Shown: in pieces, positions 1 to 64,000 of the stretch
How the letters are laid out: each line of letters opens with the position of its first letter
Numbering within the stretch: position 1 is the stretch's first letter
Assembly (NCBI RefSeq): GCF_000760695.4
Contig: NZ_JHEG04000002.1
Span: 390,740 to 454,739, forward strand
Reading direction: 5' to 3'
DNA: 64,000 nt
From: Tolypothrix bouteillei VB521301
GTDB taxonomy: Bacteria; Cyanobacteriota; Cyanobacteriia; Cyanobacteriales; Nostocaceae
The notes under the pieces: generated by a model
The model's input: only the letters and a program-made list of their open reading frames with translations
Database searches by the model: none
What the model was told of the DNA's origin: nothing
Made by a program: the position numbers and the translations under genes

Positions 1-1
1 C

Positions 2-1891
2 TTGACAGCACTTTCTCATGCAATGGAAGACCTGGTTTTGGTAGGAACTGATAAGCCTCTAGTGCTCGCTAATTTTCAGCAAGAGCGTTACTACCTTCAA
101 GAAACCCGCCGCTATCAAAGAATTGCTCAGCGTACAGACCAAGTTTATGTCCTTGCTGCGGCGGAAGCAAATTTTAAGAAGATTTCAGATTCATTGGTGG
201 CAATTCCCTTCCATCCCGAAGATGCACTAGCACAAGAATGGCATCTCGTAATTATCGGACAAAAATATAGCGCTTGCATCGTTTGCCAAGAATACGCTTC
301 TCCTGTCGATGGTTCATCGTTAGATCAAGCAAGACAATTTAAAGGGATATGGACGTTTGAGCGTGATGTGAGTATTTCTGCAGCTAAACTCTTGATGGAA
401 AGGATTTTGAACTACAGACCGGACTTAGCTGGTAAAGTTGAAGTGGCGCGGCAACGCTACGGTCTGACTCAAGTAAATTCAGAGCGAACCGCAGACAATC
501 GAGTACTGGAAATTGACGCACGATTGTTTACAGATCGATTGGTGACATATTTACAAAACAGTCAGTACAAGCAACTCAAAGCTTACCGCACGATTACAAA
601 AAAAGAACGTCAGGAACGTCTGATCAACACCATTAGCGCGGCTATTCGTCAATCACTCAATCCAGAAGAGATTTTTGCAGTGACAGTGAAGGAACTCGCT
701 CAAGTGTTCAGTCCCTGTCGCTGTCTGCTTTACCTCTACCATCCCAAAGAAAAACCGACACCCATTGAGTATGAAGCCCTAGCTTATGGGTTAGCTTCAT
801 TAAAGGGAAAAATTTGGTCTTTAGCACAGCATCCCCTTTTTGAGACGGTTCTATCTCAAGATAAAGCAGTTGCGATCGCTGACACAACCCAAGATTTGGG
901 CATTCAAGCGTACCCGGATTTGAGCCAGCAACTACAAGCGTTTGGCATCAGGTCTTGTCTTGTGGTGTCCATTCGCTATCATCAAAAGTGGTTGGGAATT
1001 TTAGAATTGCACCACTGCGGTCTAGAACCACATATTTGGAATGATTCGGACAAGGCATTGGTAGAAGCGATCGCAACTCAAGTGGCAGTTGCCCTCATCC
1101 AAGCTCAAGAATACAGCAATTTAGAAACTTTAAATCACCAACTTGCAGCGTTAGAACGGACACAAAGCAACTTGATTGCGATAGTCGGGCATGAATTGCG
1201 GACACCTCTATCAACCATCCAAGTATGCTTGGAAAGTATATCTAACGAACCAGATATGCCTATCGAATTTCAGCAAACTATGTTGCAAACGGCTCTTGCT
1301 GATTCAGAACGGATGCGGCGACTGATTCAAGATTTTCTTACCCTTTCTCGGTTAGAAGGGGGTTGGCTGAACTGGCATATAGAACCCGTTTCCATCCAAA
1401 CCTGTTTGGACTTAGTTATTAGTAGCTTGAGAAGAAACCAAGCAGAGCGAACTTTACCTTCCATTCTTCTAGAATTGCCTTCCGAGCTACCTTTAGTTCT
1501 TGCTGACGGCGATGGGTTAACCGAAGTTGTAAGCAAACTTTTAGACAATGCGTGCAAATTCACTAATTCCAAAGGAAAAGTGACCGTTCGCGCTCAAATT
1601 TTTAATGTAGAAGAGAGCGTGGCTCAAGGAAAGGAAAAAAAATCTCAAATGTTAGAAGTTATTATCGCAGACACCGGACGTGGGATAGAGCCAAATCAGC
1701 TAGAAGCTATTTTTGCGCGTTTTTATCAGGAAGAAGGGTTCATGCAACGGACAATTGGGGGAACTGGATTGGGTTTGGCAATTTGCCGCCAAATTGTTGA
1801 AAAATTAGGAGGCAAAATTTGGGCAGTTTCCCCAGGAAGAGAACAAGGTGCAGAATTCCACTTTACATTACCTGTAGCACAAGGCGTTTAG
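2..1891 (+). CDS. DICT-GAF sensor histidine kinase (5' end outside window)
   Basis: Cytoplasmic sensor kinase of a two-component system. The N-terminal ~140 residues resemble the DICT sensory domain that often precedes GAF and kinase domains in cyanobacteria. A GAF domain follows (~200-365), then HisKA with the phospho-acceptor His near residue 397 (GHELRTP), then HATPase_c with an N box (LLDNACKFT), DTGRGIE and GGTGLGLAIC. No membrane segment is seen. The first in-frame codon usable as a start is TTG at base 2, and the frame is open to the window edge, so the true start is probably upstream. A stem-loop with a T-run lies 135 bp after the stop. The input signal is unknown. Confidence 0.88.
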   Translation: MTALSHAMEDLVLVGTDKPLVLANFQQERYYLQETRRYQRIAQRTDQVYVLAAAEANFKKISDSLVAIPFHPEDALAQEWHLVIIGQKYSACIVCQEYASPVDGSSLDQARQFKGIWTFERDVSISAAKLLMERILNYRPDLAGKVEVARQRYGLTQVNSERTADNRVLEIDARLFTDRLVTYLQNSQYKQLKAYRTITKKERQERLINTISAAIRQSLNPEEIFAVTVKELAQVFSPCRCLLYLYHPKEKPTPIEYEALAYGLASLKGKIWSLAQHPLFETVLSQDKAVAIADTTQDLGIQAYPDLSQQLQAFGIRSCLVVSIRYHQKWLGILELHHCGLEPHIWNDSDKALVEAIATQVAVALIQAQEYSNLETLNHQLAALERTQSNLIAIVGHELRTPLSTIQVCLESISNEPDMPIEFQQTMLQTALADSERMRRLIQDFLTLSRLEGGWLNWHIEPVSIQTCLDLVISSLRRNQAERTLPSILLELPSELPLVLADGDGLTEVVSKLLDNACKFTNSKGKVTVRAQIFNVEESVAQGKEKKSQMLEVIIADTGRGIEPNQLEAIFARFYQEEGFMQRTIGGTGLGLAICRQIVEKLGGKIWAVSPGREQGAEFHFTLPVAQGV

Positions 1892-2026
1892 CTGAGGTGG
1901 CGATCGGCCTGACCTCTCTAAGCATCTCAAAATCTTTTACGACGTCCGTTACTGCATAACCAAATTTTGCTGTCATCTATAAATAAACAACCGTAAGGAC
2001 AACAACTACAACACCGTGACTCTATC

Positions 2027-2056
2027 CCCTTTTTCTGATGGAAAAGGGTTTTTTTT
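2027..2056 (+). terminator. Rho-independent terminator after the DICT kinase
   Basis: A seven-base stem (CCCTTTT / AAAAGGG) with an eight-base loop is followed by eight T residues. It is positioned to end transcription of the upstream kinase before the convergent moaE gene. Confidence 0.75.
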
Positions 2057-2092
2057 GAGTATTAATTACTAGTCACTGAGCGCCATTTGCTA

Positions 2093-2575
2093 TTAATGTT
2101 CGCACGCACCAATGCTGACCCAGCTACTCGAACCATCTTCCCAGTGTTCCTTCTTCCAAATAGGGGCATTGTGTTTGAGAGTATCAATTGCGTAACGACA
2201 AGCTTCAAATGCTTCGGAACGGTGGGGACAACCTATCGCAACTAAAACGCTGATTTCACCAATATGCAAACGCCCGACACGATGATGAATGACAACACGA
2301 TTGACATCAGACCATTGCTGTCGAATATCGGCAGCAATTTGGAAAAATACTCGCAATGCCATAGGTTCGTAAGCTTGATACTCTAGAGCGACTACAGGTT
2401 TGCCATCTGTTTGATTGCGAACCGTACCACTCATAACTACCACCGCGCCATTTGCAGGAGCGTCTGCTTTTGAATAAACTTCTTCTAGAGACAATGGCGC
2501 AAAAGTAATAGCAAAGTTGTCTTCAGCGTTTGGTTTTATAGAAGTCGCAAATGGATCGGTTACAACTGAGTTCAT
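2093..2575 (-). CDS. moaE: Molybdopterin synthase catalytic subunit MoaE
   Basis: MoaE transfers sulfur from the MoaD thiocarboxylate to precursor Z to make molybdopterin, the step before Mo-cofactor. The 160-residue length fits the family. Visible hallmarks are the SGTVRNQTDG segment, ALEYQAYEPMA, the HHRVGRLHIGE motif, and PIWKKE with the catalytic lysines near the C-terminus. About 25 extra N-terminal residues precede the conserved core, so translation could begin slightly later. No moaD or other cofactor gene is adjacent; its neighbours are sensor kinases, so it seems to stand alone. Confidence 0.93.
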   Translation of the reverse strand: MNSVVTDPFATSIKPNAEDNFAITFAPLSLEEVYSKADAPANGAVVVMSGTVRNQTDGKPVVALEYQAYEPMALRVFFQIAADIRQQWSDVNRVVIHHRVGRLHIGEISVLVAIGCPHRSEAFEACRYAIDTLKHNAPIWKKEHWEDGSSSWVSIGACEH

Positions 2576-2612
2576 GTGAGTCAGCTTTGGATTACCTACT
2601 CTACTTATGTTA

Positions 2613-2660
2613 CATGGATTCTCCTCACCCCCAACCCTTTTACCTAAAGGAGAGGGTAAA
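2613..2660. repeat. Pyrimidine-rich intergenic palindromic repeat
   Basis: A CCTCACCCCCAACCC run is followed by a short AGGAGAGGG complement. I recognise this layout as an intergenic repeat widespread in filamentous cyanobacteria. It lies upstream of moaE. The rest of 2661-3015 is AT-rich and shows no gene. Confidence 0.45.
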
Positions 2661-3015
2661 ATAAATTAAGCTTTGTTACATATTTTTTACAAACACGGAT
2701 GCATTATTTAGTCTCAGATAAAGTTACTTAATTTAAAAAAAAAACCATGTCATCCTTCTACAGAGGTATTACTATAATTAAAGTGACAAAATTATATAAC
2801 TTCATCTGAGAAATCAGATAGTCACTCAATTTTCCGTCAACTTTAGCGAAAGTTTGATTGAAAATCCTGTTATTCCCCTGTAACTCCAGCCGTCTCTCCA
2901 GTCGGCAGTGCTTTTCAGCAATTATTCTTTAATAATATCCCTGCTGGTCCATCTAACTAACTATAAGCGACGGGTATTCTCAAGCCAGAATTCAGCAGTA
3001 CTAGGAAACATATCA

Positions 3016-5832
3016 ATGAACTGTATTTTGTCTAAAAATGAAGCTACGAGGCTAAAAGTTCTCTATAAGTATCAAATTCTCGACACTTCACCAGAACAGG
3101 CATTTGATGATTTGGTATTCCTAGCTGCCCAAATATGTGCTACACCAATTGCTCTGATCAATTTTATTGACGCTGAACGTCAGTGGTTTAAAGCTAAAAT
3201 CGGGCTAGATATGAAAGAAATACCGAGAGATGTCGGTATTTGTCCTTTCTGTATCGGACAGTCTGACATCTTAATTATTCTTGATACTTGGGCTGACGAA
3301 CGGTTTTCCACTAGCCCTGTCGTCACTTCTGCGCCCTACGTAAGATTTTATGCGGGTGTCCCTTTGATAGCTCCAGAAGGAGAAGCGATTGGAACTCTAT
3401 GTGTTGTTGATAGTGTACCGCGTCAGAACTTTACAACAGAACAAGAAGAGTCACTCAAGGCGCTCGCTCGCTTAGTCATGAGACAATTAGAACTCCGTCG
3501 CAATTTAACAGAAGTAGCAAATATAAAAACCGAGTACAAGCAAGCACAACAAGCATTGCGGCAAAGTGAATCTGTCCTCAGCAGTTTCTTTGACAGTGCG
3601 CCGATGATGATGGGAGTAGTTGAACTGCTCAATGATGACATTTTACACATTTCCAATAACGCTGCAACAGCTAAATTCTTCTGTCTAGCTCCAAACCAGA
3701 TGCGGAATTGTCGGGCTAAAGAGATGGGTTTGCCAGAAGAAACCGTGCGCTGCTGGTTGAATTACTACCGTCAGGCAGAACGCACCCAATTACCTGTAAC
3801 CTTTGAGTATCCTCACCTTACAGTTGAACCTAACAGGTGGCTGAAAGCTACTGTTTCTACGATCGTGGAAAGTTCTACCACAGCACAGCGTTTTGCTTAT
3901 ATTATTGAGGATATCACCGAACGCAAGCAATCAGAAGAAACATTACGCTGGAAAGAAGCTCTTTTGCGCTCAATGACTGGTGTTTCTCCTTTAGCATTTT
4001 ATGTTGTAGATCGCCGCAATGGAGAAATTCTATATTTTAACGAACGCTTTTGTGAAATTTGGAATATTGAACACCTAAAAACACAAATGGAATGCGGTGG
4101 ACTGAAACATGAGGATGTGATAGAAGTTTGCTGCCAATTTACAGATATCTCACCTTTTAGCGCATGTCAGCATTTACCAAGCGAGACTTGCGAATGTGAA
4201 GATGAACTTTTATTAAGGGATGGTCGGGTGATTCGGCGGTTTTCCAGACGCATCCGCGATGAAAACGACCAGTATTTTGCACGATTGTATATTTTTGAAG
4301 ATATTACTTCTCGCAAGCTCGCAGAACAGCAAATCCGCGAACAAGCTGCACTGCTTGATATTGCAACTGATGCCATTGTTGTACGGGATTTAAAGAATAA
4401 GATTTTGCTTTGGAACAAAAGTGCTGAGAAAATTTACGGTTGGGAAGCAAAAGAAGCAATTGGCAAGAATGCTAGTGAATTTTTATATAGGAAACCCAGC
4501 CCGCACCATTTAGAAATTTTTAATAGCGTTTTAGAAAATGGTTCTTGGCAAGGTGAATTACAAAACATTACTAAATCGGGTAAAGAAATAATAGTTGAAA
4601 GTCGTTGGACATTAGTTAGAGATGAGTATTCTCAACCCAAATCTATTCTGGTTGTAGATACTGATATTACTCAGAAAAAACAACTAGAAAAGCAATTTTT
4701 ACGAGCTCAACGCATGGAAAGTATAGGAACTTTAGCTAGTGGAATTGCTCACGATCTCAATAATGTTTTGTCTCCCATTTTAATGTCAGTACAAATGCTG
4801 AAGGCCAAATCTCGCGATGAACGCAGTCAGCAAATATTGACAATTGTAGACAATAATGCAAAACGAGGTGCTGACTTGGTGAAACAAGTGCTTTCTTTTG
4901 CTAGGGGAATTGAAGGCGATCGCACTGTCCTCCAAATCAGGCATTTAATCTTAGAGATGAAGCAAATTGTCGAGCAAACTTTTCCAAAATCTATAACTAT
5001 TCAAACACAAGTTGAGCCAGATTTATTACCCGTGCGAGGTGACAGCACGCAATTGCATCAAGTCTTAATGAATTTGTGCTTAAATGCGCGAGATGCAATG
5101 CCCAAGGGTGGGACTTTAAAAATTTCTGCGAAGAATATTTTGATTGATGAAAACTTTGCAAAAATGCATCTTGATGCTAAAGAAGGCTCTTATATTGTTC
5201 TCACAGTGACCGATACGGGAGTAGGAATTTCCAACCAACTCTTAGATAGAATTTTTGAACCATTTTTTACGACAAAAGAGTTTGGCAAAGGGACAGGTTT
5301 GGGGCTTTCAACAGTCATGGGTATTGTTAAAGGTCACGATGGTTTTGTCAGTGTATCAAGTAGTGTAGGTCAAGGAACAAAATTTAAGATTTATGTACCA
5401 ACTGTTCAAACAGTAGAAACACAGCAGGTAGAAGATTTAAAAGTACCCGCAGGATATGGAGAATGGATTTTGGTCGTAGACGATGAAGCGGCTGTAAGAG
5501 AAATTACTAAAGTTTCTCTAGAAAGCCATAATTATAAAGTCATTACTGCAAGTGATGGTATAGAAGCACTGGCAATTTATGCTCAGTATAAAAATAAAAT
5601 TAGTGCAGCCATTATTGATATGATGATGCCAAATATGGATGGAGCAACGACCATTTGTGCATTACAAAAAATGAACCCACTAATACGCATTGTTGGTGTC
5701 AGCGGGCTGACAACGAGCGAACAAGTCCCTTTTGAGACAAATTCTCCAATAACAGCATTTTTGCCCAAACCCTACACAGCACAGGAATTATTACAAACTT
5801 TACATAGTGTTATTACAGTGAACCATGATTGA
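3016..5832 (+). CDS. GAF-PAS-PAS-PAS hybrid histidine kinase with C-terminal receiver
   Basis: Soluble hybrid sensor kinase of 938 residues. The order is an N-terminal GAF domain opening with the usual YQILDTSPEQAFDDL segment (~15-165), a first PAS (~200-320), a second PAS-like domain (~330-440), a third PAS (~450-560), HisKA with His near 579 (GIAHDLNN), HATPase_c ([16 protein letters not shown]) and a receiver with phospho-acceptor Asp near 868 and Lys in LPKPYT. I prefer the ATG at 3016 over the more upstream one at 2908, because an AGGA sits about 10 bp before it and the family normally starts there. It heads a run of four co-directional signalling genes and is a paralogue of the gene at 8764. 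Confidence 0.9.
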   Translation: MNCILSKNEATRLKVLYKYQILDTSPEQAFDDLVFLAAQICATPIALINFIDAERQWFKAKIGLDMKEIPRDVGICPFCIGQSDILIILDTWADERFSTSPVVTSAPYVRFYAGVPLIAPEGEAIGTLCVVDSVPRQNFTTEQEESLKALARLVMRQLELRRNLTEVANIKTEYKQAQQALRQSESVLSSFFDSAPMMMGVVELLNDDILHISNNAATAKFFCLAPNQMRNCRAKEMGLPEETVRCWLNYYRQAERTQLPVTFEYPHLTVEPNRWLKATVSTIVESSTTAQRFAYIIEDITERKQSEETLRWKEALLRSMTGVSPLAFYVVDRRNGEILYFNERFCEIWNIEHLKTQMECGGLKHEDVIEVCCQFTDISPFSACQHLPSETCECEDELLLRDGRVIRRFSRRIRDENDQYFARLYIFEDITSRKLAEQQIREQAALLDIATDAIVVRDLKNKILLWNKSAEKIYGWEAKEAIGKNASEFLYRKPSPHHLEIFNSVLENGSWQGELQNITKSGKEIIVESRWTLVRDEYSQPKSILVVDTDITQKKQLEKQFLRAQRMESIGTLASGIAHDLNNVLSPILMSVQMLKAKSRDERSQQILTIVDNNAKRGADLVKQVLSFARGIEGDRTVLQIRHLILEMKQIVEQTFPKSITIQTQVEPDLLPVRGDSTQLHQVLMNLCLNARDAMPKGGTLKISAKNILIDENFAKMHLDAKEGSYIVLTVTDTGVGISNQLLDRIFEPFFTTKEFGKGTGLGLSTVMGIVKGHDGFVSVSSSVGQGTKFKIYVPTVQTVETQQVEDLKVPAGYGEWILVVDDEAAVREITKVSLESHNYKVITASDGIEALAIYAQYKNKISAAIIDMMMPNMDGATTICALQKMNPLIRIVGVSGLTTSEQVPFETNSPITAFLPKPYTAQELLQTLHSVITVNHD

Positions 5833-6042
5833 TGATTCCCTTTCCTCTATACAATAACCGGAGAAAGGTAGAGGGCAGAAGAAAGAATTGTTAGCTTTTA
5901 TACAAGATTAAGTCCTCTGTCCTCTGTCAAACAGTTTAAAACCTCTGACTGGATCGCGAAGGGAGTAATTTCTATACGTCAACACTCAAGAAACCAAGTT
6001 CATAATTCATAGTTTATAGTCGAATTAATTGCTATTAACCAA

Positions 6043-6066
6043 TGACCAATGACCGGTCACTGGTCA
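6043..6066. repeat. Short inverted heptamer repeat (TGACCAA type)
   Basis: TGACCAATGACC is followed immediately by GGTCACTGGTCA, giving a near-perfect 12-bp dyad just before the ATG at 6076. The TGGTCAC unit recurs at 52703-52744. Such short tandem repeats are typical intergenic filler in heterocystous cyanobacteria, but this one could also fold in the 5' leader. Confidence 0.6.
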
Positions 6067-6075
6067 GTGTTAAAA

Positions 6076-8190
6076 ATGACAAATTTAATACTAATTGTAG
6101 ATGACGATAATATAATAAGGTTACAAATGCGACAGTTACTACAACAAGTAGGATTTCGAGTCGCAGAAGCGTCTGATGGCGAGCAAGCATTAGCTGTTTA
6201 CAAGGAACAACAACCAGATATGGTGCTGTTAGACGCTATGATGCCAGTTATGGATGGCTTTACCTGCTGTAGCCAATTACAAGCACTTCCTGGTGGTGCA
6301 ACAACACCCATATTAATGATTACTGGTCTTTACGACCAAGTATCCGTAGATAAAGCTTTTGCTGCAGGTGCCACTGATTACATTACCAAACCAATTCAAT
6401 GGCAGGTTTTGCGTCAGCGAGTGCGCCGCATATTGGCAGCCCGCCGTGCCATGCAAGAATTGGAAGTCTATGCCAATCGTCAGGCGCTGGTAGCAGAACT
6501 CAGTCAAATGGCATTAGCTGGGTTGAATTTGACTGCATTGATGCAAAAAACTGTAGCTCTTGTTTCCCGCAGCCTTGAGGTTGAGTATTGTCATATTTTG
6601 GAACTTTTGCCAGATGGTAATACCTTACAAGTAGTGGCAGGATCTAGCTGGCATTCAGAACTTGTAGGACAAGCCAAGGTGAGTGCTCGAAGTGATTCTC
6701 AAGCCGGATATACCCTGCGTTCTCAAGAACCGACCATTGTTAACAATTTCCTTACGGAAACACGCTTTGGAAAACCACAACTATTACAGGACGACTCTAT
6801 AGTCAGTAGTGTGTCATTGCTTATTCACGGTAAAGAGCGTCCTTTTGGAGTTTTGGAAGGTTACACAACAAGAACCCGCACTTTTAGCAAAGAAGACATT
6901 TACTTCTTGCAAGCTGTGACTAATGTGCTGGCAACTGCTATTGAACGCCAGAAAGTTGAAGATGTCCTCAGAGGAAACGAACAGCGATCGCAATTATTTT
7001 CCGACATTACGCTGAAAATTCGTCAGTCTTTACAAATTGATGAAATTCTTCAAACGAGTGTTACAGAAGTCCAAGATTTGTTGCAAGCAGACCGCGTCCT
7101 CATTTTTCGATTGCTGTCTGATGGTACGGGAGTTATCGTGCAAGAAGCTGTTGTACCCGGATTTCTGAAAGTTCTCGGACACAATTTGGAAGATCCCTGC
7201 TTTAATGAGGATTACGTTCAACAATACCGTCTCGGACGCATTAGTTCTGTCAGCAACATTGAACAAGCAAACATCGCACCTTGCTACTTAGAATTTTTAC
7301 AAAAATTAGGTGTCAAAGCTAACTTAATTGTACCGATTCTTTTAAAGAATAAACTGTGGGGATTGCTCATTGCTCATCAATGCGCTCATCCTCGAGAATG
7401 GACGAGTTGGGAAACCGAACTTTTAAAACAGTTAGCAGATCAAATAGGAATTGCTCTAGCTCAAGCCCAGCTTTTAGAACAGGAAACTCGTCAAAGACAA
7501 GAACTGGCTCGTTCTAATGAGGAACTGCAACAATTTGCCTTTATTGCTTCTCACGATCTGCAAGAACCACTGCGTAAGATAAAAACCTTTGGAGAACGGT
7601 TGAAAGCAACTTGTAATGATGCATTGACCGAACAGGGGCAAGATTATTTAGAACGGATGCAAAATGCAACCCACAGGATGCAAGCTTTAATCGAAGATTT
7701 ACTGACGCTTTCACGAGTTACAACTAGGGCAAAACCTTTTGAGCGACTGGATCTTGCTCAAGTAACGCAAGAGGTGTTATCCGATTTAGAAATACGTATC
7801 CTACAAACACAAGCGCTTGTAGAGTTAGGGGATTTACCCACCGTTCATGCAGATCCGCTACAAATGCGCCAGTTGCTTCAAAACCTTATTGGCAACGCTT
7901 TAAAATTTCACCGCAAAGGCATTTCACCTATTGTCAAAATTTACGCTCAACAAGATACTGCCGGACACGACCAACTTATTATTGAAGATAACGGTATTGG
8001 CTTTGACGAAAAGTATCTTGACCGAATTTTCAACGTTTTTCAACGTTTGCACGGACGTAACGAATATGAAGGAACGGGTATGGGCTTAGCCATTGCTCGC
8101 AAAATAGTAGAACGTCACGGTTGGAGTATCACTGCATACAGCCAATTAGGTCAAGGCTCGAAATTTATCGTTTCGCTCGCTTTTCATTGA
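6076..8190 (+). CDS. REC-GAF-GAF histidine kinase
   Basis: Sensor kinase with a receiver at its N-terminus (~1-125, phospho-acceptor near Asp53, Lys in ITKPIQ), two GAF domains (~150-300 and ~310-470), HisKA with His near 493 in ASHDLQEPLRK, and HATPase_c (DNGIGFD, GTGMGLAIA). The ASHDLQEPLRKI H-box is the type common in phytochrome-related kinases, which often work with small Rcp-type receivers; one such receiver is encoded next. No conserved chromophore Cys-His pair is obvious in either GAF domain, so light sensing is not supported. The start is set at 6076 because the residues from the upstream GTG-frame extension are not conserved-looking. Confidence 0.9.
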   Translation: MTNLILIVDDDNIIRLQMRQLLQQVGFRVAEASDGEQALAVYKEQQPDMVLLDAMMPVMDGFTCCSQLQALPGGATTPILMITGLYDQVSVDKAFAAGATDYITKPIQWQVLRQRVRRILAARRAMQELEVYANRQALVAELSQMALAGLNLTALMQKTVALVSRSLEVEYCHILELLPDGNTLQVVAGSSWHSELVGQAKVSARSDSQAGYTLRSQEPTIVNNFLTETRFGKPQLLQDDSIVSSVSLLIHGKERPFGVLEGYTTRTRTFSKEDIYFLQAVTNVLATAIERQKVEDVLRGNEQRSQLFSDITLKIRQSLQIDEILQTSVTEVQDLLQADRVLIFRLLSDGTGVIVQEAVVPGFLKVLGHNLEDPCFNEDYVQQYRLGRISSVSNIEQANIAPCYLEFLQKLGVKANLIVPILLKNKLWGLLIAHQCAHPREWTSWETELLKQLADQIGIALAQAQLLEQETRQRQELARSNEELQQFAFIASHDLQEPLRKIKTFGERLKATCNDALTEQGQDYLERMQNATHRMQALIEDLLTLSRVTTRAKPFERLDLAQVTQEVLSDLEIRILQTQALVELGDLPTVHADPLQMRQLLQNLIGNALKFHRKGISPIVKIYAQQDTAGHDQLIIEDNGIGFDEKYLDRIFNVFQRLHGRNEYEGTGMGLAIARKIVERHGWSITAYSQLGQGSKFIVSLAFH

Positions 8191-8299
8191 TAAGGTTTAT
8201 CATACTTCCATAGGTGTAAAAAGATGACAACCTAAATCCTCTATTGGTTGTATTTTGACGGTCGATTAACAATAAACCCTCAAAAGGAGAGAATATAGA

Positions 8300-8746
8300 G
8301 TGAAAGGTCGGCATACAACCATCACAATTTTGATGGCTGAAGATGATGAGGACGATCGTATGTTAGTTCGTGAGGCATTGACAGAAAGTCGATTGACTCA
8401 TGAATTGCATATTGTCACTGATGGGGAAGAGTTAATGGATTATCTCCAGTGGCGTGGTAAGTACGCCGATAAAAATATTGCACCCCGTCCGGGTTTAATT
8501 TTGCTAGATTTAAATATGCCTAAAAAAGATGGTCGTGAAGCTCTCAAAGAAATTAAAGCTGATACTCAACTCAGAAAAATTCCGATTGTTGTGCTGACGA
8601 CCTCTAGGGCAGAGGAAGATATTCACAGTACTTACGATTTGGGTGCGAATTCGTTCATTATCAAACCGACGACTTTTGCATCTTTGGTTGAGGTGATGAG
8701 GACAATAGGAAAATACTGGTTTGACATCGTAGAACTGCCACTATAA
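8300..8746 (+). CDS. Rcp-type single-domain response regulator
   Basis: A 148-residue stand-alone receiver with no output domain. The acidic pocket (EDDEDDR), the phospho-acceptor near Asp70 (LLDLNMPKKDG), the TTS switch residues and IIKPTT lysine motif are all present. The length and the NMPKKDGREAL motif match Rcp1-like partners of cyanobacterial phytochrome and GAF kinases. The start is GTG, backed by AAAGGAGA 9 bp upstream. It lies 109 bp after the REC-GAF-GAF kinase and 17 bp before the next hybrid kinase, which suggests it shuttles phosphate between them. That relay role is inferred from position. Confidence 0.88.
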   Translation: MKGRHTTITILMAEDDEDDRMLVREALTESRLTHELHIVTDGEELMDYLQWRGKYADKNIAPRPGLILLDLNMPKKDGREALKEIKADTQLRKIPIVVLTTSRAEEDIHSTYDLGANSFIIKPTTFASLVEVMRTIGKYWFDIVELPL

Positions 8747-8763
8747 AAAAGGAAGGCAGATAA

Positions 8764-10656
8764 ATGAAGCAAATTCCCATAAAAGTTCTTCTTGTTGATG
8801 ATGACGAAGATGATTACACGTTAACTCGTGATTGGTTTCGAGAATTCCAACTTTGCCACTGTAAGTTGGAATGGGTAAGCAATTATGAGTCAGCAAAGGA
8901 GGTAATAACAGCACATCAACATGATATTTATCTTGTTGATTACCGTTTGGGAGCGCAAAATGGTTTAGATCTGTTGCGCGAAGTTATATGTTTGGGCTGT
9001 TCTTCCCCAATTATTCTACTGACAGGTAAAGGAGACAGGGAAATAGACATTGAGGCTATGAAAGCAGGTGCAGCGGATTACTTAGAAAAAGGTCAATTGA
9101 CTGCGCCTCTGCTCGAACGAGCTATCCGCTATGCTTTTGAACGGAAAAGGGCGGAATTAAAAATACGCGAACAGGCAGCTTTATTGGATGTTGCCACAGA
9201 CGCAATTTTTGTATGTGATTTAGAAAATAAAATTTTATTTTGGAATAAAGCAGCTGAGAATCTTTATGCTTTGCGAGCCACTGAGGCGATTGGTAAGAAA
9301 ACTTTAGAACTGTGGGAAGAAAAAGATAGAGCCCAAGTACAAGTTGCTATTAATACTTTAATGAATAACGGTTCTTGGGAAGGAGAGTTACATCAAAAAA
9401 CCAAGTTAGGCAAACAAATTATTGTCGAGAGTCGCTGGACGCTAGTACAAGAGTTTGATAAAAAACCACAAACTATCCTGGTTGTTAATACTGATATTAC
9501 AGAAAAAAAAGAATTAGAAACACAATTTTTCCGTGCCCAGCGTTTGGAGAGTATTGGGACTTTGGCAGGCGGTATTGCTCATGACCTGAACAATGTTCTT
9601 GCGCCTATTTTGATGACCGCGCAGCTTCTGGAGTCACAACTTCACGATGAACGCAGTAAGCGGCTATTACCTATTTTGATATCTAATGCCAAACGCGGAG
9701 CCAATTTAGTTAAGCAAGTGCTTTCTTTTACTCGCGGTATAGAAGGCGAGCGTACTCTTTTGCAATTAACTCACTTAATAAGAGAAATCCAGCAAGTTGT
9801 AAAAGAAACATTTCCCAAATCTATTGAGTTTTCTTGTCAAGCACCACAAAATCTCTGGGCTGTTTCTGCAGACCCAACGCAACTACACCAAGTCTTAATG
9901 AATTTATGCGTGAACGCTCGCGATGCCATGCCCAATGGAGGTTCCCTCGTCATTTCTGCTGAGAATCTTTTTATTGATGAGAATTACGCGAGAATGCACA
10001 TAGATGCTCGTGTTGGGCGTTTTGTTATCATTTCTGTTACAGATAGTGGAATTGGTATCCCAACCGAGATTGTAGACCGCATTTTTGAACCATTTTTTAC
10101 CACTAAAGAAATTGGGAAAGGTACCGGTCTCGGTCTTTCTACAGTACTTGGTATCGTCAAAAGTCACAATGGCTTTATCAACGTATACAGTGAAGAAGGC
10201 AAAGGCAGCGAGTTTAAAGTGTATTTACCAGCACAAGAAGCCATAGAACCTCTCGAAGACCGAGAAATGGATTTCCCAAGCGGTAATGGAGAATTGATAT
10301 TGGTTGTAGATGACGAAGATTCAATTCGAGATATTACCAAAACATCCTTGGAGAGTAATAATTATAAAGTGCTCTTGGCGGGTGATGGCATTGAAGCAAT
10401 TGCCCTTTATGCCGAGTATCGAGATAAAATATCTCTTGTTTTGACAGATATGATCATGCCGTCCATGGATGGGTTGACAACCGTTCGCACGCTCCAAAAG
10501 ATTAATCCACAAGTGAAGATTATTGCCGTTAGCGGGCTTGCTTCCACTGAAAAAATCAATGCCATTACAGAAGTAGGGGTGAAAGCTTTTTTACCCAAAC
10601 CCTATACAGCAAAGCAACTTTTATTAAGTATTAAAGAGCTAATAGCTGATGGCTAA
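8764..10656 (+). CDS. REC-PAS-histidine kinase-REC hybrid protein
   Basis: Hybrid kinase of 630 residues. An N-terminal receiver (Asp59 in LVDYRLG, Lys in YLEKGQ) is followed by PAS (~140-255), HisKA with His near 273 (GIAHDLNN), HATPase_c ([16 protein letters not shown]) and a second receiver with Asp near 562 and LPKPYT. GGAAGG lies 8 bp before the ATG. From the PAS domain to the end it closely parallels the C-terminal half of the kinase at 3016, down to shared phrases such as [10 protein letters not shown] and FEPFFTTKE, so the two arose by duplication. It is the last gene of the signalling run. Confidence 0.9.
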
Positions 10657-10795
10657 TGGGTAATAGCTAATTGTTCAGAACTACCATTAGTAGATAGTAG
10701 TAGGTAGGGAAGACAACCCACCACATTAAGGAGTATCGCCATTTTGTAAAAATACCTACTATTAGCCATGAACAATTAGCCATTAGCAATTTCTT
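10646..10795. repeat. Dispersed TAATGGC-type heptamer repeats
   Basis: Copies of a TAATGGC/TAATAGC unit follow the kinase stop codon, and complementary GCCATTA units appear about 110 bp later before the next gene. The two sets could pair into a long imperfect hairpin. The same unit recurs at 17375-17411, 20798-20830 and 21130-21168. Confidence 0.6.
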
Positions 10796-10803
10796 AAGTA
10801 ATT

Positions 10804-11193
10804 ATGACTCATCAACGTTCTGAAATTTTAGCGGTGAATGACGCTTTCTATCGAGCATTTGAAAAAAAAGATATTGAAGCTATGGGCGTAGTTTGGTCGC
10901 AAGGAACTGGTAGCGTTTGCGTTCACCCCGGCTGGAATGTATTAAATGGTTGGAAAGATATTCGGAATTCCTGGGTAAAAATCTTTAACAATACTGCTTA
11001 TGTTGAGATTGATACTGACATCATGACCGTAGAAGTTCGCGAGAATATTGCTTATGTTGTTTTGATGGAAAATGTTCTTCAAATTACTAATGGAAGAAAA
11101 CTGAAAGCTCAATCTATAGCAACAAATGTATTTGAGCTTCTCGGTGGTAAGTGGTACCTAGTTCACCACCACGCAAGCCCAGTTATGCGCTAA
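10804..11193 (+). CDS. NTF2-like / SnoaL-type nuclear transport factor 2 fold protein
   Basis: A 129-residue protein of the NTF2-like fold, related to the short SnoaL or DUF4440-type domains found across bacteria. The order of features fits: N-terminal helices (AVNDAFYRAFEKKD), the GxWNVLNGWKDIRNSW stretch, then beta strands ending in YLVHHHASP. Substrate and role are unknown; such proteins are small enzymes or ligand-binding domains. It is preceded by heptamer repeats and is convergent with pyrR, so it is probably monocistronic. Confidence 0.8.
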   Translation: MTHQRSEILAVNDAFYRAFEKKDIEAMGVVWSQGTGSVCVHPGWNVLNGWKDIRNSWVKIFNNTAYVEIDTDIMTVEVRENIAYVVLMENVLQITNGRKLKAQSIATNVFELLGGKWYLVHHHASPVMR

Positions 11194-11267
11194 GGAGATT
11201 GGGGGATAGTGGAAAGACGGTTCTACCTTCTCCCTTGGCTACCTTGTCTACCCCCTCTCCCTTGTTT

Positions 11268-11816
11268 TTAATCTCCAATCAGCTCCACACCATCTCGTCC
11301 ATCGAGTTCTTGTAAGAAAACTTTAACAATTTCATCTTTCGCCGTGGGCAATTGCTTCCCAACAAAATCTGGATGAATTGGTACTTCACGATGACCTCTA
11401 TCCACTAGCACTGCTAGACGAATTGACTCGGGTCTACCATATTCATTGACGGCATTCAAAGCAGCACGAATTGTCCGCCCTTTATAAATAACATCATCTA
11501 CAAGAACAACTGTTTTTCCTGTAAGGTCAAAAGGAATATAAGTTTTGACGGGTGTCCGCAACCCTATGCGATCGAGATCGTCACGATAAAATGTAATGTC
11601 TAATGCTCCTACTTCTGGTGATACACCTTCAAGCGCCTCAATTTGACGTGCTAGCATGTGAGCTAATGGCACGCCTCTAGTATAAATACCTATTAAAGCC
11701 AATTGGGATATGGTTGGCGTTTTTTCGACAATTTGAGAAGCAAGGCGATTGGCAGTACGGCGGAGTTCCTGTGGTGAGAGAATTTCAACAACTTTGGCTT
11801 GAGTAGATAAAACCAT
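11268..11816 (-). CDS. pyrR: Bifunctional pyr operon regulator / uracil phosphoribosyltransferase PyrR
   Basis: PyrR belongs to the type I phosphoribosyltransferases. In Firmicutes it binds pyr mRNA to cause attenuation and also makes UMP from uracil and PRPP. The PRPP motif ([18 protein letters not shown]), the N-terminal [12 protein letters not shown] segment and the 182-residue length all fit. No pyrimidine biosynthetic gene is adjacent, so regulation in cis is not supported here and the enzymatic salvage role is the safer reading. Confidence 0.93.
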
Positions 11817-11977
11817 AGATTGATACCCTGAACATAGTAGAGTAAGGGGTCAGGAATCAGGCGTTGTGAATAAAGGAGTTACGGAAAACTCCTCACTCTT
11901 CACGGCTCACTCCTCACTTTTAGTTATTCCCTATATTCATAATTACCTGTTTTTCCCTGGGGTGGGTACTGCTCTCG

Positions 11978-12970
11978 TTACAATTGTGGCATCAACTTTT
12001 GGGCTGAGGTTGTAATTGTCATTGCTGCGACACAAGCTATACCCAACCAAAGCAAAAAACACAAGCGGGTGAGTTGTAGGGCGTGATGGATAGAACTTGC
12101 GGTAATAGGATTCTTAGCGTCTCCAAGTAAGGGTTTGTGCTTTGCAATGCCACGATACCAATTAGTTCCTCCTACCTGCACGCCCAAAATAGCAGCGTAA
12201 GCGCATTCGCTCCAACCAGAGTTGGGACTCGGATCGGCGATCGCATCTCGACGGCAAATTTGCCAAACGTACAAAGGTTTCCCTGAAACAAATGCAAGAG
12301 TTAATACTGTTAAACGACACGGAATCCAAGTTAAGCAATCTTCTACACGAGCACTAAACCATCCCAAATATGTATATGGGGCTTCTCGATAACCTACCAT
12401 TGAATCAAGTGTGCTACTCGCTTTGTATGCTAAAGCAAGGGGAACAGGACCTACAATTGGCACAAATACACCGACAATTGCATAGAAAAGAGGAGCCATG
12501 ACTCCATCTGTTGCATTTTCTGTTACCGTTTCTAGAATAGCTCGCAATATTTCCGATTCTGTCAATTTATCGGTATCTCGTCCAACATAGTTACTTAAAA
12601 GAATGCGTGCTTGAGACAAATTTCCTGTTGTTAAAGCTTGTAAAACTGTTTGAGCAGCATCTCTCAAACTTCTACCTGCAAAACAGCTTGCTAACAGCAA
12701 ACACTCCAATGTTATTCCTAAAAGTGGATGCAATAATTTAGTCACTAGAATAAGGAAGTACCCAATAATGCCACTACCAATTATTAAGATGATACCGATC
12801 GCAACTCCTGCTATGCGTTGTGTCAGAGTATCGTGACAATAAGTTAAAGCTAATTTCGTGAATCGAGAAATTATCCACCCCATAACTTGGACTGGATGTG
12901 GCCAACCCCAAGGATCGCCAATCAAATAATCTATAGTAGCAGCGATGAGGAGAATAACAGCAGAGGTCAT
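11978..12970 (-). CDS. cbiB: Adenosylcobinamide-phosphate synthase CbiB/CobD
   Basis: Membrane enzyme that attaches the aminopropanol arm to cobyric acid in cobalamin synthesis. Its 330 residues have several hydrophobic helices. It contains the family's N-terminal DYLIGDPWGWPHPVQVMG, the LSNYVGRDTDKL stretch and the ENATDGVMAPLFYA motif. No cobalamin riboswitch was seen upstream; the short gap before the start holds only heptamer repeats. CobD and CbiB are two names for the same family, depending on the pathway nomenclature. Confidence 0.95.
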   Translation of the reverse strand: MTSAVILLIAATIDYLIGDPWGWPHPVQVMGWIISRFTKLALTYCHDTLTQRIAGVAIGIILIIGSGIIGYFLILVTKLLHPLLGITLECLLLASCFAGRSLRDAAQTVLQALTTGNLSQARILLSNYVGRDTDKLTESEILRAILETVTENATDGVMAPLFYAIVGVFVPIVGPVPLALAYKASSTLDSMVGYREAPYTYLGWFSARVEDCLTWIPCRLTVLTLAFVSGKPLYVWQICRRDAIADPSPNSGWSECAYAAILGVQVGGTNWYRGIAKHKPLLGDAKNPITASSIHHALQLTRLCFLLWLGIACVAAMTITTSAQKLMPQL

Positions 12971-12977
12971 TTATGAT

Positions 12978-13043
12978 GAGTTAGTAGTTAGTAGTTAGTC
13001 GCGAGCGGTCATTTGCCACTAACCACTAACCACTAACCACTAA
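12978..13043. repeat. Tandem heptamer repeats (TTAGTAG and ACTAACC)
   Basis: About three TTAGTAG-like units are followed by four units of CCACTAA, which are partly complementary to each other. The array fills the gap between cbiB and the Rrf2 gene. Confidence 0.75.
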
Positions 13044-13052
13044 CATCTATAA

Positions 13053-13496
13053 TTAAACAATAAAACTAGCTTCTTCGCCAAGAGAAGCTTGCCAACTACG
13101 AGCATCATAATAAAGATCTGCCAGAGTAATACTGTATATCGCTTCTTTCAGTTTTTGGTGCAATCTCTTCCACAGGGTGTGGGTTACCCAATCTTCTGCT
13201 TGTGTTGGAGAAGCTTGGTGATGGGGTAAAGGTTCAATTGTTTCACCGACTGCTTCTAAAATTTCTCCCAAAGAAATTTGTGAGGGCGATCGCGCAAGTT
13301 GGTAACCTCCGATGCTGCCGCGAATGGATTTTACCAATCCAGCACGACGCATTTCTATTAGTAGTTTCTCCAAATAAGGCGCTGGGATATCTTGACGTGC
13401 GGCTATGACTTTAGTTGATACAGGGCCATATTTTGGCTGTAAGCTTAAATCGAGCAATGCTTTTACACTATAGTGTCCTCTGGTCGTTAGTTTCAT
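13053..13496 (-). CDS. Rrf2-family transcriptional regulator without cluster cysteines
   Basis: DNA-binding regulator of about 147 residues. It opens MKLTTRGHYSVKALLDL and has the Rrf2 winged-helix features (YLEKLLIEMRRAGLVKSIRGSIGGYQLAR). IscR and NsrR relatives hold an Fe-S cluster with three cysteines after the helix-turn-helix, but this protein has no cysteine at all. It therefore cannot sense through such a cluster and belongs with the non-cluster (CymR-like or cyanobacterial) Rrf2 proteins. I prefer the ATG at 13496 to the one three codons upstream, because family members start at MKLT. The target is unknown. Confidence 0.88.
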   Translation of the reverse strand: MKLTTRGHYSVKALLDLSLQPKYGPVSTKVIAARQDIPAPYLEKLLIEMRRAGLVKSIRGSIGGYQLARSPSQISLGEILEAVGETIEPLPHHQASPTQAEDWVTHTLWKRLHQKLKEAIYSITLADLYYDARSWQASLGEEASFIV

Positions 13497-13505
13497 TTCA
13501 GTCAT

Positions 13506-13885
13506 TTGTCAAAAGGTTATTGGTCAAAAGGTCACTGGTGATGTACAAAGGACAAAAGACTAAAGTTCAGTTTTGCTTATCATTCTGAGTGCCAATTATC
13601 GCAATTGCTGCAAGTAGCCAACCCTTGTAGCTTCGTTTAGGAAACTTAAACAAACATGGGGTGACGTCTTCAAAAACTTAAAAACTATAGCTATCACCAT
13701 TATGTATCTTCTTTTGACTATATTGTATTGGGAAAATGAAATGCGAGCGCAAAATTTTGCTCTTAAGATGTAATATACTTAGCTAAGCTAAGAGGAAAAT
13801 AAAAGGTTTCTGCTCGCATTACCTCAACCTCAGCTAAAATAAAATCGATTAATCCTATTTGACCATTCGTTTGTGAATTAAGTTG
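13506..13885. other. Intergenic region upstream of cyAbrB and Rrf2 genes
   Basis: This 380-bp gap separates two divergent regulators and so must carry both promoters. A TTGACT lies near 13713. A small dyad (CTTAGCTAAGCTAAG) lies near 13779-13793 and could be an operator. A TAATAT is near 13771. None forms a fully convincing promoter by eye, and no gene is seen. Confidence 0.4.
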
Positions 13886-14299
13886 ATGGCTAAACAGAAA
13901 AAAATTGAACCCCTAGTCGGAGAAGATCTGCTCAGAAAAGTCAAAGAGCTAGAGCACCTCAGCAAAGAAGAAAAAGCTAAACAATGCGGCTACTACACCG
14001 TAACCAAAAACGGTATCGAGCGCGTCAACATGATGAAATTCTTAAATGCCCTAATTGATGCTGAAGGCATTCAGTTAGATAGTGCTCCTAGTGTAAACGG
14101 GCGAGGCGGACGAAGTGCTAGCTATAGAATCAGCGTGCAGTCGAACGGTAACTTATTGATAGGTTCAGCCTACACAAAACAAATGAATCTCAAGCCTGGA
14201 GATGAATTTATCATTACTTTAGGCAAAAAACACATTCGTTTGAGGCAAATAGACTCTGAAGACAGAGAAGGTGCTGAGGCAATAGAAGCTTTAGTCTAA
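13886..14299 (+). CDS. cyAbrB-family transcriptional regulator
   Basis: A 137-residue cyanobacterial AbrB-like protein with the DNA-binding domain at the C-terminus, reverse to Bacillus AbrB. N-terminal segments LVGEDLLRKVKEL and AKQCGYYTVTKNG are hallmarks of this lineage. The C-terminal swapped-hairpin part includes GNLLIGSAYTKQMNLKPGDEF. The family controls carbon-nitrogen balance, hydrogenase and heterocyst genes in cyanobacteria. The sequence looks to me closer to clade 1 (CalA) than clade 2, but that is from memory and not certain. Start ATG 13886 follows an in-frame TTG one codon earlier. Confidence 0.9.
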   Translation: MAKQKKIEPLVGEDLLRKVKELEHLSKEEKAKQCGYYTVTKNGIERVNMMKFLNALIDAEGIQLDSAPSVNGRGGRSASYRISVQSNGNLLIGSAYTKQMNLKPGDEFIITLGKKHIRLRQIDSEDREGAEAIEALV

Positions 14300-14306
14300 A
14301 GAGTCC

Positions 14307-14366
14307 ATAAAGGATATAAGGATAAGGATGAAGGAAATTGCTTCGTTTCATCCTTATATCCTTTAT
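14307..14366. terminator. Bidirectional hairpin between cyAbrB and ClC genes
   Basis: A perfect 17-bp inverted repeat (14307-14323 and 14350-14366, ATAAAGGATATAAGGAT and its complement) lies exactly between two convergent stop codons; the right arm reaches the clc stop. No clean T-run follows, so termination is inferred. The arms are built from AAGGATA-type repeat units. Confidence 0.6.
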
Positions 14367-16270
14367 ACTTCATACTTCTTAACACCTGTTTTTACAGTCA
14401 TTGGTAAGTAATGACGAAGAGACCTGCGCGTAACAGCAACGTTGCAGGTTAAAACGATTTGCTCGCGTTCTAATAAACCTAAAATTCGTTCTTGGTTATC
14501 TCGGGCGACTACAGGTAACTGATGCAAACCTCGACCTGCCATTCGATCTAAAGCTTCAGCAAGAGGTTCATCAAGCCATGCGTAAAGAAGCTCGGTAGTA
14601 GAAATATCCATGAGCGTTTGATTTGCTATATCAGCCCGAAGTTCGTTAGACGAATTTGGGTATTTTTCCCAAACAGAAAGAGCACGGTTGATATCTTCTA
14701 AAGACACAATCCCAACAAGTTGTCCTGCGTCATTCACAACTAAAGCGCTACGGCATAAGTCTCCCGTCATTTCCAAAGCTGCTTCAATCACTGTCATGGT
14801 TGATAATAGCTTTTTGGGGCAAGAGAGCATAGCATCTTCTACTAAAATTTGCCGTAAAATTTCTGCTTGTTCGTCTTTCAATTCAGAAAGACCAATTTGT
14901 TGTAAGTTGGAGTTAGAGTTGGAATTTGGCTTCATTCTCTCTACCAACCAAACACTTAGACCTACCGCCGCCATTAAAGGTAAGACAATACGGTAATCTC
15001 TAGTTAATTCAAACAGCATTAAAATTGCCGTGAGCGGTGCTCTGACACTGGCAGCCAAAACAGCAGCCATTCCTACCATTGCGTAAGCAGGAGGACCTGC
15101 CATAAATTGACCAATTTCAGGTGCAATCCACGCTAAAATTTTGGCATAAGCCGCTCCAAAGGAAGCACCTAAAAACATAGCAGGAGCAAACACACCACCG
15201 ACAAAACCACTACCTGCGCTAATAGCTGTCATTAGAAGTTTCATCACAAGCAGCACAACAAGCAGTTGCAAAGAAAACTCTGCATCTTGCAGCATCGCTT
15301 CTACAGTGCCATACCCGATCCCTAAAATTTGAGGGAGATAGATGGCAACCGTACCAACAATGACCCCACCAATTACGGGATGAATTGGTTCGGGTATGCT
15401 TTTCATCCATTGGAAATAAGATACTTTGCCGTGGAAGCAAGCTTTTGCCAAACGGATCGACTGGGTGTAAGCAAGAGAAACTACACTAGCTCCCAAACCC
15501 AAGCCAAGATATAAGGGTAATTCCAAAGGGCTGCGGACTTGGTAAGCGGGTAAGGTAAAAGCAGGTTGTGCGCCCAACCCAATTTGAGCTATGAGTGCTG
15601 CAACAACTGCAGCTAGTAAAACTACACTAACAGCAGAAGTGGCAAAGGCAGTCGTACCCAAGACCACTTCCAAAGCAAAGAAAACTCCCGCAATTGGGGC
15701 GTTAAATCCCGCAGCCAAGCCAGCAGCAGCACCAGCGCCCAAAAGCAAGCGCTGTCTTTCTTGGGACACTTGTTGCACCACAGACAACAGCAAACCAAAA
15801 TTAGCCCCAATTTCTACACTGGGTCCCTCTGGTCCTAATGAAGCACCACTCCCCAAAGATACAGATGCAGCCAGCATTTTTGTGACCGGTCGTAGTTTTC
15901 GCTGGATCTCCCCTGGGGTAGAAGCGGCAATTAGAGATGACAGCCCCGGACCAAAATCAGAGGTACGCCAGCGCATGAAACCGACGATCGTGCCACCCAA
16001 GATAGGGACACAAGCTAAAGTCCAAGCCCCCCAAGCCCCAATCGCACCCATAAAATTTTCCAGCATGAGGTGGTGAATGATTTCAATAAGGTAGTGAAAT
16101 GTGACCACCCCCATTCCACTGCCACCTCCTATAAGGACTGCTAAAAACAGAACAACACTTTCTGGAGATGGCTGAAAACGGTTAAGCAAATCGGTCAACC
16201 GGGCAGAAAGGAAGTGAAAAACAGGTTGTTCCACAACCTTCCTCAATTGAGTAGAAGGCAAAAAGCTCAT
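14363..16270 (-). CDS. ClC-family chloride channel/transporter with CBS pair
   Basis: Integral membrane anion-conducting protein of 635 residues. The ClC core (~35-430) has the selectivity segment GSGASLGPEGP with the gating glutamate at position 148, the GFNAPIAGVFFALE helix, GSGFVGGVFAP and the AAVLAASVRAPLTA stretch. Two CBS domains occupy ~480-625 at the cytoplasmic C-terminus and normally bind adenine nucleotides. The position matching the internal proton glutamate of E. coli ClC-ec1 is Val202, as in eukaryotic ClC channels, so coupled proton exchange is doubtful. Many cyanobacterial relatives also carry a universal stress domain, which is absent here. Confidence 0.92.
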   Translation of the reverse strand: MSFLPSTQLRKVVEQPVFHFLSARLTDLLNRFQPSPESVVLFLAVLIGGGSGMGVVTFHYLIEIIHHLMLENFMGAIGAWGAWTLACVPILGGTIVGFMRWRTSDFGPGLSSLIAASTPGEIQRKLRPVTKMLAASVSLGSGASLGPEGPSVEIGANFGLLLSVVQQVSQERQRLLLGAGAAAGLAAGFNAPIAGVFFALEVVLGTTAFATSAVSVVLLAAVVAALIAQIGLGAQPAFTLPAYQVRSPLELPLYLGLGLGASVVSLAYTQSIRLAKACFHGKVSYFQWMKSIPEPIHPVIGGVIVGTVAIYLPQILGIGYGTVEAMLQDAEFSLQLLVVLLVMKLLMTAISAGSGFVGGVFAPAMFLGASFGAAYAKILAWIAPEIGQFMAGPPAYAMVGMAAVLAASVRAPLTAILMLFELTRDYRIVLPLMAAVGLSVWLVERMKPNSNSNSNLQQIGLSELKDEQAEILRQILVEDAMLSCPKKLLSTMTVIEAALEMTGDLCRSALVVNDAGQLVGIVSLEDINRALSVWEKYPNSSNELRADIANQTLMDISTTELLYAWLDEPLAEALDRMAGRGLHQLPVVARDNQERILGLLEREQIVLTCNVAVTRRSLRHYLPMTVKTGVKKYEV

Positions 16271-16997
16271 TGGGTAGAGAAGTAAATCTAATAAAAAATT
16301 TAAATTTTTATGTCTTACACTTCATTGTGAGCGATTATTTATCAACCGGACAAGTAGAAACTGGGGATCGAAAACTAGAGACTGGGAACTGGAGATGAGC
16401 GATCGGTCATTAAGATTGATTTTCTATTTCCCAATCGCCAATTGCCATACCCTTAATCTCCGCTTCGTGGAAACCCCAAGTTGCCCAATCGCCAATCCCC
16501 CCTCCCCCCTCATCTACGAAAATTCATCATGCCTCTTTGTTAAATTTACAAAGCTTTGGTTAAAAGATTGCAAGCACTCAAAATTTTTGTGGAGACAATG
16601 CTTAAATGAGAAAGAACGGAAGGTCAGTAAAAGGATGAAGTATGAAGGACAAAAGATGAAGTAACCGCCTGTGTGGGGCGCGGCTTGAACTATACGGTAA
16701 ATACTGAAGTGCTTGAACAGAGATTGCGCCCGCAAGGGGAAGGTTTGAGGTCATTTCTTCACTTTATCCTTCATCCTTTACACTTCACACTTCTTGCGAG
16801 TTATAAACTACACACTTCAAACAGAGGCGTGGTCGCTTCTCCAGCACTAAAATTGTAGGGGAAGCCGAAACACGAAGAATTCAGTGACTGATGGCTGATA
16901 TCAGTACATTGAGTACTCTACGTAAGTGTCACCGGAATTTCTATATAGCTGTTGTTTTGTTATTAAAGCGAGTAAGTAGACTAGGCGGACGAGGTAG
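16271..16997. other. Gene-free region with decayed repeats
   Basis: Over 700 bp with no convincing gene. It contains imperfect units such as GAAACTGGGGA/GAGACTGGGAA near 16357-16395, pyrimidine-rich CCCAATCGCCAAT runs near 16430-16500, and AAGGATGAAGTATGAAGG near 16633 with its complement CCTTCATCCTTTACACTTC near 16768. These repeat-like strings create spurious open frames. Promoter elements for the gene at 16998 presumably lie at its right edge. Confidence 0.5.
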
Positions 16998-17369
16998 ATG
17001 AATACACACATCTTTGATAAGAATTATTTGACGTGCCCCATTTGTCAGAAAAACGCTGCACGAAAACCGATGAAAGCGTGCATTGGATTGTTTTCTTGTC
17101 CGTACTGTCAGGAAAGGATGGTCGTTTGTCAAAGCGGTCATTACGTCCGCGATCCTTTTTCCTACAAACAGCAGGTACCAGTCTCATCTTCCCTGCGCCG
17201 TCAAAGCAGACCTATTGCTAGGATTCTACGGGATTTTGTTATTCTCAAGCACCCTTTAGTGGCGCTAGTTCTAGGAAGTGCTATTTTGCTGGGTGCAATT
17301 GGTATTACCCAACAACAAACCACTACCTACGACACTCCAGAACCTCCAAAGACAGAAACGCAGCTTTGA
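16998..17369 (+). CDS. Zinc-ribbon membrane protein of unknown function
   Basis: A 123-residue protein I do not recognise. Two CxxC pairs (CPICQK near 13-18 and CPYCQE near 34-39) suggest a zinc ribbon, with a further Cys and His just after. A charged linker rich in Arg follows, and a single membrane helix (HPLVALVLGSAILLGAIGI) sits near the C-terminus, leaving a short polar tail. The zinc ribbon is predicted to be cytoplasmic. It is convergent with the GT39 gene and preceded by a long repeat-rich gap. Confidence 0.7.
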   Translation: MNTHIFDKNYLTCPICQKNAARKPMKACIGLFSCPYCQERMVVCQSGHYVRDPFSYKQQVPVSSSLRRQSRPIARILRDFVILKHPLVALVLGSAILLGAIGITQQQTTTYDTPEPPKTETQL

Positions 17370-17374
17370 AGTTT

Positions 17375-17411
17375 GCTAATGGCTAATGGCTAATAGCCAT
17401 TAGCCATTAGC
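17375..17411. terminator. Heptamer-built hairpin between convergent genes
   Basis: A perfect 17-bp inverted repeat (GCTAATGGCTAATGGCT, three-base loop, then its complement) made of TAATGGC units fills almost the whole 44-bp gap between the zinc-ribbon gene and the GT39 gene. It could terminate both transcripts, although neither side has a strong T-run. Confidence 0.65.
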
Positions 17412-17413
17412 CA

Positions 17414-19024
17414 TCAATTTTTTGTAATCAGTACCCAATCAGATGTCTGACCAATTTGCTTCACAGAATCTAAATGTAAGTTTTTACGTGCAGTTTCATC
17501 TAGCAAGAAGTAGGGTTGCTTGTCATTGCGCCAGTAACTATCGAGTTGAGCAACAGATGCTGGCACAATAGTGCGATCGCTATAAAAATCTAATGATGGG
17601 CGATGATAAGGGAAAGATGTATAAATCTTTTTTATATCGGGTGGTGCTGCTGTTTGTATCATCTCAGCAACTGGTTTGACAGGATAGGCTTCCCCTAATT
17701 CCCAAACCCAATACTTTGAGTACATAAGCAGCACCAGCGACACATAAGTACCCCAAAATAGAACCTTCAAAAATTGCCCGTCACCTCGTTCTGCTAAAAC
17801 AGCAGCTAAAGCCATTGTCAGCGCGACTGTAGCAAAAAGCAGTTGTAACTCTGATTGGAAGGCTCTGCCTATACTGTAGTATATACTCCCTGCGATCGCG
17901 ACTAAGGCTAACAGAGCTAAAGAAACTACCCAAGATCGGGGATAAGGTGACAGCAATTGTGAATCTTCAGTTTCTGAGAGTTTTGCCCCAAAAGCTAGGG
18001 CTAAGCTGGGGTAGATGGGAAATACGTACCAAGGCAGTTTGGTACTCATTAAAGATATAGAAATCAAGTAAATACTACTCCATACCAGTACCAATTTTGC
18101 CCAGCTAAGATTGCGATTTTCCCAAGTTAAACGCAAACTTGCAGGTAAGAAAATTAGCCAAGGCCAAGTGTACTTAAAAATTTCCAGTAGATAGTACCAA
18201 GGCGGTCCGGAATGACCCTCAACAGATTCCCAAAGACGGCTGAAGGACTGATCTACCACACCAACTTTGGTAAATATCTCGCCGTAATGTACCCATTGAG
18301 CACCGTACCAAAATGCTACGGGTACAGTGCCAATGAAAATTCCCAGCCACATATACCAACTGCCCAACAGCCTTGGGGTATCCCAAAAAAGAAATAACAG
18401 AGCTATCCCACCTAATAATAAACCAAGTATACTTTTTGTCAGGCAAATTAACCCAAAAGCAATGCCAACTCCAAGACAGTAACGTAAGTTGCGACGCGAT
18501 CGCAACAAACATAACATCATCAGCATAAAAAAACAGACAACAGCGCCATCCAACATAGCTAATCGTCCGTGGCGCACGACAGGTAGCATGGTGAGGTAAA
18601 TTAAAGAGCTGTATACTGCTGCACGACGTTTGCGAAATATTTCTCTACCAATGTAATAAAGCAAAGGTACTGAAACAGCCGTCAGCATAGCCCCAGGTAA
18701 GCGGGAAGCCCATTCATCAATCCCCCAGATAGAGTAAGCCCCAGCAATCAGTAAATGCACGAGCGGTGGTTTGTTGTGATATGGTTCTCCGCCAAGTGTT
18801 GGATAAAGCCAAGGCATTGAACCATCAGGCGCACGAGTGATTTCACGTGCTACTTGTGCCACAGTACCTTCATCCCAATCTCGTAGTGGTAATTCTCCAA
18901 GATTTATGGTAAAGAGTAATACAGCCGCCAAAAGCAACACGATCGCCCACACCCAATCGATCCACTGTTCCGTTGACCGATACTTTTTTTCCAGACGACC
19001 CCAAAGAAAGCTTCCTTCTTGCAT
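17414..19024 (-). CDS. GT39/ArnT-type membrane glycosyltransferase
   Basis: Polytopic membrane protein of 536 residues in the dolichyl-phosphate-mannose/ArnT-like glycosyltransferase group. Such enzymes move a sugar from a polyprenyl phosphate donor to a lipid or protein on the outer face of the membrane. The first periplasmic loop has the acidic RDWDEGTVAQVAREI motif expected to hold the catalytic Asp. The following YHNKPPLVHLL and multiple hydrophobic helices also fit, and a soluble C-terminal tail follows. The acceptor is unknown, and no lipid A modification genes are nearby. Confidence 0.87.
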   Translation of the reverse strand: MQEGSFLWGRLEKKYRSTEQWIDWVWAIVLLLAAVLLFTINLGELPLRDWDEGTVAQVAREITRAPDGSMPWLYPTLGGEPYHNKPPLVHLLIAGAYSIWGIDEWASRLPGAMLTAVSVPLLYYIGREIFRKRRAAVYSSLIYLTMLPVVRHGRLAMLDGAVVCFFMLMMLCLLRSRRNLRYCLGVGIAFGLICLTKSILGLLLGGIALLFLFWDTPRLLGSWYMWLGIFIGTVPVAFWYGAQWVHYGEIFTKVGVVDQSFSRLWESVEGHSGPPWYYLLEIFKYTWPWLIFLPASLRLTWENRNLSWAKLVLVWSSIYLISISLMSTKLPWYVFPIYPSLALAFGAKLSETEDSQLLSPYPRSWVVSLALLALVAIAGSIYYSIGRAFQSELQLLFATVALTMALAAVLAERGDGQFLKVLFWGTYVSLVLLMYSKYWVWELGEAYPVKPVAEMIQTAAPPDIKKIYTSFPYHRPSLDFYSDRTIVPASVAQLDSYWRNDKQPYFLLDETARKNLHLDSVKQIGQTSDWVLITKN

Positions 19025-19253
19025 AATCTAGGATAATTACTGTGATTGCTGGTTATTGAATGAAACTCCTGACGCAATGTAGACTTGAATGTTGCATTTC
19101 ATCAAAGCTCCTAAATTTTAAGTTAACTTATATTTCCTCGTAAAGATTTTTTTACAGCTTTTTTTGGTTTATCTATTTTTCTTAATCAGAGAGTGAAAGC
19201 GGTTCCGATTCCGATTAAGATCGTGTATTAATCTCTGTTTGGAGAAGAAATTT

Positions 19254-20810
19254 ATGAACCTACCTGCTATGTTTGACTTAGTACTCGGCTTAATATTTAT
19301 TTATTTAATTTTTAGCTTGCTAGCATCAGAAATTCAGGAACTGATTGCAACCTTATTGCAATGGCGTGCAGCACACTTAAAAAAGTCAGTTGAAATTTTC
19401 TTAGCAGGTGATGTCACCAGCCAAGATCGACAGCATGAATTAAAGTCAGTCATCGAATTAGCTAATAAACTTTATGACAATCCCTTAATTAAAAATATTA
19501 ATCAAGAAGCAAAAGGATGGTTTGAGTCTTTACCTCGAAAATTTACTTGGGCAATTGCTTCGTTTGTTCGTTCCCTAATTTCATCAAAAGATAGAGGTAA
19601 ACAAACTATCTTTGGAAAAGGTAAACATACCGGACCATCTTATATTCCTGCAGATATTTACGCAACAACTTTGTTAGAAGTCTTAGAACTTCCTAAATTA
19701 GTTCGGTGGTTAACCGAAGCGAGACTAGAAAGATTTAAAACCGCACGAATCAACGAAATCAGAGATATTTTAAATCAATTGCAACAACAACCCGTTCAAG
19801 ATGAAAAATTACGGAGATTTTTTAACAAACTTGCAATCAATCTTCAAGATTTAGAAAAAGATTACAATGAAATTATTAAAACATATAAAGAAAATAGAAA
19901 TAGTCTAACTGCTAGTGTTGAACGTATGGAAATAAGTTTAAAGAGATTTATAGACGATTTCCCCAAAGAACTTTTGAGCCAAGAACCATTTAGTAAAGTT
20001 TTTAAGAAATTAGAATATTATCAACAAGATATGTTCGGCAATCCCCAGCAAGCCATGTTAATTGGAGGATTGCAACCCAATATTGATGAAGTGGTTGGAA
20101 TTATTAATAAAAACAGTGCGATTTATCAGGAAATTAAGACAATTTTTAAGACTAAAGACGGAGCGGCGTATCAAGAAATTCAGAAATTGATTGAGAACTT
20201 ACCTCAATCCGTCGTTGATAATATTTCAGTTTTAGCAAAGCGTGCTGGAACAAAAATAGAAAGTACACGCGAAGGCATTGATAGATTGCGACAAGAAATT
20301 GAACTAGCTTTTGATAGCTCTATGGAAAGAGCTTCTGGAGTGTACAAGCGCAATGCCAAAGGTGTCGGAATTTTAATTGGCTTGTCACTTGCTGTTGCAG
20401 CTAACGCTGATGCATTTCACATGATTAATAGATTATCAAAAGATTCAGCACTCAGAACTATCATTGTTCAAAATGCTGAAAAATTATCAAATCCTAACGT
20501 TAATAATTTTTCAACAGTAGGAGATATAAAAAAGCTGACTAATGATGCTGACAGTATTCTTACAGCAGTTTCTCTACCAATTGGTTGGACTTCTGCTAAT
20601 TTATCACAACAGTTTCGCTTAACATCATCAGAAGAACCCGTTATTACACCTCCTAGAATTTTAAGAATGATTCCTGGATGGATAGTCAGTGGTTTTGCCA
20701 TTGCAATGGGTGCGCCCTTTTGGTTCGATGTACTCAGTAAATTTATGAATGTACGAAATGCAGGTAAACGTCCGCAATCTGCAAAAAGTGTAAATGATGC
20801 TAATGGCTAA
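19254..20810 (+). CDS. Large membrane-anchored coiled-coil protein of unknown function
   Basis: A 518-residue protein. An N-terminal hydrophobic helix (FDLVLGLIFIYLIFSLL) is followed by a long Lys/Glu-rich helical region (~40-370), then a second hydrophobic stretch (GILIGLSLAVAANADAF) and a C-terminal segment with IPGWIVSGFAIAMGAPFWFDVL. That last motif (GAPFWFDxL) recurs at the end of bacterial membrane proteins of unknown role. The ATG at 19254 is chosen over a TTG five codons upstream because GGAGAAG lies 8 bp before it. No operon partner is seen. Confidence 0.78.
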   Translation: MNLPAMFDLVLGLIFIYLIFSLLASEIQELIATLLQWRAAHLKKSVEIFLAGDVTSQDRQHELKSVIELANKLYDNPLIKNINQEAKGWFESLPRKFTWAIASFVRSLISSKDRGKQTIFGKGKHTGPSYIPADIYATTLLEVLELPKLVRWLTEARLERFKTARINEIRDILNQLQQQPVQDEKLRRFFNKLAINLQDLEKDYNEIIKTYKENRNSLTASVERMEISLKRFIDDFPKELLSQEPFSKVFKKLEYYQQDMFGNPQQAMLIGGLQPNIDEVVGIINKNSAIYQEIKTIFKTKDGAAYQEIQKLIENLPQSVVDNISVLAKRAGTKIESTREGIDRLRQEIELAFDSSMERASGVYKRNAKGVGILIGLSLAVAANADAFHMINRLSKDSALRTIIVQNAEKLSNPNVNNFSTVGDIKKLTNDADSILTAVSLPIGWTSANLSQQFRLTSSEEPVITPPRILRMIPGWIVSGFAIAMGAPFWFDVLSKFMNVRNAGKRPQSAKSVNDANG

Positions 20811-21169
20811 TGGCTAATGGCTAATTGCTGATTGCTAGTGGTTGATGTAAGCAGCCCTTGGATATAATTTGTATGTTCTAAAATTTGGGAAATTAGTCAA
20901 ACGCTCCCCTCTCTTCCACTTACCCCTCTTTCTCTCAGTCAACATGAGAAAATAAAAGTCAGCACAACTGATAGATATTGTACTTCATACTTTCTTTTAT
21001 GTAGTAATGATGTTCCTGCCCGTATGGAATTAGAAAATGCGCGAGGACACGCACCCTACAAGAACTAAATTTACTAAGGCAGTACAATTTCTAAAATTAT
21101 TAGCTTACTAAATTGACATAATTTCTTAACTATTAGCCATTAACCATTAGCCATTAGCCATTAGCCATG
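20798..21169. repeat. Intergenic region bounded by complementary heptamer arrays
   Basis: Between two convergent genes, TAATGGC units (20798-20830) face GCCATTA units (21130-21168), so the ends could pair across about 300 bp. The interior holds pyrimidine-rich and AT-rich DNA with no gene apparent. Confidence 0.6.
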
Positions 21170-22468
21170 TTAAAAAATAAAAATAACTCGTAATTGCCAA
21201 TCTCGATCTTCACGAACAATCTCAATTTGCCGAATAAACTCACGAAAGTAAAACCTTCGTTCCGCTTCAGACAAATCCAACCAAAATTGAGGAATAGAAA
21301 CTGCTTGAGCAACGGAACGTAAATTTACTGGTGGTAGAGTTGCCAACTTCGCTTGAAGTTCCGATATTTCTACACGGAGTTTATATGCTCTTAAGCGACT
21401 TGTTTCTGCATCCAAAACACCAGCTTCCACTAAATTAGGTAGCTGTTGGAGTATTTCTTGTTGGCGCAAAATTGCTTCATCTAAATTATTTTTCACTGTG
21501 TTTAGCTGAGGAGAATCTATTCGAGCTACCGCAACAGGTAAATCCTGACAGACAATTTTAATAGTCCGATCTAATACCTCTTGATATGGTATTGCACGAC
21601 ACTTGGGACTTTTGGAACAGCTAATTGGGCGTAGATAGAGGTATTCTTTATCTTGGTTGCGTATGGTAACACGGGTAATTGTCATGCGTGACTGACATTC
21701 GCTACAAATCGCTAAACCCGCTAAAGAACGTGGTGCGCTAGCTGTTCTTCGGGGTAGACGGTTGTTGCGGCGCAATAGGCGATCGACTTGAGCTGCTTCT
21801 TCTCTACTAATGATGGAAGCATGAGTATCGGAAATAATTTCTCCATTGTGATACGCTGTATCGCCACGGTAAACGGGATTTGTTAACCAACGGCGTCCTG
21901 TAGTGACAGAGATTTTTTTGCCATATTTTTTTGCTAGGTAACGGACTGCGCCTCGTAGGGAACCGTAAAGTAAGTAGTTATCAAAAAAATCTTTGATCAC
22001 TGGGGAAGTACTGCGGTCTAAAGTGTATTTTCCTTTTCCTCTCCGGTAGCCGTAGGGCGCTTTTCCGGGAGGGGGTGCGGCTTCTAAACGTTTGCGGGCG
22101 TGTCCTTGACGTATGCGGCGGCTCTTTTGCTGATGTTGTATCTCGTAGAGGAGTTTGAGCAAGTCAGCACGGATGTTGGGACTTTTTTGTGAGGAATTAT
22201 AATTTTGTTCAATTGCAATGAGTGTAACTCCCATTGTTTCTAGTTCTGTAAGGTGGGAAGTCACTTCTTCTATAGTGTCTCCTAATTCTTCTAAGCGGCG
22301 AATAAGGAGGTAAGTGGGGGTTTCGGTTTTGCAATCGTTAAGTAGTTTTTGTAGTTCAGTCCTTTTTCCTAGATCTTGGTATATTTGTTCTATCTCCCAT
22401 CCCCAGGTTGTGGGATCGGGGGTTTGTTCTAGTATGGGATCGCTGTAGGTGTAGGCGAAGGTTTTCAT
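21170..22468 (-). CDS. Large serine recombinase-like protein with degenerate catalytic domain
   Basis: A 432-residue protein with the layout of large serine recombinases: an N-terminal resolvase-like domain (~1-125), a recombinase domain with GKAPYGYRRGKGKY (~135-240), a zinc ribbon (CSECQSRM ... CSKSPKC, ~255-295) and a C-terminal coiled coil. Against gamma-delta resolvase a candidate Ser9 remains, but the expected DRLGR motif reads EELGD (60-64). The first-strand Arg is Thr7, and the ER pair before the long helix is also lost. Strand cleavage is therefore unlikely by the usual chemistry. It is related in layout to XisF-type heterocyst recombinases, but no element edges are seen. Confidence 0.82.
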   Translation of the reverse strand: MKTFAYTYSDPILEQTPDPTTWGWEIEQIYQDLGKRTELQKLLNDCKTETPTYLLIRRLEELGDTIEEVTSHLTELETMGVTLIAIEQNYNSSQKSPNIRADLLKLLYEIQHQQKSRRIRQGHARKRLEAAPPPGKAPYGYRRGKGKYTLDRSTSPVIKDFFDNYLLYGSLRGAVRYLAKKYGKKISVTTGRRWLTNPVYRGDTAYHNGEIISDTHASIISREEAAQVDRLLRRNNRLPRRTASAPRSLAGLAICSECQSRMTITRVTIRNQDKEYLYLRPISCSKSPKCRAIPYQEVLDRTIKIVCQDLPVAVARIDSPQLNTVKNNLDEAILRQQEILQQLPNLVEAGVLDAETSRLRAYKLRVEISELQAKLATLPPVNLRSVAQAVSIPQFWLDLSEAERRFYFREFIRQIEIVREDRDWQLRVIFIF

Positions 22469-22563
22469 TTATAAACCGCAAAGAAGCAAAGTGCGCGAAG
22501 GGAAGATGGAAAGATAAAGTTCTATGGGCTGGGTTGAGGAAGTTTAAAAGGTACTCTTAGCTT

Positions 22564-22920
22564 TTATTGCTGGCTGAGTTCAATAATGTTACCATCTGGA
22601 TCTTTGGTAAAGATGGCTGGACGTCCGGAAGCACTGGGTTGAATGGGAAAGCTGTTATCTATAAGTTGCTGTTTTGCTATGTCTAAGTCAGCGACGGAGA
22701 AGGCAATATGGGCGTTGCGTCCCCATTTTTCGTTTTGGGCTTCAAATATGGATGGAGCGGCGATGAGGTGAATTTGGTAGTTTCCTATTTGATACCATGC
22801 ACCTGGAAATTTTAAGGAACGTTCTACTTTGGGTAATCCTAGCACTGTTCCGTAAAAATGCTCGGCTTTTTCTAGATCGGTGACAAGAATGGCTGTATGG
22901 AGGTATTGAGTAATCTGCAT
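22564..22920 (-). CDS. VOC-superfamily (glyoxalase/bleomycin resistance fold) protein
   Basis: A 118-residue single VOC module with paired beta-alpha-beta-beta-beta units. Candidate metal ligands are His8 (YLHTAILV), His in YQIHLIAA, His in NAHIAFSV and the terminal Glu in DPDGNIIELSQ. It could be a lyase, dioxygenase or resistance protein; the DPDGN-IEL ending is shared across the superfamily and does not identify the substrate. It lies 95 bp upstream of the recombinase gene on the same strand, with no sign of functional linkage. Confidence 0.85.
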   Translation of the reverse strand: MQITQYLHTAILVTDLEKAEHFYGTVLGLPKVERSLKFPGAWYQIGNYQIHLIAAPSIFEAQNEKWGRNAHIAFSVADLDIAKQQLIDNSFPIQPSASGRPAIFTKDPDGNIIELSQQ

Positions 22921-23463
22921 TGTGGGAGGGTAATAAAACTCGACTATATTGTATCAACATTCATTTTGGGTGTCTGCGAGGCTAACTCGTGCTCCTAGAA
23001 GTTGAAGCGAATTCTGTACGCTTGCGAATATCGCTACATCCAGACATCAATCCCAAAAGCTCGTGCATAGCAACTACAAGCCGATCGCATATTCGCTTTC
23101 TAGCAATCTATTAAACTCTACAAAAAGTAAATCTATCATTAGATGTATTTTAAAATCTGTCAATATGAGTATTATATAGTTGGGGTTAAAGTCTAACATA
23201 ACAGTACTAAAGCCTTGAAACGACGTTCATTGTTTGTGAAAGATTGCAGATATAGTGAATGAGAGCCGTAAATACAAGCCCAATTCACTTTATAATTACT
23301 AGATGAAGTTGCAACAGCAATCATAGTAAAATCATTAGTGGTGCCAAATTAGGAGTGGGGGTAAGCAATTGTTTGCCCGTATAAGAGGGGCGAATGGTTT
23401 TATGCCCAAACGCCCGTACAGGAGTTATTTCTTAAATTACCCGTTAGCCTCTCTGTACGATTT
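22921..23463. other. Intergenic region upstream of the adenylate cyclase
   Basis: This 540-bp gap contains no recognisable gene. Near 23380-23425 there is a GC-richer dyad-like patch with repeated GCCCGTA and GGGCGAA/CGCCC strings that may fold in the cyclase leader. The remainder is AT-rich. It must hold divergent promoters for the cyclase and the VOC gene, but I cannot place them. Confidence 0.4.
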
Positions 23464-25896
23464 ATGAAATACCAGGCACCCAATCAAAGCTTAAAAGACT
23501 ATAAAACTATAAATCGCAAGTTTGAACGCTTGGATTTAGATCGTCGTTTGTTGATTTTGTATGCATCCAAACAAGTGCAACGGTTTGCTGCTAACCCTAA
23601 AGAGGTTATGCCAGGAAAAGATATTCGTTTGGGCTTTCCTGAATTTATAGAGCTTGAAGATATTTTGATTCCTATCTTAAAAGGAGAACAGGAACTCTGT
23701 GAATTAAAATCTCTGGTTAGAACATCTAGTAGATCGGGTCATCTATATTTCGACATATATATTCTGCGTCATAGATGTGAAAGTCATAATGAAAATAAGC
23801 TAATAGTACTTTTTGAAGATACAACAGAGACAACCATCGCCAAACTACAAAAAAAGAATATAAAAATCTTATATAATGTTCTAGTGTCATATAAAAATTA
23901 CATGGAAAAAGTTATCGCTGCAATGGCAGAAGCCTTGTTAGTGACAACTAAATCGGGAAAAATTAAGAAAGTCAATCGTGCTGCATTAGAGTTATTTGGC
24001 TATAACGAGGAAGAATTAATAAATCAGCCTATCTCTTTATTATTTGATGATAATAAATTATTGCAAAAAGCCATTCAGCAAAGATACTTATTGAAAAATT
24101 ACTTTCAAAAAATAGAAATTATTTGTCGAAATAAAGAGAAAGAAAAGCTGTTAATAGCGTTTTCTTGCTCGATGATTCATTCTAAAACAGATGGCTTTAC
24201 AGATATAGTTTATATTGGGAGAGATATTACTGCCCAAAAAAGCAGGCAGCAACGAATTGGTACGCAGTACACTATAACTCGGATTTTGTCAGAATCACAA
24301 AGTATCAAACAGGCTATTCCAAAAATTTTACATGCTATATGTGAGTGTTTGGGGTGGGATTTGGGAGAACTTTGGACAGCAAATGAATACATAGCACTAG
24401 CGTCACAGCAAGATTGCGTTCATTCAATACTGAGATGTGTAGAAATTTGGTCGAGTCGAACGGTTGCAATCCGAGAGTTTAAAGCAGTGACTTGGCAAAC
24501 GACTTATACTCCCGGTACTGGTTTTCCCGGTCGAATATGGTCAACTCAATCGCCTCTATGGATCGAGAATATCTCGCAGCCAGAAAATTTTGGTCGGGGG
24601 TGCGATACGGCTTCAGTTGATAAGCCTTCGGCGTATCGCAACGCATCTTTGCATGAAATACCAGAGTTTGGTGATGTGCGATCGCAAGCGGCTGTAGAAT
24701 CGGGATTGCGATCGGCATTTGGCTTTCCCATTTTGGATAATGGAGAAATTTTAGGAGTGATGACTTTCTTTAGTCAGGATATACAGCCAAAAGATACCGA
24801 ATTATTGCAAATGATGGTTTCAGTCGGTCATCAAATTTCTCAGTTTATTAAAACTAAACTATCTCAGGAAGCACTCATTGAGAGAGAACAACGCTATCGA
24901 GATTTATTGGAAAATGCAGATGAATTAATTCAATGCGTCACTCCTTGCGGTCAGTTTGAGTATGTTAACCGTACATGGCTCAAAAGTTTAGGATACTCAG
25001 AGTTGGAAGTCAATCAGCTTAATGTGTTAGATATCATTCATCCCGATCATCGAGAACAATACCGACATATTCTTTATGAGGTGATGTCGGGAAAAAAGCT
25101 CAACCAAGTGACAATTGCATTTGTCTCTAAAGATGGTAAAAAAATTTTTGTAGAAGGAAATATTAACTGCAAATTTATCAAGGGAAAACCCGTTTTAATG
25201 CGCGGTATTTTTCGGAATGTGACTCAACGTGTTGCATTAGAAGAAGCACAGCGCCACCAGCAAGAACAAACCGAGCGTTTGTTACTGAATATTTTGCCAG
25301 AAGTCATTTTCAACCGTTTAAAAGAGGAACCCGGTACGATCGCAGAACACTTTACTGATGTGAGTGTTCTGTTTGCCGATATTGTTGGCTTTACCGAAAT
25401 CGCTTCTCAAATTAGCGCCATTCAGCTTGTTAAGATATTAAACCAAATTTTTTCCGTGTTCGATCGCCTGACCGAACAGTATAGTTTAGAGAAAATCAAG
25501 ACTATTGGTGATGCTTACATGGTAGTTGGCGGTTTACCAGTGCGCTACCCAAATCACGCCCAAGCCATTGCTTGTATGGCTTTGGATATGCAAACAGCAA
25601 TTGACGAGTTTAACTCTGAAAACAAGCAAAACTTTAGTATCCGAATTGGAATCCATAGTGGACCTGTGGTAGCAGGAGTAATTGGTATCAAAAAAGTTAG
25701 CTACGATCTTTGGGGAGATACTGTAAATATAGCCCATCGCATGGAATCCCAAGGTTTGGCGGGCAAAATTCAAGTGACAGAAGCTACATACCAAAAGTTG
25801 CGTAATGAATTTGTGTTTCAAAAACGGGGTGAAATTGAAGTTAAAGGGAAAGGTAAGATGACAACTTATTTGATGATTGGGCGGAAATCAGGCTGA
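23464..25896 (+). CDS. PAS-GAF-PAS class III adenylate cyclase
   Basis: Soluble nucleotide cyclase of 810 residues that should make cAMP from ATP. The order is an N-terminal PAS-like region (~20-125), PAS (~150-265), GAF (~275-465), PAS (~475-590), a short coiled linker and a class III catalytic domain (~620-805). Metal aspartates are near 639 (FADIVGFT) and 683 (GDAYM). The adenine-selecting pair is Lys679 (EKIKTIG) and Asp748 (YDLWGD), so ATP specificity is predicted. NIAHRM carries the transition-state Asn and Arg. The GAF domain contains an in-frame insertion (~380-395) encoded by a palindromic repeat. Confidence 0.92.
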   Translation: MKYQAPNQSLKDYKTINRKFERLDLDRRLLILYASKQVQRFAANPKEVMPGKDIRLGFPEFIELEDILIPILKGEQELCELKSLVRTSSRSGHLYFDIYILRHRCESHNENKLIVLFEDTTETTIAKLQKKNIKILYNVLVSYKNYMEKVIAAMAEALLVTTKSGKIKKVNRAALELFGYNEEELINQPISLLFDDNKLLQKAIQQRYLLKNYFQKIEIICRNKEKEKLLIAFSCSMIHSKTDGFTDIVYIGRDITAQKSRQQRIGTQYTITRILSESQSIKQAIPKILHAICECLGWDLGELWTANEYIALASQQDCVHSILRCVEIWSSRTVAIREFKAVTWQTTYTPGTGFPGRIWSTQSPLWIENISQPENFGRGCDTASVDKPSAYRNASLHEIPEFGDVRSQAAVESGLRSAFGFPILDNGEILGVMTFFSQDIQPKDTELLQMMVSVGHQISQFIKTKLSQEALIEREQRYRDLLENADELIQCVTPCGQFEYVNRTWLKSLGYSELEVNQLNVLDIIHPDHREQYRHILYEVMSGKKLNQVTIAFVSKDGKKIFVEGNINCKFIKGKPVLMRGIFRNVTQRVALEEAQRHQQEQTERLLLNILPEVIFNRLKEEPGTIAEHFTDVSVLFADIVGFTEIASQISAIQLVKILNQIFSVFDRLTEQYSLEKIKTIGDAYMVVGGLPVRYPNHAQAIACMALDMQTAIDEFNSENKQNFSIRIGIHSGPVVAGVIGIKKVSYDLWGDTVNIAHRMESQGLAGKIQVTEATYQKLRNEFVFQKRGEIEVKGKGKMTTYLMIGRKSG
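24601..24640. repeat. Palindromic element inserted in frame in the GAF coding region
   Basis: TGCGATAC pairs with GTATCGCA at the outer ends, and GGCTT pairs with AAGCC inside, giving a 40-base stem-loop. It resembles the TGCGATGCGAAGC-type palindromes found in intergenic DNA, including 45101-45145. It encodes extra residues within an otherwise standard GAF domain. Confidence 0.65.
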
Positions 25897-25904
25897 GGGA
25901 TTGG

Positions 25905-25985
25905 GGGAGACACGGTAGATGGGGGAGACACGGTAAAAAATTCTGCCTTGTCCCCCTTTTCCTCCTTGTCTCCCTTGTCTTCCTT
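25905..25985. repeat. Low-complexity GGGGGAGACA / CCTTGTC repeats
   Basis: Two direct copies of GGGGGAGACACGGTA are followed by TGTCCCCC and several CCTTGTCTC units. They can form an imperfect hairpin between the convergent cyclase and deoxyhypusine synthase-like genes. A related string has entered the phytochrome kinase coding region near 61880-61950. Confidence 0.6.
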
Positions 25986-25989
25986 GTCT

Positions 25990-27174
25990 CTACTCTCCTC
26001 CCCCAGTATTAGGGATCAGCCTTCCGACAGGATAAGTGGCAGATTCTTGAGCACCACTCTGAGTCATAGCAGCTGGTATTTGTTCTGAAGAACGAGTTTT
26101 GGCGGCTAAATAATCTGTTCGCAATTGCTCTAGCATTTTTTCTCGCTTGTCATACAGCCGTTTTAAAGTACGGGGCTTACACTGGTTCATGACATAAGCT
26201 GTGACTAATGGTAAGGCAATGGTACTGTCAGTGTAACAAACAATTGTACTGGGTAATTCATTGGGGTCAATCTTACCCCAACTGACTGCTTCTGAGGGTG
26301 TTGCTCCAGATAAACCGCCAGTGTCTGGACGAGCATCTGTGAACTGTATAAAGAAATCGTGTCCCCGTTCTTCGAGTCCGAGCACTTCATGCAGTTGCGG
26401 TTGGGTTTGTAATAAAAAGTTTTTGGGGCTTCCACCACCAATAATGAAAGCTGCGCTTTTCCCTTCAGATCCTCGTGCATAATATGCGATCGCAGCTGTT
26501 TCATTCACATCTATTGACGGGTCTAGTACCAGCTCAGAGCCTTCTAACGATAGGGCTGCAACATTCATTCCTATAGAACTATCACCAGGAGAAGACGTAT
26601 ATATTGGTACGCCATACTCATAAGCTGTTGCTAGCAAGCTGGAATTCTTCACTCCAACTTGCTTTTCTACTTCTCGAACATATTTACCAAGTAGATAGTG
26701 AAACTCTGCTGTTCCCATCCTTTTTTGAAAAGCTGGTGCTTGTAAAATCTTACGAATGAAAGCGTCTGTTTCTAGTAAGACATCATAGCTAAATATAATG
26801 TCATAAATACGGATGGTTCCTTCCTGTCGCAACTTCACGTCATTTAAAAATGGATTACCAGCAAACAGTTCAAAACCCAAGCCGTAGTGCATATCGTGGT
26901 AAAGGTTGGCACCAGTACTAATCATCCAATCAATAAATCCATTGCGGATGAGAGGTGCAAGCACGGACACTCCATATCCTGCAGGTGTCATAGCACCGGA
27001 AAGGCTAACTCCCACCGTTACGCCTTCTTGCAGTACATCCCGGCTCAGCAAATAGCATATTTCCCGCAATCGTGCCGAGTTATATGCTGTAAAGTAGTTA
27101 TCAATCAAATCGACGACTCCAATGTCTGTCGGCATTGGTGCAGGTGCAATTTTTTTACCTAGCTGTTTTGACAT
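25990..27174 (-). CDS. Deoxyhypusine synthase-family protein
   Basis: About 394 residues with the fold of NAD-dependent deoxyhypusine synthase, which moves an aminobutyl group from spermidine to a lysine. The catalytic lysine context EAVSWGKI is intact. The NAD-binding features SLSGAMTPAGYG and ISTGANLYHD, and FIIGGGSPKNF, are also present. Bacteria have no eIF5A, so the substrate is probably a free polyamine (homospermidine synthase-like) or unknown. The ATG at 27174 (MSKQLGKK) is preferred to the ATG at 27252, because the upstream 26 residues do not resemble the family. Confidence 0.88.
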   Translation of the reverse strand: MSKQLGKKIAPAPMPTDIGVVDLIDNYFTAYNSARLREICYLLSRDVLQEGVTVGVSLSGAMTPAGYGVSVLAPLIRNGFIDWMISTGANLYHDMHYGLGFELFAGNPFLNDVKLRQEGTIRIYDIIFSYDVLLETDAFIRKILQAPAFQKRMGTAEFHYLLGKYVREVEKQVGVKNSSLLATAYEYGVPIYTSSPGDSSIGMNVAALSLEGSELVLDPSIDVNETAAIAYYARGSEGKSAAFIIGGGSPKNFLLQTQPQLHEVLGLEERGHDFFIQFTDARPDTGGLSGATPSEAVSWGKIDPNELPSTIVCYTDSTIALPLVTAYVMNQCKPRTLKRLYDKREKMLEQLRTDYLAAKTRSSEQIPAAMTQSGAQESATYPVGRLIPNTGGGE

Positions 27175-27258
27175 TCTTGATAGTCCCCTGTAAATCCATA
27201 CGTGAATGAGCGGACAGGATACAATGTTAAACGTATTTGACTTTTTTCTCATCTTTAG

Positions 27259-27308
27259 GTAGGGCTAAAGGCTACCGTTCAATGTTGATGGGCTTTAGCT
27301 CTTCCTAC
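27259..27308. repeat. Palindromic GCTAAAG...CTTTAGC repeat
   Basis: GTAGG-GCTAAAG and CTTTAGC-(4 bp)-CCTAC form a 12-bp interrupted stem with a ~22-base loop, upstream of the deoxyhypusine synthase-like gene and downstream of the diguanylate cyclase. This type is common between genes in filamentous cyanobacteria. Confidence 0.6.
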
Positions 27309-27364
27309 GCGTACTTAAAATTCAATATTATTTTTATAAAGTTATCTTTAATACTTATGTTATT

Positions 27365-28447
27365 TTAAGACAGCAGCAAACAGTTTCTGTTGCGACCTTG
27401 TTCCTTAGCGGCATACAGTGCTTCATCTGCAAGTTCAATGAGATTTTCAGGTAAGCTTTCTGAGTTTGGTACTATAGTAGCAACTCCCATACTTAAGGTA
27501 AGATATCTACCAATTGGAGAACGGTCGTGAGCAATTTGAGCTCGTCTGATGGATAATTGGATTTGTTGGGCGATGGCGATCGCATCATGAGAAGTTGTCT
27601 TCGGTAAAATTACGGCTAGTTCTTCTCCTCCATAACGAGCGAGCAAACAAGGGAAACTCTGAACAACGTCTTTGATCGCTTGAGCAACTTGCTTCAAACA
27701 CTCATCCCCAGCTTGATGACCGTAGTAGTCGTTGTAAAGTTTAAAATGATCGATGTCACACATAATCAAAGATAAGGGTGTTTGCTCTTCTTGGTGTTGT
27801 TGCCACTGTTGGTGAAGATACTTATCGAATTGACGGCGATTTGCAACTTTAGTTAAATGATCCTCTGTAGCTAAGTGTTGTAGCTTAGTATTTGCTGTAC
27901 ATAATTGACTGTATTTCTCTACTTGCTGTTTTAACTCTGTATTGAGCCGTTGCAGTGCTTGTTCCGTTTGAGAAAGATGCCAATCCAAATCGTTAAGACG
28001 GTAAGCAATCCAACAAACTAATCCTGAAAATACCATGATATTTAAAACACCTTCTATGGTGAATTGTATTTCTAAGGTACAGACAGAGTATCGATAACCA
28101 ATCGCACATATACCTTTTACTAACACTGGTAAGAAGATCCCTATTGGTAGGAGTTTCCGCGCCATGAGGCTACCCGCACCATTTCCACCGATCAATGCTT
28201 TAAGTCTGTACCACAGCCATAATGATGCTCCTGCCATGATACAGCTAATAACAGTGGCTGCTTTAAATGTAGGTATTCCCAAGCTTGTACTCTTCAACTG
28301 TAAAATGTTGAATTCCCAGTTCAGCAGAACTAGTCCTCCAATAAAAAAGAAGGCAATCATAGCTTGTTTAACGAGAAACTGGCGAGAACAGCTTCCAGGT
28401 AGAAACTGGAAGTTTTCTGAGTTTCCAGGAATACCTATAATTCTCAT
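27365..28447 (-). CDS. Membrane-anchored diguanylate cyclase (GGDEF)
   Basis: A 360-residue protein that should condense two GTP to cyclic di-GMP. The N-terminal ~140 residues hold about four hydrophobic helices. A coiled-coil linker follows (~150-190), then the GGDEF domain (DHLTKVANRRQFD onward) with the signature read as GGEEL in ARYGGEELAVILP. The acidic residues needed for catalysis are kept. The residues before the signature (SFPCLLA) lack the RxxD inhibitory site, so product feedback at that site is unlikely. The membrane part does not resemble a known named sensor domain to me. Confidence 0.9.
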   Translation of the reverse strand: MRIIGIPGNSENFQFLPGSCSRQFLVKQAMIAFFFIGGLVLLNWEFNILQLKSTSLGIPTFKAATVISCIMAGASLWLWYRLKALIGGNGAGSLMARKLLPIGIFLPVLVKGICAIGYRYSVCTLEIQFTIEGVLNIMVFSGLVCWIAYRLNDLDWHLSQTEQALQRLNTELKQQVEKYSQLCTANTKLQHLATEDHLTKVANRRQFDKYLHQQWQQHQEEQTPLSLIMCDIDHFKLYNDYYGHQAGDECLKQVAQAIKDVVQSFPCLLARYGGEELAVILPKTTSHDAIAIAQQIQLSIRRAQIAHDRSPIGRYLTLSMGVATIVPNSESLPENLIELADEALYAAKEQGRNRNCLLLS

Positions 28448-28953
28448 AACTTTATATTACGTATCAATCGACTAATCTACTTTTGGTATGAATGCTTCTT
28501 TGTTTGGAAATGTTTTTGTGTTTTCTCTGACTTCACTCAAACATTAGAAAACTTAGAGCTTTCTACCGTAATAGTTACGATGTCACATCTAGCCTCCGAT
28601 TCAACATCGTAAAATTACTTAGAACGCATTAAAAAAGACTTAAGAAAAGCTGTGTAAAACCAGTATACTTAGAGATTTTTTGGGTTTTTACAGAATCCAC
28701 ATAAATAAACACAGTAATATTACTGATATCGCTTATCAAAATTTTATATAAATACTAGATTCTTAATAATCTCTTACAAACAAGACAGCCGCAATGAATA
28801 AAGACCGGAAAATCAAAATTTATAAAAATGTGTAACAACTTGTAGACAAATTACTTGTTGTGTAGAGATTTTAGAATATGTATAGGACTCACATCAGTTT
28901 GTTAAGCAATGAAATAATGCAGCATACAATATTTGTGGGTGTCGGAATGAACA
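28448..28953. other. AT-rich divergent intergenic region with a dyad
   Basis: Promoters for the divergent diguanylate cyclase and metallophosphoesterase genes must lie in these 506 bp. A perfect 9-bp dyad (TTACGATGT at 28575-28583, complement at 28604-28612) is the clearest structure and could be an operator. No gene is seen. Confidence 0.5.
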
Positions 28954-29748
28954 ATGCAAATCCTTTCTATATCTGACCAAGTTATTCATCACATACCGTT
29001 TATTACCCACTCGCCTAACGGGGTTGGCGTGGTTAATAAAGCGCTACCTGTTTTATTAGCTCATGTTGACTCACTACCGGATGGGTTGGAGGCGATTGTT
29101 GCAACGAGCGATTTGCAAGGTATCGATCGAGAAAACCAACGCCTTCTTGGTCATCTTGTCAGTGAAGAATTAGATAAGTTGGCTGATTTGGGAAGAATTC
29201 CTTCACTAAAATCAACAGGTATCATCTTGGCGGGAGATTTTTACGCAAAGGTAGATAAGCGTGGTGGTGTAGGTGATGTACGTGATGTGTGGCAAGCATT
29301 TCGCCAGCGTTTTCGCTGGACGGCTGGGGTAGGGGGCAATCACGATAGTTTTGGTAGAACACAACAGGAATTTAGAGCCTTTCAGGACGCAAAAGGTATA
29401 AATTATTTAGATGGTAATATCACCTGTCTTGATGGATTGCGTATTGCTGGGATTTCTGGTATTATCGGCAAATCAACTAAGCCTTTTCGTCGTTCAGAAA
29501 AAGATTTTAGAAAACTGCTCGTACAACTCCTCGATCGCTCGCCGGATATTTTTGTACTGCATGAAGGTCCTAACGACGTGGAAGCTAAGTTAATGGGCAA
29601 TGAATCTATACGTGCTGAACTGGTTAAGGGAAATGATTTGTTAGTGATTTGCGGTCATTCTCATTGGAAAGTGCCTATGATTGCTTTGTCTAAAGGAATT
29701 CAAGTGTTGAATGTGGATACTCGGGTTGTTGTTATGGTAGCAGAGTGA
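28954..29748 (+). CDS. Calcineurin-like metallophosphoesterase
   Basis: A 264-residue cytosolic metal-dependent phosphoesterase. Metal-ligand motifs are ILAGDFYAK, GVGGNHDSFG (the GNHD box), LHEGPND and VICGHSHW (GHxH). The usual first GDxH box is not obvious near the N-terminus, where TSDLQG appears in its place. The substrate cannot be told. Its last 49 bp overlap, on the opposite strand, the end of the small secreted peptide gene at 29700-29897. Confidence 0.85.
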   Translation: MQILSISDQVIHHIPFITHSPNGVGVVNKALPVLLAHVDSLPDGLEAIVATSDLQGIDRENQRLLGHLVSEELDKLADLGRIPSLKSTGIILAGDFYAKVDKRGGVGDVRDVWQAFRQRFRWTAGVGGNHDSFGRTQQEFRAFQDAKGINYLDGNITCLDGLRIAGISGIIGKSTKPFRRSEKDFRKLLVQLLDRSPDIFVLHEGPNDVEAKLMGNESIRAELVKGNDLLVICGHSHWKVPMIALSKGIQVLNVDTRVVVMVAE

Positions 29749-29897
29749 GCGATAGCTAACTCTTGGTGCTGTTGTTGGGCGCGTCTTCCCTTTCCACGAT
29801 ATGTTGCTCCGGATGAATCCTCGCTCGATTCTGCAACAGCGCAAAGAGGGCTCACAGCTAGTACTGCTGTGAGTGCAATTGTCAGGTAAAATTTCAT
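29700..29897 (-). CDS. Small secreted peptide, candidate PatX-like (RGKGR motif)
   Basis: A 65-residue open frame. Residues 1-22 look like a Sec signal peptide (hydrophobic core, then CAVA before Glu23). The mature part contains YRGKGRR at 33-39. PatX proteins of multicellular cyanobacteria are short exported precursors with an RG(S/T)GR pentapeptide that, after export and processing, inhibits HetR in heterocyst patterning. Size, signal peptide and motif place agree, but the central residue is Lys, not Ser or Thr. No strong ribosome binding site is seen. The 3' end overlaps the metallophosphoesterase gene. It could be a variant PatX, an unrelated secreted peptide, or a chance frame. Confidence 0.55.
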   Translation of the reverse strand: MKFYLTIALTAVLAVSPLCAVAESSEDSSGATYRGKGRRAQQQHQELAIAHSATITTTRVSTFNT

Positions 29898-30019
29898 GGG
29901 TTAATTCACAGTGCAATAAATAAGCTAGGAGACAAACACCACGGTTGTGCAGTCCGTGACGATCTCTCTTGGCTACTTATTTATTCAGTGATTTTTTTCT
30001 CTATCTGGTAATTTTTAAT

Positions 30020-30421
30020 TTACGCAATGACTGCTATGCACTCCATTTCCACTCGTGCATCTAAAATCAGTTTGCTAGCCTCAAAGGCGGTTCTTGCAGG
30101 AAGTCGGTCTTTAGAAAAGTAGGTGAGGTAAACTTCATTCACTGCGTTCCATTCTTTTATATCTGCAAGTATCACTGTTACTTTAACGACTTGGTTGAGA
30201 GATGACCCATATCTTTCAAGAACGCGTTTGATATTTTCCATAGTTTGCTTTGTTTCGGCTGTGACTCCTCCAGGAACCAGTTCTTTCGCACCGGGGATGT
30301 TACCAATAACCCCAGATAGATAAAGCATATTACCAACACGTACCGCTTCAGGAAACGGAAGATTGAGAGATTCTGTCTCTGTAGAAGCTAGATAATGGAT
30401 AGAATCGGAAAGAGATGTCAT
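30020..30421 (-). CDS. RidA-family (YjgF/YER057c/UK114) deaminase
   Basis: A 133-residue RidA-fold protein; members hydrolyse reactive enamine/imine intermediates made by PLP enzymes. Expected features include the N-terminal SLNLPFPEAVRVGNMLYLSGVIGNIPG and the middle MENIKRVLERYGSSLNQVVKVTVILADI. The terminal RTAFEASKLILDARVEMECIAVI has the substrate-carboxylate Arg and the Glu near the end. The family is broad, and this sequence need not be the archetypal RidA. It stands alone between a peptide gene and the HMA2 gene. Confidence 0.9.
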   Translation of the reverse strand: MTSLSDSIHYLASTETESLNLPFPEAVRVGNMLYLSGVIGNIPGAKELVPGGVTAETKQTMENIKRVLERYGSSLNQVVKVTVILADIKEWNAVNEVYLTYFSKDRLPARTAFEASKLILDARVEMECIAVIA

Positions 30422-30522
30422 GGTTGTTGGGATTAGCTAAGATTTAATCTGAATTCTGCTATTTTCCCTTTGTTAGGAAAATTTTCTAATAAAGTCTACA
30501 GATAGTGTACAACTGTGGCTTG

Positions 30523-31269
30523 TTAAATTAATACACCAAGTCGGTAAAGTCGATGACTTCTTGCTCCTAACGCACCACCTTTGAGTGGTTTGCCCATTTT
30601 ACTTTTTAACAAACAGCAACTGTCTGATGAAACTGTGGCTTGTCGTACTTCTATTGAACAAACACGAACGCTTGACAGTGTTGCCAAGTTTTCTGTTACA
30701 ATCGCATCTCTTGCGAACTGAATTAAACTGGCTACGTGCGATCGCATTCGTGAATCTAAGGTAGTGTTGGGGTTGTAATTCACAACTACGGATGCTGCAT
30801 TACGATTGATACGAATGCTTGTCACTCGGTTATCTGCTGTCAATAATTCTTCTAACTGCTGCGCGTATTGAAAATCTTTCGCTATCAAGGGAATGTTAAA
30901 TCTGATTCGTCCTGCGATCGCATGAACAACACTGTAAATCACCTTGGAAGGGGGTGATGAATTTTGCTGACCCTGACTGACTCTAGGTTTAGGAGAAATT
31001 ACTTGACGAGTTGCACCTACTATCATTAACCAGGCTAGAATTGCTACCCAACTATTAATTCTGAGAATCCTCATAACAAGCAGAAACGTTAGGATAGCAA
31101 GGAAATCCCATCCTCTTTTTTGGAAAAAACTATCTGATTTTTCAACAGCAACAAGTTCTGCTTGACTCGCTGCTTTGAGCAAATCACTTTGTATCCACTC
31201 AGTAATTGATTCAGGAGACTGGTTTAGTTGAGTACTTAAATCGCTCCTTTTGCTGATAGTAATTGTCAT
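30523..31269 (-). CDS. HMA2-like domain membrane protein
   Basis: A 248-residue protein. Two closely spaced hydrophobic helices (DFLAILTFLLVMRIL and SWVAILAWLMIVGA, ~54-87) precede a ferredoxin-like domain (~108-195) with VHAIAGRIRFNIP and VTSIRINRNAASVVVNYNP. That domain matches the HMA2 type, which is related to heavy-metal-associated domains but lacks the CxxC metal site. A Cys pair occurs later (DSCCLLK). Metal handling is only suggested by the fold. The short C-terminal tail is encoded by DNA with a small ACCAC/GTGGT hairpin. Confidence 0.72.
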   Translation of the reverse strand: MTITISKRSDLSTQLNQSPESITEWIQSDLLKAASQAELVAVEKSDSFFQKRGWDFLAILTFLLVMRILRINSWVAILAWLMIVGATRQVISPKPRVSQGQQNSSPPSKVIYSVVHAIAGRIRFNIPLIAKDFQYAQQLEELLTADNRVTSIRINRNAASVVVNYNPNTTLDSRMRSHVASLIQFARDAIVTENLATLSSVRVCSIEVRQATVSSDSCCLLKSKMGKPLKGGALGARSHRLYRLGVLI

Positions 31270-31619
31270 TTATGACAAAGTTAATGAAGGTGGGTCATAA
31301 GTTAAATATAATTCACCTTGCAAATGGGGGGATCGATCTTTAGACTGAGTATTTTTAACTATGCATGCAATGCTTTTTGTCCTGGTAATTGGAACTCGAG
31401 AGGCGTCGATCGCAGACACCTCAAATAAAAAGCCTTTCACACCACTGATAAAAAAAATGTAAAAAATCTTGCTTAAATTTTGGCAATAGATCTCTAAGTA
31501 TGTTAGGCTTGGCTCATCTTTTGCACAATGAAAGCTTTATTGCTTTTTCTAAATTACCGGAAAGCTTGCCCTATATGCTGTTGCTATGTAAGGCAAGCAT
31601 CGTTATGGGAGATGAAATT

Positions 31620-32009
31620 ATGAAATGTCCGCTACCAGCCTTACTTGCGCTCGTAAGTGCGATCGCTATAGCTTATCCAGCCCATGCTAATGAAGAAAAT
31701 GTTTCGACCCAGACAACACCAGGTCAAGCTTCTCTTCTGATTGTCAAACCAGCCACTATAGAAAATCAGATAGGTAATACGCGAATTAACAATCGAAGAC
31801 CATCTTCTACCTCCATCAAGCTAGTACGTGAGAAAAAATGTAAAGATATCGATCCCCTAGACTTTCTAAAAGATCCCGCAGCTAATCTCAAGCTCTGTTC
31901 TAAACTAAAACAGCCGCAAGAGGAAGAATCTAAACCTGTTGAAGCAGCTAATTACTATAAAGTACCTCCCCTTGAATCCGGTATTCGCGTACCAGTTTCC
32001 AAGTTTTAA
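31620..32009 (+). CDS. Exported protein of unknown function
   Basis: A 129-residue protein with a clear Sec signal peptide (MKCPLPALLALVSAIAIAYPAHA, cleavage after about residue 23). The mature part is polar, has two or three scattered Cys that might form a disulfide, and ends with a Pro-rich segment. I know no domain in it. The ATG at 31620 is chosen because GGGAGA lies about 8 bp upstream and the signal peptide begins there; the open frame from 31500 adds 40 residues that spoil the signal peptide. No operon partner is seen. Confidence 0.7.
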   Translation: MKCPLPALLALVSAIAIAYPAHANEENVSTQTTPGQASLLIVKPATIENQIGNTRINNRRPSSTSIKLVREKKCKDIDPLDFLKDPAANLKLCSKLKQPQEEESKPVEAANYYKVPPLESGIRVPVSKF

Positions 32010-32092
32010 AGTTGTTTGCCAAGCTACTCAGTTCCCTGCTTCTGTTTTCAGTCCAACTTAATTATTCAACACTTAATAACAGATAGCTGTCG

Positions 32093-32335
32093 TTAAGATT
32101 TATGTGCTTGTAATGTGACTGTAAACTCCGAACCCTTATTAGGCGAACTGTCAAATTTTAAAACTCCGCCCAAACCTTCTACTTGGAGTTTAGTCAACCA
32201 TAATCCCAAACCGATGTTTCCGCGATCGCTTTTGGTTGTAAACCCAAGTTGAAAAATCTCGTTGAACTTCTCTGGTGCGATCCCCAAGCCTGTATCAGAA
32301 ACTTTGACTTCTACCCAAAGCTTGCCTTCTAATTC
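32093..32335 (-). pseudogene. Remnant of a histidine kinase ATPase domain
   Basis: The frame encodes the C-terminal part of a HATPase_c domain: EVKVSDTGLGIAPEKF, an F-like box (IFQLGFTTK) and the GNIGLGLWLTKL G2 box, ending in GSEFTVTLQ. An in-frame stop precedes it at 32336-32338, and no HisKA or sensor region is found upstream. It is therefore a leftover of a deleted kinase gene rather than a working protein. Confidence 0.8.
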
Positions 32336-32602
32336 TTAATTTGAATCCCCTATATTTTGTTATAAAATGAGCACTGTTCGCATTATGTTGTAAGTAATAT
32401 TATGGGAGGAAAAAAGTGAGTCGATCGCACTTAGATAGTACTAACTAGTATAAAAAGCATCAAATATTGTAGTCCCTATAAGTTGTTTGTCGATAAACAG
32501 ACAATCATTCATTCAAAACATTCAATTTGTAATTTTTAATTGAAATTTTAATTTTTAAATTGCCTATGATGAAAGCGTGAATCTAGACTGTCCGGAGCAG
32601 CC

Positions 32603-33088
32603 ATGCCAAAACGCCTCATGACAGGATTAAATTATTGGTTTCAGCGAGATAGGATTGTACGTAACTTAGAATTCTTTCAAGATATTATTGTTATTTCTCT
32701 CTGCCTTGGTTTATTCTGTGTAATGCTTATACGCTTGGGAGCTATGTTTTTCTCCCTAGTGCATCCTTTGGATTTACGGGAAATAACCTCTGATATCTTG
32801 TTTATTTTGATTTTAGTAGAATTGTTTCGCCTGTTAATTGATTACCTTCAAGAACGGAGAATATCTGTAGGTGCAGCCGTAGAAATTACCATTGTTTCTG
32901 CATTGCGAGAGGTCATTTTACGTGGCGTTCTGGAGATTCCCCGCGACCAGATTTTTGGAATTTCTGTATTTTTAATCGTGTTAGGGGGAATACTTGCTGC
33001 TTTACCATGGATGTCTCGCTTTCTCGAACATGTCAAAGTACCCGATCCTGAAGAACCGGAGGAAAGCACTCAATTGCTAGCTGATTAA
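32603..33088 (+). CDS. PsiE-family (phosphate-starvation-inducible) membrane protein
   Basis: A 161-residue integral membrane protein with about four helices. The family-typical LVELFRLLIDYLQERRISVGAAVEITIVSALREVIL segment is present between the second and third helices. PsiE was named from E. coli, where the gene is controlled by phosphate and cAMP; its molecular role is unknown. No Pho box was recognised upstream. An acidic tail ends the protein. A strong palindrome follows the stop. Confidence 0.88.
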   Translation: MPKRLMTGLNYWFQRDRIVRNLEFFQDIIVISLCLGLFCVMLIRLGAMFFSLVHPLDLREITSDILFILILVELFRLLIDYLQERRISVGAAVEITIVSALREVILRGVLEIPRDQIFGISVFLIVLGGILAALPWMSRFLEHVKVPDPEEPEESTQLLAD

Positions 33089-33122
33089 TACCGGGCTTCA
33101 GCCGACACAAATAACATTCCTG

Positions 33123-33164
33123 GTTTGCAGTTGCAACGTATATGCATACGTCGCAACTACAAAC
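33123..33164. terminator. 42-bp palindrome between convergent genes
   Basis: GTTTG, AGTTGC and ACGTAT in the left arm pair with ATACGT, GCAACT and CAAAC in the right arm, with single mismatches between the blocks and a four-base loop. A short T-run follows at 33171. It lies between the psiE-like and Lin0512-like stop codons, so a bidirectional terminator is likely. Confidence 0.7.
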
Positions 33165-33173
33165 GTCGTATTT

Positions 33174-33554
33174 TTAGGATTGGTCACTGCTTGCTGATTC
33201 CACCAAAACGGTTACAGCAGCAACTGCAATTAACATTTCATCATTTTTGTCCTTCAGTATCGGAATGGCTTTGCCCTGAACAACCATTCCCCCAGATTCT
33301 ACTGTCAGTGTTTTCCGCCCAAAAGGTAGCACAGCTAAAACTTCTTCTTCTCTCACCTGTTCGGGATAGGGAACAGCAACTTGTACCTCAACTATCATTT
33401 CATTGGGATCGCTCAATCCAGCAACTTCCCAAACTCCAGGTAAGGCATTGTGCGCGATCGCATTTCTCACAGCCCTTGCGGCTGCAACAGTTGGTTCTTG
33501 TCCGTGTTGGTCAATACCCATCCCCATTTCAATAATTAGGCGTTTGCGTGCCAT
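33174..33554 (-). CDS. Lin0512-family protein
   Basis: A 126-residue protein of a conserved family without known function. It starts MARKRLIIEMGMGIDQHGQEPTVAAARAVRNAI, which is the family's hallmark. It continues with LPGVWEVAGLSDPNEMIVEVQVAVPYPE and ends in an alternating hydrophobic stretch. The sequence predicts a small soluble alpha-beta protein, possibly oligomeric. It may be monocistronic; the nearest neighbour downstream is convergent. Confidence 0.82.
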   Translation of the reverse strand: MARKRLIIEMGMGIDQHGQEPTVAAARAVRNAIAHNALPGVWEVAGLSDPNEMIVEVQVAVPYPEQVREEEVLAVLPFGRKTLTVESGGMVVQGKAIPILKDKNDEMLIAVAAVTVLVESASSDQS

Positions 33555-33783
33555 TGCGACCTACCTTGCAAGTTAAAAAAATGCTGGATTTTTTTCTCCA
33601 AACCAGCCTACCATAGCAATCTTCTTTGAGGACACAGGCGATGGATCTGATTTTTCACCGGATGTGGGATAAGATCGGTTCACGGAAAATCGCTGCGAAC
33701 CATATTCTGAAAAATTTGACCGTTAGAGCTAAGGATGACTGACCGAACCCAACCGATGTATTCATCTTTTTTCCACTCATACA

Positions 33784-34119
33784 TCAAAAAAGAGGCAACT
33801 CCAACTGTCCCGGTGAAGTATTGGAGCGCTTACCAGCACGGCTGTGTAAAGCAATATGGCATGGGGCGCATAACGGGATAAGATTTTTTGGGTTGTTATT
33901 TTCTGGAGTGAAGTCTGAATGGTGTACTGAGAGCGTCCTCACAGTCCATTCAGAACGTGATAAACTTTTCGGTTTCTCGCCGGGGCGCAAACACTGCTGA
34001 CCGCAATGCTGACAGCGCCATCCTGCTGCTGTCTTCACTTGTAGCGCGACTTCTTGCCAGTTTTTCCCGTATCTTTGTCTGTCTATTGGCATATTTACTG
34101 AGTAGAAATTATGCACCAC
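33784..34119 (-). CDS. HNH endonuclease domain protein
   Basis: A 111-residue single-domain HNH protein. A zinc pair CQHCGQQC precedes the catalytic motif SVHHSDFTPENNNPKNLIPLCAPCHIALH, which has the His-Asn-His core and the second CxxC pair. Such stand-alone HNH nucleases nick or cut DNA; here there is no methyltransferase, intron or phage gene beside it to indicate the system it serves. The N-terminal YGKNWQEVALQVKTAAGWRC is typical of cyanobacterial members. Confidence 0.88.
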   Translation of the reverse strand: MVHNFYSVNMPIDRQRYGKNWQEVALQVKTAAGWRCQHCGQQCLRPGEKPKSLSRSEWTVRTLSVHHSDFTPENNNPKNLIPLCAPCHIALHSRAGKRSNTSPGQLELPLF

Positions 34120-34348
34120 AACCGAGTTTACACGCTTTCTGAAATGAAGGCGATAAGTTCTCTGGAAAATTCATACCTAACCTTTGACATTGTTTTTCTG
34201 TCTGCTTGCTATCGCAACGCCAATTTTATAGCTCTCCAACCCAGTACGTATCAACTTCGGTTGCTATGGGGTATTCCTCCAAATGATGGTGAAATAATGT
34301 AATATACGTAGTATCTTGTAAAAACATCTCAATTCCATCTATTTTGCT

Positions 34349-35230
34349 ATGAAAAAGTATCGCTTTCAACACTCTTTTCAGAGCGATCCGACCTTAAGCA
34401 AACACCTTTTTAGCTTGCTAGAGATTGTTTTTCCCGGTTTTGGAATTACTGATGCAGCAGAATCCGCTCTCAGGCTCGGTGCTTCTTGGGAATCGGCTTC
34501 AACTCCGTTTATGCGCTTTGAGGGGAATCTTGCTGTCACTCATGTTGGTGTTCTGGAAATACCGATGTCTCTGATGGGGGAACTAGTGACAGTGGGAGGA
34601 ATCCACGGAGTCGCTACCCATCCTGAATTTCGGAGACGGGGTTATTACCGAGATGTGATGGAAGAAGTTTTGGATTACTGCGATCGCCATTATAAAACTT
34701 TAGTATTGACTACCTCTGAGCCCGAATTATACGAACCTTTTGGCTTCCGCTATGTTAGAGAACACGTGTTCGTTGCTCAGTGCAATTCAACAGGTGGTAC
34801 TCATGGCTTCCGATTGCTAGATACTAACAATGATAATGATATCAATCTGTTGAACAGACTTTTAGAGACACGGGAACCTGTGTCTTACATTCTAGGAGTT
34901 GTGAAGGCAAAAGCACTTTTCTGTGTGATTGAAAGTCGCAGTCCCCTATTTTATGCAGAAGATCTAGATGTTCTGGTATGCATGAATATAGAAGGTAGCA
35001 CACTCAAGCTTTTTGATTTGGTGGGAACAAAAGTTTGCTCTCTACAAGCTCTTGTGGACAGGATACCCCATCCTATTGAGGATGTGGAAATTTATTTCAG
35101 CCCCGATCGTCTTCATGTTAAGGCTCAAGCACTTCCTCACCAACTCAACGGCGATGACTGTCTTATGGTTCGTGGTGAGTTTGCTCCTGAAAATAGGACA
35201 TTTATGTTACCGCGTTCAGCACGTTGTTGA
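34349..35230 (+). CDS. GNAT family acetyltransferase (Eis-like layout)
   Basis: A 293-residue protein. The N-terminal half is a GNAT domain with acetyl-CoA binding motif IHGVATHPEFRRRGYYRDVMEEVL and the strand ending YEPFGFRYV. The C-terminal ~130 residues form a second domain with weak likeness to the second GNAT-like lobe of Eis proteins. The acceptor is unknown. The coding strand has a few in-frame ambiguous upstream codons, but the ATG at 34349 gives the full domain. The gene stands alone. Confidence 0.82.
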   Translation: MKKYRFQHSFQSDPTLSKHLFSLLEIVFPGFGITDAAESALRLGASWESASTPFMRFEGNLAVTHVGVLEIPMSLMGELVTVGGIHGVATHPEFRRRGYYRDVMEEVLDYCDRHYKTLVLTTSEPELYEPFGFRYVREHVFVAQCNSTGGTHGFRLLDTNNDNDINLLNRLLETREPVSYILGVVKAKALFCVIESRSPLFYAEDLDVLVCMNIEGSTLKLFDLVGTKVCSLQALVDRIPHPIEDVEIYFSPDRLHVKAQALPHQLNGDDCLMVRGEFAPENRTFMLPRSARC

Positions 35231-35415
35231 TCGGCGATCGGCAAGCAATGGCGATCGAGACAAGCAAGCCATTAGTGATTAAAATATATCATACCATTTT
35301 GGATTTTCGATTTTGGATTGAGACAGTCCCCCTTAGACTGAACTTCATCCTACTATCTGTCGCATTCTTGTTTCAAATTGGTAATAGGTTAAATGACAAT
35401 TATTGAATCGCTAAT

Positions 35416-36654
35416 ATGTTTGCTAGAATTCGCCGTCTTTTAGGACAATTTTTTACAAGGTCAAGAACAATCAATAATGAACCTTTAAATAAAGTAAGTT
35501 TGATTGTCATCATTTTAGTTGATATATTCATATTAATTAATGTTTTTACAGGGCTGGATGATATTAGTAGATGGTATCTCAACCCTTCGCAAGTTTATCC
35601 GTGTTATGCCGAGTGGAAGAACTATCGAACACAAACCAATAGAGATAAAGACTATGAAATTATTAAATTGTCATTATCAGAAATATATAATTCTCCATCA
35701 TTTCAACGCAATTATCAGCAAATCCCAGAAGGGCATTTAGGTAAAGTTTCTGAACTCTGTTTGAACTATGCTGGATACAAAGATAAGATTTATACCTCAG
35801 AAAACAGACAAACTATAACAACTATTAACCAAAAACAAGCAAACATCGGTTCACTCGAACGGGCTAATCGTAATATTCGCGCTCAATATGATTCTACACT
35901 TTTGGAAAAACTGGCAGGGCAACCTCGCGAACAATCTATCAATCAAATCGCTGCTGAAAAAGCCAAGCAGACTTTAGATCAAAATATTAACAAAATTTCT
36001 ATACTTGTCAGGGATATTTCTAATTTAAAAAATCAGCTAATTACCAAATCAGAAAGTGTCAACTTTCTAAATTTTCTGAAAGATGAAAGTATCTTTAGTA
36101 CGGTAGAAAGAGGTTATCAACAAGCATCCTTTTGGTATCCAAGCATTCAATTCGCTTTTCAAGCTATCTTTCTCCTACCACTGATTCTCATCGCCTTATT
36201 AGTTCATAGATTTGCGGGAGCGAGAGGATACGGGCTGATCTCGTTAATTAGCTGGCATTTGTTAGTTATCTTTTTTATTCCTCTGATTCTCAAAATCTTT
36301 GAATTCTTACAATTTGGTGCTCTATTCCAGTTTCTTTTTGATATTATTGCTGCTATTTTTGGTGGCTTGCTTTTCCTTATCAGTTATATTTATATATTGC
36401 TGATACCGTTGATTGGTTTTGGGCTGATCAAATTTTTCCAAAAGGTAATCTTTAATTCCAAACTTCAAGCAGCAAATAGAGTTCAAAAATCACGCTGTAT
36501 TAAGTGTGCAAAAAAAATCCGTCATAGTGACATTCACTGTTCGCATTGCGGTTACCATCAATATACTGAATGCCCGAACTGTCATAACTTCACATACAAA
36601 CATTTGCCGTACTGTAGGGAGTGCGGGCATTCTCAAAATTCCTCTCATTTGTAA
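35416..36654 (+). CDS. Membrane protein with C-terminal double zinc ribbon
   Basis: A 412-residue protein I do not recognise. One hydrophobic helix lies near 33-50. A Gln/Asn-rich helical, probably extracytoplasmic region follows (~60-235), then three or four closely packed helices (~240-345). The C-terminus has two zinc ribbons, CIKCAKK...CSHCGYH and CPNCHNF...CRECGHS. Zinc-ribbon tails are often sites for protein contacts. The region around it is AT-rich, and no neighbour gives a clue to function. Confidence 0.72.
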   Translation: MFARIRRLLGQFFTRSRTINNEPLNKVSLIVIILVDIFILINVFTGLDDISRWYLNPSQVYPCYAEWKNYRTQTNRDKDYEIIKLSLSEIYNSPSFQRNYQQIPEGHLGKVSELCLNYAGYKDKIYTSENRQTITTINQKQANIGSLERANRNIRAQYDSTLLEKLAGQPREQSINQIAAEKAKQTLDQNINKISILVRDISNLKNQLITKSESVNFLNFLKDESIFSTVERGYQQASFWYPSIQFAFQAIFLLPLILIALLVHRFAGARGYGLISLISWHLLVIFFIPLILKIFEFLQFGALFQFLFDIIAAIFGGLLFLISYIYILLIPLIGFGLIKFFQKVIFNSKLQAANRVQKSRCIKCAKKIRHSDIHCSHCGYHQYTECPNCHNFTYKHLPYCRECGHSQNSSHL

Positions 36655-36704
36655 TCGCTCGTTTAATACCTCGCTATGGATCACCGCTCATTGATGACTC
36701 GTCA

Positions 36705-37655
36705 TCATTTCTTCTGTGCTACTGGCTGATTTTTACTGCTTCCCTTATTTGTCCCTCTGATACTGTAGAAATAAAAACCGCCTACAGTCAGTAAAAACAT
36801 AGTATAAAAGAGGGCTTGTATAAAATAGAGATACTGAGTGTAGCCAAATAAAGCATTAAGAATAATACCAGGAAACTGGTCATCAGGCAGGACATTAGAG
36901 GTATTCCAAACCATTGGTCCGAGAATACAAGAGTGGATTTTAGTAAACCGTTCATAATAGAAACACAAGCTTTCTGAAGCACGATTGCTCAGGGAAAGGG
37001 TTGCAATAGCTTGGTCAAATTTGTCTAAGGCTGTAACAACTAATCCAGCAACAATCAATACTAACAAAATGCCCATGACTTGAAAAAACTGCCGGATGTT
37101 GATTTTGATCCCCCATTTAAATAAAAGCAAACCTATTGCAACTGCAGCTAAAATTCCAGCAAGAGCACCGATAGCAGGTACTAGTCCTTGCTGAAAATTA
37201 GCAGCAACGAACAGAACAGTTTCAAAACCTTCGCGTACAACAGCAATAAATATCAGAGTAAAAACACCCCAACCCGTGTTTGAATTTTGTTTTAAAGCAC
37301 CTGTGACTGCTCCTTCAACCTGAGCTTTCATGAATTTGGCTTGTGTCGTCATCCAAAGAAGCATCCAACTCAGCATGAAGATTGCGAGGATGCTAAAAAT
37401 ACCTTCTAGAAGTGGCTCCACTACAGATGAGTATTGAGGATTTAGTGCGCTAACGACTTGGATTATCCAAGTAAACAGAACACCTATTAACGCACTCACA
37501 GCAATTCCAACACCAACTCCAGCATATACCCAAATGTTGAAACGGGATTGTTTGGCTTTTTTGAGCAAAGCTAGCACAATACCCACCACAAGAGCAGCTT
37601 CTACTCCTTCTCGGAGTGTAATGACAAAAGTAGGAATAGCAGCACTAAAATTCAT
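36705..37655 (-). CDS. FTR1-family high-affinity iron permease
   Basis: A 316-residue inner-membrane protein with about seven helices. Both iron-transport signatures are present: REGVE at 15-19 and REGFE at 141-145, each in a membrane helix. In yeast Ftr1 works with the oxidase Fet3; in bacteria EfeU works with EfeO and EfeB. Here the gene lies downstream of a helix-hairpin-helix lipoprotein and a multicopper oxidase on the same strand, which supports oxidation-coupled iron uptake. The short charged C-terminus is cytoplasmic or periplasmic; topology was not resolved. Confidence 0.92.
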   Translation of the reverse strand: MNFSAAIPTFVITLREGVEAALVVGIVLALLKKAKQSRFNIWVYAGVGVGIAVSALIGVLFTWIIQVVSALNPQYSSVVEPLLEGIFSILAIFMLSWMLLWMTTQAKFMKAQVEGAVTGALKQNSNTGWGVFTLIFIAVVREGFETVLFVAANFQQGLVPAIGALAGILAAVAIGLLLFKWGIKINIRQFFQVMGILLVLIVAGLVVTALDKFDQAIATLSLSNRASESLCFYYERFTKIHSCILGPMVWNTSNVLPDDQFPGIILNALFGYTQYLYFIQALFYTMFLLTVGGFYFYSIRGTNKGSSKNQPVAQKK

Positions 37656-37781
37656 TGTGATTTGTCATTGGTAATTTGTTATCGGTCTAGAATTATGAGT
37701 CAATAATTCTGTTTTTACTTTTGATGTTGAACTATTGACTCTTAAATAAGGCAAAGCTTTTTAATCTAAAATCGATAGAGC

Positions 37782-38825
37782 TTATCGTTGTGCTTGAGTA
37801 CTAGAACTATCAACCACTTTTTGGGAATTTTGTTCAATGGTTTTTACTAGCTTGGTAACATCATCAGGCGATTTTACAGGTTTAAGGGGTGGAATGGCAG
37901 AGGGCCAAACTTTCACTAGTTCAGTCATATTGGTTTCAATTGCTTTGTGTTCTTGGGGATACTCTTTTGCCATTTGGCTAGAAATCCCTTTGTACAATTC
38001 GTTGGCGTAGATGACGAAGCCACGAGAGTCCTGATACTCAATAGCTGCAGAGATTTTTCCATCTGCAATTGCCGCACCATATTCTGAATTGGACGCATCT
38101 AATAACCCATTAATGACTTGTAGAACGAAGCGGGGTTGAGTGCGTTGTTCTGCGGGTAAAGCGGCGATCGCAGTATCAATAGATTGCATGGAAGAGGCAA
38201 AATCAGTTTTAACTTTGGCGTCTTTTGGCTTGGCTTTTACAAAGTCTTGCAAGCTTATCAAACTTGTCTTAAATTCTTTGACTTTGCGCTCGTTTAATTG
38301 GTCTTCTACATCCACGTAAATCTCTTCTACTGGATGTCCAATATGGGGTTCTGCCTGTTTGGGTTCGTTTTTATCTAACAATTCTTTTGCTACCAAAAGA
38401 TGTCCTTTCATCAACCCTAGCTTGGTCATATAATCAACATCTTTTGCCTCACCACTCAGTACTATTTCCTGGACTGTCACCTGGTCTTTTATTTGGTCAA
38501 ATTGCTCTTGACTGACAACTTTTTTAGCAACTAAGTCTTCAGGGTTAGCATAGGGGCGATTTGCTTGAATTTTGTGTGATAGAGCGGGAACACCCAGCTG
38601 TGCCTCAAACTTATCCAATTCTGAGAGAATAGCATTGTTAATGTTGATTTGCTTTTTGCCACCGTGTCCGCTATGACTGACTCCCTCTGTCTTTTGGGAA
38701 CTTGTGTTAGTCACTGGTGCTGGTGAAGGATTTTCTGTGGTTTGTGTTGATGTACCGTTACAGGAACTTAATGCGACTATTGCTGCGGCTGCGACAGCTA
38801 AACAAACGTATTTATATTTTTTCAT
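37782..38825 (-). CDS. FTR1-associated lipoprotein with helix-hairpin-helix domain
   Basis: A 347-residue exported lipoprotein. The signal peptide ends in a lipobox (LSSC, Cys near 22). After a Ser/Pro/His-rich linker (SHSGHGGKK) comes a ComEA-like helix-hairpin-helix stretch (ININNAILSELDKFEAQLG...), and then a helical domain (~120-330) whose MTKLGLMKGHLLVAKELL and EPHIGHPVEEIY resemble imelysin/EfeO-type iron-binding helices. It lies 126 bp upstream of FTR1 and is probably co-transcribed. A role in delivering iron to the permease is inferred from position; DNA binding seems unlikely for a lipoprotein. Confidence 0.75.
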   Translation of the reverse strand: MKKYKYVCLAVAAAAIVALSSCNGTSTQTTENPSPAPVTNTSSQKTEGVSHSGHGGKKQININNAILSELDKFEAQLGVPALSHKIQANRPYANPEDLVAKKVVSQEQFDQIKDQVTVQEIVLSGEAKDVDYMTKLGLMKGHLLVAKELLDKNEPKQAEPHIGHPVEEIYVDVEDQLNERKVKEFKTSLISLQDFVKAKPKDAKVKTDFASSMQSIDTAIAALPAEQRTQPRFVLQVINGLLDASNSEYGAAIADGKISAAIEYQDSRGFVIYANELYKGISSQMAKEYPQEHKAIETNMTELVKVWPSAIPPLKPVKSPDDVTKLVKTIEQNSQKVVDSSSTQAQR

Positions 38826-38980
38826 TTTTGCTTGTTAGAGGATGTTTTAAGAAGTCAGCTCGGTCAGATTCCCGATTTATAAAAAGTCAGGGTTCTGAAT
38901 AGCGCAAACTTATCTATGTAATTTCCCATAAATGAAACTTTTTATCAACTAGTTACTGAATTTTTAACCTTTATGTAAAA

Positions 38981-39011
38981 ATTATACTTTTCTTGTTGAC
39001 AATTGTAGCAA
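38981..39011 (-). promoter_or_regulatory. Candidate promoter for the lipoprotein-FTR1 genes
   Basis: On the minus strand a perfect TATAAT (38986-38981) lies 19 bp after TTGCTA (39011-39006). It is about 155 bp upstream of the lipoprotein ATG. The spacing is long and the -35 match is poor, so this is only a candidate. No clear Fur box was recognised. Confidence 0.3.
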
Positions 39012-39043
39012 TTAGCTTGAATGGAAACTAGTACATGAAGGCA

Positions 39044-39067
39044 GCCCCGAACGCTCGCTACTGGGGC
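39044..39067. repeat. GCCCC/GGGGC hairpin after the multicopper oxidase
   Basis: A five-base GC stem (GCCCC ... GGGGC) with a 14-base loop lies 160 bp downstream of the oxidase stop on the minus strand. No T-run follows, so it may reduce rather than end transcription into the lipoprotein gene. The rest of 38826-39230 shows no gene. Confidence 0.4.
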
Positions 39068-39230
39068 AGAAGGCGCAAAAGTTTTATTGTCAGCGTTTTG
39101 TTTGTGACTTACGTTGCTTTATTTCCGCTATGCTGTACTGGGGAGCGAGGAAGGTGGTACTCCTCTGGGGATAAGGGGTAATGGGGACTGACAAACCAAC
39201 TGCTAATCGCCAATCCTCATTCCCCAATAC

Positions 39231-40235
39231 CTATGCATTCTTCCCAATGACTTCAAACGATCCCATACAGCCATTTTCTGCAATCCAATCTTGATGGGGG
39301 TGAAACATATACTTACCCGGATAGCGAAAGGAAAATTCTAAGATATGCCTTTCTGCAATACCCATCGTAATCACATCAGTTTTCTCACTGGGAGTTCGGC
39401 TCATTCCAAATCGGTAGACGTCAAAGAAGTTGGCGTGGAGGTGGAAAGTGACTGCGGGATCGAATTCAATGATGTTGAGAACATAGAGCCGAATTAACTG
39501 ATTTTGATATATAGGAATAGGAGAATCCATATAGTAGTGAGGCAAACCGTTGAAAGCGTAATACTCGTTACGGTTGTCATCATTCACATCGTACCCAGCC
39601 ATAACGAGTACAATTTCATCGGCTGGGGGGCGCGGAGTAGGTGGATCGATGATAAACATCCCGTACAACCCTTTAGCAATGTGACGGGTTACTGGCTCAA
39701 CATGACAGTGGTAAAGGTGAACGCCATAGGGTTCTGCATCAAATTCGTAAATAGTTGCTGAACCGTGACGAACCGGGCGAATACCATCCATATCAGCAGG
39801 GTGAGTACCGTGAAAATGCAAAGAGTGAGAATGCCCTGCTTGATTGTAGAACACAACGCGGACGCGATCGCCTTGCTTTGCTCTGAGAGTTGGTCCCGGT
39901 ATGCGACCATTGAGATCCCAAATATTGAAAGAAACAGCACTACTGAGCTGAATAACAGAGGTATCCGCAGTCAACCGAAATTCTCGTATGGTGCGCCCAT
40001 TTTCCCGCTTGAGCGTGCCATAATCAAATTCCCGTATCATTTTCATCGGGTTCGCAACCTCCTTAGCAGGCGCTTTTATCTCCAAGGGCGGTACTTTGAC
40101 AGTAGACTTACCTTGTACATTAAAGCTGTGCCACAGCAACCCTGCACCAGTTAAACCACCACCAGCCAAACCTATTTGTAGCAACCGACGGCGGCTCCAC
40201 AGTTTTTCTTTCTCGAAAACAAAGTTGTTGGGCAT
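39231..40235 (-). CDS. Tat-exported multicopper oxidase
   Basis: About 334 residues. A twin-arginine signal (WSRRRLLQIGLAGGG) directs folded export. Copper motifs in order are LHFHGTH, LYHCHVE with a His nine residues after it, FHLHANF and MFHPHQDWIAENGC. Their layout suits a two-domain multicopper oxidase, which works as a trimer, rather than a three-domain laccase. Placed upstream of an FTR1 permease it may act as a ferroxidase, but nitrite reductase-like or phenol oxidase activity cannot be excluded. ATG 40235 is preferred to a TTG eight codons upstream because the Tat signal is then near the N-terminus. Confidence 0.87.
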   Translation of the reverse strand: MPNNFVFEKEKLWSRRRLLQIGLAGGGLTGAGLLWHSFNVQGKSTVKVPPLEIKAPAKEVANPMKMIREFDYGTLKRENGRTIREFRLTADTSVIQLSSAVSFNIWDLNGRIPGPTLRAKQGDRVRVVFYNQAGHSHSLHFHGTHPADMDGIRPVRHGSATIYEFDAEPYGVHLYHCHVEPVTRHIAKGLYGMFIIDPPTPRPPADEIVLVMAGYDVNDDNRNEYYAFNGLPHYYMDSPIPIYQNQLIRLYVLNIIEFDPAVTFHLHANFFDVYRFGMSRTPSEKTDVITMGIAERHILEFSFRYPGKYMFHPHQDWIAENGCMGSFEVIGKNA

Positions 40236-40659
40236 AGCATTAATGAGAGTTAGCAGCAAAAATCAAATTTCTCAAAATTGCAAATATTTTTCGACTAAAG
40301 ATAACTTTATTGTACTAAATCAATTTATATAAATTAGTAATTATTGTCAATAAGATAATCTTTACTCAATAATGTAGATGTAGGAGCCCGTGTAGGATTT
40401 ACAAACACCTCTCCCTTTTCTCCGTTGCTCTCCTTGTTCGGATCTCAAATAGGATTGCTATATTAGGAGTTAGAAATTAATGACATAGGAACGAATCCCC
40501 ATTGCTCCTTATCCTCAGTATTAGCTGAGAAGTAGCCCGGTTGATAATTAAAGATACGCCGTACTTCTAGCAAAATTGATGTAATAATCAATTCAGACTT
40601 CGCCTTTTCCGTACTCATGCTAGCAGCTTAAGTCTAGAGTCTGATTGTAAATAATTAAA
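40236..40659. other. Divergent intergenic region of the iron locus
   Basis: This 424-bp gap separates the multicopper oxidase from the FecCD permease and must drive both. The segment 40335-40365 has ATTATTGTCAATAAGATAATC, a loose NAT(A/T)AT pattern reminiscent of a Fur site but not a good match. A CTCAG/CTGAG hairpin lies at 40515-40530. No gene is seen. Confidence 0.35.
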
Positions 40660-41727
40660 ATGATATTTTTAAAAACCTCCAAAAATCTCCCCATACGACT
40701 GCTTCTTTTCTCCACATTACTCCTCATCCTCATTCTCGCCTTTCTACTCGACATAGCCCTTGGTTCAGTTCAAATCCCTCTCAATCAAATCATCAAAATC
40801 CTACTAGAACAGCAATCAGAAAAAAACACTTGGACTAACATCATTCTCCAATTTCGCTTACCTAAAGCATTCACTGCAACTCTTGCAGGTGCAGCATTAG
40901 GAATCAGTGGCTTGCAAATGCAAACCTTATTTAGAAACCCCTTAGCCGGACCCTTCGTTCTGGGAATTAGTTCTGGAGCAAGTCTGGGAGTCGCATTAGT
41001 TGTCCTCACAGCTACCGCTACAGGGACGCCAACGTTATTAAAAGATTTAGGCATAATTGGTGACTTTGGTTTAGCTATATCAGCCAGTCTTGGTGCAGCA
41101 TCAGTTTTAGGGATAATGTTAATTGTTGCTCGCCGAGTCCGCGATACAATGACACTATTGATTTTAGGTTTATTATTTGGCTACGCTACCAGCGCTATTG
41201 TAAGTATCTTACTCAATTTTAGCTCCCAAGAACGAATTCAAACTTACCTCATGTGGACTTTTGGAAGTTTTGCGGGTGTGACTTGGACACAAATGATTAT
41301 TTTAGCTCCTGTCATCCTTTTGGGTTTATTGATGGCGTTCTTGCTGTCAAAACCACTCAATGCACTGTTACTTGGTGAATCCTATGCGCGTAGTATGGGC
41401 TTAACAGTACAAAAAGCCAGATTTTCAATTATTACTAGTGCATCTGTCTTAGCTGGAGCAATAACTGCTTTTTGCGGTCCCATCGCCTTCTTAGGTGTCG
41501 CAATTCCCCATCTATGTCGCAGTCTATTTAACACTTCAGATCATCGCGTATTAATTCCAGCAGTCACAATAATGGGTGCTATTCTAGCATTAATTGCAGA
41601 TTTGATTTCCCAACTTCCAGGAAGTCAAACAGTTTTACCATTAAATGCGATTACTGCTTTAATAGGAACGCCTGTAGTCACCTGGGTCATTCTCAAACGC
41701 AACTCGCAAAAATCTTTTCCCACATGA
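40660..41727 (+). CDS. FecCD-family iron-siderophore ABC permease
   Basis: A 355-residue inner-membrane subunit with about ten helices of the BtuC/FecCD family. The signature LPKAFTATLAGAALGISGLQMQTLFRNPLAGPFVLGISSGASLG near the N-terminus and FCGPIAFLGVAIPHLCRSLF near the C-terminus are characteristic; the latter contacts the ATPase. The last four bases overlap the ATPase start (ATGA), so the two are translationally coupled. No substrate-binding protein or TonB receptor is in the window. Iron-siderophore, heme or vitamin B12 are all possible cargoes; the iron neighbours favour iron. Confidence 0.92.
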   Translation: MIFLKTSKNLPIRLLLFSTLLLILILAFLLDIALGSVQIPLNQIIKILLEQQSEKNTWTNIILQFRLPKAFTATLAGAALGISGLQMQTLFRNPLAGPFVLGISSGASLGVALVVLTATATGTPTLLKDLGIIGDFGLAISASLGAASVLGIMLIVARRVRDTMTLLILGLLFGYATSAIVSILLNFSSQERIQTYLMWTFGSFAGVTWTQMIILAPVILLGLLMAFLLSKPLNALLLGESYARSMGLTVQKARFSIITSASVLAGAITAFCGPIAFLGVAIPHLCRSLFNTSDHRVLIPAVTIMGAILALIADLISQLPGSQTVLPLNAITALIGTPVVTWVILKRNSQKSFPT

Positions 41728-42746
41728 GTGATGCCATTCTCACAACTCACAACCTGACTATTGGTTACAGAACATCGCGAAGAACTTTCCGAAACGTTGC
41801 ATCTAATATTTCGGTGTCGCTTCAAACAGGAGAACTCGTTTGTTTGCTCGGTCCTAATGGAGCGGGTAAGTCAACCTTACTGCGAACACTTGCGGGAATG
41901 CAACCTCCTATTCAAGGGGAAGTGCGATTGCTTGGAGAAAATGTTTATAAATTACCACCGCAAGAATTAGCAAAACGTCTCAGCTTGGTACTGACAGATA
42001 AGATAGATGTAGGAATGCTATCATCTGAAACCTTTGTAGCTTTAGGACGCTATCCTTATACTGATTGGTGGGGAAAGCTAACACCGCAAGACGAAACCAT
42101 TGTTAATTGGGCAATAGAATCTGTAGGTGCAACACATTTATCCCAACGTCATGTTAGCGAACTCAGTGACGGGGAACGGCAAAAAATTGCGATCGCACGA
42201 GCCTTAGCACAATCACCTGTTGTCATGCTACTCGATGAACCTACAGCATTTTTAGATTTGCCCAGACGTGTGGAAATTATGCAATTGCTGCGCCAAATTG
42301 CTTGGCAAAATCACCAAGCAATTCTTTTATCCACCCACGATCTCAATCTCGCTTTACGCTTAGCAGATAAAGTTTGGTTGCTTGCTAGTAATGGAACTTT
42401 GCACGTTGGCGCACCGGAAGATTTGGTTTTGAGCGGTGCGTTTGCCGAAACTTTCCGCACTGAAGGAGTGGAATTTGATATTGCTTCTGGAGAGTTTCAT
42501 CTCAATTCACCAGTGCGTGGTACGGTCGATTTAATAGGTGAGGGAGTAGAAGCTTTATGGACACAACGCGCCTTGCAACGAGTGGGATTTCTCGTTCAGA
42601 CTGAGAGCAAATCCTCTCCCATTTGCATAGAAGTGATACCCACTCAAAAACAAGTTGTTTGGCAGGTCATACGCGATCGCGAAATGTTCTTGTACTATGA
42701 GGTACAAAAACTTATTCAATTCTTGAATCAACTTTTTCCAATGTAA
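41724..42746 (+). CDS. ABC transporter ATPase of the FecCD system
   Basis: A 340-residue ATPase. Walker A (GPNGAGKST), the signature LSDGERQK, Walker B (VVMLLDEP), and the switch His in STHDLN are in place. The core covers ~1-255. The last ~85 residues form an extra domain with alternating strands and helices that standard FecE proteins of about 260 residues lack; it may be regulatory. It overlaps the permease gene by four bases. A short CTCTA/TAGAG hairpin follows at 42755-42771. Confidence 0.92.
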   Translation: MSDAILTTHNLTIGYRTSRRTFRNVASNISVSLQTGELVCLLGPNGAGKSTLLRTLAGMQPPIQGEVRLLGENVYKLPPQELAKRLSLVLTDKIDVGMLSSETFVALGRYPYTDWWGKLTPQDETIVNWAIESVGATHLSQRHVSELSDGERQKIAIARALAQSPVVMLLDEPTAFLDLPRRVEIMQLLRQIAWQNHQAILLSTHDLNLALRLADKVWLLASNGTLHVGAPEDLVLSGAFAETFRTEGVEFDIASGEFHLNSPVRGTVDLIGEGVEALWTQRALQRVGFLVQTESKSSPICIEVIPTQKQVVWQVIRDREMFLYYEVQKLIQFLNQLFPM

Positions 42747-42862
42747 AGATCTCTACTTTAGTTAGAGGCTTAGTTATACACTTACCTTCAACCACAATCC
42801 TAGAAACACTTTACTTTAAATTATTAATTGCGCTCTTCCACGAGAATTGCTCGGACAGAATT

Positions 42863-43051
42863 CTAATAGAGCTTTCGCCGACCTTTTCGAGCAGCATTAC
42901 AGCAAGCAGTTTTCATTTCAAAGTCGATACAGCCGATTGCTTCAGGCGAACAAGCTTTTTTAGGATGTACCGGACATTTCAATCGATAGTCATTGGTGAA
43001 ATACTCACAACCTACACAGGAATTTGATGCAACATCGTAACTACAGTTCAA
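42863..43051 (-). CDS. Possible small Cys-rich protein
   Basis: A 62-residue frame with eight cysteines (for example CVGCEYF, RLKCPVHPKKAC and IGCIDFE), a pattern suited to metal binding and loosely like the cyanobacterial DUF6464-type proteins with CxYF, CxVxP and CxDFE elements. The only start is TTG at 43051, with a stop a few codons upstream, and no ribosome binding site is seen. It may be a real short gene or the tail of a decayed one. Confidence 0.4.
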   Translation of the reverse strand: MNCSYDVASNSCVGCEYFTNDYRLKCPVHPKKACSPEAIGCIDFEMKTACCNAARKGRRKLY

Positions 43052-43414
43052 CAGTAGGATTTACAAAGATGCTTTACAAACATCTTTTTACACTTTTTCC
43101 TTTAATTTATTCAAACACTAATGAAAATCTATGTCAACTAACTCGAGCAAAATAATTAAACTAGGCAGATATACTAGTACAGATCGGTGGAAATAAGGCA
43201 ACTATTAGTTACAGGTAAAAAGTTTACAATAAGAGCTTTTGCTCCTTCTGCCATCTAATAAGCATACTTCTGCCTTCACGTACTAAAGTATTGAAGGGTA
43301 AAGAGCAAGAGCGCGATCGCTTCAGTACATGAATTAATAACCAAAGACATTTAGGGTAGGCATCAAAAACTAACTAAAGATAAAATAGAAACAAACAGAC
43401 CAAAGGCGGTGTGT
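43052..43414. other. Intergenic region upstream of the Uma2 gene
   Basis: The 360-bp AT-rich gap shows an AAGATG/CATCTT stem followed by TTTTT at 43066-43090, a short AGAGC/GCTCC dyad near 43230, and one HIP1 site. I see no gene in it. Confidence 0.35.
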
Positions 43415-44188
43415 ATGGTAACCCAACTTGGTGAAACCAAATTAGCTTATGAACTGGTCATATCGTGGGAAGCCTTGCCCAAAGATTTTCAATTAGAGGA
43501 TGAACCAGTGGAAAACACAGGTCAGCCATTGTTGGCTGGTGCATTACGTGAAAGTTTAGAAATCGGTGATTTCATCCAACCTCAAATGTTAATTGCGTCC
43601 AATTTTGGTCTGTGCGCGACGGTGAACGGGCAATTGATTGTGAAAGCGCCAGATTGGGTTTATGTTCCCTCTGTCAACCAAGTGATAGGAGAACGCAGAA
43701 GCTATACACCCAATTTAGAGGGGGATATACCTGCAGTCGTCATGGAATTTTTATCTGAGGAGCAGGGAGAAGAGTATTCGGTAAAGCGAACCTATCCACC
43801 AGGAAAATGGTTTTTTTACGAGCAAATTTTACAAGTACCTGTGTATGTTATTTTTGATCCAGATGGTGGGTTGTTAGAATTTTATCAACTGGAAAATAGA
43901 CGCTACGAATTAAAGCAACCAGATGAAAATGGTCGTCATTGGATTGATTCAGTAGGTTTATACTTAGGGACGTGGCAAGGAACAAAAGAAGCCAGAACTG
44001 GATATTGGTTGCGGTGGTGGGATCGGACAGGTAATTTGTTACCTTGGGCAGTGGAAGTGATTGAACAAGAGCGTCAACGCGCCGAACAAGAGCGTCAACG
44101 CGCCGAACAAGAGCGTCAGCAAAAAGAACGGCTGCTTGCTTATTTGCAATCTCAAGGTATCGATCCAAATAATTTGCCCACAGATTAA
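43415..44188 (+). CDS. Uma2-family nuclease-fold protein
   Basis: About 257 residues. Uma2 (DUF820) proteins have the PD-(D/E)XK restriction-nuclease fold and are hugely expanded in cyanobacteria, mostly with unknown role. The core has APDWVYVP, VVMEFLSEEQGEEYSVKR and FYEQILQVPVYVIFDP with the acidic active-site residues. The C-terminus is a Gln/Arg/Glu-rich coiled coil made by a 21-base direct repeat. ATG 43415 follows an in-frame GTG two codons earlier and has AAGG at about 10 bp. Confidence 0.85.
   Translation: MVTQLGETKLAYELVISWEALPKDFQLEDEPVENTGQPLLAGALRESLEIGDFIQPQMLIASNFGLCATVNGQLIVKAPDWVYVPSVNQVIGERRSYTPNLEGDIPAVVMEFLSEEQGEEYSVKRTYPPGKWFFYEQILQVPVYVIFDPDGGLLEFYQLENRRYELKQPDENGRHWIDSVGLYLGTWQGTKEARTGYWLRWWDRTGNLLPWAVEVIEQERQRAEQERQRAEQERQQKERLLAYLQSQGIDPNNLPTD
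44063..44121. repeat. 21-bp direct repeat coding the Uma2 coiled coil
   Basis: Two identical 21-base units (44063-44083 and 44084-44104) and a third partial unit encode repeated EQERQRA heptads. Slippage could change the coiled-coil length. Confidence 0.85.
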
Positions 44189-44198
44189 AGATCATTCA

Positions 44199-44225
44199 AA
44201 TCCCCTACCTTAAAGTATGGGGATT
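44199..44225. terminator. Hairpin between Uma2 and hydrolase genes
   Basis: AATCCCC pairs with GGGGATT around a 13-base loop, directly after the Uma2 stop and before the convergent hydrolase stop. No long T-run follows on either strand, so it is a probable bidirectional terminator. Confidence 0.55.
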
Positions 44226-44253
44226 AACCAAAACGATGCAGTGTCATTAGATT

Positions 44254-44985
44254 CTATATCTTTAAACTGCTAGACACTGAATTTGATAGGTGTAAAGATT
44301 TCCAAAAATGGAGAACTTGCTCTGCCACAAGCTGAGGTTGAAAGAAATGAAAGAAATGCTTTCCTTCTGGGCATTTCCACAAGCGATCGCCCTCTTTCAA
44401 ATAAAGTTGCCATCCACACAGATCGTCGATTTCTACAACGATGTCGTCTAAACTTCCACAGACCATTAAAGGAACAGGAACAGAACTCCGAGGAACACAA
44501 AGTCTTTGAAATAGCGAGTGTGGTGAAAGAGAGGAATTCAAATCTTGCCTTAGTATTTGTGTTAGACGTTTATTGGTAAATTCTGCATGATATCCAAACA
44601 AGTTGTAAGCCATGGATCTAAGAATTTGCTGGCGACTAGAGAATGGGAGATGAGCATAGTAATGAACGTGCCAATTAACAGCTGCATCAACGCCTACAGC
44701 CAATAGAGTGAGAGATTTTACTTTTTCAGGATATCGATCTGCATAAAACAGTCCTAACAATCCTCCCGTACTATGACCGATCAGATGTACGGGTTGAGTG
44801 CAAGATTGGAGATAATCATGCAACAACATCACTGCAAATGAAAGTGGGCTTGCTTCGTCCTCAGTTTGAGAGTAATCCCAACTAGCAATTGTCATGTGAT
44901 GTGACAAATAAGATAGCAGTGGCTGAGAAAAGCATTGCAAACTAGGGCTTGTATTTAACCAAACGACATCGGGCGATTGAAACAT
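44254..44985 (-). CDS. Alpha/beta-hydrolase
   Basis: About 243 residues with the alpha/beta-hydrolase fold. The nucleophile elbow is GHSTGG with the Ser in HLIGHSTGGLLGLF. Asp in GSLDDIV and His in EGKHFFHFFQP are candidates for the rest of the triad. The sequence opens FQSPDVVWLNTSPSLQCF, giving a short first strand. The substrate is unknown; lipases, esterases and thioesterase-like members share this layout. ATG 44985 is chosen over a GTG at 45012 because a short AGG lies upstream and the conserved part starts there. Confidence 0.8.
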   Translation of the reverse strand: MFQSPDVVWLNTSPSLQCFSQPLLSYLSHHMTIASWDYSQTEDEASPLSFAVMLLHDYLQSCTQPVHLIGHSTGGLLGLFYADRYPEKVKSLTLLAVGVDAAVNWHVHYYAHLPFSSRQQILRSMAYNLFGYHAEFTNKRLTQILRQDLNSSLSPHSLFQRLCVPRSSVPVPLMVCGSLDDIVVEIDDLCGWQLYLKEGDRLWKCPEGKHFFHFFQPQLVAEQVLHFWKSLHLSNSVSSSLKI

Positions 44986-45076
44986 GAGATTTGCCTGCAA
45001 GTAAATTATCACAAGAATTGTGAGTGGTTAGTTGTTGATTGCTCGTTCTTCCACTAACCACTGACCCTTCAGGTAT

Positions 45077-45166
45077 CTCCTGTGTCCCCTATGTCCTATG
45101 CCCTTCGGATACACTACGCGATGCGAAGCTTTGCCCGCAGGACTATACGCCAGTTGGGCACAGGAG
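45077..45166. repeat. Nested palindromic repeat element
   Basis: CTCCTGTGTCCC (45077-45088) pairs with GGGCACAGGAG (45156-45166). Inside are strings such as CCCTTCGGATACACTACGCGATGCGAAGC typical of palindromic intergenic repeats in filamentous cyanobacteria. It lies upstream of the hydrolase gene. Short open frames across it are spurious. Confidence 0.6.
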
Positions 45167-45355
45167 AAAAACGCTCCTATGGCAATGAGGGTGCCACGTG
45201 CTATCAGCACTGGTCTCACTACCTACTTTCTTTGGACTCACCACTCACTACTAACCACTATCCATGACACACCACACTCTTTCTTCAGTTGACTGAGCAA
45301 ACTTTAATGCGCTGGTCTGTCATGTTAGAGTGATTATCTTCATCAAGAGCTAAAC

Positions 45356-45398
45356 GTACACCTTCGCCTTGCCACGGGGAGGGTTGGAGAAGGTGTAC
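45356..45398. repeat. Inverted repeat GTACACCTTC / GAAGGTGTAC
   Basis: A perfect 10-bp stem (45356-45365 and 45389-45398) encloses 23 bases. It lies in the 1.1-kb gene-free region, about 30 bp before the stem-loop chain at 45431. Confidence 0.65.
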
Positions 45399-45430
45399 TT
45401 CATTGAAAGGCAAAGCGCTGTGTGCTGCAT

Positions 45431-45605
45431 CTTCAATTAAATTGAAGTATTAGCTTGCAGCTAAAGTATTCAGCCTATTCAACACTAGATAGGCAAAGAT
45501 AGCTCTACCAATTTCATCAATCAAAAAGCCTCCGGTAAATTGGCTCTATCTTTGGGTAGTTCGGAGAGTCTCTAGCACTCCAAAAACTACTTCCACTAAA
45601 GTGAA
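45431..45605. ncRNA. Candidate structured RNA: chain of five stem-loops
   Basis: Five dyads sit almost end to end: CTTCAAT/ATTGAAG (45431-45447), TTAGCT/AGCTAA (45450-45464), CAAAGATAG+CCAATTT with complements (45494-45554), GTAGTT+GGAG with complements (45556-45590), and CACT/AGTG (45594-45603). All have perfect stems apart from internal loops. No protein frame fits. This could be a small RNA, a riboregulator, or the relic of a mobile palindromic element; the strand is not known. Confidence 0.4.
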
Positions 45606-46133
45606 TTGCGTAGTTATTTGCGTTTGCTTTTGATAAGAAGCACTACTGTCAATCGATAAGCTCATGGTCAATTTAATAATTTACCCGTTAGGTTGGCTGA
45701 GCGGTTGACTGAGCGAAAATTGCCAGCCCACCAAGGAGTGCCAGCAAAGCCATGCTTCACGGACAGCAAACTCGTAGAAACAATTGCCATTTTACTTAAA
45801 ATACCTTTCTTGAGAATTTTATTCAACAACTATAAGTGACAGTTTACTATAAAATCTCTATTAATGAAAGATATTTTCATTAATATTTCCTCATGCTGAG
45901 CTATTCTTGCGTTGAGTTAGCAGTTAGTTGTGTCAAAACCTTCCTCAGTATTCCGCAATGGGTTATGACACTCTAGAACAAGTTCTAAATTTAGAAGTTT
46001 GACCGTAAATTAGGTTGAAAGTAGTGCAAAAGGGCGATCGCCTGACTATTGAAGTGCAATCACAAAGTAGCAACACCTTTGCGCTATCAGCACAAGTAGC
46101 AAGAATTAGGCGATCGCCAACCTATACTAAAAA
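45606..46133. other. Gene-free region between structured element and Nif11 gene
   Basis: No supported gene. Two HIP1-containing sites occur near 46045 and 46110. Short frames (for example 14 codons at 45957 on the plus strand and a 21-codon hydrophobic one near 45755 on the minus strand) could be gene relics but carry no recognisable domain. Confidence 0.4.
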
Positions 46134-46367
46134 TTACCTGGGATAAATGTGCTGTCTGGGTGCTATTCCTGGATTGACGATCGCAGCCAACTCTTCTTCA
46201 GACAACTTGCTTAGCTCATTTTCCAATTCTTCCACTGTGAAGTCATAGCCACGCTCTTTAGCAATTTTAATAAAAACTGCTGGCTCAGATGCGGCTTTGA
46301 TTCTTTCCTTTAACGCTCGATCTTGTTTGACGATACTTAAAAATCGGGTTGCATTGTTCTGTGACAT
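46134..46367 (-). CDS. Nif11-family peptide (RiPP leader-like)
   Basis: A 77-residue protein matching the Nif11 domain: NNATRFLSIVKQDRALKERIKAA, then IAKERGYDFTVEELENELSKLSEEEL. In nitrile hydratase leader/Nif11 RiPP precursors this leader ends in a Gly-Gly cleavage site before a core peptide. Here no GG is seen; the sequence ends AAIVNPGIAPRQHIYPR, a short Pro-rich tail. No lanthipeptide synthetase, radical SAM enzyme or C39 peptidase transporter is in the window. It is either an orphan precursor or one of the Nif11 proteins with no RiPP role. Confidence 0.82.
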   Translation of the reverse strand: MSQNNATRFLSIVKQDRALKERIKAASEPAVFIKIAKERGYDFTVEELENELSKLSEEELAAIVNPGIAPRQHIYPR

Positions 46368-46885
46368 GACAGTCCATCCCCTGGTTTCAATTTCAGATTT
46401 CCGTGTAATTAATTTAGCGTTTTTTGTTTCGGCAAATTTTAGCTAACCCGTCAAAAGCCCCCCACTTACTCCGAAACAAAAGTGTGTGGAGTCGTCACTT
46501 GAATTGAACGACTAGCTTATACGTGTACTTTCATCTTTAACCAAAAAAGAGAATGTACGATCGATGTGTGACAAAAGTTCACCTATTTTCGGTAGGAGGC
46601 GTTGGCTGTTATTTGGAAGCAAAAACACTAACGAGCTTTTATTACTTCAATTTTAGACTATAAGTTCTTTCTTGCTTAGGTCATGTTCCTCTAAAGCTGT
46701 CATTGACTGTGCCTGAGTTGAAAACATTTTCGCTAATTCTAACAAGGAGCATCTTAAAAGTGCAAAAACTCGACTGACCTCTTGCCCCTAGAGCGATCGC
46801 TCCTCACAGTGCTCGAGATCCACTACCACGAACTTTGCCATCATTGCAGTATGTGGAAGTCCAAGGGTTCTGCTAGTTACTATTT
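46368..46885. other. Intergenic region upstream of Nif11, downstream of codA-like
   Basis: The 518 bp show no gene. A perfect 12-bp palindrome GAGCGATCGCTC (46792-46803) contains HIP1. A CTCCGAAAC...GTGTGTGGAG imperfect dyad lies near 46470-46495. The nif11 promoter must be at the left end. Confidence 0.4.
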
Positions 46886-48157
46886 TTACTCCATCCACTC
46901 CGTGACTGCGGGTGTTGTACGAGATAATAATTTTCCTTTAGAAATAACATAGCGAGGAAAAGAGCGACAGCGAATAGCATCATAACGATCGCTAGCCTCT
47001 AAAACTATCAGTGAAGCTTTTTTGCCAACTTCTATCCCATACTCACTTTCTAAGTGGAGTGTTTTTGCTCCATTTACAGTAACCATATCGTAACAAGCAT
47101 TAATTTCAGGCGCTCCTGTCATTTGACAAACATGTACCCCCATGTGAGCCACATCCAACATACTACCCGTACCCAAGCTGTACCAAGGGTCTTGAACGCA
47201 ATCATGTCCAAAACTGACGTTAAGCTTTTGCTGCCAAAGTTCTTTCACTCTGGTGACTCCTCTCCGTTTTGGATAGGTATCAGTTCGACCTTGGAGTGTA
47301 ATATTAATGAGGGGGTTGGCAATAAAGTTTATTTGGGCTTGTTGGAGAAAACCCATTAATTTGAAAGCATAGGCATTGTTGTAAGAACCAAAAGCTGTTG
47401 TATGGCTGGCGGTAACTCGCGCACCTATGCCTGTGCGAATGGCACAAGCAGCAACAACTTCTAAAAATCTCGATTGGTCATCATCAATTTCATCACAGTG
47501 AATGTCAATCAAGCGATCGTACTGCTGCGCTAACTCAAATATACGATTTACCGATCGCACTCCGTCTTCTCGCGTGAGTTCATAATGAGGTATTCCACCA
47601 ACAGCATCAGCACCCATTTTTAAAGCCTCTTCCAAAAGGGCTTCGTTTTCTGGTTTGGAATAAATGCCATCTTGGGGAAATGCCACTACCTGTAGAGTCA
47701 TCCAATCTTTGACTTCCTCTCTGACTTCTAAAAGCGCTTGTAGGGCAATCAGTTGTGGTTCGCTAACATCAGCATGAGTACGGACATATAAAATTCCCCG
47801 TGCTGCTTGTTGTTTGAGCATGGCAACTGCACGAGTTTTAACATCTTCTAAGGAAAGATTTTGCTTGCGTTCTCCCCAAATTTGGATACCTTCAAATAAA
47901 GTACCGCTTTCATTCCAACGCGGTTCCCCTGCAGTCAGTACTGAGTCTAAATGAATGTGGGACTCTACAAATGGAGGTGAAGTCATTTGCTCAAGAGCAT
48001 CAAGTTCTACTTGCGCCGAACCGCTTAGATGAGATGCGATCGCGCTAATGTGACCGTCTTTAATCCCAATATCGACGAGTTCTTCAGCTAACCCAACTAA
48101 TTTACAGCGACGCACTAATAAATCGTAAGTTTTGTTTGTCATTGGTAAGCGTGTCAT
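46886..48157 (-). CDS. codA: Cytosine deaminase-like amidohydrolase
   Basis: A 423-residue metal-dependent amidohydrolase closest to CodA, which deaminates cytosine to uracil. The metal ligands are ESHIHLD near the N-terminus, the IHCDEIDD segment, ASHTTAF and GHDCVQDPW; the last (Asp) is the catalytic metal ligand. Length and HCDExDDxxSRFLE match the family. Relatives act on isoguanine, creatinine or triazines, so the substrate should be tested by comparison. It lies 130 bp downstream of coaR on the same strand, separated by a repeat; functional linkage is not evident. Confidence 0.85.
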   Translation of the reverse strand: MTRLPMTNKTYDLLVRRCKLVGLAEELVDIGIKDGHISAIASHLSGSAQVELDALEQMTSPPFVESHIHLDSVLTAGEPRWNESGTLFEGIQIWGERKQNLSLEDVKTRAVAMLKQQAARGILYVRTHADVSEPQLIALQALLEVREEVKDWMTLQVVAFPQDGIYSKPENEALLEEALKMGADAVGGIPHYELTREDGVRSVNRIFELAQQYDRLIDIHCDEIDDDQSRFLEVVAACAIRTGIGARVTASHTTAFGSYNNAYAFKLMGFLQQAQINFIANPLINITLQGRTDTYPKRRGVTRVKELWQQKLNVSFGHDCVQDPWYSLGTGSMLDVAHMGVHVCQMTGAPEINACYDMVTVNGAKTLHLESEYGIEVGKKASLIVLEASDRYDAIRCRSFPRYVISKGKLLSRTTPAVTEWME

Positions 48158-48170
48158 TTGTTATTTACTT

Positions 48171-48235
48171 CGTTCCCAGGCTGAGCTTGGCAATGCCTTT
48201 ACAAGAAGTTCCGCTTCCAGTATAGACTCGCTATC
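48171..48235. repeat. CCCAGGCTGAGCCTGGG-type palindromic repeat (diverged copy)
   Basis: CGTTCCCAGGCTGAGCTTGGCAATGCCT matches the repeat at 58747-58860 with mismatches in one arm. It lies between coaR and codA-like genes. Confidence 0.7.
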
Positions 48236-48287
48236 CAAAGCAGTGTCTTTGGATTTTTTTCTTGGCGTTTATGTTCGGTTTTTCTTA

Positions 48288-49397
48288 TCAAGAACTTAGA
48301 TAACAATGACAGTGTGGTTTTTCAATAAGTGACTCAACCAAAGCATTTAAAGCAGTCGCAGCTAACAAACCACCTCCTAATGTCCCTTCAATAGCGATCG
48401 CACCCACAGATAATTGCATCAATTGCCTTTTAGCCGCTGGAGCGTGACTAAAACCAATGGGCATACCGATGACTGAGGCAGGGTGAATTTTCTGCTTTTG
48501 TATAGCTTCACAAACAGATAAGAGTACACTGGGGGCGTAACCAACTACAATGATGCAACCATCAGACACTTGCAGTAATTTTTCTTGCCATTTCTGGTGT
48601 TGCCAAAATTCTTTCTCCGCCTCTATTGCAGAGGTCACATGAGCATTATCGATAAGTATTTCAACGTCACAACCCAAATGCACTAAGCGTGTTTTATCCA
48701 AAGCAGCAGCTACTGTTGGGATATCTACAACAATTTTACAGCCACACTTTAAGGCATCACGGCTAGACGCGATGGCTTGTTGATTCAACCTCACAAATGA
48801 TGCCAAGCTAACATCTCCGCAAGCTAAAATAAGTTTAGAAATTAAGTCTTGTTCTATTTCAGATCTGTTGGACAGATCGGGGAGTAAGTGTTGTAGCGAT
48901 TCTTGAAAAGCTTCCGGATGAGCATGAACCCGAGCATCTAATCCACTCCAAAGTTTTTCGAGTCCAGACAAGCCCGTCTTTGTTTCCACCTCCAGTAACT
49001 TTAGTTGTGCTAAAACCTCAGCTTGCATAATTTGGCAATTGCGATCGCGTCCCAATAGTCCCTCCAATGCAGACGCCGTTTGTCGCAGTTGAGAAATTTG
49101 TTGCATCACTGACTGATATTGCTGCTGGAGTTGCGCCATAAAGCTAGCAGTCATGTCCATTTCTGGTTCCACTTCCAAAATGTGACGGATGTGGTTGAGT
49201 TGGAATCCTTGCTGCTTGAGTGCTACAATGCGTTGCAGTCTGATAACATCTTTATCCGTGTAAAGACGATAATTGCTCGAAGAACGCTTTGGTTGTGGCA
49301 ATAATCCCAATTGATGATAGTGACGTACCATCCGTGGAGTGATTTTGCCACCAACTGCATCGGTCAGTTCTTTAATGGTTAAACAAGATGTTTTCAT
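48288..49397 (-). CDS. coaR: CoaR, cobalt-responsive MerR-type regulator fused to precorrin isomerase-like domain
   Basis: A 369-residue activator known from Synechocystis. A MerR helix-turn-helix (~7-75; ITPRMVRHYHQLGLLPQPKR, YRLYTDKDV), a coiled coil and a C-terminal CbiC/CobH-like domain (~150-350) are present. The C-terminus carries Cys363-His364-Cys365, the motif needed for cobalt sensing in CoaR. The isomerase domain has Leu where the catalytic His is expected (KLILACGD against RMIHATGD), so it is a sensor, not an enzyme. It lies divergent to the DUF2721 and coaT genes and should act at the 50215-50246 promoter. Confidence 0.92.
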   Translation of the reverse strand: MKTSCLTIKELTDAVGGKITPRMVRHYHQLGLLPQPKRSSSNYRLYTDKDVIRLQRIVALKQQGFQLNHIRHILEVEPEMDMTASFMAQLQQQYQSVMQQISQLRQTASALEGLLGRDRNCQIMQAEVLAQLKLLEVETKTGLSGLEKLWSGLDARVHAHPEAFQESLQHLLPDLSNRSEIEQDLISKLILACGDVSLASFVRLNQQAIASSRDALKCGCKIVVDIPTVAAALDKTRLVHLGCDVEILIDNAHVTSAIEAEKEFWQHQKWQEKLLQVSDGCIIVVGYAPSVLLSVCEAIQKQKIHPASVIGMPIGFSHAPAAKRQLMQLSVGAIAIEGTLGGGLLAATALNALVESLIEKPHCHCYLSS

Positions 49398-49633
49398 ATT
49401 TGCGGTAGCAAGTTTTGCACGCGAATGTCACCGCTCGATAAAGTCTACTCAGATCTACTCACAAGTGAGCCAATCTCTTCAACCGGAAAGATAGCGGTCA
49501 ATCAAACCTACCTTAAAGGGTTTACGCCTTCACAGATTTGTAAGTAGAGACAGAGGTTTTTAACTTTATTGTAGCTCTTTCCAGGTTACTATCGCTTTTG
49601 TATAGTTGAAATTCAACGTAATATTGATATTTT

Positions 49634-50152
49634 ATGTCTGCTGAAACTACCGCTCGTATCATTCAAACCATCATTGCTCCTACGGTACTGATTACAGCTT
49701 GCGCGATTATCCTTAATGGAATCATAGGACAGTACAATACCATTGGGAGTCGTTTAAGTTCGTTGGCACACGAGCGCCTGGAATTGTTGCAAAAAAATGC
49801 ATTTGAAGATTTCCTGGGACGCGAGCGCTTGCAAGAAATTGATATTCAATTACCAACTTTAGGTCACCGATATCGATTGCTACAATATACAGCGCTGATT
49901 ATTCACGCTTCAGTCATGATTTTTCTCTTGACAATGGTTGCGATCGCTATATCTGTGTCTCTCAGTTCTCAATGGTTTGCATCAAGCGCTGTCATACTGT
50001 TTTTCTCTGGTATTTTAGTTCTCATTTTGGGGTTATTGTTGATTGCTATAGAAATTCGTATTTCCCATAAAGCGGTTTGTTACGAAGTCAAAAGAATTTC
50101 AGCACTGTGTAATTCAATGAATTGGGATTCGAGCTATTCAGCTAAGGAATGA
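49634..50152 (+). CDS. DUF2721 membrane protein
   Basis: A 172-residue membrane protein with three helices (~10-32, ~88-112, ~118-142). The N-terminal ETTARIIQTIIAPTVLITACAIILNGIIGQYNTIGSRLSSLAHERLEL is characteristic of DUF2721, for which no function is known. It lies between coaR and coaT, transcribed toward coaT, with 106 bp between. As coaT has its own promoter in that gap, co-transcription is not needed. A role in metal response is only suggested by position. Confidence 0.85.
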   Translation: MSAETTARIIQTIIAPTVLITACAIILNGIIGQYNTIGSRLSSLAHERLELLQKNAFEDFLGRERLQEIDIQLPTLGHRYRLLQYTALIIHASVMIFLLTMVAIAISVSLSSQWFASSAVILFFSGILVLILGLLLIAIEIRISHKAVCYEVKRISALCNSMNWDSSYSAKE

Positions 50153-50214
50153 ATTTGAGGGACAGGGGAGATAAGGGGGACAGGAAGTTTTTTGTCTAAT
50201 TACCTGTAGAAGGG

Positions 50215-50246
50215 TTGACATTGACATTAATGTTAAGGTTTAGCGT
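50215..50246 (+). promoter_or_regulatory. coaT operator-promoter (MerR-type, long spacer)
   Basis: TTGACA (50215-50220) and TAGCGT (50241-50246) are separated by 20 bp, the elongated spacer typical of MerR-controlled promoters. Inside the spacer is a 16-bp near-palindrome, TTGACATTAATGTTAA (50221-50236). CoaR would bind it and untwist the DNA when cobalt is present, as established for Synechocystis coaT. The start of transcription should be near 50253, giving a very short leader. Confidence 0.7.
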
Positions 50247-50258
50247 GAGAGAGTATAT

Positions 50259-52241
50259 GTGGATTTCACTCTCATGCTTTACCAACAGCGTTTAACCGAA
50301 CTCACCAGGGAACACGCAGATACCCTACCTGCAATCTTTTGCGGAGTCTTATTACTTTTCGGATGGTTCGCCCTGCATCTCGGCTTTTTGGGATGGGCGT
50401 TGTTGCTGTTACCTGCAGCATATGTCATTGGTGGTTATGAAAGTGCGAAGGAAGGACTGACAACTCTTGTTAAAGAGAAGGAACTAGATGTCGATTTACT
50501 GATGATTGTGGCAGCATTAGGGGCTGCTGCTCTGGGATTGTGGCAAAGAGAGTACCACTTAATTATTGATGGCGCTGTCTTAATCCTGATTTTTGCCATT
50601 AGTGGTGCTTTGGAAAGCTATGCTATGCGCCGAACAGAACGAAGCATTCAAAGTTTGATGAAGCTCACGCAAGACACAGCAACTGTTTTGCGTTTTGGCA
50701 AAGAAGAAGTGGTTTCCATCAGCCAACTTAAGGTGGGAGATGAAATTATTGTCAAACCAGGAGAGATTGTTCCGACTGACGCAATGATTGTTTCTGGTTA
50801 CAGTACTCTCAATCAAGCAGCTATTACGGGAGAGTCTATACCTATAGAGAAAACAGTAGGAGATGAAGTCTTTGCAGGTACGCTCAACGGCTATGGTGCG
50901 CTGAAACTCCAAGTCCACCAACCACCTGAAAGTAGTTTAATTCAACGCGTGATTCGTTTGGTAGAACAAGCACAAGATTCAGCCCCTCCATCCCAACAGT
51001 TTGTCGAGCGATTTGAACGGGGATATGCAAAGTTGATTGTTATCGCTGGATTGTTGCTAGCTATTTTGCCACCCTTTATCTGGGGCTGGAATTGGGAAGT
51101 TACAATTTATCGTGCTCTGACTTTCCTCGTTGTCGCTTCTCCTTGTGCATTGATGGCAGCAATTATGCCTACTTTACTTTCTGGAATCGCTCATGGTGCA
51201 AGACAGGGGATTTTGTTTAAAAATGGTGCTCAATTAGAAACGATCGCTAAAGTCAAAGCCATCGCTTTTGACAAAACTGGTACGCTGACAACAGGACAAG
51301 TACAAGTTTCTCGGGTTATTCCTGCTAGTGGATACTCGGAATTGGATGTATTAAAAATAGCTGCTTCTGTAGAAGCATATTCGGAACATCCTATTGGCAG
51401 AGCGATCGTTCTAGCAGCAAAAGAGTTAGATTGGATACGTGCAATTGAGGTAAGAGCTATTCCCGGACAGGGAATAGAGGGAAGAGTGGAACCCTCAAGT
51501 GGAAATGAGTTGGAATCTCAAGTCATAGTGGGTAAAGAAAATTTTATACATCAGTATGTATCTGAGTTACCCAATGAATTGAAACAATTAGCTCGCATCT
51601 TAGAGGAAAAGGGAAACACTGTTGTTTGGGTAGCAACAGTTTCTCAGATAAGTGTTTCCCCGACTTCCTCCCAACCTAACATTATTGGTGCGATCGCAAT
51701 TGCAGATGAAGTCAGGTTGGATGCAGCAATAGCAATTTCCCGTTTGAAAAAGCTGGGAGTTGAACAAATCGTCATGTTAACTGGCGACAACGAAGCAACT
51801 GCACGCAGTGTTGCTCAAGCAGTTGGACTTGACCAAATCCATGCAGAATTACTCCCTGAAGATAAGCTTCACATTATTCGCCGTCTGCAACAAGAGTATC
51901 AAACAGTAGCAATGGTAGGGGATGGCATCAATGATGCACCAGCCCTAGCTCAAGCATCTGTAGGTATTGCCATGGGAAAAGTAGGTACAGATGTAGCTTT
52001 AGAAACCGCAGATATTGTCTTGATGGCAGATAAGTTGGAGAAGATTGAAGTCGCAATCCGTTTGGGTAAAAGAGCGCAGGTCATCGTCAGACAGAATATT
52101 GCGATCGCTCTAACTTCCATTGCTTTGCTCTTAATTGCTAACTTTGTGGGAAGCATCAACTTACCCACGGGCGTGATCGGACATGAAGGGTCTACTGTAA
52201 TTGTTACCTTAAGTGGTCTGCGGTTGCTGAGAAAATTATGA
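50259..52241 (+). CDS. coaT: CoaT, P1B-4-type cobalt-exporting ATPase
   Basis: A 660-residue metal-export ATPase with no N-terminal metal-binding domain. The membrane metal motif is SPC at 294-296 (VVASPCALMA) rather than CPC, and HEGST is at 642-646. Both define P1B-4 pumps for cobalt, zinc or iron. TGES (190-193), phospho-acceptor DKTGT (Asp338) and GDGINDAPALA are present. The start is GTG at 50259 or the ATG at 50274; with transcription beginning near 50253 the ATG leaves a more plausible leader. Confidence 0.92.
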   Translation: MDFTLMLYQQRLTELTREHADTLPAIFCGVLLLFGWFALHLGFLGWALLLLPAAYVIGGYESAKEGLTTLVKEKELDVDLLMIVAALGAAALGLWQREYHLIIDGAVLILIFAISGALESYAMRRTERSIQSLMKLTQDTATVLRFGKEEVVSISQLKVGDEIIVKPGEIVPTDAMIVSGYSTLNQAAITGESIPIEKTVGDEVFAGTLNGYGALKLQVHQPPESSLIQRVIRLVEQAQDSAPPSQQFVERFERGYAKLIVIAGLLLAILPPFIWGWNWEVTIYRALTFLVVASPCALMAAIMPTLLSGIAHGARQGILFKNGAQLETIAKVKAIAFDKTGTLTTGQVQVSRVIPASGYSELDVLKIAASVEAYSEHPIGRAIVLAAKELDWIRAIEVRAIPGQGIEGRVEPSSGNELESQVIVGKENFIHQYVSELPNELKQLARILEEKGNTVVWVATVSQISVSPTSSQPNIIGAIAIADEVRLDAAIAISRLKKLGVEQIVMLTGDNEATARSVAQAVGLDQIHAELLPEDKLHIIRRLQQEYQTVAMVGDGINDAPALAQASVGIAMGKVGTDVALETADIVLMADKLEKIEVAIRLGKRAQVIVRQNIAIALTSIALLLIANFVGSINLPTGVIGHEGSTVIVTLSGLRLLRKL

Positions 52242-52246
52242 ATTAT

Positions 52247-52289
52247 GAATTATGAATTATGAAATTTTATCATTCATAATTCATAATTC
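52247..52289. terminator. GAATTAT-repeat hairpin between coaT and rpsU
   Basis: A perfect 17-bp inverted repeat (52247-52263 and 52273-52289) with a 9-base loop, built from GAATTAT heptamers, lies between convergent coaT and rpsU. It may terminate both transcripts. Confidence 0.65.
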
Positions 52290-52294
52290 TGAAC

Positions 52295-52504
52295 TTAAGT
52301 TTCTTTACTACTAGATTGGTAGCGATGACGCCGACGGCGTTGATTGCGTAAAGCTTCAGCTTTGCGTCTCCGCTTTTCGATAGGTGTTTCAAAATGTCTC
52401 TTTTTGCGTAAATCCGGCAAAATTCCTGCTTTAGAAACTTGCCGTTTAAAACGACGTAGGGCTGAATCGATCCCTTCCGTTTCTCCCAAGATGACTTGAG
52501 TCAT
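52295..52504 (-). CDS. rpsU: 30S ribosomal protein S21
   Basis: A 69-residue basic ribosomal protein of the small subunit, near the anti-Shine-Dalgarno region of 16S r[50 protein letters not shown] is diagnostic. The Arg-rich tail follows. In several cyanobacteria an rbp gene and rpsU form a cold-responsive pair; here the RRM gene lies 246 bp upstream on the same strand. Confidence 0.97.
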
Positions 52505-52702
52505 TGGTTCTCCTGTACCATTGTCTAACTGCGCGGTTTGTGTGTGGCGAGTTACTTAGTTCGCCAGATCTTAGAGCTAAGTTGGTGTTGAGTTGACCCC
52601 CTCAGCCCCAATCTATAATAATAAAATTTTTTATGACCAGTCACGTATACAGTAATTCCACCATTATTATATTTAATGAAAAAAAGAAGTTAATTCATTA
52701 TT

Positions 52703-52744
52703 CACCAATCACTGGTCACTGGTCACTGATTACTGGTCACTAGT
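52703..52744. repeat. TGGTCAC heptamer repeats
   Basis: Five imperfect copies of (A)CTGGTCAC in tandem lie between the RRM protein gene and rpsU. The same unit occurs near 6055. Confidence 0.75.
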
Positions 52745-52750
52745 TATTAT

Positions 52751-53044
52751 TTAATAACGGTTGCGGAAGTTGTTCCGGTTACCACCGAAAGGTTTCTTAT
52801 CTTCACGTGGTCGAGCTTTATTAACTTTCAGGTCACGTCCCATCCATTCAGCGCCGTCTAGACCTTCGATGGCTGCTGTTTCTTCAGCTTCGCTTGACAT
52901 TTCTACAAAACCAAAGCCACGTCGCCGACCGGTTTCGCGATCGGTAGGAATCTGAACGTCTTTGACTGTTCCGTATTCTGCAAACACCTCTCTCAAGTCA
53001 TCTGGTGTAACTTCGTAGGAAAGGTTGCCTACATAAATTGACAT
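52751..53044 (-). CDS. RRM-type RNA-binding protein (Rbp)
   Basis: A 97-residue protein of one RNA-recognition motif plus a short basic tail. RNP2 is IYVGNLSYEV and RNP1 is RGFGFVEM, both intact. The tail KKPFGGNRNNFRNRY is Gly/Asn/Arg-rich. Cyanobacterial Rbp proteins of this type are cold-induced and help mRNA handling. The ATG at 53044 follows GGAGAC at 7 bp; the open frame extends 38 codons upstream without family likeness. It precedes rpsU. Confidence 0.94.
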   Translation of the reverse strand: MSIYVGNLSYEVTPDDLREVFAEYGTVKDVQIPTDRETGRRRGFGFVEMSSEAEETAAIEGLDGAEWMGRDLKVNKARPREDKKPFGGNRNNFRNRY

Positions 53045-53295
53045 GATTGTCTCCAAAATCATCAAGTTGTAGAGAGCAATATTTCGGAGACAAGGCTGTA
53101 AAGTCGAGAAGGCGAAGCCTGTAAATTCTAATAACAAACATTGCAACCGAAATGGCACTCACTTATTAGCCTAGCATAACTAAAACTGACAAGGGTTACA
53201 TTGAGTGCTAAAATCAGAGCAAAAATCAGACCCCCCAAACCCAACATCCTCTCAAAATGTTTGGGGGATCGTCCTTTCTCTGTTTCATGACAACA

Positions 53296-54648
53296 CTAGA
53301 ATGTTTGTCCGGCATAAATTGAGCGAACTTCACCGTTACGGCGAATCACAGCTTCTCCATTAGTGACTTCCACAAGTGTCCAACCACTATAACCGATTGC
53401 TTCACCGACTTCAACGCGTTTAGTCACACCGTTAATTTTAAATAAAGCAGCAGATTTGTTGCCTAATTCCATCAAACCTTCCAAGGTATGAGCGCTCACA
53501 GGACGATTTGGAGCCGAGACAGTTGCTACAATTTCTTGCTCTGCAATTGGAGTAGTCGATGTGGGTGCTGTTGCTGTCGGTGATTTTGGTGGTGCAGAGT
53601 TAGAGGAAGTGACAGATAATATGGGTAAAGCAGCCTTTGAAACTGGATATACTGTAACTGGCTTTGTTTGCATTGCTACAGGTTTAATATCATTGCGTAC
53701 AGCAGCAAGAGCAGTGACAGTCATGGGCTTGGTAGCTAGCTGCGTTTTGATTGCAGCTGTTTTCACGGGTGCGAGTTTAGAAGTATAACCTAAATTCTTT
53801 TTAGGAGATGCTGCAACTGGCACTTGGGGCAAAGCTCTCAAATTGGCGAGCATGGGTGGAGGTGCGTAACGCATGGGTTGTGGTGCTTGGTACACCGGAA
53901 TGTAAATTCGTCGTTCGACAACAGTGGTTGAGCGACCGGGGGCTAGAGAAGTGTTATTAGCAGCAGGTATTAGCAAATTACCAGCAGGGGGTTGATAAGC
54001 AATATTCGCTTGGTTAGATGGAACACTCGCTACTGTTGCTGGTTTAGTAGATCTAAGGTGCTGTGTTGTTTCCTGTCTGTCGATCGCGGACAGCGCACCG
54101 AGCATATAGCGAACCAAATCTTCTTCAACTTGTGCTTTTGTTGGTAACTTTGGCTGAACTTGCTGTGGCAATAAATTTTTCTGTAATGATGTGGAAGCCA
54201 AACGGTTGACTAACCCAGAGTTTGAGAGCCAAGCCAAACATGCCATTGCAGCACCTACACCAACTCCCAACCACAGCACGCTGCTGAGGAAGGAACGGGA
54301 TTTTTGTTTGCTGGGTTTGGGAGGTGGTTGGTTTGTCGCTGTAGCACCCACAACTACAGTACTGAGTGGGTTGTGTCTTACTTTAGGAATAGGCTGTGTC
54401 TGTGGAATTTGTCTGTCTTGGAAGACAATTTGCGGTATTGTAATTGTTTGAACGCGGTGGAAATGTCCGCCGTGCTGAACCGTTTGGCTGGGTAGGGTTT
54501 CTTGTCCATCCAAAATGTCGTCAATTTCAGCAAAGAGTTCATCCATTAAGCCATCAGCGTAGGTTTCGATAGACCAGGGTTGTTCGCTGACTATTAGATC
54601 TTCTGATGGTTCTGAAAGTATGAGATAAGTACTAGCTTTTTCTGACAT
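53296..54648 (-). CDS. Single-pass membrane protein with PilP/GspC-like C-terminal domain
   Basis: A 450-residue protein. An acidic cytoplasmic N-terminus (1-115), one membrane helix (~120-141) and a long Pro/Ala/Thr-rich linker (~150-385) precede a small beta domain (~388-450). That domain (LMELGNKSAALFKINGVTKRVEVGEAIGYSGW...VIRRNGEVRSIYAGQTF) resembles the HR-type domains of PilP and GspC, which link secretion or pilus complexes. The likeness is short, so function is uncertain. No pilus genes are beside it. The gap to mnmG is repeat-rich. Confidence 0.65.
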   Translation of the reverse strand: MSEKASTYLILSEPSEDLIVSEQPWSIETYADGLMDELFAEIDDILDGQETLPSQTVQHGGHFHRVQTITIPQIVFQDRQIPQTQPIPKVRHNPLSTVVVGATATNQPPPKPSKQKSRSFLSSVLWLGVGVGAAMACLAWLSNSGLVNRLASTSLQKNLLPQQVQPKLPTKAQVEEDLVRYMLGALSAIDRQETTQHLRSTKPATVASVPSNQANIAYQPPAGNLLIPAANNTSLAPGRSTTVVERRIYIPVYQAPQPMRYAPPPMLANLRALPQVPVAASPKKNLGYTSKLAPVKTAAIKTQLATKPMTVTALAAVRNDIKPVAMQTKPVTVYPVSKAALPILSVTSSNSAPPKSPTATAPTSTTPIAEQEIVATVSAPNRPVSAHTLEGLMELGNKSAALFKINGVTKRVEVGEAIGYSGWTLVEVTNGEAVIRRNGEVRSIYAGQTF

Positions 54649-54987
54649 GGCTATTTTAAATAGTAGCGGTTAGCTGTTAGTGGTTAGTGGTTAGCGGTTA
54701 GGGATTAGGGGTTAGGGGTTAGGGGTTAGTGGTGAATACTTTGACTTATCAGCATTTTCCTACTATCAACTAACGACTATCAACTAACGACTAACTACCA
54801 TCGACTAACTACCAAGTACTAACGACTTAACTTTAATCTGGAATTGATGATGCCTATTAAATCATGCCGTCTGTCATATCAACCTCCATAATTTCACCAA
54901 AGTTTTCAGAATTTCTGAACGATGAAGGATGAAATAGGCGCAACCTGTCATTTTCTGCTTGATACTTTATAGTTCATACTTCATCCT
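54649..54987. repeat. TTAGTGG / GGGGTTA heptamer tract with telomere-like G runs
   Basis: Tandem TTAGTGG and GGGGTTA units run from 54665 to 54732. A GGG and three GGGG runs at 54701-54725, spaced by 3-4 bases, satisfy a G-quadruplex pattern on the plus strand. Complementary CAACTAACGACTA and ACTAACTACC units follow at 54767-54830. The remainder to 54987 is non-coding and includes the mnmG 3' flank. Confidence 0.75.
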
Positions 54988-56913
54988 CTAATTCGTTAGT
55001 ACTGACAAATCAATTTGGTTTTTATTTTTACGTACTTCCAGGTAGATTAGCAAGGCATTGATATCTGCTGGATTAACTCCACCGATACGTGCTGCTTGAC
55101 CGATACTCAGAGGTCTGACTTTGCTAAGTTTTTCCCGTGCTTCTTTGGAAAGCGTGTCAATAGCATAGTAATCCAAATCCGCAGGTAATTGGCGATGCGC
55201 CTGACGGGCAATTTGATCGATCTGAGTTTGCTGTCTGTGCAGGTAACCAGAATACTTGATGTCTATCTCCACCCCTTCTTGTTCGCTGCGATCGAGACTG
55301 GTGTTTGCCAAAGAGTGCTTGTTAAGATCTACGTAGTGAAATCCCGGACGCCGCAACAAATCGGCGAGGGTTATGGAACCTTTGATTGCTTGTCCGGTGC
55401 TCAGCGCGATCGCCCGCCCGATTTCATCGTGTTCTTTCACCCGTGTTGAATACAACCGTTCTTTTTCTGCTGCTATATTCGCTTGCTTGCGAGTAAACAA
55501 ATCCCAACGACGGTCATCAATCAAACCAATCTCACGCCCCAAGGGAGTCAACCTCTGGTCGGCATTATCAGACCGCAGTACCAGTCTATACTCCGAACGA
55601 CTCGTCAGCATCCGGTACGGTTCCCGTAAATCCTTAGTACAAAGATCGTCAACGAGGGTACCGATGTAACTTTCTTCTCGCGGGAAAACAATCATTTCCT
55701 GAGAGCGAACAAAACGAGCCGCATTAATTCCTGCGACTAATCCCTGAGCTGCTGCTTCTTCGTAACCCGTTGTTCCGTTCACTTGTCCGGCGCAAAACAG
55801 TCCTTCTATCTTCTTTGTCATCAAAGTAGGAAAACACTGGGTAGCAGGTAAATAATCGTACTCAACTGCATAAGCTGGGCGCAGCATGGTACAGTTCTCC
55901 AAACCGGGAAGACTGCGTAACATTTGCAGTTGCAAATTTTCCGGTAGCCCTGTGGAAAATCCTTGAATGTATAGTTCGGGAATATCGCGCCCTTCTGGTT
56001 CAATAAAGATTTGATGGCTTTCTTTGTCAGCAAAGCGCACAATTTTATCTTCAATACTGGGACAATAACGAGGTCCCTTGGCATCTACCCAACCCCCATA
56101 AACGGGTGACAGGTGCAAATTTTCCCGAATTAAGCGATGGGTTTCGGCTGTAGTGCGGGTAATATAACAAGGTATCTGGTCCCTTTCTACCCATGCTTGT
56201 GGGTCAAAGCTGAACCACCGCACGTCTTCATCTCCAGGTTGGGGTGCCATCTTATTAAAATCGACTGACCGTTTATCGACTCGTGCAGGAGTTCCTGTTT
56301 TCAATCGTCCTGTTTCAAATCCCAGGCGATTCAGGGTTTCTGTCAAACCTTCCGCTGCAAATTCGCCCGCACGTCCGGCTGCCATTGATTTGTTGCCAAC
56401 CCAAATCTTTCCTCCCAAAAAGGTACCTGTCGTTAAAATCACCGCTTTGCACCCGAAGGCAACACCAAAGTAAGTTTGAACGCCCGTAACTTCATCATTA
56501 GCACCCAACACTAAATCCGTAACCATACCTTCGCGAATCGTTAAGTTCTCCTGGTTTTCAACGATTCCCTTCATAACTGCTGCGTATTCTCTTTTATCTG
56601 TCTGAGCGCGTAATGCCCAAACTGCGGGTCCTCGCGAAGAGTTGAGAATGCGCTTTTGCAGGTACGTTCTATCTGCCATTTTGCCAAGTTCCCCGCCTAG
56701 GGCATCCACCTCATGAGTGAGTTGAGATTTTGCCGGACCGCCAACTGCAGGATTGCAGGGTTGCCAAGCAATTTTATCTAAGTTGAGGGTTAACAGCAGG
56801 GTACGACAGCCAAGGCGTGCTGTCGCAAGGGCTGCTTCACAACCGGAGTGACCGGCACCGACAACGATAACGTCAAAAGCGTCTTGGAATTCAATGGAAG
56901 TGAGCGGGATCAT
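54988..56913 (-). CDS. mnmG: tRNA uridine-5-carboxymethylaminomethyl modification enzyme MnmG (GidA)
   Basis: A 641-residue FAD enzyme that, with MnmE, modifies U34 of several tRNAs. The FAD-binding motif [22 protein letters not shown] is near the N-terminus. Further conserved stretches are [34 protein letters not shown], and [28 protein letters not shown]. The C-terminal helical domain includes [15 protein letters not shown]. It is full length. mnmE is not in the window. Confidence 0.97.
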
Positions 56914-57270
56914 GGACTTAAACAGAGCAGCAAGAACTCATACTTATTCTAACTGTTGTTAACACTTCTGTTGATTATTGGTATTTGAGTTTCAAAGGTT
57001 TTAAATTCCGCTCTGTACTCTTTGGTAATGTATACAAGCATGAGTTGCAAGACAAGAGCGTTTTTTTCTGATACGATTGTCTTCTTGATGAAGCTTGTGA
57101 AATAATTAGTGATTATTCTAAATATATATTAAAATAATATATACAGTTTCAACGATATTTAATTGTTAATTGGAAAACAAGTATGCTGAAAATAATCAAG
57201 AGTAATGCTCGGTATCAAAATCTATTAAAATCTGAAATCAAGTCAATATTTTAACTGTTCTTTAAAAAAA
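56914..57270. other. AT-rich intergenic region upstream of mnmG and AAA ATPase genes
   Basis: The 357 bp are divergent between mnmG and the AAA gene and markedly AT-rich toward the latter. They show no gene and no strong promoter by eye. Confidence 0.4.
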
Positions 57271-58437
57271 ATGAAAATTAATTATTTTAGATATTGCAAC
57301 CGTCAATATGAATGGAAATTAGAACCAGTATTTTTATCTGATTTAACTCTTTTAGTTGGTGCTTCAGGAGTAGGTAAAACTCAGATCCTAGAAGCTATTA
57401 TGAATTTACAAAAAATCACTAAAGGAGCTTCGTTAAATGGTATCCAATGGGAGATTGAATTTGTTGCAAAAAATAATAATTACAAATGGAGAGGAGAATT
57501 TGAAAAACAAGCAATGTCTTCATTTCTAGAAGAAATTGAAAACCCAGGGAAAAACAGATATAGAGTTTTTGTTGAAGAACTTTATTGTAATGAAAAGCTT
57601 CTAGTAAAAAGAAGACTTAACGAAATTATATTCAACCATAACAGATTGCCAAAACTATCCCCTTATCAAAGTATTATAGAAATTTTGAGAGAAGAAGAAG
57701 ATATTGGACCTGTTAGAGATGGGTTTAGTAAAATTATTTATAATAATCGCTTGACAGAAAGTTCTGAAAATGATTTTGCTTCTTTGTTTATTGCGTCTAT
57801 TCTAAGTAGAAACTTGTTTTCATTGGAGGAAATACAAAAAAGCGATTTCCCGATTCAAATAAAGTTAGCGTTAGCTTATAAATATGTACCAAATATTTTT
57901 AACACAATCAAAGAAAGGTTTATAAATATATTTACATCAGTAGAAGATCTAAAAATAAATTTGATAGAAATTGAGCCTGATAAGGATATATCTGAAAATT
58001 GGGTGAAAAATGTGTTGGAAAGAAAAAATCATCAATCTTTTATTTATATAAAGGAAAAAGGAGTAAGTCATTGGATTCATCAAGGGCAAATATCTTCTGG
58101 AATGTTAAAAACTTTGTTACATATTAGCGAACTATATTTATCTACTCAAGATACTGTCATTTTGATTGATGAATTTGAAAATAGTTTGGGTATTAATTGT
58201 ATTGATGTTGTTACCGAACTATTACTAGAAAATAGAAATATGCAGTTTATAATCACCAGCCACCATCCATATATTATTAATAACATTCCAATGGAGTACT
58301 GGAAGATAGTAACTCGTCGGGGGGGTGTAGTAACTGCCACTGATGCCAAGGAATTTAATTTAGGAAAATCCAGACATCAAGCTTTTATGCAATTAATTAA
58401 TCTTGATGTTTATAAGGAAGGTATTACAGTAGGATGA
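57271..58437 (+). CDS. AAA-family (SMC/OLD-like) ATPase
   Basis: A 388-residue ATPase of the AAA_21-like group related to OLD and RloC-type ATPases. Walker A is GASGVGKT at 30-37, Walker B is VILIDEFE near 295, and a switch segment reads ITSHHPYIINN. Between them lies an AT-rich helical insert. Its stop overlaps the start of a second gene (ATGA at 58434), now broken, that encoded the start of a nuclease- or TOPRIM-like partner. Base composition is lower in GC than in the neighbours, which fits a transferred defence-type cassette. Its target is unknown. Confidence 0.85.
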   Translation: MKINYFRYCNRQYEWKLEPVFLSDLTLLVGASGVGKTQILEAIMNLQKITKGASLNGIQWEIEFVAKNNNYKWRGEFEKQAMSSFLEEIENPGKNRYRVFVEELYCNEKLLVKRRLNEIIFNHNRLPKLSPYQSIIEILREEEDIGPVRDGFSKIIYNNRLTESSENDFASLFIASILSRNLFSLEEIQKSDFPIQIKLALAYKYVPNIFNTIKERFINIFTSVEDLKINLIEIEPDKDISENWVKNVLERKNHQSFIYIKEKGVSHWIHQGQISSGMLKTLLHISELYLSTQDTVILIDEFENSLGINCIDVVTELLLENRNMQFIITSHHPYIINNIPMEYWKIVTRRGGVVTATDAKEFNLGKSRHQAFMQLINLDVYKEGITVG

Positions 58438-58647
58438 ACATCTACTTTCTTGTGGAAGGCAAAAGAACTGAAAGAAAAGTTTATCCTGCTTGGCTTAGTT
58501 ATATATTGCCAGAACTCAAACAAGTTCAAAGAGGAATACTATTTGGAAGAACTCTTGAAAAGAATTCAGTATAAAAGTGAGGATTTGCCTAGTTTTCAAG
58601 AATTTATAAAATTTTGTAATTCAATTAAATTGGAAATATCGAGATAA
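58434..58647 (+). pseudogene. Broken partner gene of the AAA ATPase (internal deletion)
   Basis: From the ATG at 58434 a frame reads MNIYFLVEGKRTERKVYPAW and then PELKQV before a stop at about codon 48. In the next frame, from about 58525, the sequence KFKEEYYLEELLKRIQ and LPSFQEFIKFCNSI reads as the C-terminal end expected for the same family. The N-terminal strand-loop resembles the first strand of TOPRIM/RloB-like partners of such ATPases. The middle (~150-200 residues in intact relatives, from memory) is missing and the frame has shifted. It is a non-functional remnant. Confidence 0.7.
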
Positions 58648-58746
58648 GTTATAAATTCACCCATTGAGTAGCAGGAAGTCTTATACATATTATAATTGAT
58701 ATCTAAGAAAAAATATTTCAAATAGCACAAACTTTCAGCATATTCT

Positions 58747-58860
58747 CGTTCCCAGGCAGAGCCTGGGAATGCCTTTTTAGAGGCTTTGCCTCCAGTGGCA
58801 CTGTCGAGGCAGAGCCTCGAACTATGCATTACCAGGCTGAGCCTGGTAACGAGTAACGAG
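58747..58860. repeat. Cluster of CCCAGGC...GCCTGGG palindromic repeats
   Basis: Four palindromic units follow one another: TTCCCAGGCAGAGCCTGGGAA (58749-58769), GAGGCTTTGCCTC (58780-58792), CGAGGCAGAGCCTCG (58805-58819) and TTACCAGGCTGAGCCTGGTAA (58829-58849). This is a well-known kind of repeat in cyanobacteria. It lies right after the broken partner gene, and a diverged copy is at 48171. Confidence 0.85.
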
Positions 58861-58906
58861 ACTAGTTAACTTTATGGATGGCGCAGGTTCAGCGTTATTA
58901 TTCTAA

Positions 58907-59782
58907 ATGAAGCGAAATATAAAGAATTTAGCCTTTATTGCTATAATTACCTTTCTAGCTTGTACTCTGGTTGCAAGTCATGGAATTAACCGATATCAGT
59001 TGCGTGCAAGCCGTCAGTCTGTAGAAAATTGCGCGAGCGCACCTTCAAGCAATCCCGGAGAGCAAAAGCCATCTTGTACAAATGCGCCTCCACTCAAGAT
59101 CGTTCCTACCATCGCTCCTCCGCCCACACCCAATCTCAGTTTGCCTGAAAAAGATCGTTTTTTAGCGTTAGTCACATATAAGTTACCTACACTTCCGACA
59201 CCCAATACTTATGAATACACCTTATTACGTGCTTATGGTGCTGCATTTATAATTCAAGAAGCAGGGATTAAACTACCGCCAAAAGTGGTCTTTACTAGCG
59301 AGCAAGAAACAAAACAGTTTCAATCGAGCTTGAACATGAGTAAGGTCAATAACACTAACGACTGTTATTTACAAAAATCAGCTGCAGATGCTTTAAATAG
59401 AGCAAAAGCACAAGTGAAGATTCCTTTAAAATCTGGTTACGGCGCGAGTGACTGTACTCGCAGTTTTGCTACCAATCTCAGATTTTGGAATAAATATGCA
59501 ACTGCTACGACTTTACAACGAGTGCGACAGGGTGAAGAAACAAATATTCTTGGTGTTGTTGCGCCACCGGGAGCGTCACAACATCTTTGGGGACTGGCAA
59601 TTGACTTAGGTGTTAGTAATGCCTCTCAGGAATATACTTTAAATCAAAATGGCTGGTTTCGGACAGTAGAAAGAGATTCACCTCATTGGACTTATCTTGG
59701 TTTACCTCCAGAAAGGCTAGCCGATTTTGGTTTTACGAACAAATTGGTTGGGGGTGTAGCTTATTGGTTAACACCCCTCTAG
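58907..59782 (+). CDS. M15-family D-alanyl-D-alanine carboxypeptidase (VanY-like)
   Basis: A 291-residue exported peptidase. An N-terminal hydrophobic segment (NLAFIAIITFLACTLVA) serves as signal or anchor, followed by a Pro-rich linker (~45-85). The zinc peptidase domain has SQHLWGLAIDLG, with the His and Asp zinc ligands, and the second HW motif in DSPHWTYLG. It should trim the D-Ala end of peptidoglycan stems. No vancomycin-type genes surround it. Its stop overlaps the response regulator's stop by four bases, tail to tail. Confidence 0.87.
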   Translation: MKRNIKNLAFIAIITFLACTLVASHGINRYQLRASRQSVENCASAPSSNPGEQKPSCTNAPPLKIVPTIAPPPTPNLSLPEKDRFLALVTYKLPTLPTPNTYEYTLLRAYGAAFIIQEAGIKLPPKVVFTSEQETKQFQSSLNMSKVNNTNDCYLQKSAADALNRAKAQVKIPLKSGYGASDCTRSFATNLRFWNKYATATTLQRVRQGEETNILGVVAPPGASQHLWGLAIDLGVSNASQEYTLNQNGWFRTVERDSPHWTYLGLPPERLADFGFTNKLVGGVAYWLTPL

Positions 59783-60633
59783 CCAGATTCAGTTTGTGAG
59801 GGGTGTTTTGACTCCAAACTTTGCTGTAGAATCTGATTCTCCATCCACTTTAACTCAGATTGGAGCCAATCAATAATTCTTGGCAAATCTATCAGTAGAG
59901 TATTTAAATTAATTTCTTCAATAAATTGCTGAACTGTTGGAACTGGATTTGGATAATTTTGATTGTAAATTTGTACGAGATGAATTAAATTTTGGCAATA
60001 TTTGCGGGTTAAGGATAGATGTTCGAAAAAATATTGAAAATTATGAATTTTGGGATGCAGGTCTTCTGCTATCAATTGCTCAAAAGTAGATTGCGTTTTT
60101 AGTTGTAATAATTCCGATTGAGTGCTTTTTAATTGCTCAATAAGGATCTCTAGTTCTCGTATTTTTTCGCTTTCTCTTGCTTCAGACTCTTGCCGTTCGC
60201 GAATTTCTTTTTGCAGCAATGCATTCTGTTTTTTCAATTGTTGTGCAAGCGATCGCAAAGTCAATTGATTGTTCACTCGAACTAAAATTTCTTCAGCTTG
60301 AAAAGGCTTGATAATGTAATCTACACCACCCACTTCAAAAGCTTTAACTTTATCAGTCACATTATCAGAAGCACTAATAAATATAACAGGAATGTCCTTT
60401 GTTTCCGACATGGATTTTAATTTTTGACAGACATCATAGCCATTCATTTCCGGCATATAGACATCCAGTAAAATCAAATCTGGTTGTGCCAGCTTCACCC
60501 CTTGTAAAGCAAATTGACCACTAATTGCTTTCTTCACTTGATACCCTTGAGACTCAAGCATAACAGATAAAACCTGTAAATTATGTGGGGTATCATCAAC
60601 AATCAGAATAGTGGCTAATTTTTTTGAATTCAT
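59779..60633 (-). CDS. Response regulator with coiled-coil output region
   Basis: A 284-residue regulator. The receiver (~1-125) has ILIVDDTPHN, the phospho-acceptor Asp57 (LILLDVYMPEMNG), the Ser in IFISASD and IIKPFQ with Lys. A coiled coil (~130-180; LKKQNALLQKEIRERQESE) follows, then a helical region without a known output domain. The start of that coiled coil is typical of cyanobacterial regulators that join PAS or GGDEF domains, missing here. It lies 258 bp downstream of the bacteriophytochrome-type kinase on the same strand, and is likely its partner. Confidence 0.85.
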   Translation of the reverse strand: MNSKKLATILIVDDTPHNLQVLSVMLESQGYQVKKAISGQFALQGVKLAQPDLILLDVYMPEMNGYDVCQKLKSMSETKDIPVIFISASDNVTDKVKAFEVGGVDYIIKPFQAEEILVRVNNQLTLRSLAQQLKKQNALLQKEIRERQESEARESEKIRELEILIEQLKSTQSELLQLKTQSTFEQLIAEDLHPKIHNFQYFFEHLSLTRKYCQNLIHLVQIYNQNYPNPVPTVQQFIEEINLNTLLIDLPRIIDWLQSELKWMENQILQQSLESKHPSQTESG

Positions 60634-60891
60634 ACGTATTTGTTGGAATTGGGAATAGGGTAAGGTAGGAGTTAGCTTTGGGGATAAGGAGAATTGGGAA
60701 TTGTGAACTGGTCTTTATGTAGTGGGAATTGATTGTTCTCCTCTAACCCCCAACACCTCCTAATATCAGGTTCGCCTAAGTAATTACGATAAGAATGACG
60801 CGGAGAAGCAAAGACGCGGCGACACGCTTAATTTTGAATCTTAAGCCATTATCCGAACACCATATAACCCTTAACTCCCGAGCCTTTCCCC

Positions 60892-63800
60892 CTAACCGTC
60901 GTTACAATCTTCCCCAACATAAGCTGGAGTGACATTGGCAATTATATCTAAACGAAAGCTTTCCACCAATCTGCTTAAAGTTTGAGCAAGAGACGAATGT
61001 TCTGCCGGAATTTCTTTAATCAGATTCAAAACAATAGCATCATCTACTGCCATTGCTGCCCAATGCAGCCTTTTCACCCATTCTATAGGCATGACCTGAA
61101 GAGCATCTGGTGCTAAATGCAAAGGCTGTGCTAGTAACTGAGGCGAATCCAGTTGATTCTCTTGTGCATAAACATATTTCACACCTAAATATGTTGCCAT
61201 CTTTTCAAAAAGTATCTCCTCTCGCAAAGGTTTGGGTATAAAATCATCACAACCTGCTTCTAATACCGCCGATCTTTCCTCAGAAAAAGCATGAGCAGTA
61301 AGAGCAATAATGACAGTTGCTTGACCTTTTAATGTGGCTTTAATTCTTTTGGTAGCATCATATCCATCCATCACTGGCATAAGCATATCCATACAAATCA
61401 GATGTGGTTTCCATTGTTGCCAGACAGCAACAGCTTCTGCTCCATTCACTGCTGAACGAACTTCAAAACCAACTGACTCTAAAAGCCGCTCAAGTAATAA
61501 GCGATTTTCTTCTACATCTTCCACCACTAAAATACGATACTGTGGTTGATTGGGCTGCAAACTTATAACTCGTTTGGGTTTTGATAATTTCAAGTCATCC
61601 GTTTTCTTTGGAAAGCTGACTCGAATATCAAACCGAAAAATAGACCCTTCACCTGGAATACTCGTAACTGAAATATCTCCCCCCATCAGACGCACAAATT
61701 GCCGACTGATTGGTAAACCCAAACCAGTCCCTTCCATTGATTGACGACCTGTAGATGCTTGAACAAAAGGATCGAATATGGTTTGAAGTTCATCGGTCGC
61801 CATTCCATCACCCGTATCACGAATTTCAAAAATGAGGGATTGGTGATTGGCAATTGAGGGAAACATTCCCAGTACTTCCCTCCTGTCCTCCTCGTCTCCC
61901 TTGTCCCCCATATCGCCCTTATCCTCAGTCTCTTGTTCCCACTCCCCTGTCCCCAGTTTCACACATAACTTTACATTACCGAATTGCGTAAATTTAATCG
62001 CATTTTCCAGCAAATTAATTAAAACTTGACGTAATTTGCCTTCATCAGCAATAACATATCGAGGAACATCTGACACACCTTCAAAGACAAGTTTTAATCC
62101 TTTCGCAGAAGCTTTAAGTTGCAGCATTTCTTTGATTGATTCAACGACCCAGTGTAAATCAAATCTGTGTTCGTTGAGAGTAACTTTACCTGCTTCAATT
62201 TTGGACATTTCTAAAACATCATTAATGAGTGCTAGCAAATGTTCTCCACTGCGATTAATAATTTCTAAATTTTTGAGCTGATGTGAAGGTAACGTATTTT
62301 CCCGAAGCATGATCTGCGTAAAGCCGAGAATAGCATTCAGAGGAGTTCGCAGTTCATGGCTCATTTTTGCTAAGAATTGACTTTTTGCACGGTTGGCAAC
62401 TTCAGCTTGTTTTGCTGCTGCTTCTAGCGCTGAGTGAGAAAACTCTAACACTGCCAGCATCAGTGTATTTTTGAGTTCCCGTGCAGCATCAATTTCAACT
62501 TGTTGCCAGGGTAATGACTTCTCTCGTACAGTTTCTTTCCACAGTTCAAAAGATTTACGCGGTGATAGTTTGACACTTCCATTACTTTCAACGACTACAG
62601 GTTTATTGGGATTTCCTCCCCATTGAACTGTGTGAATAACTTCTGGTCTAAACCAGAGTATGTGATAAGAAGTTTGGTAAAGCACAATAGAAATAGCAAG
62701 CAGACCGCTCGCAGAGTCTGTAAACTCCTTTGCTAGTGGATAAATCTTAGAGAGATTGTTGGTAATAAAAGTTTCTTCTCCATAAGTCTTTTTAAGCCAA
62801 ATTAATAAATTTTGTACAACTTCTTTGGGTGGAGTCTGAGCAATTAAAATTAATTCTTGTCCCAAAGAAATAGCGGCTCCTGAAGCTCTAACTAGATCTA
62901 ATAAATTTTGACTATTCTTTTCTAAAGTTTGACCGATTTGCTGATGATTGCTCGATAATTCTTGTCTTATTGTTTGTTGAAAATTTTGATTCTTTTGATG
63001 ATATAATTCGTATATGTGATTTTGTTGTTTAACTAAATAAACAGACATTAATTGTCCAATAAATTCACAATATTGACGTGTTTTATAATCAATATATTTG
63101 GGTGAGTAGTGATGCCCTACTATCATACCCCAAAGGTGTTTTTCATCGACTAATGAAATGCATATAGAAGCCCTAACACCCATATTTCTACAGTATTCTC
63201 TATGTATGGGGGAGACACTTCTTAATAAAGAAAAACTTAAGTCTAGAGGAGCATTTGTCAGAGGATTAAGAGCAGGTATAATTTCAACTGGTTGATAGTC
63301 CATATCAACAATCAGCCGCAACCAGTTATCATAATAAAGTTTTCTTGCTTGTTTGGGAACATCTGAAGCCGGATAGTGCAAATCCAAGTAAGGTTCTAGC
63401 CCTTCTTGTTTGTCTTCAGCAATCACAACTCCACTTCCATCAGGTTCAAACCGATAAATCATGACTCTGTCATACCCGGTGATTCTCCTGATTTCTTTCA
63501 CAATAAATTCTGTAGCTTGTTGGAAATCAGTAGCTTTTTTAATTCGTGAAATTGATGCTTTGACTTGATGGTAAAAACTGAGTTCCCCTGTTTCTATAGA
63601 AGACAAAGGTGGTTCAAGTTCTAAGATTAAAACACCATCAGTACGTTGAAGCATCCCATCAAACACTAAAAGGTTATTCTCAACCTGAACTGATAATCTT
63701 AAAGGATTAAAGACTTCTGCTTCTTCTTGAGCGATGCAAACTTTTAAAATTTCTATCTGAGCAGCAGGAAATAAAACAGATAAATTTTGGTTAATTAACG

Positions 63801-63984
63801 TTTCAGCAGGAATGTGGAAAAAGTTAGCTATATTATAACTAACCTGTAAAATCTTCAGATCTGGTTCTTGTAAAACAAGCAGAATACCGTGAGGCTGAAT
63901 GGAGCCAGGAATGTGAATAGCTTCGCGATCGCAGTTTGTTATATCTACTTCTTGTGTATTGGCAAAAGAATGATAGTTTAATCT
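60892..63984 (-). CDS. Bacteriophytochrome-type hybrid histidine kinase (start unresolved)
   Basis: Phytochrome PAS-GAF-PHY sensor, HisKA, HATPase_c and receiver. The first 100 residues include TNCDREAIHIPGSIQPHG, the phytochrome N-terminal knot with the biliverdin-binding Cys (codon 63933-63931). GAF has PASDVPKQARKLYY and SPIHREYCRN (Cph1-type Cys replaced). PHY has PRKSFELWKE. The H-box is MSHELRTPLNA, HATPase GTGLGLPIS, and the receiver has MDMLMPVMDG. No ATG/GTG/TTG precedes the knot in this frame, and a TAG stands at 63985-63987, so the start is ambiguous. The first usual start is GTG 63666, which would omit the Cys. A repeat-like insert lies in the ATPase (~61850-61950). Confidence 0.88.
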   Translation of the reverse strand, partial: RLNYHSFANTQEVDITNCDREAIHIPGSIQPHGILLVLQEPDLKILQVSYNIANFFHIPAETLINQNLSVLFPAAQIEILKVCIAQEEAEVFNPLRLSVQVENNLLVFDGMLQRTDGVLILELEPPLSSIETGELSFYHQVKASISRIKKATDFQQATEFIVKEIRRITGYDRVMIYRFEPDGSGVVIAEDKQEGLEPYLDLHYPASDVPKQARKLYYDNWLRLIVDMDYQPVEIIPALNPLTNAPLDLSFSLLRSVSPIHREYCRNMGVRASICISLVDEKHLWGMIVGHHYSPKYIDYKTRQYCEFIGQLMSVYLVKQQNHIYELYHQKNQNFQQTIRQELSSNHQQIGQTLEKNSQNLLDLVRASGAAISLGQELILIAQTPPKEVVQNLLIWLKKTYGEETFITNNLSKIYPLAKEFTDSASGLLAISIVLYQTSYHILWFRPEVIHTVQWGGNPNKPVVVESNGSVKLSPRKSFELWKETVREKSLPWQQVEIDAARELKNTLMLAVLEFSHSALEAAAKQAEVANRAKSQFLAKMSHELRTPLNAILGFTQIMLRENTLPSHQLKNLEIINRSGEHLLALINDVLEMSKIEAGKVTLNEHRFDLHWVVESIKEMLQLKASAKGLKLVFEGVSDVPRYVIADEGKLRQVLINLLENAIKFTQFGNVKLCVKLGTGEWEQETEDKGDMGDKGDEEDRREVLGMFPSIANHQSLIFEIRDTGDGMATDELQTIFDPFVQASTGRQSMEGTGLGLPISRQFVRLMGGDISVTSIPGEGSIFRFDIRVSFPKKTDDLKLSKPKRVISLQPNQPQYRILVVEDVEENRLLLERLLESVGFEVRSAVNGAEAVAVWQQWKPHLICMDMLMPVMDGYDATKRIKATLKGQATVIIALTAHAFSEERSAVLEAGCDDFIPKPLREEILFEKMATYLGVKYVYAQENQLDSPQLLAQPLHLAPDALQVMPIEWVKRLHWAAMAVDDAIVLNLIKEIPAEHSSLAQTLSRLVESFRLDIIANVTPAYVGEDCNDG

Positions 63985-64000
63985 CTAAAAAGTCGTTCTT

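Follow-up and report, generated by a model that had tools for sequence, protein, structure and literature searches.

The DNA analysed here (the window) is a 64-kb stretch at the end of a 454,739-base contig, in a genome of 9.95 Mb. A calcineurin-like phosphoesterase gene (PF00149) occupies 28954..29748 on the plus strand, and a RidA-family gene (PF01042) lies at 30020..30421 on the minus strand. A small protein frame (29700..29897, minus strand) is convergent with the former and has the latter upstream on its own strand. Translation of this interval gave 65 residues and a stop, with the pentapeptide RGKGR encoded at 29784-29798, reproducing the frame and motif of the preliminary description. 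The core with one further arginine, RGKGRR (residues 34–39, 29781..29798), is RGQGRR in both full-length relatives described below. The overlap with the phosphoesterase tail, also reported previously, comprises 49 bases (29700..29748) that encode residues 50–65 and the stop; conservation here is not independent evidence for the frame.

A strong hairpin (29915..29985, with arms at 29915-29924 and 29976-29985) separates the RidA gene from the frame. Its fold z was −3.54 on the plus strand, beating 200 of 200 shuffles, and −2.96 on the minus strand, beating 197 of 200. Seven T follow on the plus strand (29992-29998), and the hairpin was not among the hits of the terminator scan. It is possibly the terminator of the phosphoesterase transcript, in which case the 65-residue frame would be antisense to it over its entire length. 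Were the RidA transcript to end there as well, the frame would need its own promoter; no sigma-70-like promoter was recognised in the stretch that separates it from the RidA gene. The Rfam search gave no match in 29600-30100. Elsewhere in the window, a further small frame (31581-32009, plus strand) carries a signal-like segment when read from an internal Met (MKCPLPALLALVSAIAIAYPAHA); no function is assigned to it here.

Predicted signal peptide and coding character

Judged by simple rules, the N-terminus of the frame is built like a Sec signal, with Lys 2, a hydrophobic stretch free of charges, and an Ala-x-Ala before residue 23. From hydropathy and the Ala-x-Ala rule, a signal peptide is predicted at residues 1–22 (29832..29897, minus strand), with the cut between AVA and ES. 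The crude signal rule was passed by eight frames of 40–150 residues in the window, so the signal feature alone is weak. In the frame and its two relatives, 15 of the 22 residues are invariant, including A20 and A22 before the predicted cut. The plausible Sec signal peptide proposed earlier is thus in keeping with the simple rules, and its pattern is kept in both relatives.

Of 185 spurious frames, 7.0% reached a codon score at least as high as that of the candidate; the proportion was 7.9% for 76 intergenic frames and 81% for 211 gene pieces. The codon usage therefore fits coding and is nearer to that of genes than to that of spurious frames, without being decisive. Synonymous choice alone is weakly informative (23.8% of the spurious frames, 19.7% of the intergenic frames, and 82.9% of the gene pieces scored at least as high). 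When the 43 mature residues were shuffled 500,000 times, RGxGR arose in 0.096% of cases and [YH]RGxGR[RK] in 0.0006%, both figures being post hoc. It is conservation in two other proteins, in the part that does not overlap the phosphoesterase gene, that raises the frame above chance.

Relatives and distribution of the frame

The protein search returned three distinct proteins: the frame itself, P0002 (63 residues, source JGI), and P0003 (71 residues, Scytonema sp. NUACC26, locus NUACC26_082230). From this named relative, the host of the window is taken to be a Scytonema-type cyanobacterium. Both relatives align over the full length of the frame (E 5.6e-17 and 1.3e-16) and are listed as hypothetical proteins, so the expectation that such a gene is easily missed by annotation does not apply to them. 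A profile search of the same collection, which holds 5.8 billion proteins, reached no members beyond these three. Their alignment has the start MKFYLT-ALT--L---PLCA-A-SS, the middle RGxGRR, and the end TITTTRVSTFNT. The three differ in length by whole residues, in line with a coding frame.

Within residues 1–49, outside the phosphoesterase overlap, the frame is identical to the two relatives at 30/47 and 36/48 positions, and the relatives to each other at 37/47. The preliminary description had raised the prospect that conservation might come merely through the phosphoesterase gene; these identities show the frame to be conserved outside the overlap. The last 16 residues, in the overlap stretch, are identical to the relatives at 14–15 of 16 positions. 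Thirteen of the 27 residues at 23–49 are invariant across the three members. The third residue of the core is K, Q, and Q, and the residue before it Y, H, and S. All five fixed positions of RGxGRR are invariant, compared with 8 of the 21 other mature positions outside the overlap, an enrichment with a post hoc hypergeometric p of 0.016 from only three sequences.

The frame is absent from the same locus (L012, 1547-2610) of G001, the only congener compared. There the phosphoesterase and RidA genes stand about 1.06 kb apart, as against about 0.27 kb in the window; the locus is rearranged in one of the two genomes. G001 keeps nearly the same antisense residues as the end of the frame, without the rest of it, and conservation of the TITTTRVSTFNT end therefore proves nothing by itself.

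No homologue was found in a set of 100 relatives; 30 of them gave matches within the E limit of 10, the best non-self one at 0.018. The same was true by sequence in 388 genomes of the order, where 10, the frame's own genome included, matched at E up to 0.05 (best non-self 0.0054), and by profile, where 167 of the 388 matched at E up to 1. The best non-self profile match (E 0.002) was an open frame with an internal stop and no likeness to the candidate. With no convincing relative in the 388 genomes beyond its own, the frame does not co-occur with hetR across filamentous cyanobacteria. When the DNA of 29740-30025 was searched against 217 genomes of the family, with three candidates scored per genome, all matched at E up to 10, and the best non-self match covered 22 bp (E 0.001). 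Plasmids gave no homologue, only matches at E 4–10, and phages and viral contigs gave none. The genome-contig search found four relatives of the phosphoesterase, with no comparable frame among the downstream frames listed; one such locus (L154) has a minus-strand RGLGR frame without a signal-like start.

A hidden family of YRGKGRR peptides was also considered and rejected: the DNA pattern occurred at 10 places in 9 of the 217 family genomes, as against 15 for the reversed control. Five of the 10 places spell the peptide in frame, and a signal-like start was seen only in the candidate frame. The wider pattern [YH]RGxGRR gave seven occurrences in the frame's own genome (control, seven) and six in G001 (control, seven). 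On inspection of these 13 frames by eye, signal-like starts were present only in two PatX frames and the candidate. In the literature library searched, no publication was found that pairs RGKGR with cyanobacteria or RGQGR with heterocysts.

Comparison with PatX, PatS, and PtrA

PMC7761841 gives RG(S/T)GR as the motif in common, and PMC12756182 shows that PatX requires export and is processed by PatP, and that HRGTGR binds HetR at 88 nM. The genome carrying the window has a canonical PatX of 74 residues, located by its RGSGR codons (MRAAVSLL... YRGSGRR). It scored 45.1 bits against the NCBIfam model for heterocyst-inhibiting protein PatX (NF047413, cut-off 30 bits) and 44.2 bits in the own-genome search, and TCCGGA lies 63 bp upstream of its start. 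As a reference, 71 PatX loci were assembled from this locus, the best 30, and 40 chosen among the matches listed for spread over genera; 65 were parsed by rule and six read from the same output. The core was RGSGR in 68 and RGTGR in three, and TCCGGA was found 62–66 bp upstream in 64 of the 65 scored.

The frame shares with PatX its small size (65 residues, against 74 in the genome's own PatX), a hydrophobic signal-like N-terminus of the exported type by simple rules, and an RGxGR core followed by R; YRGKGRR equals the YRGSGRR of the genome's own PatX at six of seven residues. In a profile comparison the alignment extended over only 12 columns, those around the motif, with a pairwise E of 1.1e-4 and a probability of 56%, a result that is partly circular because the motif had led to the comparison. 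None of the three members matched NF047413 at E up to 10, and none of the seven matches of that model in the own genome at the same limit fell on the frame. The MRAAISLL-type N-terminus of PatX is not present. The DIF1 motif TCCGGA was not found within 150 bp upstream, allowing up to one mismatch; one TCCGGA, at 29808, sits inside the frame, and the window total of five is ordinary against 7.7 expected. In heterocyst formers an NtcA-type site lies upstream of PatX, and no GTA-N8-TAC site was found within the same distance upstream of the frame at up to one mismatch. The third residue of the core is S or T in PatX and K or Q in the frame and its relatives. The frame is lineage-restricted and missing in the congener, whereas PatX exceeds the model cut-off in 209 of the 217 family genomes.

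PatX membership of the frame was accordingly rejected on five tested features (core, model, DIF1, NtcA-type site, and hetR co-occurrence). Of the PatX-like peptide with a variant signal envisaged in the preliminary description, the compact exported-type frame with RGxGR stands; the PatX identity is not supported, in view of the model, TCCGGA, the N-terminus, and the canonical PatX elsewhere. Nor did lysine at the third position find a precedent as a variant PatX signal, since K or Q occurred in none of the 71 loci, a sample collected with the PatX model and thus biased to the canonical form, in which strongly deviating forms could be missed. As the resemblance is limited to the short core, the frame is set apart from PatX; its motif is similar to the signal by which PatX spaces nitrogen-fixing cells, without being that signal.

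The RGxGR pentapeptide is likewise a feature of PatS and HetN, other RGSGR regulators of HetR. PatS, a peptide of 13–17 residues with an RGSGR end according to PMC7476756, differs from the frame, which has 65 residues, a signal-like N-terminus, and an internal RGKGR. The N-terminal domain of PtrA (NF041599) weakly matched residues 1–25, the signal region (E 0.059), but at 13.3 bits against a cut-off of 31 the frame is not a member. Three short frames elsewhere in the window's genome contain DERGSGR, which we take to be the end of the PatS peptide, followed by further residues: L047 (G000:C1:1783970-1784780), L064 (G000:C1:6895190-6896010), and L067 (G000:C1:7996110-7996930). They are possibly PatS-like or decayed copies.

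Possible roles of the RG[K/Q]GRR core

Full-length relatives, a kept signal pattern, and the core together point to a small protein that is confined to one lineage and has a predicted Sec signal. We hold with high but not full confidence that the frame is coding, and we think it rather probable that it is a genuine gene restricted to Scytonema-type cyanobacteria, encoding a small Sec-exported protein that has a conserved RG[K/Q]GRR core and is not PatX. Cleavage of the signal peptide would follow Ala22, and the 43 residues that remain, rich in Gln and Thr, would lie outside the cytosol. Being the best-kept part of the mature peptide, RG[K/Q]GRR is probably its working part, perhaps a segment that is bound or processed. 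Counted against this explanation are the small number of distinct sequences (three), the absence at the congener locus, the limited information in synonymous codon choice, the lack of a promoter match together with the strong hairpin on the RidA side, and the closeness of the core to the genome's own PatX heptapeptide, which favours a link with HetR.

Such a link would take the form of an exported precursor trimmed to a hexapeptide (YRGKGR, HRGQGR, or SRGQGR) that occupies the hood cleft of HetR, whether as a weaker antagonist, an RGSGR competitor, or a decoy. Besides the predicted signal peptide with RGxGRR, the six-of-seven agreement, the partly circular profile alignment, and the invariance of the core in three members, this reading is favoured by the single HetR of the genome, which has R223, E253, E254, D256, D270, and D278, the peptide contacts given in PMC4649674. 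According to that paper, the two peptide arginines bind Glu253, Asp270', and Asp278', the peptide Ser bonds to Glu253, and the residue before RGSGR is free. By analogy, Lys or Gln at the third position might replace the Ser–Glu253 bond, as either could also bond at Glu253, or might clash. Against it stand the lack of K or Q at that position in the model-biased PatX sample, the lack of a DIF1 or NtcA-type site upstream, a distribution that is not coextensive with HetR, and the canonical PatX already in the genome. We regard PatX-like action as rather unlikely, and a HetR-directed role of any kind as similarly doubtful; if the peptide has a target, it is probably not HetR in the manner of PatX.

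Alternatively, the frame might never be translated, and the conserved DNA might belong to the transcript of the convergent phosphoesterase gene as a 3' untranslated or antisense part. The frame in its entirety falls between the phosphoesterase stop and the hairpin with its seven T on the plus strand, 16 of its 65 residues are antisense to the gene, and no promoter was matched. Amino-acid conservation, whole-residue gaps, and the kept signal-peptide pattern over codons 1–49, together with the codon score, argue otherwise and make this reading improbable. If the open frame had arisen by chance and its relatives matched chiefly via the phosphoesterase tail, this would account for the near-identity of the last 16 residues and for the congener keeping just the tail; the identities over residues 1–49 largely refute this reading, and we give it very little credence.

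One further proposal, speculative and in our view unlikely, is that Scytonema-type filaments have another exported precursor, with no kinship to PatX along the remainder of its length, whose RG[K/Q]GR(R) peptide reaches HetR and there plays competitor, decoy, or weaker antagonist to the RGSGR signal. If true, the master regulator of heterocysts would have a ligand that had evolved independently or been re-tooled. Should the core act on HetR, the rule of a Ser or Thr third residue would fall, and some filaments would operate with two ligands, whose competition could adjust the spacing of heterocysts. Otherwise, the frame would still represent a small, conserved peptide for export, from a lineage whose genes of this kind are poorly catalogued.
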